Below are positions 1 to 64,000 of a DNA stretch of 64,000 nt, in pieces; within the stretch, counting starts at the first letter, position 1; each line of letters starts with the position of its first letter. Made by a program: the position numbers and the translations under genes. Location of the stretch: NCBI GenBank assembly GCA_031841125.1, contig CM063110.1, positions 32,007,214 through 32,071,213 on the forward strand. Reading direction: 5' to 3'. Under the pieces are notes generated by a model, which saw only the letters and a list, made by a program, of their open reading frames with translations, was not told the origin of the DNA and made no database searches. Source of the stretch: Acanthococcus lagerstroemiae. Lineage: Eukaryota; Arthropoda; Insecta; Hemiptera; Eriococcidae.

Positions 1-289
1 TACCACTTCACAGAGTTATATCGTTTATGGGGCTTATTCACCTACCTATCTTCTTTCATTAATTTACCCTGTATCTGAAATTGAGGCCCTTGCAATGAGA
101 GGGGGGCGGGTTCTGATTGTATAACAGCATTTATTGTCCATGACCATTGTAGTACTTCCGCAGTTACAATCAGTGATGTCATTATCTTGATCAAATGCAA
201 TTCTCAAACAGTCTGTTGCCGAGTTCGCGAACATGGTTTATGTAACTTTAAATAGTCCCAATACTCACTATTGAACACCGACGACGACG
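1..289. other. Intergenic sequence, nothing recognised
   Basis: No open frame with recognisable homology, RNA gene or clear repeat boundary is visible here. It runs into the transposase remnant that follows, so some of it may be the unrecognised 5' part of that element. Confidence 0.4.
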
Positions 290-845
290 CTTGTCTTTCG
301 CTCGCAGTCACGTGCAGTGGCGAGAAGGGATTGGAGGCGGGTTTTCTTCAGCGGGACCAAATGGACGTGTAGGCATCTGGAGACACTCTGGTCAGTGATA
401 TGCTCAATGTATGTTTACACAGAGGTCGAATTTCTTCGGTGGTTCTGTTATGGTCTGGGGTGGTATTTCACGTGATGCTAGGACGGATTTCCATTTTTGT
501 GACTCTGGCATCGTGAACGCTTCAGTGTATATTGAGGACATTCTCCTAAATTATATTGCGTCTTATATGCCATTTGTGAATGCGGGCTCCTTGCTCATGC
601 AAGATAATGCATGACCGTATGTAGCACAACAGACGCCCAAATTCTTGGAAGAAGTCGGAATTGCACAACAGCCCAGACTTGAACCCAATTGGACACGCGT
701 GGGACAGACTCGGTAGACGCATGCAGGCCCGTAACACCCCCCCCCCCCATAAATTCCCTCAACGCATTGAGAACTGCCCTGCGTGAAGAATGGGAAGCGA
801 TATCACAGTGCCGAGCCATGATTCGGGCTCGTGCCCGCAACACGC
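290..845 (+). pseudogene. Tc1/mariner-family transposase remnant
   Basis: Decayed C-terminal half of a DDE transposase of the Tc1/mariner group, which in intact form cuts and pastes its own element. Visible landmarks in order: a W-R-R-V-F-F-S stretch like the conserved W..V.FSDE block (about 320-350), GGSVMVWGGIS (about 431-465), a Y.ED.L stretch, LLMQDNA (about 590-613), a PDLNP-like piece in another frame (about 675-690), and a C-terminal ALREEWEAI block (about 766-800). The frame is broken several times, including an early stop near 375, a stop directly after MQDNA and a run of 13 C at 738-750 that shifts the reading frame. It cannot make a working enzyme. The N-terminal DNA-binding half was not found and terminal inverted repeats were not identified. 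Confidence 0.8.
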
Positions 846-847
846 GT

Positions 848-975
848 TACCCGATGCGCAATCAGTTACCCATTAGTTACCCACGAAAAAGTTATCCATT
901 TGTAACTCTCGGTTACCCTCAGATTACCCAGAAATCTGTCAGTTCTCCTTGGGATTTTACGCATTGGGTACTAGG
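848..975 (+). repeat. GTTACCC-rich MITE, copy B1 (partial)
   Basis: Starts with GATGCGCAATCAG and continues as a chain of GTTACCC-like words (GTTACCC, GTTACCC, GTTATCC, GTAACTC, GTTACCC, GATTACCC) every 10-15 bases. The same chain occurs reversed at 6,413-6,556 and as a tandem pair at 57,530-57,814. It lies directly against the transposase remnant. Confidence 0.75.
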
Positions 976-1299
976 ATCAACTTCTGATTAGTTTTATCAA
1001 TAGTAATTTAGTGAACTTTTGTCGTCTTACATCTGTTTGTTACAGATACGAAATATGCGATTTTTTGCTACTTCATGAAATTTTTTTTGTGTGTATCGAC
1101 TATCGAGTATGTCTAAATGCCTCCACAGCGCATGCGTGAAAAGAGAATTGTTCTAGAAATATTATATAATTTCCAGTCATTTGCTGATGGTTCCCTTTTG
1201 CTAATAGAAGGAGAAGCATGATTTCTTTGGGGGTGGATAATGACTTTTGTCCAGCAGTGTATATAATCATACCGGAAGCGGCCCAACCTCCAATAGGGC

Positions 1300-1615
1300 C
1301 ACCTAGTGATACTAATTTTAAAAAAAAAGTGCACACAGGTAATGGTTTTGTTAACTTGTTTGAGATCGGTCAAATACAGTCCATTTTACCAGCCCCACAA
1401 GATGCATTTTGAAAAAGTAAATGGGGGCAGAAATTTGTGTACGTTCTCCGACCTCCCTAGGAACGATCAAAGTTTAGGGGGCTGGAGAAATGCTAGCCTC
1501 CCAACTTCAAATAGAGGTCTGGAGATGGGGGCGAAAATTTGTGTACAATTTGCAGGGTGACCATTCTCTGGAAAACCTGGAAAAGCCAGGAAAAAGTCAG
1601 GGAATTTTGGAATTT
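1300..1615. repeat. Minisatellite-like repeat D, fragment 1
   Basis: Contains phrases shared with 3,535-3,935 and, reversed, 4,700-5,230: AATTTGTGTAC, 'gacctccctaggaacgatca', 'agaggtctggagatgggggc' and 'ctggaaaacctggaaaa'. The gene-like open frames over it are by-products of the repeat. Confidence 0.65.
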
Positions 1616-2614
1616 TCAGCATTTTTCACCTAAACGTCAGGGAACTTTGTAAAAAAATCGAGTGCGAAATTCTGTAGTATTTCAAACAGATTTTACCCTA
1701 TTTCTTATTCAATAAAATTTTTTCTTCGCTTCTCTCAGGCAATTTTCTTATCTTTTTTCTTTCACAGGAGAAAGATGTGGGTAATACAACCCCCTCTCTT
1801 ATCGCAGTAGTACAGGGTGTGTTGGTATGATGAAATCGTTTTCATGGTATTCGTTTCGCGTCTACATCTTTCTATTGGCGGCTACGCACTTGACGTATTT
1901 CGTATGTGACTTCACGAACCATTTCACGAAAAATATGACTAAACGCGAACCAATCCATATGCACTTCTCCCAATATCAGCTGTTTCGTGTTTTCATCTCA
2001 TCCGGTTCGCGAGAATCTGAAAATCGGCGCGAAAAGATGCGAAAATGAAAAAAAAATATTCAGTCTAGTTCCTTTCCCCACTGTAAGAAATTTTTTGAGA
2101 AAGTCGTAATGAAATGAAAATTTGAAAACCAATGAATTCTCCTTCTGGAACATCCTGCCATCGGGTTTTTCTTCGGCTCCCTTCTCCTTCGCAAGTGTGG
2201 ATAAAAATGAATAAAAGGGACTTTCGAGATTTTGGGGAAAGAGTAACTAATCCACAAAATCTGAAAAAAATCTGAAGACCGCATAATAATTATTATCACG
2301 TTACGAAAGAGTCCACTGTTTTCAAATTTATGACCTTATATATCTATCGATACTCTTAAATTGAAGCCTCTTCGGCCTCCCCTGGTGCCATAATTTCCTA
2401 GATCCTTGACCACCTTTTTACTTTCATAGCATTTATCGTTAGATATGCTGCAGCTTTTTCACCTAGGTTTCAGAATTAATTTTAATAGTTATTTTCCTTC
2501 CTCCTAAACTATTCAGGCTCCACGAGGGAGGGGCTAATTCCGGTTACTCTAGTTTTCCTCGGGTTCCAAATTCTTTACGAGGTTTGAAAGTCACTTTTTT
2601 GGACAGGATAGCCA
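1616..2614. other. Intergenic sequence; short dispersed repeat near 2,150-2,300
   Basis: No gene recognised. The stretch 2,150-2,280 (phrases 'tttttcttcggctc' and 'taactaatccacaaaat') has counterparts near 61,970-62,400, so it is a dispersed repeat fragment. Confidence 0.45.
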
Positions 2615-2617
2615 ACC

Positions 2618-2805
2618 AAACTCTGAGTCGCTGATTTCGAATATCGCCTCAGATTTTTGTCTGACCCCTTCCAGAGCACTGTCGTAATACGAATTCAGCT
2701 TCTCCGGCGAAAAATTGCACGAAGTATCAAAATAGGGGTGGTTTTGTGTCGCTGATTTCGAATATCGTTTCCGATTTTTAATCTGGGCCAAATTTAAGCT
2801 CCTGT
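2618..2805. repeat. Imperfect direct duplication, period about 126 bp
   Basis: 'gagtcgctgatttcgaatat' near 2,625 recurs as 'tgtcgctgatttcgaatat' near 2,748, each followed by a CAGATTTTT/CGATTTTT-TCTG stretch. This is a local tandem duplication with no coding role seen. Confidence 0.6.
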
Positions 2806-2875
2806 GCTTTTTCAGTTGAGAAACTTTTACGGCGGTATTTTCTATTAGCAATACTTTGAATAAATAAAACTGTAT

Positions 2876-3190
2876 TTGTCTGGTTGGCCGAGTGGATAGC
2901 GCATTGATCTTAGAATATCCGGTGATCCCGGGTTCGAGCTCACGTAGCAACTCGTCAGAATTTTCGACCTATCGGCCAGAAGAGCCTAAGAGGGCTAAGA
3001 CAGTTCTAACAGCCTCCCTGACGTCTCTGAAGTAATGTTCGAAAGGGCGGATTCCAGGACTCGGGTGGAGAGCAAACTAGAGAAAGAGACCCTATTCGGT
3101 GACCTTAATTAGAAAGGGTGAATTCCGAGTCAACCGTTCCTTGTCCTACGCTCTTGCTACCTCATTGGTCACACCAGGAGGGACAGGATC
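2876..3190 (+). repeat. tRNA-derived SINE, copy S1
   Basis: The head carries RNA polymerase III promoter boxes: A box TGGCCGAGTGG (about 2,884-2,894) and a B-box-like GGTTCGAGCTC (about 2,931-2,941), separated as in a tRNA. The body (phrases AAGACAG.TCTAACAG.CTCC, 'gaaagggcggattccagga', 'ctcgggtggagagcaaa') is shared with copies ending near 31,170 (+), 48,200 (-) and 61,563 (-). It is a non-autonomous retroposon that would need LINE machinery to move. It is not a working tRNA gene, because the cloverleaf stems do not pair well. Confidence 0.8.
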
Positions 3191-3534
3191 CAAAAATTAT
3201 CCCTAAAATCGAATGTAGCGACCTCGAAAACCTATAAACCAATGTTCGAATTTTATTCTTTCACCCCCCCCCCCTTTACGATCGACATTAAGTCACACGG
3301 AAAAAAATCTATGAAGTCGTTAATTGACATGGCACCACCCTGCACCCCATAGAGCGCGTTTTCATTTCCATCATTAAATTTTTACACTCCCTCTGTTACA
3401 GCTCCACAAGCACACAATGGTTTAAAAAAATTTTGTGGAGTGATTGACGATATTCGCCGTTTACGATGTTCGAAAAAATTTGACCCCCTCCCCCTTTGCA
3501 TGTGTAATTTGTATTTGAAGGGTCTGGAAAACTG

Positions 3535-3935
3535 GAAAAATTGGCCTGGAAAACCTGGAAAAGTCAGGGAAATTCATTTCCGAACAGGAATGGATACCCT
3601 GATTTGCGTGTTTTGTGTATCCATCTTCCTCAATTTGTATACCCTTCCCTTTCCCTCTGTAGACGAGACAAGATAGGTAAACTGTTAGGTGCTGCCCCCA
3701 TTCCAAGTTGAGAAAGAGGTCCGGAAATGGGGGTAAAAATTTGTGTTCAATTTGCGTATATCGTGTATCGATCTCCCCCAATTTGTGTACCTCGCCAACC
3801 CCTCTATGGACCATACAATATGAATTACATATTTGGTGCATGCTCCCCCCCCCCAAGATGAGATAGAGGTCCGGAAATGGCGGCAAAAATTTGTGTACAA
3901 TTTGTGTACGCAATGTCTGTCCCCCTTCTCTCCCT
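3535..3935. repeat. Minisatellite-like repeat D, fragment 2
   Basis: Two units of about 160 bp, each reading 'gaggtccggaaatgg.gg.aaaaatttgtgt.caatttg.gta' and then 'caatttgtgtacc'. The same units occur in reverse orientation at 4,700-5,230, so the two blocks can fold on each other across about 0.8 kb. The 167-residue minus-strand open frame over this block is a repeat artefact. Confidence 0.7.
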
Positions 3936-4699
3936 GGCGTAAGCTCACAAATACTGTGGACCACTGGAATTTCAAACCAACTCCTAAAATGGGGTGATAA
4001 GAAATTTTACCCCTATCTTTTTTTTTTTTTTTTTTTTTTTCATACTTCGTTCAGTTCTGTTTGTTTTAGCACCCTACCCGTCTCTTAAACGCAGTAGTCT
4101 GCAGAACCTGGGCTAGTACATTTTCCCCCCGTTTCACTTAGTAAGTCTTTGCTGAATGAGAGGTCTTTAAATTTCTGTGCAGAAATGTACGTAATTCAGA
4201 GAAGTACATTTTACCATGATTGAAGAGATATTAGTCATATGAAGTAGCTATTTTCGTCGATTATTGAATCTGTATTTCTGAAAAGGAACACAGTTTCGTA
4301 CTTTCATATATCGTTCGTTTTAGCTTCTCAGTATTCTACTTTAAGTAATTCTTAGACGTGATAAAGTTCCTGTGATGTCTGAGTATGTCTCACCTCACTC
4401 CATCTCTTGAAACATTTTTCTTGATTGTATTTGTTAAATGCTCAGTCAATACTGCAATTTATAAGGAATATTTTGCTCATTTTACTATGTTAATTCTCAA
4501 TTTGGTTTAATATATCTAGTCATATAACACTTTAATTGTTTTTTTTTTCCCATAATTACAACCGTATTAACCTACCGAGGTATACTACACGAGACTGCTC
4601 TTTCGTCCTCACTGGATCCTCTACTCCAATTTAGGTAAGGAGGGAATACATTACTTCATTCTGTGTACAACTTAAATACAGGAGGGCGCTGACAGTTCC
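3936..4699. other. Intergenic sequence between inverted D blocks
   Basis: AT-rich, with a T run of about 22 bases at 4,019-4,040 and no recognisable gene. It is the spacer between the two oppositely oriented repeat-D blocks. Confidence 0.4.
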
Positions 4700-5235
4700 G
4701 AGTATGGTAAGTGAGAAATGGTCCATAGAGGGGAAGGGAAAGGTACACAAATTGGATAAGATCGATACACAAAATACACAAATTTCTCCAGCCCCACAGA
4801 CTTTGATCCTTCATAGAGAGGGCGGGGAACGTGTACAAATTTTAGGACCAGTGTACACAAATTACACAAATTGTACACAAATTTTTGCCCCCATTTCCGG
4901 ACCTCTATCTCAACTTGGATTGGGGGGGGCAGTAGCTAACAAGTTACCTATCTTGTGTGGTCCACAGAGGGGAAGGGAAGGGTACACAAATTGAGGGAGG
5001 TGGATACACGAAATACACAAATTGTACACAAATTTCTGCCGCAATTTCCAGACCTCTATCTAAAGTTGGGGGGCCAGCATTCCCCCCGCATTTTTGATCG
5101 TTCCTAGGGAGGGCGGGGAACGTACACAAATTCTAGGACCGGTGTATACACAAATTACACAGATTGTACACAAATTACACAAATTGTACACAAATTTTCG
5201 CCCCCATTTATTTTTTCAAAGTGCACTTTGGGTGG
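4700..5235. repeat. Minisatellite-like repeat D, fragment 3 (reverse orientation)
   Basis: Many copies of TACACAAATTG and ACACAAATT, for example four in a row at about 5,145-5,205, within longer units reading 'cccatttccggacctctatct' and 'gtccatagaggggaagggaa'. This is the reverse complement of the block at 3,535-3,935. Confidence 0.75.
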
Positions 5236-5987
5236 GGGGCTGGTGAAATGGACCTTCAAATACGGATATGAGGATTATTTTGAAAAACTAAACAGGATAG
5301 ATGAGTAGGCGTAACAACTGCTTAAGTAATTTTGTCGGTCAGCTTTCAGGATGAAGCATGTCATGCGTGAAAATTCAACACGTAACAGCCGCAAAAAGAC
5401 GGTTAAAATGACCGATGCCCCGTTTCTGCTTTATCTCGGATAAAACGATAAATTCGAAATACCATATCGGTCCAGTTCGTCGGTAAATCATAAATTATCA
5501 TAATTACACACGTTCGATCGGATAGATTAGCCGGAATTCGAGTTACGAGTATTGATAAGTATCCTCAGAAATTGACTTCACTATTACAGCCATTTATTTT
5601 TCACCCTCGAAAGAGCGGGTGAATGAATTCCGCAAATTGCAGCTGTTACTCGCCCGATGCGATGATGGCGCCAAAAATAGAATACTCACCAGTGGAACTC
5701 CGGAGAATTCATAATACTCCTTCGCCAGCATTCAATACAAAAATAAATATCCGGGATGACCTTTGCACAGCTTGAGATAGCATACGTTCAATTACCTTTT
5801 TTCTTCTCTCTTTCCTTTCATTCATGCTCTATCTCGAGCATGGATACAGATTATTCTGTGCAAGGGCTACCTGTTGTCGTTCTGCATGTATTCATGTTGA
5901 CGTGCGTTTTCGAAATTATGGATTTTATTTTTCGTAAAGTGGCGGCATTTTATTTGTGTTAGTGCGCGTGGAGTCTGAATCCGTGAA
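5236..5987 (+). other. Upstream region and presumed 5' UTR of nidogen
   Basis: No repeat recognised. It lies directly upstream of the nidogen start codon and should hold the promoter or the 5' UTR. I see no convincing TATA box or initiator and cannot place the transcription start; a separate upstream 5' exon is possible. Confidence 0.35.
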
Positions 5988-6182
5988 ATGCATTTAAACG
6001 CCCTCTTTTTAGCCCTATTAACGTTGAGCACTGCGAGCGCGGTGCCGATTAGCAAATTTTACTCTTTCGGTTCCGAACATGGTGATCGACAATTGCCGAA
6101 ATTTCAGTACCAGGCGTCCAGCGAAGAACTCCGATTGAAAGTACCGGTGAAATTCTACGCGGATAGCTTTTCGTCGTTGTAT
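5988..6182 (+). CDS. Ndg: Nidogen exon 1: signal peptide and start of NIDO
   Basis: Residues 1-65. A hydrophobic leader ([18 protein letters not shown]) is followed by FYSFG, GDRQLP and [14 protein letters not shown], typical of the NIDO N-terminus. Donor GTAAGT at 6,183, phase 0. Confidence 0.92.
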
Positions 6183-9100
6183 GTAAGTGATGAAGACTTC
6201 TTAAATTATTGTGCGTTGGTCGTTCACCCTAATCACCGATTTAATTATCAGCGAAATATCGGAATTCTTAATCATGCTGAATACTATTTATAGCGTTTAT
6301 TGCCCTTCATTAACTCGTGTCATGAACGGGCAATTATTTACACCTAAAATCACTTCGATTGACGAACTTGATGTATCTGTGTGTCCACTAAGAACTGTTC
6401 TTCCCGATACGCAAAGTCCCGCTAGTTACCCGGGTAACTAAAGGGGAACCAAGGGTAACTGATGGGTTTTCGGGTAATCTGAGGGTAACCGAGGGTTGCA
6501 AATGGGTAACTTTTCTGCGGGTCACTAGAGGGTAACTGATTGCGCATCAGGCTACTCAGAAGTGCAGCAACTGAGGGGAGTGGAAGCCTTCCCCCGCTCC
6601 ACCAACTTGGCCAGTGTGAAAAAGTTGGGAAATGTTACAGCAAAAATCACGTCGATTGATGAGCTTTATGTATCTGTGTGTCTACTAAGAACTGGTCCTA
6701 CTCAGGGCTGCAGCAACTGAGAGGAGCGGAAGCCACCCTGCCCCATCAACTCGGCCAGTTGGAAAAATACTGTTTGAGTTGGGGAAGATTACATTCAGTA
6801 GTGGATGGAGTTTTCGACGAAAAAATGTGCATATTTATTTTAGTTTATTTACAGCTTTTGTTCGGATGTGCGCGGAGTGCTCACCCCACCGAACGCACCC
6901 ATGGACGGGCATGCGCTCTTGTGGGCGGCCTACCCCTTTTCCATTCACTAGGCGACCATTCTTTTGCTAATCTGCCCCATTTTTCCTCTCCCCTCACCGT
7001 ATGTCCTCCAACGATCAGTTTCGATTTTTTGACCCTCCAGGCTATACCCTTGGCTCCTGTGGCTGTTACTATTTCTTCTAGATTAATCCTGTCCTTGATT
7101 CTGACCATTACGCTACGTAACATTCTAAAGTACGTTATCCTCAATTTTTCGTATTACCCTTTAGTCAATGACCAGGATTGGGCTCCGTAAGTGAGAATGG
7201 GTACCACACATCGCTCTAATATTTTGATGATGGGTTTTTTCTCCCGGAGACGGGGGCGGATTTCACTAAGCTCCCTCTTCCACCATGAACCCTCCTCCTA
7301 GGGTAGGCTACCCCTGGAGAAATCAGCAATTAAGAGGCAGGTTAGGCAACCCGCAGTGAGTTATTTTTTTCTCTCGGAGGCGGTGGCGGCGGATTTTACT
7401 TTTTTAGTTTATAGAGAGAAAAGATAATCGAAATTTCAAACTTAAAAAGTTGAAAAAAGTGACAATATTACTTTTGAAATTTTGTTCATCTTTTTCGGCA
7501 GGTTTCATCTAAGGAGTTGAACCCTAAAAAAATGCTAAGGTAGGGGGTCCAAATATCGACGATTTAAGCTTTTGACTCCTATAGATCAGCTACAAATGAT
7601 CCCAGAGGCGAAATTATAGGGAGTATGGGGGTTGAAACACCCTCCAATAATTTAGCAGTCGGCAAATTTTGAAACTGTTCATTTTAAATTTTCATCTTTC
7701 ATGAATGTTTGCTTGTTAATTTCTTTTTCAATTAAAAAATATTTCGATGAAAAATCGGCAAATTTTTAATTTTTCGAAAATGTCATCGAATTTTTAGTTT
7801 CCAAAAAATATTTGTCGGCAAATTTCCTCCCTAAACTTAGAGTCCCCACAATTTTGTAGTTTCACTTTAAACAAGCACCATAATGACATTTGTGTAGATG
7901 AATCGTGTAAAAATTGTGAAATCATTACTCTTATCAGATTTGAATTTTAGAAGCTTAGTTTCGAGCTAAATTAGAAATCTGATTTAATATTTGAAATTAG
8001 CTAAAAGAAAAGGTATTTCTAAAGAGTTTTTAATTTGTCCCTCAGAATTTTTCTTTCGATTTATTACCTGGCGGAGAAGGAGAGAAAGTTCAGAATTGAA
8101 GTACTCGTAATTTATTTAAACACTTTTTTTTTTTTTTTTTTTTTTAATGAAACGCTTTGATTTTTTGTTTGATTTTTCAAATCAACTCTTCGTTCATTTA
8201 GAAATTAAAATTTCAGTTTTGATAGCCAAATTGGAGGTAGATCGGAAGTTCAACATTTGCCGTCAGTGACCCACGAAGTTACTATTTCGATAGGTTATCC
8301 AATCGTAAATTTGAAATTTTCTAGCCGTGGGGGGGGGGGAGGAAGAGGTTATACTCCAGTCGTCCCAGCAACGGCGCCCCTGGAAGTGTTACCCGAAAGA
8401 TGTTAAAAATATAGATTGGATTTCGGCAAATATTCTTCATTTCTCTGAGAATGCTGTGTGCAATACAGTAGAGTACCTCTGATGTTTTGAAGGGCGTTAT
8501 GAACTGGAAAATTGTGGGCATTGTTTGAAGTCCCTTCCATGGTCGGTATATGCATTTTTTCATACACGAATTTTGGTCGTCTGTATACTCATTATATGGT
8601 GGTCCTGATTTTACGATTGTAGAACTTCGATGGGCTCCAGAATGATTTTACCGTAGCATCAATAAGAGGTGGGCAATTGGGAATATTGCTCCCCTGACCT
8701 GACATGCAAGTTATCCCCTCCTGAACATAGACGGCGGAATTTGGAGGAAGAAAATAGGACAGCTGCTAGAGGTCACTCATTAATTACGTAAGGACGATTT
8801 TGGCCATTTTGACACCCCGTACCCCCATGTAAGGACATATAAGATTAACTGACTACCGTCCGCCTTCTTACGTAAGATTTTTTCATAAATTTTCCTAAAA
8901 AGTTGTGAAACAAATACATTTTTTTTTGGGGGGGGGGGGAGCGGGGGTTAACCTAGTTAATGTGAAAAATCTGTCACTATATGGAAATTTTTGAAGTGTG
9001 TTGAGTTTCCACCACAGACAGATTTCACTGTACGTCTATTTATTCATATTTAGCGGCTGCATATAAAAAATATGTCGCCTGAGTAGTGGTTACGTTAAAA

Positions 9101-12100
9101 CTAAGGTAATAAAATATTACGTAATAATGGCTTTCATCCCTCCCTCCCAAGTCAGGTCACCCCCTCCCCCTCAGGGTCCTCACGTAGTTAATAAACGACC
9201 CCCTAGGCGTTTTGCTTCTCGGACCATTCGAAAGGTTTCCTAGGACCAACAGTGGGTCCGGAAACCATCGACAAACGTCGTGCTAATCTATTAAATTCAT
9301 TCAATTTTCAGGTCAATACAAATGGACTCATATCATTTTCGGTACCATTATCAGAGATTGTCAATGTTCCATTTCCATTGGAATATCCAGTTATAGCTGC
9401 TTTCTATAGTACAATCGATATTAGAGGCACTGGAAACATCTATTATAGAGAAACTGCGAGCTTGCCGTTACTCTCCAAAGCCACCGATGACATTCGACAA
9501 GCTTTTCCAATCAAAGGCCGGGAATTCTCAGCATCTAGCTTAGTTATAGCAACATGGGATCATGTTGGTTACTTCCGTCAGGGAACAGATAAAGTTAGTA
9601 TTATTTTTTTCAAATCCCTAATCTAGCGTAGGTATTTATCAATTTACAAGCGCATAGAAAAGTCAGTAGTGTAAGCAACCTAATTTGTTAGGCTTAGAAG
9701 TCTGAAAAGATTCTGAGGCATAAATTTCATCATTTCTCTTAATAGTACCTATGTGTAAGTAACAGCTGAATTCTCAACTTTGTTTATTTCATACCATTAC
9801 AGGTGAATACATTTCAAATTGTAATCGCAACAAATGGCAGCGAATCATTCGTGCAATTTTTGTATGCCGACGATGGTATACAGTGGTTACAAGGTCAAGG
9901 CACCCCTAATGTTACCGGATTACCGGATGCAAAAGCTCAAGCTGGACTTAGCGCCTACAATGGTCGAATTCTTATGCTCCCGGGTTCCGGTACCGATCAG
10001 ATTCGGAACTTGGTTCGGTAAGACATGATTATTAGGTACTTTCTATTGCTAGATTTGTCATTTTGTACGAACTCTGCCTGCAAATCCGGAGAGTTGTCTG
10101 TATGTCTCTGGTATTAACGGTCTATAAGTACAAGGACGACTTCATATTCGCCACGAGACAGCATTTTGCCCTGGGTTGAATGTGCCCTCCGGGACACTGG
10201 GAAATTTCCCAGTGGGCCACAACTTAAATAGTCAAAATAGGGGCCGGTCTGGCTGGTTCTTTCAAAAATTGAAATAAGAATGACTAGAGAGAATATTATA
10301 GAACGAGTTCAGATGATGCGCTTGTGTAAAATATAACGATATAACATTGTAACGTCTCATTGTGAATAACAAACAGTGATTTTACTTTGTGCTGGCTGTA
10401 AAACGACAATCCCCTTTTCCTACTTTTATTCCAGTTGGATCAACGTGGAACACACTTAGGTCTTCTAGTGATTTGTAAAAGGGAACAATGACGAAATGCG
10501 TTCATTCTTACCCCCACCCCCCAATTTCTGAATGTTTCATTTGTGAATGATAAAATAATGAAAGAATGGTACATTCTTTTTCCTCCATTCGGTGCCTCTG
10601 ATAGCAAGATGTACTTTCTTTTTCGACGGAACGCTTCTCCTTTCCCAAAAACTAGCTTGAAATGTTTCGTGTAGAGATCATCGAAATAGGAGTTTTCGGG
10701 TCGCAGAGTTTAGAAATTTCACCAGATTTTTCATTAAATTCTAATTTGAGTTCCAGAATCCAAATTTGAGACCTACAGTGTTCAAATTTAACTCCTCTTG
10801 AAAATTCGAATAATGTATCAATCAGGAGAAGTTTTTCACGTCGCCGAATTCAAAAACTCTATCAGTTTCGTTGTCGAACAGAGCGAGCATAGCCCCAAAA
10901 GTCAAAATTGACTCTTTTTAAATATGTAACCAAAATTGACTTTCCTTGGGAAAACGGGCAGAGATCAAATTAGGGATTTTCTGGGTCTCTAACTTCGATA
11001 ATTTCATTAGATTTCTCTTAGGATCCCGATTTAATTTTCAAAAGGGGAAACTCGACTCTCGAAGTGATCAAAATTGGCTGATCTAAAACCGAATCATGTA
11101 TTGAAAAGAAAGAGGAGGTGGTCGGTTGGTCAATTTGAAAATACTATCATTCATCACCTGGTTAAATATTCGATGTGAAAGCCCGAAGTAGACAAGTTTG
11201 GTTTATTCTTTCAACATTTTTTAACCATCAAATCACTGAAATCCAAACTGGAGAAAAAATTCCAAAATTTTCCAAAAACGACAATTGGGGACATTCAAAC
11301 CTCCTCCGCCCCCCCCTCAACAAAAAAACAACACTAAAATTTCTTTGGGTCTTAACGTAGAATAATATTTTGCCAATCTCTATAAACTTCAGTGTTGGTT
11401 TGTGATTGAAACCAACTTTAATGAACTTCTCCTTTAAAGATAACACCCGCACAGTGGCATTTTACTCAAAAATGAAGTCCAGTCAAAGATACAACAGCCG
11501 GTATTGAATTTTTAATTTCCTCCCCCTCCCCCTTAAAAAACCCAATAAAATGACTTGTATTTTGATAGTTTATTACATTTTTAGAAAATTACGTGCTGCC
11601 TCTGAAAGTTTGCTGTTTGACGATTTGAATTTTTCGGAACAGGATTTTTGTAATTATGAAAGTAGAAGAGTTGAAAGACATGATAATCGAACTGGAGAGA
11701 GGAGAGGAGAAAACAGGACTAGATATTAACGCGGACAAAACAAAAATTGTATCGAACAAAAACGGGGAAACTCTGGCTTATAATGGGAAAAAGATAGAGT
11801 TGGTACAAGAAATTAAATATTTAGGCCAAATTAATGATCTCATTTAATAAAACTAAGAACTTGGAACTCGATACGAGAATAGCCAACTCTTGGAAAAAAT
11901 TCTGGTCTTTGAAAACAATTTTCAAAGGTAATTTTTCGAGAAGACTCAAAGGGAAAATTCTGATCAGCTGTGTCTTCCCCGCACTGTCGTACGGGTGTCA
12001 GACCTGGTCGCTCACAAAACAAGAAGAAACAAAAATAGAGACCCATAATATGGAAAGAGCAATTCTGGGTATTCAGAGGAGGGATAAGAAAAAAATTTCC

Positions 12101-15100
12101 GAAATAAAAAATAAGCTGAAGTACAATATAAACTTCCTACACGTGATAAGGAGGCTGAAGTGGGATTGGGCGGGACACCTGGCTAGGATGGATAATGACA
12201 GATGGGAAAAATTAACCTCAGACTAGTTTCTGAAGGGGGTCGGAAAAATGGGAAACAAAGAACCAAATGGAGAAATGTTAAAACACCGAGAATGCTAAAG
12301 AATTGCATGGCATAGAGGGAAATGGACACGCCTGAGAGAGGCCTTTGCCCAGCAGAGGGCAACAGAGGGCAACTTAACCTCTAAGGTTGAGTGCAATTTT
12401 ATAATAATGAAGGCATATTGAATATTGAACTGAATTATGAAAGTGGATCCGCGACTTTCAGTATTTTCAAATTTGAGTTACGTGGCAACAATCAGGGTGA
12501 ACTCAGTAATCGTAAAAATACTATACAGTCCTATAGTCCACTCGATTTTTAAAAACTAATCAGTACTTATCTATATCGGTCAGGGACGGACCGAAGCGTT
12601 TTTCCTGGGGGGGGGGGAGTGTGAAACTCCCGACTGATTCAACTCAGTATTCCCTAGTATCAAAGCTAAAAAAAAGCTTTGTTGACTTGTTGAATTATCC
12701 TCTCAATTCAAAATTTCCAGTTGTTGGATTTTCCTTACTTCTCAACTCAAAATTCTCAAGTATCAACCAAAGCAAAAACAATTCTTACAGGAGGGGGGAG
12801 GAGCTCCCCCTCCTCCCTATCAGTACGTCCCTGATATTAGTTTATGCAGTCTTCGTATCGAATCCAATATTTCGCCATTTAAGGTCCGTAGCAGGCTGGT
12901 AGCGTTAGGGGAGCTACGGGAGTATTGTCCTCTTGAGTCGGCTATTTCTCCCGTAGAAATTTTCATTTTCTCCCATTTATTTTTCTTCTTTCGTGCTATA
13001 ATTTAAAATGTTAATTTACATTGTATGGCTTTGAGCTTACACTTTACCCAATATTGTACCGAACTTTCACATTCTACTCATTTTACTGATAGGTTTATTT
13101 ACTATGAATTAAATCAGGTTTCTGTTGCCATGTGTTTTCAAACTTTAAAGTCTTTAACGAGTATTTATATTAATTAAACGATTAAATGCCTCAATTTTTT
13201 AAAATTATTTTTTCGTCCTCCTCCCCCCTCAAAAAAAATCTGGCTGCCCCCTAGAGACGCTGCAAGCCTCATCCGTACTTTCAATAATTTGTCCACTTCG
13301 AGACGCCATTTTGCATTCCGGAGTCCCACAAGTGTCGATATCACAATTTTGACGAACATCAGTTACTTACCCTAATGATTCCTTTTCTGACACTCGAGTT
13401 AGATTTTTAATGAATCACGTAAATTTTGTTCATTTCGAGTGTGAAATTCAAATAATGGGGTAAAAATTCAGACCGGATAAAAAAAAACGGGAACATTTTA
13501 GAAAACAGTGACAAGAATGTCCCTGTTTTCATACTTTACAAAAATTTTCTAAGAAAAGTTATGATTTCCTCTGCAAGTCGAATTTTAAAATCTGGAAATC
13601 TCCCAAAATGGTGGAGGGGTTGAAATTTTAACAGTATTTAGGCTGGGAGAAAAGGAATTTCCCGGGTCGTTTTCCGGAGCATGTCCAACCCTGATTTTGT
13701 TTTTTTGTAAAACACAATAGGCTTGTCACGTCTAACAAAACAAAGATTGTCATTGAATTTGAGGAATGGTAGATAACAAGAACAAGTTCTTAAGTAGGTA
13801 CATGATCAGATCTGAGTGAAAATAATATTTATGGCTATTTGCCTTATGTATTCCAAATACCGTAAAGTTGTTAACTTGGGGCAGGGGTACAACTTAGGAC
13901 AGGTGTTACAGTTTTTGTGTAAGCCGCGGTAACACTGGTTGGATACCCGCTAGTGCTCTGAGAAAAAAGTGATTGCGTTCTACAATGTGTAGAGAGCGCT
14001 AGCGGGTACACAACCAGTGATACCGCGGCTTACACAAAAAATGTAACATCTATCCCAAGTTGTACCCCTGTCTCGAGCTACCAACTGTAAGCACTCCTCA
14101 TATGTGACCTGCCAGGAAGAAAGGGACCTGTGCGCAAAAAATCATTCTCGTGATAACAACAGTTTTTGACTAATTCTTTTTCGCGTGGTGCTGTTGAAAA
14201 AATTTAAAAAAAAATTCCCAAACTGTCGCTTTTCTGTAAAATTTACATTTTTGCGCAAAGGTCCTTTTCTTCCTGGCAGGTCACATGTGCAGTATACATC
14301 TGTGTCTACTTGTTATCAGTTAGCTTTTTCGACAGTGTTGTCAATATTTGTAAAAATAATGATTGTAACTATAGGTAATTAGCTATCTATGACTACGATT
14401 CGCGCTTTAGATATTGATCTGATAGGAAATAAGAAAGCAGGTTCAAGGGATTCATAACGAAGTCAACTGTAGCTTCATTTAGGGTGCCAGCAGTGAGGAG
14501 CCAATAACACTACCCAACAGCCAAAAAACCGCAAGAACGAGAGTAGCCGATTCTAGAAGTATTTTTCACGCTGAATTCAATGCCGCTTTTTGTTTTTCTT
14601 AATTAGCTCTCCTTTTCTCGTAAATTCATTCTGAATTATTTCCCGTAATTTCCCTCTTGTGTTAGAAATATTAGTGAATGTGGCCACACTGCATTTATCA
14701 CAAAACAAACTCGCCAACACAGTGATGCGTGTGAACGTGTTTTGACGTTTTGATATCGGAACGATCTAAACAGTTTCAACTGATTCTAAGATTTTATCAT
14801 TAACGATGAAGTCATGGAACAACAATTTTGAGGAAGGCGATCTCTTCAGTGAAAAAATAACGCCTTTTCATTCCGGTATTACAGTTTATTGTTTCTTTTA
14901 CGAAATGTAAGTGAACTAGATAAATGTGTTCCGACAATAAATTTGATGAATATGTGTTCAATGCCCGAATATTCATGATAAATCACAACGCTCGTTGTTG
15001 AATTGGAATAATACTTACGGAACACAGATGGACAGAGAGCAACACGGAAGTTTTCTATTCAGTACCGTCAAAGACGAAGCTACGAAGCTTATCGGTAATA

Positions 15101-18100
15101 TCAGTTTAATACTTCATACAACATCAGTGTCGCCACATAAAATAGAACAATTTCTTATAATACACTATTAAATTTCCCAGCAAACGTAAAAAATGATTAG
15201 CTAACTCAGCATTTTTAATATCATATTTGAATTCAGCGTGAAAAATACATTAAGAATCATCTATTTTCCTTCATGCGGTTTCCAAAAAATCTCAGTTTGT
15301 TGTGTAGTGTAATCATCAGCTTTTCAAGGACAATCACGAGAGACTGAAGAAATCGATTTGTTATTTCAGATTAAGCAACACTAATGAAGCTGGTGTGTGG
15401 CTATTCAGAGTTGGAGATATCAGTCCTGAAGGAAATGCAGAAGAACCTGATGTGCGGCAGATAATGTCTCAACAAGGTATTAGGAGTTCACTTCGCAAAA
15501 GTGCCTAATGGGTACACTTCACCATGATATTACGAACCTATACTTCATGTACCCGTCATCACATCTGTCCTATTTTAGTTTTGATTAATGGAGGAGACAA
15601 GACTTGCGCTACGATGTACATACTGTGCCACAGTCAGGCAACTTGCCTTGATACTGCTCAAGAGTCCTGCTGCGTTTGTCGGAAAGGATTCTACGGCAAC
15701 GGTTTCAGTTGTCTGAAAGACCGTAAGGATCACTCGAAGAATCTCTTCTACTATTCTAATATGAATAAATATAAAATTATACAACAGTTTTACATGTGTT
15801 GTGTATAATGATTCCGCAGAGGCACCAGTGCGAGCTAATGGTAAAGTTAATTTGGACTTGAACGGAATACGGCTGACTCAACAAGATGTTCAGGCATATA
15901 TCACTGATGGCAGGGCGTACATGGCAATTTCAAAAGTACCCGAGTCCATTGGAAATTTCGCGCAAGTATTATATCCTATAACGACTATGCTGAATTGGTT
16001 ATTTGCGATTCCGACGAGCAATGGTTTAAATGGCTTCCAGATCACAGGTAAGCACGATTCGTGTAACACTTCTTTGGACTATATGACAGGGTACAATATG
16101 TATATCTGTACTTATAATTGGAGAAACACTACGGGGTGGCATGATTTCATGTTTGGTGTATTTTCAGGAGGTGTGCTGAACCACTCAGCCGAAATAATAT
16201 ACAAGGATACCAACGATCGGGTGTCAATTGTTCAGAAGTTCCGCGGATTAGACGGCTTTGATCAATTAAAATTAGACTTGCAAATTACAGGAAAAGTACC
16301 GTTGGATGTATGGGATAAGTTGACTATCAACGATTATCAAACCCAATTTAATTTTATATCGCCAGGTGAGTGAATAATACAGTCATAAGTGCCAGTGTAA
16401 GAGTTGTTTAGAGTAAAAACTTCTCAAGTTTACCTTTTAGGTACTCTGAGTTCAAAATTCATTACATTCTATCAGTACAATATTTCGAAAGTAATTGTAC
16501 GTCAGCTATCATTCGGGAGTAGTATAACGTTGCAAGTTTTAAAACTTCTTCTCTCGAGTTACTTATTTAGTCACAGTTATTAATTAATTAATTGTGATGT
16601 GCAGGACTATTCCGATCATCATCATCCCTAATATACAAAATCACTGCCCCCTTCGCTAAAGAAGAAACTGAGAAACAAATATCGCTGGAGCAAACAATTT
16701 CATTCAACGAGTCGTGCTCCTTAGACTTCAATAAGGTCACAAACAACTCACAGCCGGACCAGCGAGGCCAGTATAAGTATTACAGAGTGAAAACGGCTAG
16801 AAATTTCATTAGTTATGAAGCCCCGGAGAATATCCTTCGTTTTGCAGCCACTAGTAAAGTGTCTCTCCTTACCGGTAAGTACTGAGATTTGAATACGTAT
16901 AAGCCCAAGTTGACTATCATAGCAGGGGATTCGGTCACTTGAAATTTGACATTTCGGTCAAGTACTCCAGCCGGTCATAATGTCAAATAATTAAAAATTT
17001 TGGTAGAAAATAAATTAGAGTTTTGTGGTTAATTAAAGCTCATACCAAAATGTTGTACTTGAAATACAGAAATCATATTTCTTACAAACTAATGGATTAT
17101 TTTGTTCCGTCTCAGAGCTGACTGCCATCATAACTATGGTGTTGTCCATTGTTACTTATAATTTAAAGACTACAGTATATTTTGACGAACACGAGATTTT
17201 TCATCCACAGAGAACGAAGATCCATGTATCGAAGGTCGAGTTAAATGTGTCGCTAACAGTTCTTGTGTAGCTGAAGGAGATTCCTTCCGATGCTTGTGCA
17301 ATCCCGGGTAAGTCTGTCGCTTTCTAAATACTTACTTGAAAGCTCCTCAAACGTAGTTCAGCAATGCACTTCAGTTTTGTACTTTTTGCAATGTTTCACA
17401 GCTTCCAAGTCACCTACCCTTCCAAGTACTCTGAAAGTGGTAGTAATGAGTTCGGGTGCTTGGACGTGAATGAATGCGCCGAAGGTACAGCAAGTTGTGA
17501 CGAAAATGCCATGTGCGTTAATGAAGTTGGTTCTTACCAGTGTGTGTGCAAGCGTGGCTATTCTGGCAACGGGTACCAATGTAGGGGTAAGTAAAAACAC
17601 GCCTTCCTTCAATAATGTGTATTTTTTGTTGAAATTTCCGTGCCTATGTTATTATGATAATTTTTCAATAGAAATCGAGTCACCATGTGGAAGCAATTTT
17701 TCGCTATGTAACCCCCCGCACAGCAATTGCGCCATTCCCAATAACTATCGTTCTTGCAACTGTGTGAACGGGTAGGTTAATTTTGAACACATATCTTATT
17801 ATTTGAACAGCGTACGTTCTTATAACAAATAAATGAAGCGCAGCTCTTATAATAGATACCTACATTGAATTTCAACTGAACAGATTTCAGAAAAGATACA
17901 TCGATGAAAAGCAAATTGCATTTGTTTGTGTCGACGTTGATGAATGTGCAGCGAACGCCTGCGGACCCTATGCTAACTGTATCAACCAAGAAGGTAGCTA
18001 CTCCTGTGAATGTAAAAGTGGATATACTGGAAATGGATACCAGTGTACGAAAACAGACGGTGAGCGTAATTCGTATAAAATAGTCATAGGTAGTAATATT

Positions 18101-21100
18101 TATATATTCCCCTACCAGAATCAAATCAATAAAAACAGAATAAATTATAAGAGCTTATAGGTATATTATCTTTAGTTTTTATCATTCTTGAAGGGATCAG
18201 AGATAACATATGCAAGTCTTTTAGAATTATTAGTCTACAGTAGGACTTCCTAAGACTCTGTGAATTGTGAAATTCTAACCACTGTGATTCGGTATAGTGT
18301 ATTCAATAGAAAAAAATGATATATATCAACCTTCATCATTCGTTCACTATCCCTTGACCAACATAATGACAGCAAACCTACAGTGAAGATACGAAACTAA
18401 TTCCGTCAGTTTGATGGTTCTTATCATCTTATCAGCTCTAGCTATTACAAAGAAGAGAATTTGTTTAGTAGGTACTCACTTGATACCTTAATGTCCATTG
18501 ATTTGTATGAAGACATGGGGACAATGGGTACTTCTACATAAAGTGTGGCATCTCATGTAATCGCTGATTTCTGAATGAGCAAAGGCATTATCCACAATAA
18601 AATACGCGTATAGTTGGACAGAGAATAGAAAGTTCTATCAAATCATACTGAAAACACCGACCTCTGGTTTAAGAAAAAAATCTCAAACTTGAGCAAAGGG
18701 TCAAAAATTCCATAGTCATGGATGTAAACATTCGATATTTTCGTTGTTTTCCGCAATTTATTGAGTTAGAATTTCTTTGTGAATGTAAATCTGTATGCAC
18801 GATGTTTCTCATTGATAAAAGTAGTGTGGCTGGCCATACTGATCGCCACTACTAAAGATAAGTGATTGGTCTGGGTTAACTTGAAACCGTGTACCGGCAT
18901 TGAAAGCGGTTTCTTGGCCTTGTAACGATACGAATCTGAAAAGTTCTGTTCAGTTTGATGCATGGAAGTCTCGAAGGTAGTTTCCCGTTACGTATCGAAA
19001 CGTGCGAAAATGGTCACTCTACCTACCACCGGTCGTTGTGTAGGTGGGGTTATCTATTTCCCGGCGGTTTCGATATGGCTGGTCGATCTACCTTCGAGCA
19101 ACGGAGCGGGCTTTTAGCTGGCCGATGCCCTTTGTACGATAGAGATGTTCGCGTATGTTTAGCGATTTTTCATAGTTTGAAGTTCGACGTACATTCCTTA
19201 TGTCGTAAATCCGAAGTTATCAAAACTCAAATACCGTAATTCGTACTTTTAACGTGTAGTTCGTTATGTTCGCTACCGCATTAATGATCTGATCGTTGTC
19301 GATATGTAAGTCGTGATCACGGATATCAGGGGAGGGCCGGCCATGCCGAGACACCACAGAATCATATTCATCGCCGCTGTTAAGATCGTCTTGGACGAGT
19401 AAAACACCGCACTGGATGCCGCAGTGATGCTCCGAAGGGACCCACCGAGGGCCTCCAGCCATTAACCAATGGATGTTTTGCCTACGTTTTGTCACACCTA
19501 AGTTACTCTCTGGATAGTCGAAGTGCTCATACTGCCGAGAGCCGTTCATATGACGCTGATGATGCTGCCGTTCAAGTCCGGAAAGATCCTGATTACCTAA
19601 GTTTTGTCGATGGGCCACAGTGTTCGCGTTTTTAGTTATTGTTCTCTGCCACTACGTTTAAAAGGAAAAACGTCAAATTTCGTTATTTTTTATGGCTTCT
19701 CAAAAATGGGAAAGGGGGTATTAATGTTTCTTCCTATATTATCATACATGTGTTTCAGTTTCTGACGGAAAATATCCAACACGGGGAGAGCTCTTCTCGT
19801 CGGTTCATATCTCAAAGGTAACGATACATTTACAATTGTTTACCCTTAGATCGTGTATTGTGGGTTTTGGGATTAGATGAATGTTGCTGACCACACTTAT
19901 TTTCGCTAATTTGTATTTATTTAATTGTATTTGCCGGGATAAGGTGGACCATTAATTAGGCCTTGTGCCATGGGGTTAACTCTTATTTCACCTATCTCCC
20001 TCCCCTTTTCATTGGTTTCGTACCGGGAGTAAATCTATGTTCCTAGTCAATTTGATTTGTCTTCATTTGTTACCATTTTAAATTCATTTCTTGCTGTGGT
20101 CAGCACCCGAAGTTTCACATCCCTAGTAATTGTTGCTTTCGCGTCTGGTTTGTGTTTGAGCTCCCTGTTCTCCGTTATTAATAATTCTGTTCTTTATCAT
20201 TGTTATGTCCCCCTCGCCTTTTGTTATGTTATACTTATTTTTCATTTGTTATTACATTTTCTTAGTTGAATGGCATCCCTGTTTTTTGATTTTTGCTGGA
20301 GACGTTCCTCCGTTACACAGCTATGCTGCTTCTCAGATATGAGTGCTGGACTGGGAGCGTTGTTCCCAGTTTCCCATGCCTCATATTTCTGGCATCTGCC
20401 TGGTGAGGGAACGTCTCCCACACCTTTGGAATCCTTTTAGCGCTAATTCTCTGGGGCAGTTTGAAACATTATAACCAACTGGATGCGGTTGGCTCTTACT
20501 GTCCCTGGAGAATTTAGCTTTGGGCTATTGGGGCCGTTCTCTCTCTTGTCATATAAAGCTCAGTCGATAAGACTCCCAGTAGCTAGTTGGTCCCGAACTA
20601 GTTACAAAATCTCCACTATTTTTCTAACATCTAGTGATGCTAAATTTCATTTTCTTCCCCAATCAACCTTTTGGTTTTTTTCCCGGAGTAATTACCTTTC
20701 TACTCCACTGGCGCGGTTAGGTTCTGACACCTCTGTGGAAGATTAGTTGTCCCCGCTACCTTCCGCATGTCTGTGTGCCGTTTGAGCCGGCCAGGAGATC
20801 GGACCCTTTGCGTGTTACCATCTCCGGAGGGCGAGGGAAACCTGGCCAGGACCTAACTATTCCCTGCTAGATTGGTAATTTGGGTTTGCCTGCTGGTACT
20901 TTGATATCGTTTCAAACCCAGTGGTCAAATGAGCTTTCCGAAAGAGAGAACGAAAATTCCAAGCAAAATTTAGTTTTTCTTCCCTTTTTAATGTACTGTG
21001 GTGTTCTCGCTCCTGTCTTGGCCTTCACCCCTCGTTGTGTAATTTGCTTTATTTAATTGTTATTTTCTTATTTGGTTATTTAGTTTTAATAAGCTATCTT

Positions 21101-24100
21101 TTAATAATACCTTTATTGTTAGTCTCGTGCTCCACTGTAGTGAGGTCTGTGGCTATTCGTAGGATCTTCGTTTTATAGTTCAATTTGCGACATCTCCGGT
21201 ATTGATATGGGTTCACGTAGCCATCAATACTGTACACGGGACAATAGGCCACCTTTGGGCTATTATAATGAGCGAGACAGCGTGGATCAGCGCGTCGAAC
21301 AAGTGATGGCTGGTCTCAACCGTCTGTCTCTGTCGCCCTCCCATGTCAACGGTAATCCAGGGGCTAATCTACCGAACAATGAGGCTAGTGACAGTATGGT
21401 CACCGAGAATCCGGAAAATTGTGGTGACGAAGTCCATGGGGCAGGTGATAGTGATGCCGTGGGTAACGGGGCAGGTAACTCGGGTCCCAGGCAAACACCC
21501 CCGGATGGTTCGATTACATTCACCCCGGAGGAATTAAGAAAATTCGTGTCTGATATCGTACGTTCGGTAGTCAATGAGCCACATGCTCACCAAAATCAAA
21601 AAGAGGTGCCTAGACATCAGTCAGTCCCTACTTCTGCTACACAAAATAATGATCACCTTTGGTCGACTCGTAGGGGTGACCGCCCAGAGTTAACCCAAGC
21701 TTCGGCTTGTTGCCATCAGAATCCAGGGAGTCGTTACCAGCAAACTTTCACAGTCCCTGACTGCCTACCTGTATTTCGTGACGATGGTACTCTTATGCCC
21801 GTACGATTCCTAGAAGAGCTAGAAACATAGTTCGAAGTTTATCAGCCACCAGAGACTCATAAAATTCTATGGCTAAGAAACCGAGTGCGTGTGCCAAATC
21901 CGAATTGGGATCTCCACTTGTCCGTCTCGTTCGCGTCATACCAGGAGTATCGTGATTCGTTCCTCGGGACGTTTTGGAACCCGAGTGCCCAGATGGCAAC
22001 TTACGAAGAATTTCGGCGTCTTAGGTTGGATGTGTTCGACTTGTCGAAGGCACGCGGCGTTATCCTTAATTGGTATACTAAGCTAACGGCTTTGACCGAG
22101 TTTTTCATACCACCTAAACAAGCCATAAAGGAAATCAAAAATAAATTGCCATTCGAGGTACGTCGCGCTCTGGCGGACCGTTTCGAGGACGATATCAACG
22201 AGCTCCTGGATCGCATTGTCGCTGCTGTAACCCATTTCAAGGAACTTAATATATTAAAACCAGAAAAAAATCAATCCTATCAGTCGAACCACAGTAACCC
22301 AATGCGCAACGGCGCTAACAATTTCAGTAATACTAGGAGCCACTTCCGTGATAATCGTCAAAATGGCAGTCAGTCAGAAAATCACCAGGCTCATAATAGA
22401 CACAATCCTCATCCGTCTAATTTTAACAATCGCCTTCGTGGAAATCAAACCGGCAATGCAAGCCAAGTAAGCCAAATTTTCCATGATGATTCGGTTGAAA
22501 TGGAACGTGTTTCTCCTCCAACCGGGGGCACTCCCCCAACAAGTGGTAACCAAGACGCTAGTTACGAGAGTCGTGGTCATGACGGACGGGACTGGTTCCC
22601 CATTCCTCATACCTCTGACAATCGTGGTTTCCAGCGGCCAAATTATCACAACCATTCATCGGGAAACGGGTCTCGGTCGCACTGAGAGATCGGGCAGCCG
22701 TCGACCGTCTCCCCCTCGTTAAATCCCGATGGAACTCAACCCCGGAAAGTCGAGGCCCATCTTCTGAAACGAAACCATCATTCGATATTTCTCGCATGCG
22801 CCGTGTCCATAACATGTTTCAACTCGTCGGTGATACAATTGCTTTTCAAATCGCAAAATATTGTAACTTTCGGTTCATTCGGAAAACCCCGCAGGCTTCG
22901 GCACGCCATCATCTAGCTTTCGAGCATATTACAACAAAATTTCTGGCGAATGCTGTTATCAAATGTAATCAATTTCATGAACATTTATTTCTGTCAGTGG
23001 GTTTTACAGACATGTTATACGGTCCATCCTACTATGAAGTCGGCGACGACTTCGCTACCTGCCTGCAAAGGATTTTAGAGCATGTCTTTGAAAGAGGCAC
23101 AAAACATATTGTTCTGTTAACACCTCCGCCTTATCCAGCAGTTAATTACAGCGATATCAGTAGATGGTCATTCCACAACGTGATCTTAGACTCGATAAAC
23201 GAGTTGAGTCGGGCATTCGCTTCTCGCATTACATTAATCGACGTCGATAGTAAAATTTTCACAAAGATAAACCCACATGATAAGGTATTCACTTATGTGA
23301 ACAATGTACCAAAAATTAACCGGCAATTATTCTCGAATGCGTACCGCCTCGGTCACCGGAACCGAATCTTTCTGTCAAACGACATAATTCGATCGATATT
23401 AGGTAAATTAAAATCAATAACCGGTCCTAATCTAGGGAATGAACCCATTGAAGATGAGGAAGTATTCAAAACGGCTGATCTTTTTACAATCGATGTGCCA
23501 TCCACAACCGTTGGCGTTGAGAAACAGTTGTCCAGTGTCATTCCGCGTGTGTGTCTTACTCCATTCGGGATCAAAATGCACGCGTTGATCGACACAGGGG
23601 CATCGATTTCTTTCATCGCCGACGATGTGGCGAATTATCTCGCCGATAAAGGCCACAATTTAATGCGTGGTCAACTCGATTTCCCTCTCAAATTAAAACT
23701 CGCAGCCGGCGCAACTGCGGCTAGAGAATACGTAATATTACCCGTGCCTATAGTGCCAGATATGTCTGAGGTCTATCCCTTTGTTATCTTACCGGGTATG
23801 TCGGAAGGATGCATCCTTGGTTCTGACGTCATCTTACGGTTTAATTTGAATTTTAATTATAAAAATAATATTATGGTTGGGACTCACCGAGCGGGAAACT
23901 TCGCGCGTGAGTTTAATCTTTACACAGCGCCTCACCCTGTTACAATCGAATACCAAGAGAGTAACTCAAAGTCTATCTCCATTCAGAACATAATGCCGGA
24001 TGCGCTCACTCAGGTCTCTGCTCTCGAAGGGCAGATGGATCCTGATACGAGTCACCGCATATCCCGCGAAGAGACGCGTGAACTACTGGGTCTGTTGGAA

Positions 24101-27100
24101 AAGAAAATTGAGTACGCCGTGTTGCATAAGTATATCTCTCCCGAGCAGGGCAAAGTTGCATTCGCAGAGTTAGCTCATTTTATTCCTGTCTTTCGTTCCC
24201 AACTTGGGTTGTATAATCGATATAAGGTGTCATTTGAGGTGTCGCCGACCGAGCGTTGGATTCCTAAATCATATCCTGTGCCAATTAAGATGCCTGTCAA
24301 AGTCCGGCAAGAAATCACTCGTTTGCTGAAAGCTGGAATCATTGAACAATCGAATACGAGGTTCATTCATCCACTGGTAGCAGTCACGAAAAAGGATGGG
24401 TCCGTTCGTCTGTGCCTTGACTCTAGTTCACTTAATCGCATTCTGCGTCCGCAACACCACAATCCACCGAAAATTGAGGACGTCATTTTCGAGCAGGAGG
24501 AGTGCACTCTTTACTCATCTACAGATTTCTCAAACGGTTTCCTACAAATCGGGCTGAATGATGACGCTAAAAAATTCCTAGGATTCGAATTTGATGGAAC
24601 CTGCTATCAATATACACGTTTGCCTTTTGGCACTTCCGTTTCTCCTTCCCTGTTTAATCGAGCCGCTAGGGAGGCGATATACACCGACGATGTCGACAAA
24701 AGAACCGTCAAGGTGTATGTCGACGACGTCAAAATTCAAACTATGGAATTTGATTCCCACCTTGCCGAACTATCGAAGTTATGTCGTAATGTGCTACAGT
24801 CTGGGATGACTCTGTCGTTGAAGAAAACAATACTTTTTCACCCGAGCATAAAATTCCTGGGTCACATTTTTTCAAAACAATTCGTCATTCATGATGTAGA
24901 TAAGCTGAGGTTTTTTGACAACTTTCAAGCAAAATATTTAGATAAGCCAACATTCACAAACAAGAAACCAATACAGGAGTTGCTGGGCTTCACCAATTGG
25001 TTCTCTCGCTTCATCCCTAACTACGTAGAACTAGTGCAACCGTACATGAATCTATTAAGTAAAAATCCGCCATACATAGTAACTCCCGTCCTTAGGGAAT
25101 GTTTTGAGCAAATAAGAGAAAGGTTCGCGCAACGGCAGCCCCTGTCCTTCCCCGTGAAAGATCAACCTTTCCTTATAAAGGTGGCTGCGAGTGATACGTT
25201 CGTGGTGGGTTGTATTTTTCAACATGTTAATGGAGAATCTAATATTATAACCATGGTTAACCACCGATTTCCCCAAACTGCAATGTCTAAATCGTCAGAT
25301 TATAAAAATTATTATGCTGTATACTATACGCTAAAGCGGTATCAAGTGTTGCTAACTGAAAACACCATCATACTTGAATATCGTTTCGCCTCACTGCTAA
25401 AGAAAATGTCTGACTTAGTGCCTGTAAATGCGATGATAGCCAAAATAATGTATTTATTCATCAACTCATTCAACATAAATTGTACCGCAGAGGCTGACAC
25501 TAGATTCGAACAATTGGTAAAATCGCTACAAAGCTCAGCTGTGCTTAGTTTGCTACAGCTGGAGGAAAAATTGACGTCAACCTTTGCAGTAAAGTCGCCT
25601 GACAACGAGGTTGCAGCAGACTATGACGAAGACTCGCCAATTGGCTTCAAGGCCGAGTGCTGTACATTATGCTCAGCCGTAATACAGCAGGTCGGCGGTC
25701 ATTCGGATGGCCTGGCTTCGGAACTTTTACGCCAATCCCTCGCCGATGTCAAGTTACATCAACAGGGAGACCCCTTCTGCTCCAAGATTCGAAATAAATT
25801 GCAATCTAATAGTCACATATTGGGAGCTTTTCGGGAACAATATGTGGTTCAAGATGAAGTATTATACCGCGTCACCCCTGAAGGCAACTTATTAATAATC
25901 CCAAATGCCATAATTACCCACCTAATAAATTTTTATCATCAATTTTATGGCCATCCTGGCGTCAATAAGACAACTGTCCTGATTAGCCGTTCATTTTATT
26001 ACCCTAATCTGGATGGCCAAGTGCGGCGCATCATATCGCAGTGCCTGCCTTGCAAGCAGAACAAGTCACCAAATGCATCAAATAAACCTCGACCGTGCAA
26101 TGTGACCGCCGACTTCCCATTTAAGTTAGTGTCATGCGATATATACGGTCCCATCCCCATTAGGGCCAACGGCGTTGTCGCTCTTTTCGTTGCCCAAGAT
26201 GTCTTTTCGGGTCACGTGTCAATTCGTGGCATGAAATCAATGCGTGCTTCAAGTTTCGTTTATGCTATAAAAAAGATCTTAGATGAGTGTCAGGTCCTTG
26301 GTTATCACATCAATACTCTTTTGTCGGATAATGCAACCCAATTCCGAAGCAATGAGTTTAATGAGTTCTTAGAAAAAATGCGTATTTCGCATCGGTATAT
26401 AACTCCCTACAACGCCAACGCGAATCCGGTAGAACGTCAGATGCGTGTCATCTCCGAGAAACTACGCTTGATAATTAATGACCCCGATAGTCCACATGAC
26501 GACCACACCCGTTGGTTCAGCTACATTAAAGAAGTACAATTTTCAATAAACTCCGTTGCTAAGTCCCATGGATATTCCCCTCTAGAGGTTCTCGGGGTCC
26601 GGGTTGACAATCCTGTTGGACGGGACTTTGAATATCGCATTCCGCATCCAAAGTATAAACTCGCTTCCACCATTAAAAACATGGAGTTACAGGGATCAGT
26701 TAATGATCTATCGCAGCCAATGAAAGAGAAATCTATCGACTTCATTTACGACAGGGATGGCGCCGTTCATGTATGGACAGACGGTGGCGCACTTAGGAAT
26801 GGTTGTAAGGAGGCTTTGTCGGCATACGCGGTATGGTTTTCCACTAACAGTCCTGCTAACCAGTCGAAAATCATCGAGCCGAAGGTTACAAATAACCAGG
26901 CGAAGGTAATCGCAGTAATTCAGGCTCTGCGTATTAGTTTAGCTGGCAGGGCTAGAAAAATAGTTGTCCATACGGATTCGGGTTATATTGTCGACCTATT
27001 TGATTCTGGCTCCCTATCGATGGACAATCCTAGGCTAGAATCTTACAGTAATGTTAAGTGGCTAAAAATTCTGATACATTATATTGAGGCCTTACCCGCC

Positions 27101-30100
27101 GGATCTGTCCGCTTGGTCCACACAAATGGACATACGGCGGACTTCGGTAACCTTGAAGTTGATTGGGCGGTGGGCGAAGTTTTTAAATCGTACATCGAAA
27201 ATCTCGAATGCCTCAATGAATGCTTAGCTCCCGAAAGTACCCTTACAAAGTCCATCCAAAGTTATATCGCCACTGTTAAGCTACAAAAGATGCGTAGGCT
27301 CGAACACGACAATAACACTCGTCCTGTCTCGGAATTTACAAGACTCCTACCAGGAGATGTCGTAACGCTGAGGGTGCATGCTCTCAGGCGTATTATGGCA
27401 TCTCCAAAAAGTTCCATAAAAAGTTCGATGGCGAATATCTGGTCGTACAAAAGTGGTGCACGAACGCCTATCTCATCGTGAGCCTTGAACCTAATGCCGT
27501 CCCCTTTGTCGTGAACGTTAGGCAGCTGCGACTTGTGCGCCGTCGCACCGGTAGTTCTCCAGTAGGCTCCAGTTAGCTGCGTCCATGCATTCGCTGGTGG
27601 ATCTCCCCTTACAGGAGTGGTTCCCCAGGGGGCATATGATGCATGGAAGTCTCGAAGGTAGTTTCCCGTTACGTATCGAAACGTGCGAAAATGGTCACTC
27701 TACCTACCACCGGTCGTTGTGTAGGTGGGGTTATCTATTTCCCGGCGGTTTCGATATGGCTGGTCGATCTACCTTCGAGCAACGGAGCGGGCTTTTAGCT
27801 GGCCGATGCCCTTTGTACGATAGAGATGTTCGCGTATGTTTAGCGATTTTTCATAGTTTGAAGTTCGACGTACATTCCTTATGTCGTAAATCCGAAGTTA
27901 TCAAAACTCAAATACCGTAATTCGTACTTTTAACGTGTAGTTCGTTATGTTCGCTACCGCATTAATGATCTGATCGTTGTCGATATGTAAGTCGTGATCA
28001 CGGATATCAGGGGAGGGCCGGGCCATGCCGAGACACCACAGAATCATATTCATCGCCGCTGTTAAGATCGTCTTGGACGAGTAAAACACCGCACTGGATG
28101 CCGCAGTGATGCTCCGAAGGGACCCACCGAGGGGCCTCCAGCCATTAACCAATGGATGTTTTGCCTACGTTTTGTCACACCTAAGTTACTCTCTGGATAG
28201 TCGAAGTGCTCATACTGCCGAGAGCCGTTCATATGACGCTGATGATGCTGCCGTTCAAGTCCGGAAAGATCCTGGTTACCTAAGTTTTGTCGATGGGCCA
28301 CAGTGTTCGCGTTTTTAGTTATTGTTCTCTGCCACTACGTTTAAAAGGAAAAACGTCAAATTTCGTTATTTTTTATGGCTTCTCAAAAATGGGAAAGGGG
28401 GTATTAATGTTTCTTCCTATATTATCATACATGTGTTTCAGTTTCTGACGGAAAATATCCAACACGGGGAGAGCTCTTCTCGTCGGTTCATATCTCAAAG
28501 GTAACGATACATTTACAATTGTTTACCCTTAGATCGTGTATTGTGGGTTTTGGGATTAGATGAATGTTGCTGACCACACTTATTTTCGCTAATTTGTATT
28601 TATTTAATTGTATTTGCCGGGATAAGGTGGACCATTAATTAGGCCTTGTGCCATGGGGTTAACTCTTATTCCACCTATCTCCCTCCCCTTTTCATTGGTT
28701 TCGTACCGGGAGTAAATCTATGTTCCTAGTCAATTTGATTTGTCTTCATTTGTTACCATTTTAAATTCATTTCTTGCTGTGGTCAGCACCCGAAGTTTCA
28801 CATCCCTAGTAATTGTTGCTTTCGCGTCTGGTTTGTGTTTGAGCTCCCTGTTCTCCGTTATTAATAATTCTGTTCTTTATCATTGTTATGTCCCCCTCGC
28901 CTTTTGTTATGTTATACTTATTTTTCATTTGTTATTACATTTTCTTAGTTGAATGGCATCCCTGTTTTTTGATTTTTGCTGGAGACGTTCCTCCGTTACA
29001 CAGCTATGCTGCTTCTCAGATATGAGTGCTGGACTGGGAGCGTTGTTCCCAGTTTCCCATGCCTCAAGTTTATGATTTCTACCAAAAATTATTTCCGTGG
29101 TCATGGTGTTGAATTCCTGCACTAATTAAAGAGGAAATTGTAAATACTTCTAGTCGTATCATGAATAAGTATGCCGTATTACACCTTGATAGTAATTTTA
29201 TTGCAATGATATCGGAAGTCACCAACTCAGAATTTCATGAAATTTCTTCTATGGTCGCAGTTGACTTTTTCCCTTATTTTTCTTTTTTTTCTTTTTCATC
29301 GTCGTGAAACGGCCAATATTTAGAAACATGACGATGGAGCTGATTGTAAAGTATGGGGATACTTATATACATTTCCTAATATTCATTACCCTCTTAACTG
29401 CTGCAGAGATCAAATATTTTACAAATTATCTAAATCCACAACATTTTCAAGAGCGCTAAAATTTGATGTACATGTCAAGGACCTTTAAACTGACAATTTT
29501 TTTTTCCTTTTGTTTACCTTAAGTACTAAAAATATTGCGTCTCCCGTCATAATATAATTATATTTTTTAAATACGTACCTAAAATTAATATAATCTGAAA
29601 GTTAGGTACTATTCTTTTTTCTTTTTATTATTATTATTATATTATTATTATTTAGTTTCTTTTTCCTATAAATATTACTTTTTTTCTCGTAATATAATTC
29701 TATTTTCTAGTTTTTAAATTCCTGAAATATGAACTGAAAGTTACTATATTTAAGTGTTCTGTTTGACTGTTTTTGATTATTTTCTATGTCAAGTTCTCAA
29801 ATTTTCAAAAGTTTCAATTTTCCTTTCAAGTGTTTTATTTGACTATCTAGTCAAAATTATGCCAAATATGGACACTGAGCAAATAAAGCAATAAGAATGG
29901 TCTATTTTAGCATTCTTATTGTGAATTTCCTTTGTCATATAAATGAAGTTTCCATCGTCGTGTTCCATTTTTCCATGACTGTGTCTAAAATGCGTTGCAC
30001 CTCCTCTCCAGGGGGTTCTTCTGCTTGCAAAATAATATTGTTGCATTCTGCTGTATGTGTACCAACAGTTCCATGTAGAAACGTGAGGAAAAACAGAGAA

Positions 30101-33100
30101 AAAATTTTCACTCAAAATTTATTTGAAATGTCACACTTTATGTAGAATTACCCATATGGTCCCATCTTGATAGTCAATGGAGATACTACACAGTAGTGTT
30201 AGGCTGTTACTAAAAAGCAAAATCACTGCTGTACCTACTGTAAATCTTAGTGGAATATCCAGGTGATACATTACGGACATTAAGGTATCATATGTGAGTA
30301 GATACCTATCTTACAGATGATACTGTTTACTAGCTCGGTTAGTACTTACTGAATGAGTTGGGTACCTGGCCCAACTTTCGTCCCCGTGCGTAATTTCATC
30401 CCCGGCATTTCTAAGCCGCTAATTAGCGCACTCTCGCGAAAATTGCCCTAAACTATCAAGAATCATCTAAAATGATCTGCTATTATGAAATCTGGACTAA
30501 TGCTGGCGTATCTCGCCACTCATCAAACACTAATTTTCGTTTTTATGAATGCTAAAAAGTTTTTTCTATCATTTTCAAGAAAATGAAATTCTTACTCAAA
30601 GTAGTAATTTCAACGTTGTATGGCCTTCCAGCGGTTCCCAAACTGTGGGTCGCGACCCCTTGGTTGGCTGTGAGAAAATCCTAGGTGGGTCCGCGAAAAA
30701 TTCTGACTACCACTACTGTGCTCTGTGGCGTAGCGGTTGAGAACTCGGCTTCATAACTCGAAGGTACCGGGTTCAGTTCTCAACGCCGGCATCGTCATCA
30801 GTAATGCAAGAAAGAACTCGTCACACATTCTAACACCGCATTCTGATAACGTACACAGAGTCACAACCACTTACAGCAGAGGCTTCCGAGAAGTGTGTAA
30901 TCGGTCGCCAGTATCTGAAAGCTGTAAATGGATAAGGCGCTACCTACTGGTGCTCGTTGAACTCACCGTCGTAAACCACGGGGCTAGGGATACAGGTATT
31001 TGACAGGAAGATAGCGCAGTCGACCTAGGCCAATTTCCGGCAAGGAGTGAAGAGAGCTAAGACAGCCCTAACAGGCTCCCCGACATCCCTGAGGTAATGC
31101 TCGAAGGAGTGGATTCCAGGGCTCGGGTTGAGAGCAAAATGAAAGAAGAAGATTCCAAAATACTATGTTCTATAAGGATATAAAGAAACACGCACACGAT
31201 GCATTCAACGATATCTTATCTTTGTTGTACTATAATTTATAATTAGTGTAATTAATCGCTGATTTATGATTCTTTTTATTTTTTTCGGAGGAGGGTCACG
31301 AAAAATTGGCCAACTTTCAAAATGGGTCGTCATCCACTATAGATAGGGTACCCGTATACCCTTTTTTTTTTTGTCAACTTTGACCCCCTAGATGGGCCAC
31401 AATTTCGAAAATAGAAACAGGGACAATAGAGCCACCTACCCTAGTCTGTCTCTTGATTAACTAATACCTATATGTTGTCCTTAATGTCAATTCGCAGATA
31501 AAATTTCATAGTTAATTTATTTACACGAATTAAAATAATTATTTATACTTCTGCATTTTATTATATTGCAGTTTCTTGCGATAAAGAACGAAATTGCTCT
31601 CCGAATGGCGAATGTGTCTACAATGAGACGTCTCAGATATTTGTCTGTCGATGCATTAGAGGATACTATGGAGATGGTTACCAATGCCGAGCCTATGGTG
31701 GCCGACGCGTTGTACCTCCAGTTTGTCAAGCCTCGACTTGCATATGCCCTCCAAATTTCTCAGCCATGAATAATCTGTGCGTTGAAGATGACATCAGAAT
31801 TACCATTCCCACCAATGACTCTAGTAAGTGGTATACCTACCTATAGAACTTGACTTGTATACCTATAATTAGATTTGTTTCATGGCACCTATCGGACTCC
31901 ACACTTATAGCATGACTTTTGAAAATTAATTACAGTATCTTGCAATACTTTGAATAACATGTGCCATCCACGTGCTCAGTGCGTCTATAATTTGACTACA
32001 AATCAGCACCACTGCGTATGCAGTGCGGGATATGAAGGAAATGGATTTGACTGCGCAGAAATAGGTACGTAGAAAGAGCACCACTCACCATCAATTTATT
32101 ATTCCCCCCCCCCCCATATATGATTCAAAAAAAGACGCAATGTCACCTACTAAACTTATTTAGAGCTTACTAACTTTCTTATTACATAATTTTTGTAACA
32201 GAAGTGTCGTGTCTGAGAAACGATATATGCGACATACATGCTTCATGTCAAGTCAACAACAGAACAGGAAAGGCGAACTGTGTTTGCAACATTCATTATA
32301 TGGGCGATGGGATGAGCTGCATATACTCTGGTGAATAATTTATGACGTGGTTATTACACACGATTTTTAGTTCAGATATTGTGTATAGAGGAAAATTGAA
32401 TGATGAAAAAGTAATTCGATTAAAGGTTGATGAGCGAGGAAGTTTTCTAGATAAAATTTAACGAATCAGCTCGAATAAGAGTTATCGCAGTGCGCTATTA
32501 AGAAGAAAACTATTTATACTGGGTGTGAAATATTTTAATAATTGAATGGATGCGATGCGAATTAAATTGAATTAAACGGACCTAAATATTAAATCTAGTT
32601 ATACTGTGACATACATAAGCGCCTATTGGTTGGAATTTTCTTGTTCGACAATCCGGATAAAAATCGAGGGGAGATGTGTTCAAGTGCAAAGCACGGAATT
32701 TTAGAAAGCGTTTGTAATTTCCTCAGGCCAAATGAAAGTCATTAAACCTTGTCGTTGGATCACATTCAGGATTATGTCTAAGGCGATTCTCAACATATAA
32801 TGGTCGACCTCTTAACATTTATTGCTTAACATGCAGCCATTTCCCGCGTGAAAATGTGGCGCTAAAAATGCGAGGTGCCGATTCTAACATGGAGGGCCAA
32901 AAATACGCCTGATTTGCGCCGTGTCCAGTAACGCTGATCAAGCGCCTGTATATTTTGCCTTTTAAAGGGAGCCAGCTCCAAATCAGAATCAAGGCGCTGC
33001 ATTTGGGCCAGGGTCTTCTGATATCTATATTCCGAGTTTCCTGACCGGCGGTATTTCGAATGAGAAACTGGTTATTATTCTACACTCGCTCTCGGTTTTG

Positions 33101-36100
33101 ATCCAGCCTCAAAGTGTCGAAAGTTATCATCAATTTCCTTCTTCATTGTGTCGCTTGTTCCTCTCCTGATTCTTCAATTCCTTACTTTCATCTATTTTTT
33201 TTTTTTACCTAACTCTGGAGATTCTTTTATTTCCAGAATATGAGATACTGATCATGAACAGACCTTTGAAGGCACGTGGAATAATTATATTTCAACGGTA
33301 GAGATAGAGAAATGCTCAGGAAGAAAAAGAAAAGGAATTTTTGCGCGCAAAATCCTTTTCTGCAGATGGAAGATTTTTTTTTTCTAATGAGAATGCACAG
33401 TACTATAAACCAGGGTGACTTTGCCGAAAATTTTGGGCTTTTCAAACTTTGAACAGCGCGTGATCTATTGGAGATACAGGAAATCTGAAAACTCTTCCGG
33501 ATTGGTTGAAGCTTTGAGAATAAGACTGGCTGGGGGAGTCAAAATTTCCCTCCTCCTCCCCCTCCCAGAAAGGCCTAAAGATGAATCGGCAAAGTTACCT
33601 GCGCATGAGTGACATTGCCGGTACATAAGAAATGGATAGAAAATGAGTGAAAAGTTCTAGACTTACTACGAAAGGCCATAAAAACGAAAGAAATATTGCA
33701 ATGTAAGTTCAATTACATCTTTGTGGAAGATAAATATTCCTCGGGATTCAATGGCCTCAGGTAAAACTCTTGATAGCATCAAATTTCACGTAATTGTAAT
33801 CATCCTTCAGAGGATAGTGAAATTTATTTTTTAGGGTCGGCGAGACCCTATTGCAATAATTTTTTAATTCTTCATGTTGTTCAGTACTCAGACGTTATCA
33901 AGTAGTCATATGGATGACGATTCTGTCGCAGTTTCGTAGCGTGTTTGTTATTGATGAATATAGAGTGTGTTAATGTTTTATTGTTCTGCGACAGAATTCA
34001 GACAATAGAATTGCAGCATGTGCCGACCCTAAGTCATGAAGCATTGCTGCTTGTTCTATTTTGATATTGCTCGTTCTCCAGGATTCCGACGGATATCATT
34101 ATCTGTTTTGGGAAGATAATTATTATAAATTGTTTTAACTGGTGTCTTGTATGTGGCTGAAGCTTTGGCTCTGGTCGTATCACCATTTCGAATTTTGTGT
34201 TAGACACTCTTCAAGTATTTCTGGGGCGTAATCAGAATAGGTGCGACACTTTACTTGTCTTTTGTTTATGTTCTTGATATCTCAAAACAACGTCGAATGA
34301 CATCTAGGTAAATTCAAAACTCAAAACAACCTTGCGAATGTAGCGAAAGCTCGTGAACTCGTCTGTAACTTTTCAAACTGATAACAACAGAAATTGGTGT
34401 GCGGCAAAGTCACCCAAAGGCAGTTTTTCGCTTGTACCGGGTGATTGCAAACTGGAAAATACTTAGACCTATACATCCTTGGAAAGCTGAGAGCTTAGGC
34501 TTTAAAATGAGACCACAATAATTCTTCCGTGAGTGCCTGGTTGGATTTCACAGACCTTACCTACGTTTACCACCTATTTCGGCCTGTGATACGTCTCACT
34601 GTTTTTGAAATGTTGTATATGTTCCTTCATCGATCTATGCCCTTAGAAGTGTTAGGATGTACATTTGGACACTGTTAAGCAAAATAGAACCAAGCGACAA
34701 AATCTGTTGTTTGAGAACTCGTGATTCGAAGTTCAAGAGCCATACAGAAACTATATGACATATAGCGTTTATTGATAAGCTCTTTTCAACGTGGGTACAC
34801 GTTTTTGTATCGGGGGCCCAATTTTGAAAAATTCTACTTTTTACGCCTTTAACAACGATACTAATCTTATTTTGTCAACAAATGTCGCTTGGTTCTGTTT
34901 TGCTTTACTACGTCCATTTGTATTCGTTACAAAGTCAGTAATGTGGTCAAAAATGAAAATCGGCAAAGTCGTCTCCTGTCGGCAAAGTCACCTCGGTTTC
35001 CAGTACATGAAAATGTTCAGTTAGTGTGAAACCTTAGGGAGCGCTTAATGTCATCACCTGTTGACTAAAAAATCACGATGACTGACGCAGGTTCGAATTT
35101 TGAGATACACTAGGTCAGTCTGGAAGTGGAAGCTAACTGCATACTTAGAAAATTATAAGTTTCTTCTCATCAAACCGAACCTTTCTACAAAAATTTCGCT
35201 TTTACTGGAATACATTATATTCATGCTAGCGGGTTGAAATTTTCAGGCGTTTGTTACACCGACACAGATTGCAGTCAAAACGAAGAATGTTATTACAGTG
35301 ATGAGTCTATGGGCTACGAATGCCGCTGTAAAAGAGGATACATACGAGGACAAGATGGACTTTGCGTCGCAATTCAAAGTAAGTGGATGATTCTCTAAAA
35401 AGCGCTATTTTTCATGTCACAGACCTGGTTTAACTGTGGAACTGACTATATGAAATCATCATTTTAATAATGTGTTAGAATGCACTCTTCTGTAACCTTT
35501 CATTCATATTGGAAACCTCCAACATCACCCCAAGTCCCCAAAATCTACAATGAAGTACAAAATCTTCACGTTTTTTCCATTGGTCTGGATGTCACACGGT
35601 TCATTTTTCATAGTGCCCCCCCCCCCAAAAAAAAAGAGCCGCATAAATGTACTCATTTATTGTTTTCAATAATTCAATGATAAGCAGAGTTCGAACAACA
35701 AGTTCTGATGTTTCATATTGATACTGAGTGTCCCATGAGGCCGGCTGAGAACAAAGTGTCTTTGCCACGCAACTTTTTTCCATCGGTCTGGCACTTTTTC
35801 TGTCTGCTTCCGTGGCAGCACTGATGTTGCTTCGGGTGTTCACTGTGGGTCCGATGGCTTCATTCTGACAACATGAACACAATCTTCATGTGAAAATGTG
35901 AAACTAAAGTTGATGAAGTACATTCCACAGTACAAATCTATCAAAATCTTGAAATTCTCAGACTAATGGAATTCCATCGGTCTGGTTATTGAAAATTCAG
36001 AACGTAATGCCCCCTCCCCTTTGAGTATGAATTGGGCTGAACAGCATTTTTGGCCTCAGGGACACCTGAGTAATGGATCCCCCCCCCCCAAAAAAAAATG

Positions 36101-39100
36101 ACTCAAAAATTATTTTCACTACTTGAAAATTGACGCTTTTCGGAGAATCACCCGAGTAGGTAATAGTTATTTGAACGCAAAATCGAATTAGAACCAGAGC
36201 CGTAGACAACAAGGTTTTTCCAAGGTGTGGTTAATGCTGCAGACATGCCGACTGACGTGTAGAAAAATGCAGTTAAAACCCTTATAAGAAAAAGTCCCAA
36301 TCTGTAAAATGTGACGCCAATGTGACATGAAAATAGTGACGCTGACGATGTGGCAATATATGTCAGTAATTTCAACCAGTCAAAAGTATTTCTTATTAAC
36401 GCCATTTATAATTCTACATTTGGCCAAATATATGTACTACGAATATCACACTGCCTCACGCAGGTTCCGTCTCATGCCGAATGGTGTGCAATTTTTGCAG
36501 GGGAGTCTTCACTTTTCCAATTTTGTGGTCTGGCTATTAAAATTTGCCGAGTACCAACTTTTCAAATATCTTGGGAGAAAGGTTACTATACCTTTCCCAA
36601 GTGCTATTGTCCTGATTGGAACCTCCAAAGACACTGTAATGAACATTAGGTTATGCTCATTCGAAATTTTGGAGCCTAACTAGTCCGATGATGCGGAGTT
36701 GCCGCGTTGTCGAACTCTGCATCTTCGCACTAGTTGAATTCGAAAATTTCGAGTGAGCTTACCTAATATTTTCTATAGTATCTGTAGAACCGCGAGGTTT
36801 CTCGTGCGTATACTATTGCTGATACAATGCATAATTTCGAATTATATTCCAGCCTGTCCAGTCTGCCATCACTCTGCTAGCTGTATTATTGATATTATCT
36901 CTAGTACCAGTTATTGTCAGTGTGCTCCTGGATACCGAGGGGATGGCATCTATTCTTGTGAGAAGATTCCTCCTCCGTGCAACATCATCAATAACTGCTC
37001 TCCTCATGCCAGATGTGAATATAATATAACAGGAGCTACCTACGAGTGTCACTGCAAACGAGTAAGGTTCATTTCCCAAACACTAAGACTGCCGTCCTGG
37101 AAATTTTATTTGAGTTGCGCCTTCGATGAATTGTGTATGTGAAATGAATTGTTATGTGTCCACTCACAGGGATTTTCTGGTAACGGTACCTACTGCTTGC
37201 CGACGCATTCATGCTTTGAAATGCCCGAGCTGTGTGATCCGAATGCCAAATGTATATCGCAGAATTTCGGGCCGTCCTTCCATTGCGTGTGTAACTCAGG
37301 ATTCACGGGCAATGGAACTTCTTGTTCTGGTAATTCAAAAAATAGTATTATACTAAGAGTGCTGTTGACAGGCTCGAATTCCCTGCAATAGTTAATGGGA
37401 CTTTATCCTCGGCTGGTCAATGAAATTCATGAGCGACTTCAAGACCAGTTGAAAGAAGGTAAAACCAGTCTAGTCCCCATTCGTTCTAGTCCACTGGTCA
37501 TTAAAATGATGTTATAATTGTAGAAATACTGATACATGAAGGAGGTTTCTTGCTCGTGAATTGGGGAACAGCGACTTTACGAGTTCCTTATGAACCCAGT
37601 TTTACAAATCCGGGCTATCCGATACAGCTGCAGGCGAACCAAATCGCAATAGGTAAAATGGCACCTATGAAGGTACTTAAATCACTCAGCTATGATGTAT
37701 AGTTTAATCGTAATCCCTGAAACATTTGTGCTTCAGGAATAACTGTGGATTGTGTGCGAGGCAGAGTGTTCTGGAGTGACTACTCTGGCCACAAGATAAA
37801 AAGTTCAACGTTCAGAGGAAAGAACATAACTACAGTTGTAGAAGGCAGTAAGTCTTCAAAGATGATTTGAAAGCATTATATGTAGTTGACTACAATTTGT
37901 ATAAATAACTAACACTTGAACATTAACTTCCAGATATAACGTCGCCAGAAGGATTAACTTTGGACTGGTTGAACCACGCGATTTACTGGACCGATTCGGG
38001 GAAAAAGGTTATCGAAGCTATCAACTTGGACGGTACCCAGAGACGAACAGTAATATCGAAAAACCTGGTCAATCCCCGAGGCATTGCCATCGATCCCTTT
38101 AGAAGGTACCTATGAAGAATGTACAAATACGTTACGTTTCATCAGATTTCTGTGAAAAATTATAAGTTTGTGTTAATGTTTCACAGAAAGCTGTTTTGGT
38201 CGGACTGGAACAGAGCTCAGCCGAAAATCGAGTGGAGTAATTTGGATGGTACTGATCGAGCTGTGTTTTTGGTGGGCCCTGAAGTGCAGCTACCGAATTC
38301 GGTGATCATTGACCCGATGACTGGTGAACTGTGCTGGGCGGATGCTGGCACCAAACATATCATGTGTGTTGGTATTGAAAATCGACAACCCCGACTGATA
38401 ACCGATAATTGCGTGTCTCCTTTCGGACTGACGGTTTCTGCTGATAAGTATTATTGGACTGAAAAGAGTTTGTAAGTAACTCACTACTAATAATTTGCGT
38501 TAGATTGAGAACTAAGTTTTAATGCGTTCCAGTGAGTTAAAAAGAAACTGTGGAATGTTAAGGGAATAATTTTTTCTTGGTCGCGAACTTCCTTTAAATT
38601 TTTGATTTGAGGAAGAAGAAATCCTGCATATGATAGGCAGAGTTGGGCATTTTTCAGTCGAGTATAATTAATCATGATTGATTAGTCAACGCCCGTACGA
38701 GTATTAGTCATGACTAATGGATTAAAACTACCTAATCTATGTGATACATAAATGAACGTGACTGAAAGCGGCTCAAACGACCATATATATTTGCATAGGC
38801 GTAACGTGGGGATTTTTTTGGTGAAGGGTGTTTGCTCTTTCTGCCCCCTTCCCCAGTCCCTGAGTTACGTCTATTTCTGTTTGGCCATCATTTAAAAAAA
38901 AAGTGACCAAACCCGACGAAACAGTCTAAAGCTGACAAAAACAGCTCCACACATACTTAACAGTTTAAGACACAAACAGTTCAAAACCTAAAAACAGAAG
39001 AAATTTGATGAATGGCCCGATACTGAATAATAACAAAACAGCGGTGGAACTATTTTTCTTGATGGGGGGTGGGGGAGATTCAAACTTGTGAAACCAATCT

Positions 39101-39452
39101 TTTTTTGAATAGAAATTCGGTTCTGGGAAACTTTGTCCATGACTGTTTTGGTCTTAGCACGTCATGAAGTTTTCAAAATAAAGCCTCAGAGTGTGCTACG
39201 CATGGTGTTTCTTCCGCGTTCCAAGTAACCGTTTAGCCTACCCTTCCGCCGTCTATGAACAGATTTCACTATGTATGGTGTAGGCATATCTCTTTAAAGA
39301 AATTCTCCATAATAAAAGTCATTTTATTTTTGTCTTTCAGAGGAAAAATTGGATACTACGACAAACAAACCAGAAAGTCAGGCAATTTGACTCTACCTTC
39401 CATTGGCAGCGGAACATTGTATGGAATCGTGAATGTACCGCTTCAGTGTTAG
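5988..39452 (+). CDS. Ndg: Nidogen (entactin), 23 coding exons
   Basis: Nidogen is a secreted basement-membrane glycoprotein that links laminin and type IV collagen networks. The spliced model is 4,017 nt and 1,338 residues, close to known insect nidogens. Order: signal peptide (about 1-18, cleavage after ASA), NIDO domain (about 25-255), EGF (about 270-312), G2F beta-barrel (about 318-546), about twelve EGF-like modules (about 548-1,069) and YWTD/LY propeller repeats (about 1,070-1,300). All junctions are GT-AG with matching phases, and most exons from 5 onward begin and end in phase 1, as is usual for EGF genes. The start is chosen because it opens the signal peptide and exon 1 ends SSLY, joined to VNTNGLISF. 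Intron 12 (18,060-31,571) holds a 10-kb LTR retrotransposon in sense orientation. The C-terminal EGF seen in other nidogens is missing. The exact set of exons is inferred without transcripts. Confidence 0.93.
6413..6556 (-). repeat. GTTACCC-rich MITE, copy B2
   Basis: Reverse-oriented copy of the repeat at 848-975 and 57,530-57,814: a string of GGGTAAC words (at least seven) ending in ATTGCGCATC. Lies in nidogen intron 1. Confidence 0.75.
6850..7240 (-). pseudogene. LINE reverse-transcriptase C-terminal remnant
   Basis: Read on the minus strand, this matches the end of a non-LTR retrotransposon ORF2: [14 protein letters not shown] (about 7,200-7,160), a stop, then [33 protein letters not shown] and KRGRPPTR. 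Such blocks (YG...W, R.R..KDRI, W.P....GRP) close the RT proteins of several insect LINE clades. It is 5'-truncated with at least one internal stop and lies antisense in nidogen intron 1. The 170-residue plus-strand open frame across it is a shadow. Confidence 0.75.
7241..7602. other. Nidogen intron 1 sequence, nothing recognised
   Basis: AT-rich intron sequence without gene-like signals. The phrase 'ggtaggctacccctggagaa' near 7,302-7,321 is a small local palindrome. Confidence 0.4.
7603..7860 (-). repeat. hAT-like MITE, family A copy 1
   Basis: Begins CAGAGGCGAAATTATAGGG and continues with 'gttgaaacaccctccaat', 'gcaaattttgaaactgttca' and 'ttgtcggcaaattt'. The reverse complement recurs at 55,935-56,140, whose end reads CAGGGACGAAACTATGAGG on the same strand sense. 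The CAG-GG-GCGAAA end is of hAT type. The right end and target duplication were not fixed. Confidence 0.6.
7861..9311. other. Nidogen intron 1, 3' part, nothing coding
   Basis: AT-rich intron with long homopolymers: T run near 8,125-8,145, G run near 8,331-8,339 and G run near 8,929-8,939. No gene recognised. It ends in the acceptor TCAATTTTCAG before exon 2. Confidence 0.5.
9312..9593 (+). CDS. Ndg: Nidogen exon 2: NIDO core
   Basis: Residues 66-159. Begins VNTNGLISF, the signature of NIDO domains, and continues through [20 protein letters not shown] and [12 protein letters not shown]. Phase 0 at both ends. Donor GTTAGT at 9,594. Confidence 0.93.
9803..10017 (+). CDS. Ndg: Nidogen exon 3: NIDO, second half
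   Basis: Residues 160-231. [24 protein letters not shown] and [10 protein letters not shown] are the conserved NIDO strands, ending [11 protein letters not shown]. Donor GTAAGA at 10,018, ending with two bases of an Arg codon. Confidence 0.93.
10018..11649. other. Nidogen intron 3, 5' part
   Basis: AT-rich intron. 10,680-11,060 is weakly self-similar ('gaatccaaatttgag', 'tcaaatttaactcc', 'tcaaaattgactc'), suggesting an old decayed repeat. Nothing coding. Confidence 0.4.
11650..12376 (+). pseudogene. RTE-like LINE reverse-transcriptase 3' fragment
   Basis: End of a LINE endonuclease/reverse-transcriptase ORF. Visible: [17 protein letters not shown], a frameshift near 11,840, then [33 protein letters not shown] and [12 protein letters not shown]. 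After a stop at 12,224-12,226 the frame decays, but a tail resembling [10 protein letters not shown] can still be read near 12,330-12,362. The YG..TW, ME..ILGI and KW.WAGH blocks are typical of insect RTE/BovB-like RT C-termini; clade assignment is inference. 5'-truncated, sense in nidogen intron 3. Confidence 0.85.
12581..12833 (+). mobile_element. hAT-type MITE, family C copy 1
   Basis: Starts CAGGGACGGACCGAAG and ends AGTACGTCCCTG, an imperfect terminal inverted repeat. It is flanked by ATATCGGT (12,573-12,580) and ATATTAGT (12,834-12,841), a 6/8 match as expected of an aged 8-bp hAT duplication. The interior repeats 'ttcaactca.tattccc..gtatcaaagc'. Related copies at 57,386-58,033 and 62,982-63,279. 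No transposase. Confidence 0.8.
12834..13865. other. Nidogen intron 3, middle, nothing recognised
   Basis: AT-rich intron. No coding signal, RNA gene or bounded repeat seen. Confidence 0.4.
13866..14087. repeat. Foldback element, about 90-nt arms
   Basis: 'gcaggggtacaacttaggac' and 'tttttgtgtaagccgcggta' on the left pair with 'taccgcggcttacacaaaaa' and 'tcccaagttgtacccctgtc' on the right. The arms of about 90 nt are about 85-90% complementary around a spacer of about 40 nt, so it could form a long hairpin in nidogen intron 3 RNA. Confidence 0.85.
14099..14289. repeat. Foldback element, about 42-nt arms
   Basis: 'tgacctgccaggaagaaagg' on the left pairs with 'ccttttcttcctggcaggtc' on the right, continued by GCGCAAAAA/TTTTTGCGC. 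It lies only 11 bases beyond the previous foldback. Confidence 0.85.
14290..15369. other. Nidogen intron 3, 3' part, nothing recognised
   Basis: AT-rich intron without recognisable genes, ending in the acceptor TTATTTCAG. Confidence 0.45.
15370..15476 (+). CDS. Ndg: Nidogen exon 4: end of NIDO
   Basis: Residues 232-266, reading [17 protein letters not shown], the closing strand of NIDO. Donor GTATTA at 15,477 leaves one base (phase 1). Confidence 0.9.
15579..15722 (+). CDS. Ndg: Nidogen exon 5: first EGF module
   Basis: Residues 267-314. Six-cysteine EGF-like module, [16 protein letters not shown] then [15 protein letters not shown], between NIDO and G2F as in other nidogens. Donor GTAAGG at 15,723. 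Confidence 0.92.
15820..16047 (+). CDS. Ndg: Nidogen exon 6: start of G2F domain
   Basis: Residues 315-390. [15 protein letters not shown] and [16 protein letters not shown] match the G2F start; it ends NGLNGFQIT. Donor GTAAGC at 16,048. Confidence 0.92.
16168..16365 (+). CDS. Ndg: Nidogen exon 7: G2F middle
   Basis: Residues 391-456. [31 protein letters not shown] and ITGKVPLD are typical G2F strands of the barrel that binds perlecan and collagen IV in vertebrate nidogen. Donor GTGAGT at 16,366. Confidence 0.92.
16605..16874 (+). CDS. Ndg: Nidogen exon 8: G2F end
   Basis: Residues 457-546. Continues G2F with [30 protein letters not shown] and [12 protein letters not shown]. Donor GTAAGT at 16,875. 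No open frame from ATG marks this exon, so it is easily missed. Confidence 0.88.
17211..17307 (+). CDS. Ndg: Nidogen exon 9: EGF module, first part
   Basis: Residues 547-578. [20 protein letters not shown] then FRCLCNPG. The module is completed by the start of exon 10 (GFQVTYP). Donor GTAAGT at 17,308. Confidence 0.9.
17402..17586 (+). CDS. Ndg: Nidogen exon 10: calcium-binding EGF
   Basis: Residues 579-640. DVNECAEG...[19 protein letters not shown] is a calcium-binding EGF signature (D-x-N-E-C start, conserved Y/F and G). Donor GTAAGT at 17,587. Confidence 0.93.
17672..17771 (+). CDS. Ndg: Nidogen exon 11: EGF module, first part
   Basis: Residues 641-673. [18 protein letters not shown] and YRSCNCVNG. 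It is split like exon 9 and completed by GFQKRY in exon 12, so exons 9+10 and 11+12 look like a duplicated pair. Donor GTAGGT at 17,772. Confidence 0.85.
17884..18059 (+). CDS. Ndg: Nidogen exon 12: calcium-binding EGF
   Basis: Residues 674-732. [19 protein letters not shown] then [18 protein letters not shown]. The acceptor is taken as ...CTGAACAG because it keeps the frame and gives G-F-Q as at the matching site in exon 10. Donor GTGAGC at 18,060 opens the 13.5-kb intron that holds the retrotransposon. Confidence 0.9.
18060..18951. other. Nidogen intron 12 upstream of the retrotransposon
   Basis: AT-rich intron with no recognised gene or repeat. It ends in the 4-bp target AGTT. Confidence 0.5.
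18952..18955. other. Target-site duplication AGTT (left)
   Basis: AGTT here is repeated at 29,067-29,070 directly after the 3' LTR. A 4-bp duplication is usual for Ty3/Gypsy integrases. Confidence 0.8.
18956..20383 (+). repeat. 5' LTR
   Basis: Starts TGATGCATGG and ends CCATGCCTCA. 1,428 bp, matching 27,637-29,066 apart from two one-base G indels (near 19,340 and 19,450) and two substitutions (near 19,595 and 19,988). The open frames inside it, including 94- and 132-residue ones, have no recognisable homology. I could not place a TATA box or polyadenylation signal with confidence. Confidence 0.95.
20384..21206 (+). other. Retrotransposon leader (LTR to gag)
   Basis: Should contain the tRNA primer-binding site. 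TGGCATCTGCCTGG at about 20,391-20,404 starts with the expected TGG and is the best placed candidate, but I could not match it to a known tRNA 3' end. The 87-residue open frame at 20,483 is not recognised. Confidence 0.55.
21207..22685 (+). pseudogene. gag: gag of the LTR retrotransposon, one in-frame stop
   Basis: Structural polyprotein that would form the particle shell and bind the RNA. The frame is open from ATG 21,207 to TGA 22,683-22,685 (493 codons) except for TAG at 21,828-21,830. The first part is acidic and N/G/S-rich. After the stop, [20 protein letters not shown] and [14 protein letters not shown] resemble the helical capsid region of Ty3/Gypsy gag. The tail is rich in N, R, H, Q and S with no CCHC zinc knuckle, so RNA binding probably rests on basic residues. 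The stop falls inside the capsid region, far from the gag-pol junction, so it looks like a point mutation and not a programmed readthrough site. The sequence context and codon use are continuous across it. Confidence 0.85.
22661..22730 (+). promoter_or_regulatory. Programmed -1 frameshift signal: GGGAAAC plus predicted pseudoknot
   Basis: GGGAAAC at 22,661-22,667 is a canonical X-XXY-YYZ slippery heptamer, and its GGA-AAC codons are in the gag frame. The pol frame is one base back and is open from 22,619, overlapping the end of gag. After a 6-base spacer, CGGTCG (22,674-22,679) can pair with CGACCG (22,702-22,707), and ATCGGG (22,689-22,694), in that loop, with CCCGAT (22,725-22,730). This is an H-type pseudoknot topology. 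Pairing was found by eye and not scored for energy. Confidence 0.8.
22796..27481 (+). CDS. pol: pol polyprotein of the LTR retrotransposon
   Basis: 1,561 residues from the first ATG; translation probably enters by frameshift at 22,667. Domains (residues from this ATG): SGNH/GDSL-like (about 8-205; GDT 12-14, GFTD 69-72), aspartic protease (DTGA 266-269), reverse transcriptase (about 480-750; LPFG.S near 611, YVDD 641-644), degenerate RNase H (about 790-880; acidic residues replaced), integrase with HHCC zinc finger (about 1,045-1,092) and core D1115, D1178, E1213 (D,D35E spacing), then a second RNase H (about 1,320-1,470; D1329, D1394, H1446, D1456 present, K1370 where Glu is expected). Residues 1,480 onward, with GDVVTLRV, look like the integrase C-terminal module. 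The frame is lost near 27,370-27,390; frame 1 then carries integrase-end-like sequence to a TAG at 27,574-27,576, so the annotated end is artificial. The protein would copy the element's RNA and insert the DNA. Confidence 0.93.
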   Translation: MRRVHNMFQLVGDTIAFQIAKYCNFRFIRKTPQASARHHLAFEHITTKFLANAVIKCNQFHEHLFLSVGFTDMLYGPSYYEVGDDFATCLQRILEHVFERGTKHIVLLTPPPYPAVNYSDISRWSFHNVILDSINELSRAFASRITLIDVDSKIFTKINPHDKVFTYVNNVPKINRQLFSNAYRLGHRNRIFLSNDIIRSILGKLKSITGPNLGNEPIEDEEVFKTADLFTIDVPSTTVGVEKQLSSVIPRVCLTPFGIKMHALIDTGASISFIADDVANYLADKGHNLMRGQLDFPLKLKLAAGATAAREYVILPVPIVPDMSEVYPFVILPGMSEGCILGSDVILRFNLNFNYKNNIMVGTHRAGNFAREFNLYTAPHPVTIEYQESNSKSISIQNIMPDALTQVSALEGQMDPDTSHRISREETRELLGLLEKKIEYAVLHKYISPEQGKVAFAELAHFIPVFRSQLGLYNRYKVSFEVSPTERWIPKSYPVPIKMPVKVRQEITRLLKAGIIEQSNTRFIHPLVAVTKKDGSVRLCLDSSSLNRILRPQHHNPPKIEDVIFEQEECTLYSSTDFSNGFLQIGLNDDAKKFLGFEFDGTCYQYTRLPFGTSVSPSLFNRAAREAIYTDDVDKRTVKVYVDDVKIQTMEFDSHLAELSKLCRNVLQSGMTLSLKKTILFHPSIKFLGHIFSKQFVIHDVDKLRFFDNFQAKYLDKPTFTNKKPIQELLGFTNWFSRFIPNYVELVQPYMNLLSKNPPYIVTPVLRECFEQIRERFAQRQPLSFPVKDQPFLIKVAASDTFVVGCIFQHVNGESNIITMVNHRFPQTAMSKSSDYKNYYAVYYTLKRYQVLLTENTIILEYRFASLLKKMSDLVPVNAMIAKIMYLFINSFNINCTAEADTRFEQLVKSLQSSAVLSLLQLEEKLTSTFAVKSPDNEVAADYDEDSPIGFKAECCTLCSAVIQQVGGHSDGLASELLRQSLADVKLHQQGDPFCSKIRNKLQSNSHILGAFREQYVVQDEVLYRVTPEGNLLIIPNAIITHLINFYHQFYGHPGVNKTTVLISRSFYYPNLDGQVRRIISQCLPCKQNKSPNASNKPRPCNVTADFPFKLVSCDIYGPIPIRANGVVALFVAQDVFSGHVSIRGMKSMRASSFVYAIKKILDECQVLGYHINTLLSDNATQFRSNEFNEFLEKMRISHRYITPYNANANPVERQMRVISEKLRLIINDPDSPHDDHTRWFSYIKEVQFSINSVAKSHGYSPLEVLGVRVDNPVGRDFEYRIPHPKYKLASTIKNMELQGSVNDLSQPMKEKSIDFIYDRDGAVHVWTDGGALRNGCKEALSAYAVWFSTNSPANQSKIIEPKVTNNQAKVIAVIQALRISLAGRARKIVVHTDSGYIVDLFDSGSLSMDNPRLESYSNVKWLKILIHYIEALPAGSVRLVHTNGHTADFGNLEVDWAVGEVFKSYIENLECLNECLAPESTLTKSIQSYIATVKLQKMRRLEHDNNTRPVSEFTRLLPGDVVTLRVHALRRIMASPKSSIKSSMANIWSYKSGARTPISS
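27482..27576 (+). pseudogene. Out-of-frame 3' end of pol
   Basis: From about 27,391 a different frame (codons at positions 1 mod 3) is open to TAG 27,574 and contains [15 protein letters not shown] and VNVRQLRLV, the G-x-Y-x-V...N-x-Y...VN..QLR pattern common at Ty3/Gypsy integrase ends. A one-base deletion, or a net shift equivalent to it, upstream of 27,391 would explain the split. Confidence 0.7.
27625..27636 (+). promoter_or_regulatory. Polypurine tract before the 3' LTR
   Basis: CCAGGGGGCATA directly precedes the TGATG start of the 3' LTR. AGGGGG (27,627-27,632) is the likely primer for plus-strand DNA synthesis. It is short for a polypurine tract. Confidence 0.6.
27637..29066 (+). repeat. 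3' LTR
   Basis: 1,430 bp, TGATGCATGG...CCATGCCTCA, followed by the AGTT duplication at 29,067-29,070 and intron sequence (TATGATTTCT). Nearly identical to the 5' LTR. Confidence 0.95.
29071..30628. other. Nidogen intron 12 after the retrotransposon
   Basis: AT-rich intron with an ATT-rich microsatellite near 29,622-29,655. No gene recognised; the 82- and 90-residue open frames near 29,850-30,140 overlap on opposite strands and resemble nothing known. Confidence 0.45.
30629..30717 (+). repeat. hAT-like element, left end
   Basis: CAGCGGTTCCCAAACTGTGG followed by GTCGCGACCC is the type of terminus seen in Charlie-like hAT elements. A matching right end is not clear; 'aatgggtcgtcatccacta' near 31,320-31,338 is a possible remnant, which would make the SINE between them a later insertion. 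Confidence 0.5.
30718..31172 (+). repeat. tRNA-derived SINE, copy S2, different head
   Basis: The head has A box TGGCGTAGCGG (about 30,726-30,736) and B-box-like GGGTTCAGTTC (about 30,768-30,778). A 240-bp stretch follows, then the same body as the other SINEs (AAGACAGCCCTAACAG, 'gtggattccagggctcggg', 'ttgagagcaaaat'). The head is not the one found in copies S1, S3 and S4. Confidence 0.75.
31572..31823 (+). CDS. Ndg: Nidogen exon 13: EGF modules
   Basis: Residues 733-816. [19 protein letters not shown] then [16 protein letters not shown] is one EGF. After a linker, [16 protein letters not shown] is a short half-module. Acceptor TATATTGCAG, donor GTAAGT at 31,824. Confidence 0.9.
31936..32064 (+). 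CDS. Ndg: Nidogen exon 14: EGF module
   Basis: Residues 817-859. [19 protein letters not shown] then [16 protein letters not shown], all six cysteines. Phase 1-1. Donor GTACGT at 32,065. Confidence 0.92.
32202..32330 (+). CDS. Ndg: Nidogen exon 15: EGF module
   Basis: Residues 860-902. [19 protein letters not shown] then [16 protein letters not shown]. Phase 1-1 and the same length as exon 14 (129 nt). Donor GTGAAT at 32,331. Confidence 0.9.
32331..33408. other. Nidogen intron 15, 5' part, nothing recognised
   Basis: AT-rich intron without gene-like signals or bounded repeats. Confidence 0.4.
33409..34995. repeat. Region framed by GGTGACTTTGCCGA-type inverted ends
   Basis: ACCAGGGTGACTTTGCCGA at 33,409-33,427 is inverted against TCGGCAAAGTCACC at about 34,978-34,992. 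Further inverted or direct relatives lie at about 33,586 (ATCGGCAAAGTTACC), 34,400 (GCGGCAAAGTCACCC) and 34,960 (ATCGGCAAAGTCG). This may be one 1.6-kb element or several overlapping short ones; boundaries are not settled. A separate MITE (34,667-34,915) is inserted in it. Confidence 0.5.
34667..34915 (+). mobile_element. MITE family F, copy 1
   Basis: 249 bp with terminal inverted repeats of about 36 bp, GGACACTGTTAAGCAAAATA at the left against TTCTGTTTTGCTTTACTACG then TCC at the right. Flanked by ATTT on both sides (34,663-34,666 and 34,916-34,919). Same family, internally reversed, at 42,021-42,267. Confidence 0.85.
35247..35378 (+). CDS. Ndg: Nidogen exon 16: EGF module
   Basis: Residues 903-946. 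[19 protein letters not shown] then [17 protein letters not shown]. Phase 1-1. Donor GTAAGT at 35,379. Confidence 0.9.
35379..36643. other. Nidogen intron 16, nothing recognised
   Basis: AT-rich, with C runs near 35,617-35,625 and 36,079-36,088 that are each followed by an A run. The overlapping open frames at 36,327-36,683 resemble nothing known. Confidence 0.4.
36644..36772. repeat. Foldback element, family E copy 1
   Basis: Arms of about 57 nt: 'cctaactagtccgatgatgc' on the left against 'gcatcttcgcactagttgaa' on the right, with GCTCATTCGAAATTTT / AAAATTTCGAGTGAGC outside. Lies in nidogen intron 16. The same core recurs at 61,044-61,170. Confidence 0.75.
36853..37061 (+). CDS. Ndg: Nidogen exon 17: EGF modules
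   Basis: Residues 947-1,016. [14 protein letters not shown] then [17 protein letters not shown] is one [22 protein letters not shown] and YECHCKR begin the next, finished by exon 18. Acceptor ATATTCCAG, donor GTAAGG at 37,062 in phase 0. Confidence 0.9.
37170..37329 (+). CDS. Ndg: Nidogen exon 18: last EGF modules before the propeller
   Basis: Residues 1,017-1,069. GFSGNGTYC completes the exon-17 [19 protein letters not shown] then [16 protein letters not shown] is the next. Donor GTAATT at 37,330. Confidence 0.9.
37524..37652 (+). CDS. Ndg: Nidogen exon 19: first propeller strands
   Basis: Residues 1,070-1,112. [18 protein letters not shown] and NQIAI lead into the YWTD propeller, the laminin-binding part of nidogens. 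The acceptor is ATAATTGTAG, a weak but in-phase site. Donor GTAAAA at 37,653. Confidence 0.82.
37737..37847 (+). CDS. Ndg: Nidogen exon 20: LY repeat
   Basis: Residues 1,113-1,149. [20 protein letters not shown] carries a YWTD-like FWSD motif. Donor GTAAGT at 37,848. Confidence 0.88.
37934..38105 (+). CDS. Ndg: Nidogen exon 21: LY repeat
   Basis: Residues 1,150-1,206. [20 protein letters not shown] and [10 protein letters not shown] are textbook LDL-receptor class B sequence. Donor GTACCT at 38,106. Confidence 0.93.
38187..38471 (+). CDS. Ndg: Nidogen exon 22: LY repeats
   Basis: Residues 1,207-1,301. [31 protein letters not shown] and [18 protein letters not shown] give three further blades. 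Donor GTAAGT at 38,472. Confidence 0.93.
38790..38880. repeat. Short inverted repeat in nidogen intron 22
   Basis: ATAGGCGTAACGTGGGGA on the left against TCCCTGAGTTACGTCTAT on the right, about 80 bp overall. Probably a small MITE; no clear target duplication. Confidence 0.5.
39341..39452 (+). CDS. Ndg: Nidogen exon 23: propeller end and stop
   Basis: Residues 1,302-1,338 and [18 protein letters not shown] and [14 protein letters not shown] close the propeller. In other nidogens this place (YGI..V..QCP) leads into a final EGF. Here TAG follows the Cys codon, but CAGT/GTTAGT at 39,447/39,448 is a possible phase-1 donor that would remove the stop. I found no downstream EGF exon to 52 kb. Confidence 0.75.
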
Positions 39453-41730
39453 TAAATTCGTTCTACGTGTGCATCTTGTGTAATGTTGAAAGATCGAGAA
39501 CTACAATTGACTATAAAATTAACATCTTCCAAAATTTGCGGAAATACAAAACATATCATTGGTTGATTTTGGTATACAACTACGTGTCCGCACATGTTTC
39601 TATTGTCCTGTCCAAGTCCCGCTAGGAGCGCTAGTGTGAGTATTGAAAAATGGGACGACGCAGTTTTTCTCATTAAAATGTTTGCAGTTTCAAAATCTTC
39701 TAGCTGATCATCCATCGGACACAGACAAGTGAAAATTGGTATAAAAGTTCAGGGGGACCACCAAGCTTTGATTAAAAATTATAACTCGGATAATATAGAA
39801 CTCAGTTTCAAAGTATTTCAGGTTCGAATTTTCAATGTTAATTACCCATTTAAAATTCGAACACCGAATTCACCGGAAAGTACTGTATTATCTGCGTAAT
39901 ATTTTTAATCAAAATTTGGCGGTCTTTGAACTCATACACCAAATATCATTCACCTGCATGCAATAGATAGTTGATTATTTGAGTTGCGTACATTTTAATG
40001 GAGAAAATAAATACGTCCTTTTTCAACGAGTTAGTATTATTTTCATCCGCTGGGGGGAGTCTACTTGGACAGGTTAACAGGGTTTCCATAAGCGAGCGTT
40101 TCGTACATACTCTACTGCAATCTTTTGTAAATTTGATTAAAATTTTGTACGTACTTATGATTTTTTTTTTTTTCGTTTGCTGAAAACCTGTTTGGTGGAA
40201 CTCAAATTCAGTCAATTCGTCATAATTTGCTAAGTCCATTTCAAAACTTTAATACTGATGCAATTTATAAGCGATATAAGCGCCAAGCAAGCTGAAATAC
40301 ATGATACTGAGGTAAACGACTTTTCCAGTGCAAGAAGTAGCCTTGAATTAGCATCTACAGAACAGAAGAAAAGAGGCCTCTGACTTTGTAAGTAGGTGTG
40401 TGACATGATGAACGGAGTGAGGCTCCTCGTCGTTCTCCCATTCCCCGACTTACCCATGAGGATTCTTTTTCTTCTAGAGACACCGAGAAACCTGCAAGTA
40501 ATAACCAGCATAGGGAGGTTTCAGTCGGGGGGGGGGGAGGGGATCGTTATGCCGGAAGGCTCTTTTTGACTTTATCCAAAGTTAGCTAGTATATATAGCA
40601 GTTTTTAACCATAAATTAATTTTTATCTGCTGGCGTAAAGGGGAGAAGCTATGGGGTTCAAACCTCAAGTGCTTTATCTCGCCTCCTCGACTCCACGTAA
40701 AATTAAATTGTAAGGACTGTTTTCGCGTAATAACGAATATCTCTCAGATATACTCGTATTATAACGAAACTGGATAAAACTTTGCAAAAAGGATGCATGT
40801 GTTATGGTAGTTCTTCTGATATCTTGCATCAGTGGTTATGAAATAAAAAACACAAAATAGTGAAATAGCAATAGTCATCTTGCCTCCGTACCCGTCATTT
40901 TACCCCTTTCTACTCTACTCACACTCACTAAGTGACGCAAATTCCAAAGAATTCTTATTTTTGAACCAGTGCGCTATTTCAGCGGATGATTGGAATTTAA
41001 TACTATAATGCAGACAGAACGAATGATAGTTGATAGGAAATGAAATTTAATGCCCGGTATACAAATTTAACCACAATTGGACTGCGATAATCATTATTTC
41101 TTGATAATTTTGTTTACTGCTTAAATATTTACTCGCGATTGTTATTACTCATCGATGGCCTTTTTCTTGGTAATCCTTCGATTACAAAATTCTTTATTAT
41201 TTCGCTGCGTTTCCGTGTTTACAACGTATAAATTGTGTTTCAGGAGATTGTATGATAGAAATAGACTCGCAAATAATTTGAAATTACCTACCTAATATGA
41301 GAATCCAAAGTTTTATGTTTGGGTGCTGAGAATGTCAAGCATAGATTAAAGTTTAATATAGGTATACACCTATGTAATAAAAATTTTGTACTGATTATCA
41401 GCAAGTAAGAGAAATCAAGGAAAGCACCTCTAGTCAGTGCCGAAATAAATATCTACCTACATAATCAGATACAAACCAGCCTATTGAACCTTCTTGAAAA
41501 CGTTTTATAGCGACAACGCCCAAAGTTGTTTCTGTATTCAATTAGAAACATGGTAAATTATGTTTGAAGTTGCTTCTGAACAATAACCGCAGAGAGTCAT
41601 GTTGAAGAGGGATTTATACATATAAACAAACAGTGACAGCTATCAAATAAAATTCCAACCTTGAAATGAGAGTACCTGGCCTCACTGAATTGTTAAACGT
41701 TTTCGGGCGTCCTGGCTCGGTTATCATTTC
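39453..41730. other. Presumed nidogen 3' UTR and intergenic sequence
   Basis: AATAAA at 40,006-40,011, 554 bases after the stop, is the first polyadenylation hexamer I see, so the 3' UTR may run to about 40.03 kb. Beyond it the sequence is AT-rich, with a G run near 40,527-40,538 and no recognised gene. Confidence 0.4.
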
Positions 41731-41882
41731 CAGGGCCGTATACAATGGGGGTTTTAGGGGTCTGACCCCCTTGGGTACGGTCGTGCGCTTAAAAATTCAG
41801 GAAAATGAGGATCTCGGAAACATTAGAAACCCCATATGTTAGGTCAACCCCCCCCCTCGCCATATTCCTGGATACGGCACTG
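41731..41882. mobile_element. hAT-type MITE, 152 bp
   Basis: Ends CAGGGCCGTATACA and GGATACGGCACTG are inverted repeats. Flanks ATCATTTC (41,723-41,730) and ATCATCTC (41,883-41,890) match at 7 of 8 positions. Confidence 0.85.
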
Positions 41883-42020
41883 ATCATCTCATCATCTGTG
41901 CTTCACATTAAGGATCTGAAGACTTAGTTAAACTGAATATGGCTAGGGTAATGAAACCTTGAGTAATACCAAAATGACATCCACTTGCATCACCACCATA
42001 GACAGTAGTCTGTTCCAAAT

Positions 42021-42267
42021 GGACGCTGTTTAACAAAAGGGAACTAACCCACATTTGTAAACATAATGAATTATTAGTATCGTTGGAAAGAGCGTAATAG
42101 AATTTTTCAAAATTGGGCCCCCGATTCAAAAATGTGTACTCACGTTGAAAAAAGCTTATCAAAATAAATGCAATGTCATATAGTTTACATTGCTCTTGAA
42201 CTTCGAATCACGTGTTCTCAAAAAGCGGATTTTGTGGGTTATAGTTCCCTTTTGTTAAACAGCGTCC
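42021..42267 (-). mobile_element. MITE family F, copy 2
   Basis: 247 bp. Left end GGACGCTGTTTAACAAAAGG, right end CCTTTTGTTAAACAGCGTCC, a near-perfect inverted repeat. Flanked by AAAT at 42,017-42,020 and 42,268-42,271. The interior ('gtatcgttggaaagagcgta', 'attgggcccccgattc') is the reverse complement of the copy at 34,667-34,915. Confidence 0.9.
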
Positions 42268-42345
42268 AAATAAGAGTGTCAATAACTCCGAGACAGACCA
42301 CAGACTAATGCATATACGAGTTGATTTCGCAACCAATCATAGAGC

Positions 42346-42507
42346 TCTATAACTTTGTGTGAGTACAATCGTCCGCCATTTTGACTCCAACCGCGCCCGT
42401 GGATGCCGAATCCGACTATGCGGAGCGTACCGCGTAGTCAATTCGGCATCCACGGGCGCGGTTGGAGTCAAAATGGCGGTTGATTGTACTCACACGAAGT
42501 TATAGAA
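42346..42507. repeat. Large near-perfect palindrome, about 78-nt arms
   Basis: 'attttgactccaaccgcgcc' + 'cgtggatgccgaat' on the left meets 'attcggcatccacg' + 'ggcgcggttggagtcaaaat' on the right, extending outward through GTGTGAGTACAATC / GATTGTACTCACAC. Only a few mismatches and a loop of about 6 nt (GCGTAC region near 42,424-42,430). It would make a very stable hairpin. Its GC-rich core is unlike the surroundings. Confidence 0.92.
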
Positions 42508-42896
42508 CCTCTTGACTTGTGCGCTGCGCCTTTAACGCGTTCAGTGTGAATTTCTTACCTATCTTTTCTCCTGTGATACCCATACCGCCATACCGCCATG
42601 TCATGTCTACGAGTTCTTGATTGACAGATCGACACTCTTATTTAGAACTAACTATACATCGGAAAACACACTGATACTTACTTGTATTTGTCCGTTTCTC
42701 TTTAACTTGTAATTCCTCGATACAATTACGGCTTTGTGGCAGTTCCCTCAAAACAAGAAGTGTCAGTATGGAAAATCGCAACATTCGTCGCTTTTTCAAC
42801 GCGACATTGTGCTCAAATTTCTGATATTTATGTTAGCGGCAAATTGTAAAATCTGTCATTCAATGAAATGCCGACGAGGCATTATTCTAAAATTGT

Positions 42897-43166
42897 AATT
42901 GAAGCGTGGTTTTCCAAAACGCAGTAAGTCATTTTCGTTCATTTTTGATAAATCGAAAAAAACATTCCGGTTTTCGACTCGAAGCTCGTAGTGCCGTTGC
43001 GTTTTCCTTTCCAGCGCTCTGTGGTACTGTGGTGGCCGGAAATGAAGGTAGGAAGAAACAAATATTGCAACAGTCGATAGATTACAGCTTTTCCCGAGAG
43101 ATGGCGTTGCTAACTCGAAAACGCTAAAAAATGACTTACTGCGTTTTGGAAAACCACGCTTCAATT
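42897..43166. mobile_element. Terminal-inverted-repeat element, 270 bp
   Basis: A 35-bp perfect inverted repeat at the ends: left AATTGAAGCGTGGTTTTCCA then AAACGCAGTAAGTCA, right the exact reverse complement, ending AATT. The interior has no coding sequence. A target duplication could not be separated from the AATT ends. Confidence 0.85.
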
Positions 43167-43210
43167 GTCGAATACCTACGAAGTGTGAAAACTGTCAATT
43201 TATAAAATGA

Positions 43211-43241
43211 CTCCCAAAAGGCGAGTCATTTTACAAAGTGA
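43211..43241. repeat. Small hairpin
   Basis: TAAAATGACTC, a 9-base loop, then GAGTCATTTTA: an 11-bp perfect stem. No T run follows, so it is not an obvious terminator. Confidence 0.6.
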
Positions 43242-44032
43242 TTAAACCCACTTCGGCAATGCCTATAAGGTATAGGGTAAAGGCTTTTAAGGGTGGATGA
43301 TGCGATGATGGACAGGTGGTGGTTATATCCAAGCAATACTACCCGTATAAACTTGTGATAAAAAATCAAAACCATGACGTCATGTCATGATACTGTATAA
43401 TCCTACTACCTACAACAATAGAAACCTTGGTGTTATCATAAAAAGAAAATAATTTGATTATTACAATAGGAACTTTGTTGGTTTGTTGCCGGTATTGCGA
43501 GTGATTGTGATTGCGGTTTACAAAAATGGAATTATCTTTATGCATAGTGAAGTGAGGTGTTTTCTGGAAGTTGTATCAGATCCGTTATTCTCATTTCTAT
43601 GATTTAACCCCGGAATATTTTAGATCGAGGTAAGTGTTAATTTTTGGTTTCAATCGAAAGATAAAAGGGACACCTAGGAGGTTCTGGACAAGCACAAAGC
43701 TGGAGATTCTGGACTCGAATCATTGGCAATATATTCCGCGTTCGTTAGGGGAAATTTGTTGAAACGTTTCTAAGGCCTACTTCCTTTAAAAAGAATAATA
43801 CGGGATGTGTTTTTAAATATCCTGATGTAAAGGATATCCCTTCATTTACTTTTAATCAAACTGTGCGCAAGTTGAAAAATCCAAAACCTTGTATGGAAAG
43901 CACGATAATTTTTCTTATATTTAATATTTGCGCTAATAATTTGTAAAAGATATGCTGGTACTTCAGTAGCATCGCGTACCGTTTGTTTTTCATTACACAA
44001 TATTGTAGCGTAAAAATTCTTAATTTTTCACC
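43242..44032. other. Intergenic sequence, nothing recognised
   Basis: AT-rich; no known gene, RNA or bounded repeat seen. Confidence 0.35.
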
Positions 44033-44317
44033 ATGAAAAGCACGAAAAAAGATAATGTTCAGAACATTGACCATAGGAGGAGGTTATGGACAAAACAGTT
44101 GGTTTTGAAAAACAGTCATAACTTGGTTTCCAGAGCATTTAAAGTAATTATTACACAGGATCATGTAAAGAAAGGTTCACGCTCTCAGTGTACAAATTTT
44201 CCTGCTCGTTACACAATTTTATTACGCTTAATATCCAAAAAATCCACCCTTTACCCTAAATCGACTACCATTTCGGGGGGAAAAAATGGAGATTCAGCTG
44301 CTCTAGTGACACCTTAA
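44033..44317 (+). other. Unassigned open frame, 94 residues
   Basis: Basic (many K and R), begins MKSTKKDNVQNIDHRRRL after CACC. It faces a convergent 108-residue frame on the other strand (44,667-44,341). I recognise no domain. It could be a small gene, a piece of a decayed transposon protein or chance. Confidence 0.2.
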
Positions 44318-44340
44318 CTTAAGCGAGTCAAAACCAAGAA

Positions 44341-44667
44341 CTAACTAAATTTCAGCGCATTTCGGGAAAAAGAAGCAAACATTTTTGGACTCACTTCAAA
44401 CACCTTGTCAGTTCCTTCGCTACTGGAGCCATCTATTCGAAGCACTTCAAACCGAAATTGGGGCCAAATAGTACTAAATTTCCGTATATTTTTATGCGTT
44501 GCGATTGCACCAGTGCTACGAGATGTAAAAGTATGCGATGCAAATGTCGCTTTAATGTCTTCTGTAATAGGTGTCACAGCCAACTTTCTTGCAGTAATAA
44601 GCAATGAGGACATTTCGACTTCTTTTTTAATACTCACATCTACTTTTCTGACTCGTGAACCATTCAT
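44341..44667 (-). other. Unassigned open frame, 108 residues
   Basis: Reads MNGSRVRKVDVSIKKEVEMS, with ATG context AACGAAATG. No recognised domain, signal or membrane segment. The plus-strand shadow over the same bases is also open for 102 codons, which weakens the case. Confidence 0.2.
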
Positions 44668-47123
44668 TTCGTTTTGTGTTTTTACTCTAGTTTTAAATTG
44701 TCCATTTTATTGAAATTTTTGTAACTGTACAGTTTGCCGGACACCTGTTTGTCATTTTATATACTAGTCATTTTAAATATTTCATCCTAGGCCAATAGTG
44801 AATGTTTCTATAATTTGCCTGAAATGACTATAGGCATTTTATTACATACCTGGTCACTGCATAATATGTCTGAATTTCATAATTTGCCGCCAACATACCT
44901 ATATACAAAAGTGTTCGTTTGTATGTGTGTTTGTTGGAGGTTGGCGGGTAAACAGTAAGAGCTAGGGGGTTCGTACTTTCTGAATGAGTTCGTATGAACT
45001 CTGAATAGGTTCTAGGCAATAAAAAATTTCAGTACCCTTATAGTAGAAAGGGCCACAAAATTTTGCCCTGTCTGGATCCCCTAATACTTTTTTTGTCTTG
45101 AACGTTTCGAAAGTGTTTTACATTGAAATTCTTTACATCATGTTGAAATTTGGTAGCTGTAACTGCCTCATTTCAGAAATTATTGAATGATAGAAATTTC
45201 TAATCTCTAATATATATAATATATATATAAGCTTTGTTTGTCTCTGCCCCTTTTGGCGAATCCAGGGGCGTTAGAAATATGGTATTCATCCCTTTTGGCC
45301 ATCGCTGACTCTAAATTCAAAATGACACGCTACTCAGACCGAGGTTCCTCTTTCTTCCTGTCTGTGCAGATGCTGAGGGTGCTGATGGGAGGCGCGCGTG
45401 GCTTGGCACTCACTGGTCTTCCTGGGGGTGGGTCTGCGTTCTCCGGGGTCGTCTGTCTATGGTGGGTTCAGGAGGGCTGCTGGTTTGATATAGAATTTGA
45501 TACATAAGTTGAGTTACAAGTTGATATTCGACGATTGGATCGAATTTCGCAGAGATTTTGATGAAGAATTCTATCCAAAGTCGATATCAGTGAGGTAACT
45601 CAACTTTGTGTCGACTGCCGAGTGTCATATCGAGTTCGACCTTAATGTTGTGTCGAAAAGGTAAAATATTTCAAATGTCGACAAAAGGGTCGATTTTTAT
45701 ATCGACTATATTTCATGGGTAGTAACGCAGTGCTTGGTATTATTATACAGTATTACCCTCGCCGTACTTATACCTACAAAATGTATCCTGGTCTTAACAT
45801 CTTTCAGTAGTAAGGTAAATGTAAAACACTGATGATAGGCTAAAACTCGCAAACGTCTCCCAAAAATAGGATCTCAGTTTTTTCATTGACGAAAGTACCT
45901 ACTTGTAAGTATTTCAAGGTTATATTTCACTAATATCGCAACTAGAGTGGATTCAAAATGAAATTAGACCTTGATATAAGTTCTTCATTTAAAAATCTCA
46001 ATAGCACTTAAAATTTTGATTGTCGTCGAATTGTAAATTTCTAGAACATTGAATCCGACATTGAAATGTTAATCATAATCGGCTTGCCAGGAACGCAAAT
46101 TTTGGTTTTTCTGCTAACAAAACGAACAGCTGAACTCGTATGAATCCTCCAGTATAACCATTAAAAACTAAGGGCGCCGAAATTTATGAACCCTAATGGA
46201 GCGAGATGAAGTTCTAACATTGATATCGTTATTTTTTCTTGTAGAAGTATAGTAAAAGAATTTTCGAAAAAATCCACCTTTTTTACTTTGGTTAGTTTTA
46301 TTGGTTTTGTGCCATTTTTTTCAAGTTTTACGTGGAAACTCCTTTGCGGAGCCACGGTTCCTCATCGCTCCATATGAGTTCGACGCCAGTGAAACTAACA
46401 CACAAAGTTTTAATATCTTCCAGACTTTGTGTGAACCATGTTTGTATTAACGTGTAATTTACATAATCGGATCGATTCAGCAAGAATAATCATCCAAATT
46501 TAATGACTGTTCGTTGGAGGGCTGGACCATTCAAATAAACTACACCCGAATCACATCAGTCGAAACATTGCGCAATCGTACGGGGCTTCAAATTACATAG
46601 ATACTCGATCGAAAATTTTTAAATTTTCGTGACCCACCAAGGACTACGTATCAAATGACTGCAGTTTTACAGGAAACTCTTGAAACTGAGTAATCATTTC
46701 ACACGTTTATAGTTTCTTTCGACTTGAGACCTTGAAAACGATTAGGAAAAATCGAACGATCAACTCTGTTTTTGTAAACCGGTTTGTCTGCCGACTGTAC
46801 ACCAATTTTCCCATTCATAAACGTTATATCCAAATCGGGATTACTGAGTAACAAACGCACAACCTGAGAGATTTCTGTTTCCAGAAAATTGAGATGATCG
46901 AAGATCAAACGTCGGAAAATCCAACTGACAAATAGCCTCTTTTGTGGCAGCGTTTCGGAAACACAAATGTGCCACACGTTTGAAATTTTAGTCAAAATGA
47001 CGTTGAGCTGCGCCCTTGTAGAAGTCACAAAAATGTCTCACCTAGCATTCTGTCCTTCCAAGTCTGTTTTGTGTTCGGCATTTTGATCGATTGAAAAAAA
47101 AGACAGTTTGCTTCAGATCCCAT
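44668..47123. other. Intergenic sequence with small repeats only
   Basis: Contains an AT dinucleotide stretch near 45,208-45,229, an inverted AAGTTGAGTTAC / GTAACTCAACTT pair (about 45,507-45,607), and a minus-strand open frame (47,028-46,699, 109 codons) with no recognised domain. The GC-rich open frame at 45,238-45,507 is not recognised either. Confidence 0.35.
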
Positions 47124-47320
47124 CAGGATCATATTTACGTATAGACAACATAGGCATGTGTGCCTAGGGCGGCAGATTTTGGAGGCAAATTTTCGATACT
47201 TTTTTAAAATCTATGTATTTATTTATTAAAAAAAAAATCTGATGGGAGGGGTGGACAAAAATCTGAAGAGAGTAGCAATTTTTATTCTGCTTAGGTGCGG
47301 GAATGCTAAATCCGGCCCTG
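47124..47320. mobile_element. hAT-type MITE, 197 bp
   Basis: Begins CAGGATCATATTTACG and ends GCTAAATCCGGCCCTG (inverted CAGGGCCGGATTTAGC). Flanked by a perfect 8-bp duplication GATCCCAT at 47,116-47,123 and 47,321-47,328. Confidence 0.9.
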
Positions 47321-47996
47321 GATCCCATTTTTGGCCCTCTTGAGGCTTTGCAATCTTCTTTTACCCTTATCGGGAATAAAAACATTGTAGTAATCAGAAA
47401 CGTACCGCATAGAAGTTGTTCCTAATTTTTTCAATTATGAATTTTTAATTTTGTAAGATGGAGAAAGGCCGACAAGCAAAATGAAATAAGGTGGATTAAA
47501 AAAAATAATAAAATTCTTTGCTTTTTTTAATCTTTTACACTGCGTCCTCGAACTGTAGAACTCTCCTCGACTGAGAATAATTTTGCTAACGGACGGAGAA
47601 GGGTCTGAGAACTCCCCTGTGTCCCCACGGATAAGACTTCGATAGTTACGGAGGGAAATTATATTATACATGGTATGTAGATGTGTACCTAAGAAAAGGA
47701 AACCTTATTCGAATACTCACATACAACGTACGAATACCTACTAGCAACATTCCAAGTTGCAGAAAGTAAATTATTTTTGTGTTTTTGATATTCACTGGCA
47801 TATTTTCATTTTTGACGTTATCTCTCCATTTTATGTACGTAATACTTACTGCATGTGTTTTCATGCAATAAAATTCAACAGATAGTCGTTATTCGTCGAA
47901 AATAATGAAAACTATTTTACGTTTTCATTTTCTATTCGGTGAAAAATCAAAACTGAGCTCAATGGAATAGTAGTTCAATAAATGTAGACTCGAAAT
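47321..47996. other. Intergenic sequence, nothing recognised
   Basis: AT-rich with no recognised gene or bounded repeat. Confidence 0.35.
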
Positions 47997-48202
47997 CTTT
48001 TCTAATCTTTGCTCTCATCCCGAGCCCTGGAATCCGCCCTTTCGAGCATTACCTCAGAGACGTCGGGGAGGCTGTTGGAGCTGTCTTAGTCCTCTCCTCT
48101 TCTTGCCGAAGAACTGACCTATAGGTCGAAATGTAGCGTCAAATCCGGAACCTCCGGATTCCGAAACCAGCACGCTATCCACTCGGCCAATCAGAGACCT
48201 CT
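47997..48202 (-). repeat. tRNA-derived SINE, copy S3
   Basis: Minus-strand copy. The end of the body is at the left ('tttgctctcatcccgagccc', 'tggaatccgccctttcgagc') and the tRNA-like head at the right (ATAGCGTGCTGG..., A box in CCACTCGGCCA at about 48,179-48,189). The B box is degraded. Confidence 0.8.
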
Positions 48203-48479
48203 CTACAGACTCAAGCTGGGATATAAATTGGGAAAATAAGTATAGTATGCTGACCTACGCATAATTATTCAGCATCCGGCTTTCCAGCAATTACTCCAAC
48301 GGAGTCATTTGAGGATCCAATCAAAGCTTGGTTAAACTCTTTCCTCTCCCAGCCTCAAAAAATGTTGTGCGATTATTTTCAGGAAATGAAGACTATTGTT
48401 TCCTATTCTTCCTTCTCTCAATTTTATTCTAGCTCATTTTCCTGGCGAGCTCTCCGGGGTCACAGCCGCTGTAACTCTA

Positions 48480-48935
48480 ATGTAAACCGGACTCTAACTT
48501 AGATTGACTACGACTAGAAACTACCCAATGTTACCAATTCGATTAAACTTGTTCGAAAAAGACACACAAAAATTACCAAAATTTAATCGAACCTGACCGG
48601 ATCTACCAAATCTGACTGAAATTGACCAGAATGGATCATCAAACGCGACCTCTTTGAAGCAAGGTCCAAAGCGACCAAAAGTGACCGGAAATGACCATAT
48701 CTAACATAATTAAACAAAATATTCAACCGAGTAGAACCAAAATCACCATAATATAAGAAACAACCAAAAACGACTAAATCAGACAAGGACTAAAAACCCA
48801 AATCAAACACGCCACCAAAAAAAAACATATGAAAACAACTGATCCTGATTAAATTTGATCAGAGAAGATTAAAAACAACCTGAATTGATGATGATAGGAA
48901 CAGACCAAGAACAACTAGGAAACAGACCAGCAGCA
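48480..48935 (+). repeat. Degenerate 10-11-bp satellite, ACCAAAA/TGACC type
   Basis: A long stretch poor in phase-breaking sequence in which GACCAAAA, GACCGGA, TGACCA and ACCAAAAT recur about every 10-11 bases ('aaattaccaaaatttaatcg', 'aacctgaccggatctaccaa', 'atctgactgaaattgaccag'). The top strand is A/C-rich. It looks like an old, diverged short tandem array. Confidence 0.6.
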
Positions 48936-49099
48936 TTTGGTCTGACCAATATTTGGTTCCATTTTTTCCCCTTCTTTCTTTGACCACTGATTGGCTAATA
49001 GAACAGTCTGTAATACAGATACTTGAGAAATCTGTTTTGAACTTTTTCAATTACTTTATTTCCGATCTTTGTAACTGGATTCCAAATTAGTGCAGCGAA

Positions 49100-49504
49100 T
49101 TCCAGATTTGACTTTATACAAATGAAAAGTATAATATTTTTATTGTATCAGTATCAACGTAGTTCTGCCCATTTTTCATTATAAAGCCTAACATTCTTTG
49201 CGATTTTGACACGACTTTCATAACATGATGTTTATAGAATAGTTTTGAATCTAAGACAAAACCCAGGTCTCTTACAGTTGTGACGTCGCGCAAGTACTCT
49301 CCACCAATATTATAGTTATAATCAATTTTAGTCTTTTTCCTTGTAAAAGAAATTTTTTCGCATTTCCTGACGTTAAAAGGTAACCGGTTTTCCTGACTCC
49401 AAACAACCAATGAACTGAGATCTTCTTATATGGATTCACAGTCTTGGCTTGATACGACTTGTTGAAATATTTTTATGTGGTCTGCTTAAAGTAATATTTT
49501 GGTA
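49100..49504 (-). pseudogene. LINE reverse-transcriptase fragment, 3' half of a split copy
   Basis: On the minus strand from about 49,500: ADHIKIFQQVVSSQDCESI, a stop, EDLSSLVVWSQENRLPFNV, KCEKISFTRKK, LRDVTTVRDLGFVLDSKLF and MLGFIMKNG. These are the palm/thumb blocks (F-ADD..., W...N.L..N..KC, V..LG..LD..L.F..H) of Jockey/CR1-like RTs. The catalytic YADD-like position reads ADH. The other half lies at 52,035-52,190, beyond a hAT insertion. Confidence 0.85.
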
Positions 49505-49512
49505 TGTCTAAG
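49505..49512. other. hAT target duplication TGTCTAAG (left)
   Basis: TGTCTAAG is repeated at 52,027-52,034. Confidence 0.9.
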
Positions 49513-49779
49513 CAGGCCCGGATTCAAAAGTTGTAATATAGGGGTCCCAATCTTTTGGAGGCCCTCAAAATTTCTGAACGCTTCGTGGCGGGGGGGGGGA
49601 GGGCAGCCCATACAAATTGTTTTTTGATTGCTTTAATTTAAAAATGTCTTTGGATAACTATTCTTTTATAAATTATCAAAAGAATTCTATGTTATTTCAT
49701 TTTCCATTGTAATTTTTTATTTTTAAGTCGAAGTACAACAAACAGCAAAAGATACAGGCAAATGTATGAAAACTTATTT

Positions 49780-50700
49780 TCCTTGATTTTTGAAGAGCAA
49801 AGTCACCAATCACATCTTCAAAATTTAACTGGCGACAGATATCTCATTCTCTGGACTTAGTCGGGAAAAATTTACTAGCCGTCCTTCAGACATGCTTGTA
49901 CGCAGTCTGTATTTAATCAGTTTTAACTTTGAAAAGGAACGTTCGCCATTGACATTAGAGACCATGAATGATTAACAAATTCTAAAGCATAATGTAGCGA
50001 ATAATCCCGAACGTTCGAGATAAGCTCAGAAAGATCGACACGTTTCGAGCAGCAGAATAGAAAATTGATAATGCGATAAGGAGTTTCGCCGATAACGCCG
50101 GGATATATAAAGGCCGCTGGTCGTCGCCGTATAGTCTAGTTTCTGTATGCGATATAAACTGTGCGTTCTCAAAGCGATCTAGCTACTGTTTTTGTGCGTT
50201 TGTATTAGTGTGACATTAAAAGTTCTTAGTACATGTTTTCGTGCGTTTTTGGTGCGAATTACGTTACAATAATTTTCACGTTCGGGAACACGTTTTTCAA
50301 ATTAATTTGTGAAATTATTCTATATTGGAACATTTCTATGGACTCTTCGTTTTCTTTTTCATAATTCTTGATAAACTCATCAAATTGAAGCAACTCATTC
50401 AGCAAGCCTTTATCCATATCTTCTAGATAAGAATTCACCAACTTTCTTCCTTTTTCTCACCAAGTGTCTGACTGGCAAGAACTCAGTTTGGATTAAAAAA
50501 AACAACAAATTTATAGTAAATGGTATTATAGGCCTCGATTTTCTGACTCAAAGACGTATTGAAATGGTCAATAGCCTGGATGAAGGCCTGAATTCTGAAT
50601 TTTTCTTGCGCGGTCGTATCTACTTCAAGGGTCCTACCGGAACCAAAAAATTCAAGTCGTACATACATTTCTTCGCCTTGCACATACTGATTCATAAATT
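49780..50700 (-). pseudogene. hAT transposase remnant
   Basis: Minus strand, in order: AQEKFRIQAFIQAIDHFNTS (about 50,610-50,550), LLNELLQFDEFIKNYEKENE and NVFPNVKI (about 50,410-50,275), then after the solo LTR GERSFSKLKLIKYRLRTSMS and EGRLVNFSRLSPENE (about 49,945-49,850), and FALQKSRK near 49,790. ERSFSKLKLIK..LR..MS..RL is the conserved C-terminal dimerisation region of hAT transposases of the zinc-finger-MYM-like type. The N-terminal zinc finger and DDE residues are not found, and stops interrupt the frame. Confidence 0.85.
49993..50268 (+). repeat. Solo LTR, 276 bp, with TATA box
   Basis: Starts TGTAGCG and ends CGTTACA (TG...CA), flanked by ATAA at 49,989-49,992 and 50,269-50,272. It contains TATATAAA at 50,104-50,111. 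It interrupts the hAT transposase remnant between FPNVKI and the C-terminal region. Unrelated to the 1.4-kb LTRs in nidogen. Strand is taken from the TATA box. Confidence 0.8.
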
Positions 50701-52034
50701 CAACAAATGAGAAGAAAAAAGTACTGAACCCGCAGGGATGCGCGTGGTACTAGTGTTGTACATTGTACTGCGCACTACAATTATTTACAATCATCCCACA
50801 CAGCTCATGTAAGTCTTTGTGGAACACAGTAGAAAAAAATGTGGAGGCCCGGGTAAAAGTGAGTACGATTGTTATGTTCGTGCTGGGCTTCCTGAAGACC
50901 TGATAGGGATTTACGTCACAGGGGTACGGGAGGAGGCACTCACAGACGGCGCAGTGGAAGCTCTAGAAATTAGAATAACAAAGATAATAACTGCCGTTTA
51001 CCGTTCGCGTCAAGTACGGGCGTTTCCGTTCTTCTAGTATGTACACCTTAAATCTACTAGTCCTTATTTACATATTTACAACAGCGAGGGGTGCGCGGCT
51101 TGATTACTCCGCGACCATTTTCTGGGGTTCAGCATCTAACGGGCACACAGAAAGTCACCCGTCAGTCTCTCAAATAGAGATTTGAGCGAGAGCTCCTTAG
51201 CACATAATATGTAAAATAAGAACGCTGTCTGAATTACCAGTAGAGTCGAACTCCGGTGAACACTGAAGTTGCCCCTAGACTTCATGAAGTCCACAAGGGG
51301 GGCGAGCCTCTAGATATCGTTAGTGTCAACAAAGAGGGGCGATCAGAAGAGGCATTAATCTACAATCCAATGGACCAAATCCTTCTAAAAAGAATTAGTC
51401 CGCACTCGCCCTCTAGCTGAGGGGGGTCTTGTCCACCATAATAGGGGGGGGGAAACTCTGCGGATTCCTCCAGGAAAATTGAGAGGAGTGTCAGTCCACC
51501 TCACCACACTAAGGGGAAGAGCCAGATGTTGACAAAATCGTAACCCTTGACCTATCCCTTTCGCAACTAAGAACAAGGGGTGTCCGAAAACCAGGCCGAG
51601 CCTTGCAGTAGGAACCGACTAAATTACGAAAATTAAGATTCAATCATTCTCTCACTCACCATATCCGCGATGATATTTTCGGGATTCATTTTCTAAAATA
51701 AAAAACAAAACAAAAGGAAGGTTGTTCAAAACCGCAAAGGACACTCCGAAGACGTACGACGCAAACGTTAATGAAGAGACTGACGCAACCGGGATGAAAC
51801 CAGTTGCGTAAGGGTAGGTCGCGGGTTCTCGTACGTTCGCGGGTGAAAGCGCGCAAACAGCGGAGAGTTCCCCCTCGCCGATCGGCTTCACCAGACTCGG
51901 TCTTCGGGTACTGTTGCCTACTCTCATCCACCTAGCTTTACCTCTGACGTCATTCATCCAGAGGTAAAGTCGAAAATAATCGACATTTTCGACACTAGGG
52001 ACCCCCCCCCCCTAAATCTGGGCCTGTGTCTAAG

Positions 52035-52190
52035 TTGCGCCACAATGGGATTAATAAATATCAGAAACAAAAAAGGACCTAGGATAGATCTTTGTGGTAC
52101 CCCGGACACACAAATAAATTCCCTAGACATTGATCCCTTATGAAAATTTGCCGGCCCTGGTTCGGAGTGGTAGTGATGAAGACGCATCTC
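52035..52190 (-). pseudogene. LINE reverse-transcriptase fragment, 5' part of the split copy
   Basis: Minus strand: SREFICVSGVPQRSILGPFL and FLIFINPIVAQLRH. SGVPQGS.LGP.LF is the invariant RT block just before the catalytic aspartates. Removing the hAT element and one TSD puts this piece next to ADHIKIF of the other half. Confidence 0.88.
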
Positions 52191-52539
52191 CGGGGAAGAT
52201 TATTGGTATAGTTTTCGCATATGTGCCTCCGGTTCTTTAAGCACCCACATTACCTCAAGGTAGCCTACATTTTGAGAGGTTAATTTTCTTTGAATTTGAA
52301 TCTCGCCTCAGCGTTCTGAGTTCAGGTATTTAAATAGACTTTGATGTTTAGATTTCATACATTCTGGTTTTCTGTGTGAGGCCACACTTGGGCTGGTGAA
52401 TCTTCAGGGTGAGCCCGGTTCAGCTGGCCTCTGGTTATGCCCTTGTCTCCAGCCTCGGGAGGCTCTGGCCCTTCGTGTGAATCCAGTCTAGCCTACGGCC
52501 CTCCATTCGTCTTATCTTCGCTGGTGAGTGCGGTCGAAG
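52191..52539. other. Sequence upstream of the CpG-rich region
   Basis: Mixed composition; becomes GC-richer from about 52,380. No gene recognised; may hold distal promoter elements or repeat remnants. Confidence 0.35.
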
Positions 52540-53369
52540 GAATCGTCGACAATCGATACCGGGGTGCTGCGGTGTGTTATCGATTTTGCAAAATCGCCTC
52601 GTATCAGTAGAATGTCGGTGTTTACACTGCGTCACCACGTCGTCGCTGTTGCACAGTGCACACGTTCCGAAAACAGCTCTAGCACCTGAACACCATTCTG
52701 GTCAAGGAAAAACCGTATACACCGGTCGAATAAGTGTATTAATCGTATCACGTTCGCGTACTGTTTGCGTTGTTGACATTAGACTTTTCGGAATCGCGTG
52801 TGCCACTCTCAACGTCTCATCTTGTTCGCAGTTCGCGCTCGTAGCGCCTCTCCCCGCGGGGGCCGCGGTCGACGCTCGACGGCGTACATAACGAATGTCG
52901 TGCCCGAGAAATTTCATCGCATCGTGTTCCGCTTCGATAAAACCCGTTCAATGAGTTTATCTGGTTCGGCGCTAACTAATCTCTTATCTCGAGCGGCGCG
53001 CGTATTCGTCTCGGAGTGGGAAGTATTTCAACGTACGCTGCCTCGGCGCGATGAAGTTCACGGCAGATCAACCGACCAGCGGCGCAGCGGGCACACAATC
53101 GCGCAATCGCCGTCCCAGTCGCAGATGAACCGGCTGTCGCGATCGCGAGTCTCAACCGTCGAGCGTGTATCGTGTTCCGCGTTTCCGTCTCTATCGTCGT
53201 GGTGCGTACACATTTGCGACATGCGCGACTTACGTTCGAGTTTCGTCCGGCGGGCCCTCGGCGCCACCAGAACGTGAAAATGCGAATCTAAGCGAATTTC
53301 CTCGATTCCGGTTTCTCGCCTGAATTTAATCGTCGCGTTTCGAGTCCAGAGCGATGCTTCCGTGAGAGC
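52540..53369 (+). promoter_or_regulatory. CpG-rich promoter and 5' UTR region of the second gene
   Basis: CpG is far more frequent here than anywhere else in the window (for example 52,840-52,920 and 53,030-53,120), which contrasts with AT-rich flanks. It leads into the coding exon at 53,370. TCAGT at about 52,606-52,610 fits an arthropod initiator but many such pentamers occur. A short upstream reading frame (ATG CTT CCG TGA, 53,354-53,365) ends 4 bases before the main start codon. Long open frames on both strands here come from lack of AT-rich stops. Confidence 0.55.
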
Positions 53370-54037
53370 ATGGCCGAAAACGTTATTAGCAAGTCGGCCT
53401 CGAGCAGCCCGAATACGGCGCAGAAGCGGATGCTGGCGCCGTCCTCGCTCAGCGTCACCAACAGTCCGCGCATCGTGCGCTCCAGCAACCGCTACATGCA
53501 CAAGATCTTCGAGAACGAGAAGATCAAGGAGGAGGCGCGCCGCATGCTGATGGACGGCCAGCAGAAGCTGATCATCATACCGGTGGGCAAGAACGGCGGG
53601 CCTAACGGCAAGGTGCCGCAGGTCAAAGTCTGCTCGACCAACAGCAGCGACAGCAGCGACGGCAAGCGGACGCCGCCGCGACGCAAACGGCACCCGCATA
53701 ACGGGGCCGGCTGCGCCGGCAAACCGGTGACCAAGAATTATACGTGGCGGCCCACCGTGCACGGACTGAAGACGCCGCGGAACTCCCCCAGCCTCCGGTC
53801 GCTGAAGACCAACTCCGAGGAGAAGCCGTCGGACGCGACCCTGCTGCCGGCATCGCCGAGCCTGCGCTCGTTTACCAGTTCGGACGTGCCGGTAACGTCG
53901 CTGCGGCCGCTCTCCGACGTCGTCTCGGTGCGCTCGCTGATATCGATCGGTATGGGTTCGACAGACGGCAAGAAACTGGTTATAAGACGAGTACCCACGT
54001 CGCCGTCGGACTTACTCAATTTTGCACATACGTCGCC
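53370..54037 (+). CDS. First coding exon of an unrecognised Ser/basic-rich protein
   Basis: 222 complete codons plus two bases, then donor GTGAGT at 54,038; the rest of the gene lies beyond the window. Start context GAGAGCATGG is good. Third codon positions are strongly GC-biased in this frame, supporting real coding. The protein begins MAENVISKSASSSPNTAQKR and has a predicted charged helix (YMHKIFENEKIKEEARRMLM, about residues 43-62) followed by KLIIIPVGK. It then has a very basic stretch (GKRTPPRRKRHPH, about 99-111) that could be a nuclear signal, serine-rich repeats of the type PSLRS (two or more), and ends KKLVIRRVPTSPSDLLN. There is no signal peptide, membrane segment or known domain in this part. 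I do not recognise the family; it looks like the disordered N-terminus of a cytoplasmic or nuclear protein. Confidence 0.75.
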
Positions 54038-55139
54038 GTGAGTAAAAACAGTTATTTATGCATTCGGTTGACCATAATACCTACTGTTTCTTCTTTCCTT
54101 CTTCTTGCTTTACTTTTTCTTCTTCTTCTTTTTTTTTGCGTGTTTTACAAACGAGAATAGGAGTGGCGGCCACTCAATCGAGACTAAACAGTAGAATGAG
54201 GAACAAACGATGGCGATTAATTGACCGCGAGTGTATGCGACTCCCTGCATGGCCATAGATTAGTCTAGACGAACTAAAAAAGGGTTCTGAGGGGAAAAGG
54301 GGTAGCCACTAGCCAGCGGAAGTGTGCTCAAAATGGTTCTACTAAAAGTCTTCACCTGAGGTTATTCGAACTTTGGACAATCTCACTGACATAGATTTGA
54401 TTTTACCTACGCGGGTATTCGCTTCTTTAGATCTACGTTCATAGCATGTGCGCACGATACGCGATTCAATCCGACTAGCTCGTCGGGTCGGTTTCGTTCA
54501 CGTATTGAGATTGCAATTTGCAAAGTTTTGCAAGTCTGCATGAAAAAGGAAACAGATATGACATTCCCCAGAATACAAAACAATGAACGAAATCGATCAT
54601 TTTCTTATCAGTGATTCAAGAATCATCGGAAAATATGAGGTCTTCAACAGATTTATGTTCTCATCAGATTATAAAAAGCGAACGTTGACCTTTTTCTCTC
54701 GGTTCCAAGAGTAGCCAATATTAAAAGCAGCAAAGGAAAATACCCATGATACACGTGCCTACGAAAATGTTGATTAAAATGTCGGTATTGAAATCCAGGC
54801 CATTTGTAATACACATTTTTATGTGTAGAGCACTTACCAATGTCGATGCTCTGTTTACTGTCCCCTGTGTAGTAATTATTCATTTCCATAGACAAAATTA
54901 GGGATGGTCTGCTCCGGAGCAGTCTTGTTCGACGAACCAGGTTTTCAAAAAGAGCAGGTTCGAGAAACTACTCTCTACGGATCGAAGCTGCTCTGCTCCT
55001 TTCTGCTCCGAATACTCCGAAATTCGTGGGGATGTATTTTTATTATTATTATTTTTTTCGGAACAGTGAATTGAAAGAATCGTTTTCAGTACTCAATTTC
55101 GATGCTGAAATTTACCCATCACTGTTCAGGCTGGAAACA
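54038..55139. other. Intron of the second gene, nothing coding
   Basis: Starts GTGAGT. Includes a T/TTC-rich stretch near 54,085-54,140 and a segment near 54,900-55,030 rich in CTGCTCC words ('ggtctgctccggagcagtc'), possibly a MITE end. No gene recognised. Confidence 0.45.
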
Positions 55140-55830
55140 ACTATAGAAAAGGAAAAAAAGAGTACTATAATATAGCTATGGGCGATTGGAACTCTAAGGT
55201 AAAACATGGGGAAGAAATAAAAGGGATCATGATGGGAGAAAGAAATGGAAATGGGGAGAACCTGATTGAGTTAGCAGGGCGATAAAATCTTAAAATAATG
55301 AATACATTCTTTAATAAGAAAGAGAAATTAAAATGGACCTGGAAGTCGCCAGATGGAAAATTTAGGAACGAAACAGATCATAATTCTAATTAACGACACG
55401 AGAATTGTAAAGAACGTAATATGCCTGCCAGCCTTTAGTTTCCCCTCGGATCACAGAATAATACGAAACACCTTGAAGATAGCGAGTAAAGTAAGATATG
55501 AAAATTACAGAAAGAAACTCCGGCACAACAAGATCACAAAGGTCATCTCGGAACACAAAAAGCGGCAAGCAAATGAGTACTTCTCAAAAGAGATGGGTAG
55601 AATAAAAGGTAACATAACAGGAAATAATCTACAAGAATGGTACAACAAAATCGAACGAATTATCCTACTATACGGGGCAGAAATTTGGCAGGGAAAAGGG
55701 GGAGATCAAAACAGACGAGATCACAAAAAGATTATACTAAAAGATAGGAACAAGCTGAAGAGCAAGAAGGAAAAAAATGGTGGAGTATGCTCGGAGCAGT
55801 TTGGGAGCAGGGAACCGAGTAGAAACCAAG
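55140..55830 (+). pseudogene. LINE endonuclease-domain fragment
   Basis: MGDWNSKVKHG, GERNGNGENLIELAGR, a stop, LKIMNTFFNKKEKLKWTWKS, PDGKFRNETDHI and FPSDHRIIRNTL are the GDWNAK, L.I.NT.F, TW.SPDG and SDHR blocks of an RTE-like apurinic endonuclease. Several stops and frameshifts. It is the 5' part of one LINE copy continued at about 57,030 and 58,034. Confidence 0.85.
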
Positions 55831-55934
55831 TTTTTGTAACAACCGGGAGCAGACAGACCTGGATCCAAAAAAGAACTAATTTGTCCATCACTAGACAAAA
55901 TGATGAACAAGGTTCAGTACAGAAACGAAACGTG

Positions 55935-56140
55935 ACTTTCAGTATTGGGGGGGGGGGGTGGAGAAGGAAAATTTGCCGACAAATATTTTTTGAAAACTGA
56001 AAATTTTTCGATTTTTCAATAAACGTTCTTAGAAAATAAAAAATACAAATGAACAGTTTCGAAATTTGCCAACTGCCAAATTATTGAGGGTGTTTCACCC
56101 CGTCCCCGCCCCTCATAGTTTCGTCCCTGCAAATGCAGAT
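55935..56140 (+). repeat. hAT-like MITE, family A copy 2
   Basis: 'ttgccgacaaatattttttg', 'gaacagtttcgaaatttgcc', 'aattattgagggtgtttcac' and end CATAGTTTCGTCCCTG. Reverse complement of 7,603-7,860. Interrupts the LINE. Confidence 0.65.
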
Positions 56141-56789
56141 TGGACCTCATCCCCCAAGCACTCACATTGGCGCTCATGAGCATACCTCAGTCTGTGAGGG
56201 TAAGCTGGAAGGATGTTAGGAACACTTGAGAGGAACACACACCTTCCTTACACATTAAGGTGGTCGTTATTTACTTTTGGTGATCATTTTTTCTGAATTT
56301 CCTCTGATTCGTCTCCTAAATTGATTCCAATAAAATCAATCAAAAAAAAAAGTTTCAGGTCGATCGGATTAGGGTAATCCGTGCCACAAGCTCCCTTTCG
56401 TTCTTTTGGGGGAAAACACATGGAGTTTTGACTTTTGTTCCAGACTAAATTTCCCTCCTATATTCACCAAGACCAAAGCCGTAAATTAAACAATAGAACA
56501 TTTGCTATCGGATTCAGCTCGTGACATTGGATGATAAGCTTTGTGCTTTCAACTTTGAGATTTGAATAAAATGTTCAACTTTCTCAAATTTCAGGCTCTA
56601 GGTCAAACAGAGAATCTAATAAAAACAGAATAGTCATTGAAATTCGAAATTCAACGTTTGCTACCTACTTTCAGATTTTCGAAATGTTTTCCACATTTCA
56701 ACTTTGTTTCAAACTTTCAGATAACGTTCGATACTCAGCTTGAAACCTTCAGCTTTTGACTGATTACTCTCTGACAGGAGTCCTGGGTA
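56141..56789. other. Repeat-derived or unassigned sequence between family A copies
   Basis: AT-rich, with 'tttgaataaaatgttcaact' and similar AAATTTCAA-type words. No coding signal. Confidence 0.35.
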
Positions 56790-56965
56790 CTCCATTTTCA
56801 GAAACGAAATTTGACTTTTAGTTTGGGGAGGCGGAGAAGAAAAATTTGACGACAAATATTTCTTGAAAATTAAAAATTTGCCAACAACATTTAAAAAAAA
56901 AAAAAAATGTGCCGATTTTTTAATCAAAATATTTTTTAATTGGGGGTGGGGAACTTCAAACAAAG
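56790..56965 (+). repeat. hAT-like MITE, family A copy 3 (partial)
   Basis: 'gaaatttgacttttagtttg', 'gaagaaaaatttgacgacaa' and 'atatttcttgaaaattaaaa' parallel the start of copy 2. It breaks down in an A run near 56,890-56,906. Confidence 0.6.
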
Positions 56966-57029
56966 GAGGGAAGGAAAAGAAGACGAGGGATTGTCGGAAG
57001 AGAAAAGTATAGAAGGATAAGGAAGGGAG

Positions 57030-57385
57030 GAGAAAGGCATGCCCCTAATCATGAAAAAGGAAGTTCAGAAAATCTTGGAAACAGCGAAAAAATACAAGGC
57101 TGCAAGGCTGGATGAAATGGAGAATGAGGTATTGAGGATCATGACGAATGCACTTGCACCCTTCGCGACAAACTTGTTCAGCAGGTTCGTTCAATCGAGT
57201 TTGGCACCAAAACAATAGCATCAAACGGAAATAATTTTTGCTGTACAAACAAGGGATCGGAGTGATTTGAACAATTCAGGCCTATCAGCCTCAATGGCAA
57301 AATATTCGGGAAAATATTGAAAAATAGAGATTATTGGCGAGGTTTAGGAAGGTTTATTCAACCATTGACCATATTTTCGCATTGA
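57030..57385 (+). pseudogene. LINE reverse-transcriptase, N-terminal fragment
   Basis: PLIMKKEVQKILETAKKYKA, LDEMENEVLRIM, a stop near 57,218, then IFAVQTRDRSDLNNFRPISL and NGKIFGKILKNR. The NYRPISL...K..EK/GKIL block is standard for RTE/CR1-like RTs. The reading frame runs on into IDHIFAL at the edge of the MITE and resumes after it at 58,034. Confidence 0.85.
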
Positions 57386-58033
57386 CAGAGACGTACCAAA
57401 GGGGGGTAACTTACATCCCCCCCCCATATAGGAATTTTTTACTTAGCAGTTGGGAAAATTTACTATTCAATCAAGCGGCGTTGGGAAATTTTTTTTTGCT
57501 TTGATACTTGGGAATTGAGTTGAGAACCCGATGCGCAATCAGCTACTCTCTAGTTATCCGAGGAAAAGTTTCCCACTTGCAACCCGCGGTTACACTCAGA
57601 TTACCCAGAAATCCATCCAGTTACCCATGGTTCCTCTTTAGTTACCCGGGTAACTGGCAGGATTTTGCGCATCCTGATACGCGATCAGTTACCCTCTAGT
57701 TACTCGCGGAAAACTTACTCATTTGTAACCCTCGGTTATCCTCAGATTACCTAGAAACCCGTCAGTTATCGTTCTCCTTTAGTTACCTGGGTAAGTGGCA
57801 AGATTTTGCACATTGGAAAGTTGGAAAAATCCAACAAGTCAAAGGTTTATTTGTTTTTGTTTTGATATTTGAGAATTTTGAGTTGAGTCAGATGAAAAAA
57901 TACAAGTCAACAAATAAAGGTTTTTTTTGGCTTTTTTTTTGCTTTGATACTTGGGAATTTTGAGTTGAGTTCGTTGGGACTTTCACAATTTTCGCCCCTC
58001 CCCCCTCAGGAAGATCTCTTCGGTATGTCCTGG
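57386..58033 (-). mobile_element. hAT-type MITE, family C copy 3, with nested repeat B
   Basis: Left end CAGAGACGTACCAAAG, right end CTTCGGTATGTCCTG, related to CAGGGACGTACCGAAG of family C. Flanks CGCATTGA (57,378-57,385) and CGCATTGA (58,034-58,041) match perfectly apart from one extra G at 58,033. The body is the reverse of the copies at 12,581 and 62,982 and is enlarged by the GTTACCC repeat dimer at 57,530-57,814. Confidence 0.85.
57530..57814 (+). repeat. GTTACCC-rich MITE, tandem pair B3-B4
   Basis: Two head-to-tail units of about 143 bp. The first runs from GATGCGCAATCAG to TTTTGCGCATC (57,530-57,673), the second from GATACGCGATCAG to about TTTTGCACAT (57,676-57,814). Each has about ten GTTACCC-like words and a GTTACCCGGGTAAC or related palindrome before its right end. 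Confidence 0.85.
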
Positions 58034-58420
58034 CGCATTGAACCAAATTTTGGAGGAAACAAGAGAGTACAATATGCCAACGGGTCTTATGTTTATAGAC
58101 TTTAATAAAGCATTTGATTCGGTCAAACACGGCGATAATTTGAGAAGTAGTCAGAAAACAGAAAACAGGGAGTAAGTAGAGACATCGTGGAAGTACTCAA
58201 GAAAATGTATGAGGAAGAAGGGATACAACAGAAAGACCCGCTTTCCCTGAATCTGTTCAGTGCGGCTTAACAAGAAATTTCTAGAAGTATAAATTGAAAG
58301 GGGAATAGGGTAAAGATCAGTGGTCAATGGTTGAATAATTTACAGTTTGCAGACGAACAATGACTTGAAGGAGTTATAAGCTAAGGCTGAGGAACTTAGT
58401 ATCAACATTTTTCAAGTTTG
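58034..58420 (+). pseudogene. LINE reverse-transcriptase, middle fragment
   Basis: LNQILEETREYNMPTGLMFI and DFNKAFDSV (about 58,040-58,125) are the RT block FIDF.KAFDSV; later pieces include VEVLKKMYEEEG and, near 58,340, LQFADEQ (the catalytic YADD region reads FADE). Frames are broken several times. Third part of the copy that starts at 55,140. Confidence 0.85.
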
Positions 58421-58428
58421 AGTCAAGT

Positions 58429-58604
58429 CAGGGGCGCAACCAGAACTTTTTTGGCGGAGGCTAGAGAAAAAAATTTGGGCAGGGGTGAAAACTCGATTTG
58501 GTACTACCTGGTTTGGTATCTGCCTATTTTCATGAATTAATTTTGAAAAAATTTTTGGATTTTCTGAGAGCTATAGCCACTGGCCTCCTTTGGTTGCGCC
58601 CTTG
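58429..58604. mobile_element. hAT-type MITE, 176 bp
   Basis: Ends CAGGGGCGCAACCAGAA and TTTGGTTGCGCCCTTG are inverted. Perfect 8-bp duplication AGTCAAGT at 58,421-58,428 and 58,605-58,612. Inserted in the decayed 3' part of the LINE. Confidence 0.92.
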
Positions 58605-60410
58605 AGTCAAGTAGACATCAAAAATGAATTAAGGGATTCAAAACTTCTAAAAGTGATACGTATATTGTATTTTTCATTATTTTCAGGTTTGGCTCCTTCT
58701 CTTTCTCTCCAGATGCCACATTTATGAAAATAGAGGTTCAAAATAAGTTAAAATACATAATATAAAAAATGAATTTAGCCACTTTAGAAACCCTATGTTT
58801 GACACTTATATATTGTATTTTTGACATTTTTCACCTTGAACCATTCTCAACTTGAGAACAAACTGCGACATCAAATTTGAATTTCAGTCCTCGAGCACCC
58901 GACAACCATTGACCCAAATAGGCAGGGGCTTCGGGTTTAGCGCCGCGGGTAACTAGAGGGTAACTGATGGCGCATCGAGTATCTGTGACGTTTCTGAGGT
59001 TGATACAAAAATATAGTAGAAACTATTTTTATAAAGAATTTGATGTAGAACAATTTTTTGTTGAAAATTTTTTTTATATCTCATAGTACTCGAGATTTTT
59101 GGAAGTAACTGATTTTAGAGGAGTTCGAATACCCCTAAAAAATTGTCAGACGGGCAGGGATGGGGACTTTTAATATATTGTTCAGGACACCACCCTCAAA
59201 AATTTTCAGCCAACTTCCGCTTATTATTTATTTTTTGCGGGTCTGGGCTGTATGGCTGCTCGAGAGTACCTTTAGTCCATTGGTGTTTTTTTAGTCAAAT
59301 GAGTATATGCACATCTATTCATATACATATTGTTGGAATTTTAGAACCCAAACCTCATTCCCAAAGACATCACTTCATCTCCGTCAACAAGTATTAAACA
59401 AAATGGATGCCCCAACATACTCTTAATTTCTTTATTTGGCTGGATAGGTGCGTAACAAAATGGCAATCAAAATTCGGAAGAGCGTTGTGACATACTCGTA
59501 ATCGGCTAATCGAAATATCCTCCTGTCCAGGCTTGTAAAACTTCTAAACTGCAATCTCGATACGTGCAAGAAACCGACGAACTTATCGCATTGAACCGTG
59601 TGTATTGTGCGCACAGTCATAATGGTCGTAAGTCTGAATATCCACTGATTAGACAGTGCTGAGAATATTCAAATGAGTGTGAGTATAACTCACTTGTGGA
59701 AAATACCGACTTCTCGTGGCATCATGCAGCGGACTATACAATGTTTTATTTATGTTTATTCTTCCCGGAAGCTCATGAAGGGAGATATGAAAACCCCCAG
59801 CGTCAGAATGATCACGTTGACTGGTGAGAAATCACCCACAGACAAACAGGAATTGATTAATCACTGAAGAAGGCAAATCGAGCTCAGAAACTTGGGTATT
59901 TGCTGGTATAAAATCCCCGGCTGGATATTGTCGGATTTCACATCCCCTGGGAAAGGTCGCCTCGATCTGCCATTGATTGTTTCTTCTGAAATTATTTCTA
60001 CTTGTAAAACCTGTTTCATGAGAATTATCTTTGGGCAGCATTTGACCGTAATCTACTTGAACTTGATGGTACCTCAGCCATTCTCATAGGTGCAAATAGG
60101 AGGGTGCTGGTGGGGGGCTACAAACTTAAAAATTCTGTAAATGTAAGAATTTTCAGTTTTGTTTTTTTTGATAATTATTGTCAACTCCTCAAGCCTCTTC
60201 TCTTAACTCCAGGTTCACTATTGACATAGCAGGTCCATTTTTAAGAAACTGAAAATATTCCACAAAATAGTTCATAGATGTATGCGAACAACTAAAAATT
60301 TTCCAATGGTGTTTTCGTGCTGTATTTTATCATATCAATTTTTCAAATCTTCGCTGTTCACACACTCGTATGGAAATTTACAAAAATATCCGTTTCTTAA
60401 CTAATTTTTT
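58605..60410. other. Intron sequence of the second gene
   Basis: AT-rich. 58,935-58,980 carries a short piece of repeat B (GGGTAACTAGAGGGTAACTG). 'gcgtaacaaaatggc' and other parts are not recognised. No gene seen. Confidence 0.4.
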
Positions 60411-60676
60411 ACGTATGAAGCGTGACATTCCAACGGACTCAATCCATTTTTATAAAAAATAGGTTAGATGCGCTATTTGGTGGAGGAACATGTACGGTAT
60501 GCGGATTAATCAGCCTACAGAATGTGTTCCTGTAACCATACCCCTAGGCAACGCGCGGGCGTCGCCGTCTCCTGTATTGCGTATTAAAGTGTGACGGTAT
60601 CCACGGTATTCTTTTTGCTCTCCTGAAAAGTTCTAAAATGGACTGAGTCCGTTTTGGAATGTCACGCTTCGTATAT
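60411..60676. mobile_element. Terminal-inverted-repeat MITE, 266 bp
   Basis: Left ATGAAGCGTGACATTCCAAC then GGACTCAATCCATTTT; right AAAATGGACTGAGTCCGTTT then TGGAATGTCACGCTTCGTAT. Arms of about 40 bp with few differences. No transposase inside. Confidence 0.85.
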
Positions 60677-61043
60677 TATGAATCTAGCCTTTGGATTTTG
60701 ATTGAACCCTTTCACTACAATCCTGAAAATGGCCGTTCAAGGACTGAAAATGGCGAAATTTTTATCCCGTATATCTAGGATACAAAGCACCGTTTCTTGA
60801 CAAATTCTTCATCTAAATTACGCATCTACCCTTTGCGTTTTGATAGAACCACTTTTCACCCTGAAAATGGCCGTTCAGGATCCAAAAATAGAAAAATTCT
60901 CTGGTCCTGTAAGTCAAGAAAATATAGCAACGTTTGTGATCTAAATTTTGGCACTGATTCTCGATCTATGGTTGAAATTTCTATAAATCATTATACTCGT
61001 AGCCAAATGACCTTGCTTTAAGTTCAGCGCTATGGTAATTAGA
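60677..61043. other. Intron sequence with a weak internal duplication
   Basis: 'tgaaaatggccgttcaagga' near 60,724 and 'tgaaaatggccgttcaggat' near 60,862 are direct repeats about 138 bases apart, each preceded by TTTGATAGAACC/TTTGATTGAACC. No gene seen. Confidence 0.55.
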
Positions 61044-61170
61044 CATGCTGCATTTAAAATTTGGAGTCAAAAATTAGTCCGATAATACGGAGCTTGACTA
61101 CGCGGACCCTAGACGAACTCCGCATTATTGGACTAGTTAGGCTTCAAATTCTCAATCCGGCATACCTGTT
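61044..61170. repeat. Foldback element, family E copy 2
   Basis: 'attagtccgataatacggag' against 'ctccgcattattggactagt', extended outward by AAATTTGGAGTC/GGCTTCAAATT. It shares CTAGTCCGAT-ATGCGGAG with 36,644-36,772, and the core also resembles the loop side of the palindrome at 42,346. Confidence 0.75.
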
Positions 61171-61350
61171 TTTTTATTAGTTTGAATATTTCCCTCCATC
61201 TCACATAAACACTAAGAAAAATTTATCAATTGGTGGGCTTGCTCGCGCTTTTGGAAAATTAAAAAAATTGATAAAATAGTGCGAAAGCTCCATTAGGAAA
61301 TTTTCAGTTGAGATATTTTATGTAAAATTCTCAGCTATTTGAGAATGGGT

Positions 61351-61563
61351 CTCTTTTCTAATTTTGCTCTCAACCCGAGTCTTGGAATCCGCCCTTTCGA
61401 GCATAACCTCAGAGACGTCGGCGAGGCTGTTAGGGCTGTCTTAGCCATATTCACTGCTTGCCTAAAAACCGGCCTAGGTTGAAATGTAGCGAGTTGCTAC
61501 GTGGGCTCGAACCCGGGACCTCCGGTTTCAGAGACCAGCGCGCTATCCACTCGGCCAACCAGA
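61351..61563 (-). repeat. tRNA-derived SINE, copy S4
   Basis: Minus-strand copy with well-preserved boxes: B box in GGGCTCGAACCCGGGA (about 61,503-61,518, reverse of GGTTCGAGCC) and A box in CCACTCGGCCA (about 61,547-61,557). Body as in S1 and S3. Tail at the left ('tctaattttgctctcaaccc'). Confidence 0.85.
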
Positions 61564-62981
61564 CTCCTAAGAATGGGTCTACTATGTTGTATGAAAAATT
61601 CAGTTACTAATTATTTGATGAAGTTGTAATGAGGGTGCATATGAAGCATGATAGTAAAAGGAGAGGCGATAGCAAATAAAGGGTGTAAATCACAGTGGCT
61701 TTGAAGAGACAAGACTTCACAAATGACAACATATAATAAGTATGAAAACGTTAGCGGCTTTCTCCTCCACCACAAACGAAGCAGTGATAAGAGTACGTAT
61801 GACGTATGAGAATGGCGAAGAGCGTAAATCGCATTTTCCTATTTTTATTGGTTTAGGAGATAAAAAACTTATTCAAAAATGACAACTCTTCATAAGCACG
61901 AAAACTTGAACGGCTTTCCCCTACACCATGAATTTAGATAGAGGTAAATGGCAAAAGGCTTTTGAGTTTTTGGAGATAGGGTAACTAATCCACAAAATTT
62001 GAAGAAAAAAAATCTGGCAATTTAAGAGTCAAAAGTGGGGCGATTCGCTATAGAATGAACTTCATAATAAATTGTTCCTTTAATTTCATTCTTCTTTCAC
62101 TTTTTCCGTATCTTTCATTTCCTTAATTTTTGTCATCTTATTTATTCCTGTTCTTTCTTTCTTTCTCACATTTTTGTACAATTTACCAATTGACCTCTCC
62201 TCAAAAGGCTCAAAGAATGGTTTCGCTTCGATAATTTAAAATTTTTCTAGACGATTTCGTCCGTTTTTATTACGCAAATCAGTAGAAGAAGACAGGAAAG
62301 AAAAGAAAAAACCTTTGCTTGCAAAATGGGTGATTTTCTATTTAGAAACGGTTTTGGCTTTCTCTCCTCCTTGTAATTTTTCTTCGGCTCGCCCTTGACT
62401 GTATTAGGGGCATTGCAAGGAAATTCAGAATTGTATGGCCGGGGGCCGTCCGATATTCTGTAGTGGTCCCTAAAACTTATTCAGAAACTGAGGCAATCAC
62501 AAAATGACATAATATTTTTAAAAAACTTACAAATGAAATTATTCTTAACATAATTTATTATAAATATTATTACTAAATATTTAAATATTGAATTAAATTC
62601 AATATTAAACACAAAAATTAATTCATATCCTCTTTCAAAAAAATTTACCTCAAAAATTCTGTCAATTATTATAGCCGCGTGTATGCCACAGGGTAGGGGG
62701 AGGGAAGCAGATTCGCACACACATTATCATGGAAAACGATAAGCAGCTTGGACAGGAAAACGAGAACTCGTATTGGATAAGATAAAGTCGTTCGTGAATA
62801 TTATGCTACTTACTACGATAGTGATTCGAATTTATTTTTTTGGTTTTGTTTCTCCCGCTGGAGACAAAAGTCAAAGATGTAACAGTGCAGGGAATAAGGT
62901 CCCACTTTGTCGATCCTTATTTTCCAGATGCGGCGATTTTTGTGAATCGAACTCAAAACAGTCGAGATGGAGATTCGTGAC
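61564..62981. other. Intron sequence of the second gene
   Basis: AT-rich; 61,970-62,400 shares phrases with 2,150-2,280 ('taactaatccacaaaat', 'tttttcttcggctc'). No gene recognised. Confidence 0.4.
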
Positions 62982-63279
62982 TAGGGACGTACCGAAGAGT
63001 TTTTCCTGGTGGGAGGTGGGGCGTGGGGGTCCCAACTGACTCAACTCAAGATTCCCAAGTATCAAAGCAAATAAAAAAATATTTTGATTTGTTGGATTTT
63101 TCCAACTGACTCAACTCAAAATTCCCAAATATGAAAGCAAAAAAAAAAACAACAACAATCTTGGACTTGTTGGATTTTCCCAACTCCGTCTGACACTGAA
63201 ATGGTAAATTTTCCCAACTGCTGAATGAAAAATTCCTAAAGGGGGTAAGTTGCCCCTACCCCCTATCGCTACGTCCCTG
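62982..63279 (+). mobile_element. hAT-type MITE, family C copy 2
   Basis: Begins TAGGGACGTACCGAAGAG (first base changed from C) and ends CGCTACGTCCCTG. Flanks TTCGTGAC (62,974-62,981) and TTTGTGAC (63,280-63,287) match 7 of 8. The interior contains two copies of 'ccaactgactcaactcaa' followed by GATTCCCAAGTATCAAAGC-like sequence. Confidence 0.88.
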
Positions 63280-64000
63280 TTTGTGACGATTTCGGTAGAA
63301 TAAGCTTTCCTTTTTCGAATGGCCTTATCCCTTTTTCTCGGTCTGCCTTTATTCGTCCAATGAAAACGTGAGAACGCCTCCTCTCTGTTTTGCTCCCCCC
63401 GGAAATTGAACTCTTTCATTCCGTGTTAGTTTTCTGAAAAGGTCTTCATATTTTATAAAATGCCTGACAAATTTAGACTTCGCGGAATTCTCTAGCTTTA
63501 TTTGTCTCAGAGAGGTGCCATTTTGAATTTGTCACTTTTTATTTATTTATTTTTTGAAGTTGCATTTTCCTCAAAATCAGGTTTTTTGAAATATTAGATC
63601 TAAACAACCATATCTCGGCGAATGGAACTGGAAAACTCCGAAAGGTTTCATCTTGTCAGAAATTTTATCTAGTATTATGCTGGTACTCATCTGCACATGA
63701 TGTGTTTCACGCCTCCTCACGTTTTTTGGTTGAGGTGACATGAAACAGATTTTTCGATGGCCTATGACTTTTTTGATAATAAGTTGAAAATATTCGTTTT
63801 TATGTCGAAAGTAGTATTAACTGATCCCTATCGAATGACCTCAATAGAATCCTGTAGGGGACATTAAAGAAAAGGTGTCACAACTCTCCTAATCGTCCCC
63901 TGACGCCCTAACACTGGCCATACAAGAACTACAGCAATTTTTTCGTTTATTGTGTACTCATCGGAAGTGAAATTTCACGCTGAGTAAATTTAGTTATTAT
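63280..64000. other. Intron sequence to the window end, nothing recognised
   Basis: AT-rich. The 102-residue minus-strand open frame at 63,419-63,111 runs into the MITE and is not a gene. Confidence 0.4.

What the first reader, a model, noticed from the sequence alone, without database searches (positions are those of the whole stretch)
26740..27390. A second RNase H is lodged inside the integrase of the LTR retrotransposon
Pol residues about 1,320-1,470 form a type-I cellular-style RNase H (WTDGG at D1329, HTDSGY with D1394, HTNGH with H1446, NLEVDW with D1456). It follows the integrase core (D1115, D1178, E1213) and is followed by sequence that looks like the integrase C-terminal module (GDVVTLRV, then out of frame YLVVQKW and VNVRQLRLV). 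Known elements with an acquired RNase H (plant Tat, oomycete Archon/Chronos, and vertebrate retroviruses by a related route) carry it beside RT or before integrase. A place between integrase core and C-terminal module is one I do not recall being described. It could tie RNase H to the integration complex or be released by the protease.
Basis: partly seen in the sequence, partly recalled or inferred. Interest (0 to 1): 0.92.

Follow-up and report, generated by a model that had tools for sequence, protein, structure and literature searches.

The report
RNase H nested inside retrotransposon integrase
A group of jumping genes in animals carries a second, cell-like RNA-cutting enzyme inside its integrase, while its original copy of that enzyme looks dead, which suggests that the borrowed one took over the job from an unusual place.

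Summary
Confirmed and strengthened. Window 26762-27175 matches Pfam RNase_H (2e-12), between the integrase core (26117-26413) and an integrase C-terminal module that begins in frame at 27353 and continues in another frame (27379-27558; 47% identical to relative P0104).

It is not private to this copy. Eight database relatives, one from the scale insect Parthenolecanium corni, have the same order; seven of eight have the whole module in frame. Of 20 pieces chosen from 48 other matches in the same genome, 15 have core, RNase H and module in one open frame.

The native RNase H behind RT has lost D-E-D in 10 of 10 lineage rows; 88 of 97 outgroup rows keep it. The nested domain keeps D-E-D-H-D in 8 of 8 relatives and 19 of 20 genome pieces. 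The window's own copy has Lys at the catalytic Glu and a broken module frame.

Best reading: a gypsy-type lineage captured a cellular RNase H1-like domain in the integrase core-CTD linker, and it replaced the native RNase H. I found no printed description of this order. Activity is inferred, not shown.

The parts
18952..18955 (.). AGTT, left copy of the 4-base target site duplication
   Evidence: read from sequence printed
18956..20383 (+). 5' LTR (TG..CA)
   Evidence: 99.5% identity to the 3' LTR over 1438 aligned columns, of which about 8 lie past the CA end
21144..22685 (+). gag by position: two open stretches of one frame (21144-21830 and 21831-22685) parted by a stop; no Pfam match in 21831-22682
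22619..27481 (+). pol open frame (stop to stop, 1620 aa), in a -1 relation to the gag frame
22796..23428 (+). SGNH-fold domain, nearest solved structure the OSK domain of Drosophila Oskar
   Evidence: Pfam OSK E=0.0015, below cut-off
23570..23818 (+). aspartic protease (DTGAS at 23591); Pfam match below cut-off
24386..24868 (+). reverse transcriptase (YVDD at 24716)
25091..25372 (+). native RNase H without its D-E-D residues
25898..26068 (+). integrase H2C2 zinc domain
26117..26413 (+). integrase catalytic core; D-D-E present (last motif at 26423)
26762..27175 (+). nested RNase H1-like domain; residues D, Lys in place of Glu, D, H, D
27353..27388 (+). start of the integrase C-terminal module in the pol frame (GDVVTLRV)
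27379..27558 (+). rest of the integrase C-terminal module, in another frame than pol
27637..29066 (+). 3' LTR (TG..CA)
29067..29070 (.). AGTT, right copy of the target site duplication

Best explanation
The window holds a recently inserted, damaged copy of a gypsy-type LTR retrotransposon from a lineage that captured a cellular RNase H1-like domain and fixed it inside its integrase, in the linker between the catalytic core and the C-terminal (SH3/GPY-type) module. Shown: the place, its conservation in frame in distant relatives and in many copies, the loss of catalytic residues in the native RNase H, and their retention in the nested domain. Inferred: the nested domain now does the RNase H work of reverse transcription (removal of template RNA, making and removal of primers), acting from the integrase part of Pol, either in an RT-integrase polyprotein or through contact of integrase with RT. 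It probably stays in the mature integrase, because it sits between two parts of one protein; that step is the least certain.
For: Order core-RNase H-C-terminal module in 8 of 8 relatives, whole module in frame in 7 of 8. Core-to-module gap 246-253 aa in the window and eight relatives against 55-59 aa in four outgroup integrases. 15 of 20 genome pieces have all three parts in one frame without stops. Native RNase H: D-E-D in 0 of 10 lineage rows, 88 of 97 outgroup rows; seven further genome copies lack it on reading the alignment, an eighth gave no match. Nested domain: D-E-D-H-D in 8 of 8 relatives and 19 of 20 genome pieces. dN/dS of the nested domain 0.11-0.42 in the seven usable pairs of twelve, pairs not independent. 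Profile closest to human RNase H1. Model of the P0002 integrase piece: pLDDT 81.4, pTM 0.74, matching foamy virus integrase on both sides of the insert. RT tree: the lineage is one side of a branch, 100/100. In Ty3, integrase aids cDNA synthesis together with RT (PMC5371799, passages).
Against: No activity was tested. The window's copy has Lys at the catalytic Glu and a frame break. P0004 breaks off inside the module; genome piece L021 has Glu for the second Asp; L013 has stops, L014, L020 and L028 change frame, L012 gave no core match. The 20 genome pieces were chosen by length of match out of 48. Trees of the nested domain and of integrase core have few supported branches, and the nested-domain tree pairs P0105 with P0004 (87/83) where the RT tree pairs P0104 with P0105 (91/90), so later exchange is not excluded. 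The 50 structure rows shown are integrases and two IstA transposases, so the nested fold was not matched separately. The RT itself scores best in the PDB with entries that I take for foamy virus (98 bits), then caulimovirus (88) and Ty3 (86), so the place of the lineage among these groups is not settled.
Confidence: 0.75

Rival explanations
1. The domain sits in the integrase frame only as a carrier: the protease cuts it out and a free RNase H acts in the particle, integrase being rejoined or working without its C-terminal module.
For: A protease is encoded; linkers of several tens of residues lie on both sides of the domain. Retroviral and Ty3 Pol proteins are cut into parts (established knowledge).
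Against: Two cuts would split integrase into core and C-terminal module, yet the module is kept in 7 of 8 relatives and the spacing is nearly constant. Cleavage sites were not searched for.
Confidence: 0.15
2. The nested domain has another use, such as a nucleic acid-binding tether for integrase or removal of host RNA-DNA hybrids at target sites, and reverse transcription relies on host RNase H.
For: RNase H folds serve as tethers in retroviruses (PMC10508981). The domain has moved away from RT.
Against: The catalytic residues of the nested domain are kept while those of the native domain are lost in the same proteins; a mere binding role would not keep them.
Confidence: 0.09
3. Chance similarity, assembly error or a rearrangement private to this copy.
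For: This copy is damaged.
Against: PF00075 E=2e-12; other copies on several contigs of the genome and eight relatives from separate records show the same order.
Confidence: 0.01

Closest known systems
Tat LTR retrotransposons of land plants (PMC10508981, whole text)
   Same: Gypsy-type elements with an acquired second type I RNase H; native RNase H degraded whatever the position of the new one
   Different: Five structures are reported: beside native RH, upstream of RT, in a separate frame before pol or before gag, or two in a row; none in or after integrase. Their domain is of the archaeal type; here the profile is closest to human RNase H1 and the active site has His
Archon and Chronos of oomycetes (PMC5348765, section 5 and passages)
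   Same: Second RNase H, native one degraded
   Different: New domain beside native RH; archaeal type; Chronos has a chromodomain after integrase
Retroviruses, lokiretroviruses and Odin elements (PMC9040795, passages; PMC10508981)
   Same: Second RNase H, said to come from the Fungi/Metazoa-like group; native one turned into a tether
   Different: New domain directly after the tether and before integrase
Ty3 and ordinary animal gypsy elements
   Same: PR-RT-RH-integrase order and H2C2, core and SH3-type integrase modules
   Different: One RNase H, catalytic, and a core-to-module gap of 55-59 aa in the four outgroup rows measured
Troyka (PMC12440569, parts 1-2 of 5 read)
   Same: Divergent animal gypsy-like lineage
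   Different: CG..CG ends, 3-base duplications, no tether, no GPF/Y motif; here TG..CA and a 4-base duplication
GDSL-bearing Vesta elements of bdelloid rotifers (PMC5408684, passages)
   Same: LTR elements with an SGNH-fold protein
   Different: There an ORF3 with intact catalytic residues; here a domain before the protease without the Ser motif

Membership tests
LTR retrotransposon | Two LTRs, TG..CA, short target site duplication | tested here: met
Ty3/gypsy (Metaviridae) | Order PR-RT-RH-integrase with H2C2 and rve | tested here: met
   (protease match below cut-off); relatives
Ty3/gypsy (Metaviridae) | RT groups with gypsy elements rather than with other groups | tested here: inconclusive
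   Nearest proteins outside the lineage are gypsy-like Pol proteins, but the tree held no retroviral, Odin or caulimoviral RT, and PDB scores do not favour Ty3
Ty3/gypsy (Metaviridae) | GPY/F motif in the integrase C-terminal module | tested here: inconclusive
   Module present; motif altered to G-E/Q-Y/F in the family rows with a whole module, GPY in the four outgroup rows
Elements with dual RNase H (Tat, Archon, Chronos, Odin, retroviruses) | Second type I RNase H domain in Pol | tested here: met
Elements with dual RNase H (Tat, Archon, Chronos, Odin, retroviruses) | Native RNase H degraded | tested here: met
   0 of 10 rows keep D-E-D
Elements with dual RNase H (Tat, Archon, Chronos, Odin, retroviruses) | New domain directly beside native RNase H (or, in other Tat structures, upstream of RT or in a separate frame) | tested here: not met
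   It lies after the integrase core in the window and 8 of 8 relatives
Archaeal-type acquired RNase H (aRNH) | Arg instead of His in the active site | tested here: not met
   His in 9 of 9 rows
Fungi/Metazoa-like RNase H1 | Groups with animal RNase H1 in a tree | tested here: inconclusive
   Best PDB score is human RNase H1, 55.8 bits against 38.6 and less for others; no rooted tree, host gene not found because the genome search was unanswered
Retroviridae | env gene between pol and the 3' LTR | tested here: not met
   Only about 60 bases lie between the end of the tail frame (27576) and the 3' LTR (27637)
Troyka | CG..CG ends and 3-base duplications | tested here: not met
   TG..CA and AGTT
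Active RNase H | Cuts RNA in RNA-DNA hybrids | not testable with these tools
   Residues only

The most novel reading that the evidence does not exclude
A bifunctional integrase: one mature protein carries the integrase D-D-E site and the element's only working RNase H, so that the last steps of reverse transcription (removal of RNA at the cDNA ends) and integration are done by one polypeptide, with the RNase H of RT reduced to a tether.
Probability: 0.5. Interest if true: 0.9.

Novelty: new variant of a known kind. Interest (0 to 1): 0.8.

Why it matters
Capture of a second RNase H with decay of the first is in print for plants, oomycetes, sea anemones and retroviruses, in the papers seen always at or before RT, directly behind it, or in a separate frame. 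This lineage repeats the capture with the new domain in the other enzyme, integrase. If the domain works from there, adjacency to RT is not what makes such a takeover possible, which bears on how retroviruses came to have a tether and a new RNase H. It also puts the coupling of reverse transcription and integration into one protein that can be purified and tested.

Tried and rejected
Rejected: chance match or private rearrangement; copia-like order, as RT precedes integrase; Troyka. A programmed frameshift in the C-terminal module is judged unlikely, since 7 of 8 relatives and 15 of 20 genome pieces have the module in frame.

Led nowhere: scan of viral contigs (no match); first protein search with the integrase piece (one weak hit, P0001); tRNA and Rfam scans (none). 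The search of the genome for PF00075, meant to find the host's own RNase H1, did not complete, so the donor of the domain is untested. Host species not identified. NCBIfam gave only sub-threshold RNase HI matches. Foldseek on viral models gave mostly retroviral polyproteins and one pithovirus RNase H in the 50 rows shown. PMC4408406, a key paper on Tat, is not held.

Rows dropped: P0007 (718 aa, ends in the H2C2 domain) was left out of all integrase counts but kept in native RNase H and RT counts. The spacing control used 4 outgroup rows only. Of the 97 outgroup rows, nine fail D-E-D: four for gaps at one or more of the three columns, five for a changed residue. 28 of the 48 genome matches other than the window were not fetched; the 20 fetched were chosen by length and identity of match, and several unfetched ones had the same score as L013, which has stops. 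The 49 matches are stretches, and some copies give two.

Paper searches for a description of this order. They cover open-licence papers only; Repbase and subscription papers were not searchable.
Full report
What is there. The window carries an LTR retrotransposon from 18956 to 29066, with LTRs of 1428 and 1430 bases (TG..CA). They differ by 5 mismatches and 2 gaps over 1438 aligned columns, a few of which lie past the LTR end, and are flanked by the 4-base duplication AGTT. The flanking frames hold EGF-type repeats on both sides; that this is a nidogen-like host gene is my reading, not a tool result. The pol frame 22619-27481 is open. The frame in the place of gag has one stop; it has no Pfam match in 21831-22682.

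Domains. Pfam on pieces finds RT (4.6e-20), the gypsy-type native RNase H (7e-12), the integrase zinc domain (7.4e-13), the integrase core (1.2e-10) and then RNase_H, PF00075, at 2e-12; the protease match is below its cut-off (9.7e-5). With a profile of six family members the best solved relative of the nested domain is human RNase H1 (55.8 bits), then the bacterial chain 3h08 (38.6), E. coli variants (26.5 and less), a haloarchaeal enzyme (24.2) and retroviral ones (23.1 and less).

Behind the RNase H. The pol frame enters an integrase C-terminal module at 27353 and soon leaves it. The rest is in another frame, 27379-27558, and matches the module of relative P0104 over 60 residues, 47% identical, 5e-17.

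Relatives. A search with the RT region gave 102 proteins; 5 of 102 carry PF00075, and they are the top five. The sixth, P0007, is a fragment that ends in the zinc domain. A search with residues 1290-1640 of P0002 gave five proteins and so added P0104, P0105 and P0106; P0106 is from the scale insect Parthenolecanium corni, on a 26.9 Mb contig. All eight have the order core, RNase H, C-terminal module. Seven have the whole module in frame; P0004 breaks off inside it. From core end to module start there are 246-253 residues in the window and the eight relatives, and 55-59 in four outgroup integrases, an insert of about 190-200 residues in the linker.

Same genome. The window's assembly (658 Mb, 438 contigs) has 49 match stretches to the nested domain, the window's own included, in identity classes of about 95-98%, 81%, about 51% and about 40%. 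I fetched 20 pieces, chosen by length and identity of match. In 15 of 20, core, RNase H and module lie in one frame without stops; L013 has stops; L014, L020 and L028 change frame; L012 gave no core match. Copies within a class are up to 99.9% identical, so more than one subfamily has spread recently.

Catalytic residues. The native RNase H has D-E-D in 88 of 97 outgroup rows and in 0 of 10 rows of this lineage; one lineage row, P0106, keeps a D at the third column. In eight further genome pieces, seven could be aligned and lack D-E-D as I read the alignment; one gave no match. The nested domain has D-E-D-H-D in 8 of 8 relatives and in 19 of 20 genome pieces, L021 having Glu for the second Asp. 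The window's copy has Lys at the Glu position. The integrase D-D-E is present in 9 of 9 rows. dN/dS of the nested domain is 0.11-0.42 in the seven usable pairs of twelve; the other five are saturated or nearly so, and the pairs are not independent.

Trees. In an RT tree of 18 rows the ten lineage members are one side of a branch, support 100/100; so are the seven lineage members then known, in a quick tree of 41 rows. Trees of the nested domain and of the integrase core have few supported branches. They agree on P0005 with P0006 and on P0003 with P0106. The nested-domain tree pairs P0105 with P0004 (87/83), while the RT tree pairs P0104 with P0105 (91/90). One capture before the lineage split is the simplest reading; later exchange is not excluded. 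In the PDB the window's RT scores best with entries that I take for foamy virus (98 bits), then caulimovirus (88), Ty3 (86) and murine leukaemia-type entries (about 45-50), so 'gypsy-type' is a statement about domain order and nearest database proteins, not a settled place in a tree.

Mechanism. Shown: position, conservation, decay of the native site, retention of the nested site. Inferred: the nested domain does the RNase H work of reverse transcription. In Ty3, integrase mutants made less minus-strand DNA, and a CA-RT-IN construct, but not CA-IN, rescued cDNA production (PMC5371799, passages); so an RNase H on integrase could reach the hybrid. Whether the domain stays in integrase or is cut out is open; I give staying about even odds.

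Comparison with print. Tat has five structures, none with the domain in or after integrase, and native RH is degraded in all of those with the extra domain (PMC10508981, whole text). Archon and Chronos have it beside native RH (PMC5348765, section 5). Odin elements and retroviruses have the dual domain before integrase (PMC9040795, passages; order also from PMC10508981). A 2014 survey of RNase H-like folds describes RNase H-integrase tandems and the reversed copia order (PMC3985635, passages). Other papers seen in passages: PMC8775202, PMC8220671, PMC3391268, PMC5408684. The nine searches named under Tried and rejected found no description of the present order.

Verdict. A real, conserved and, as far as I could search, undescribed variant of RNase H capture, of which the window holds a damaged copy.

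Noticed in passing
[not shown]
   Followed up: partly
P0005 residues 1621-1673: This relative carries a CC2D1-type DM14 domain (PF21528, 5.9e-7, above cut-off) behind the integrase C-terminal module. DM14 domains bind the ESCRT-III protein CHMP4 (recalled), so a captured host domain with a budding-like role is conceivable.
   Followed up: no
18952-29070: The element lies within what I read as a nidogen-like host gene, with EGF-type frames on both sides; LTR identity of 99.5% points to a recent insertion.
   Followed up: no
22619-22685: The gag-position frame and the pol frame overlap in a -1 relation, as would fit a -1 ribosomal frameshift.
   Followed up: no
G000 matches: The same genome holds several subfamilies (about 97%, 81%, 51% and 40% identity in the nested domain), some with near-identical copies.
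   Followed up: partly
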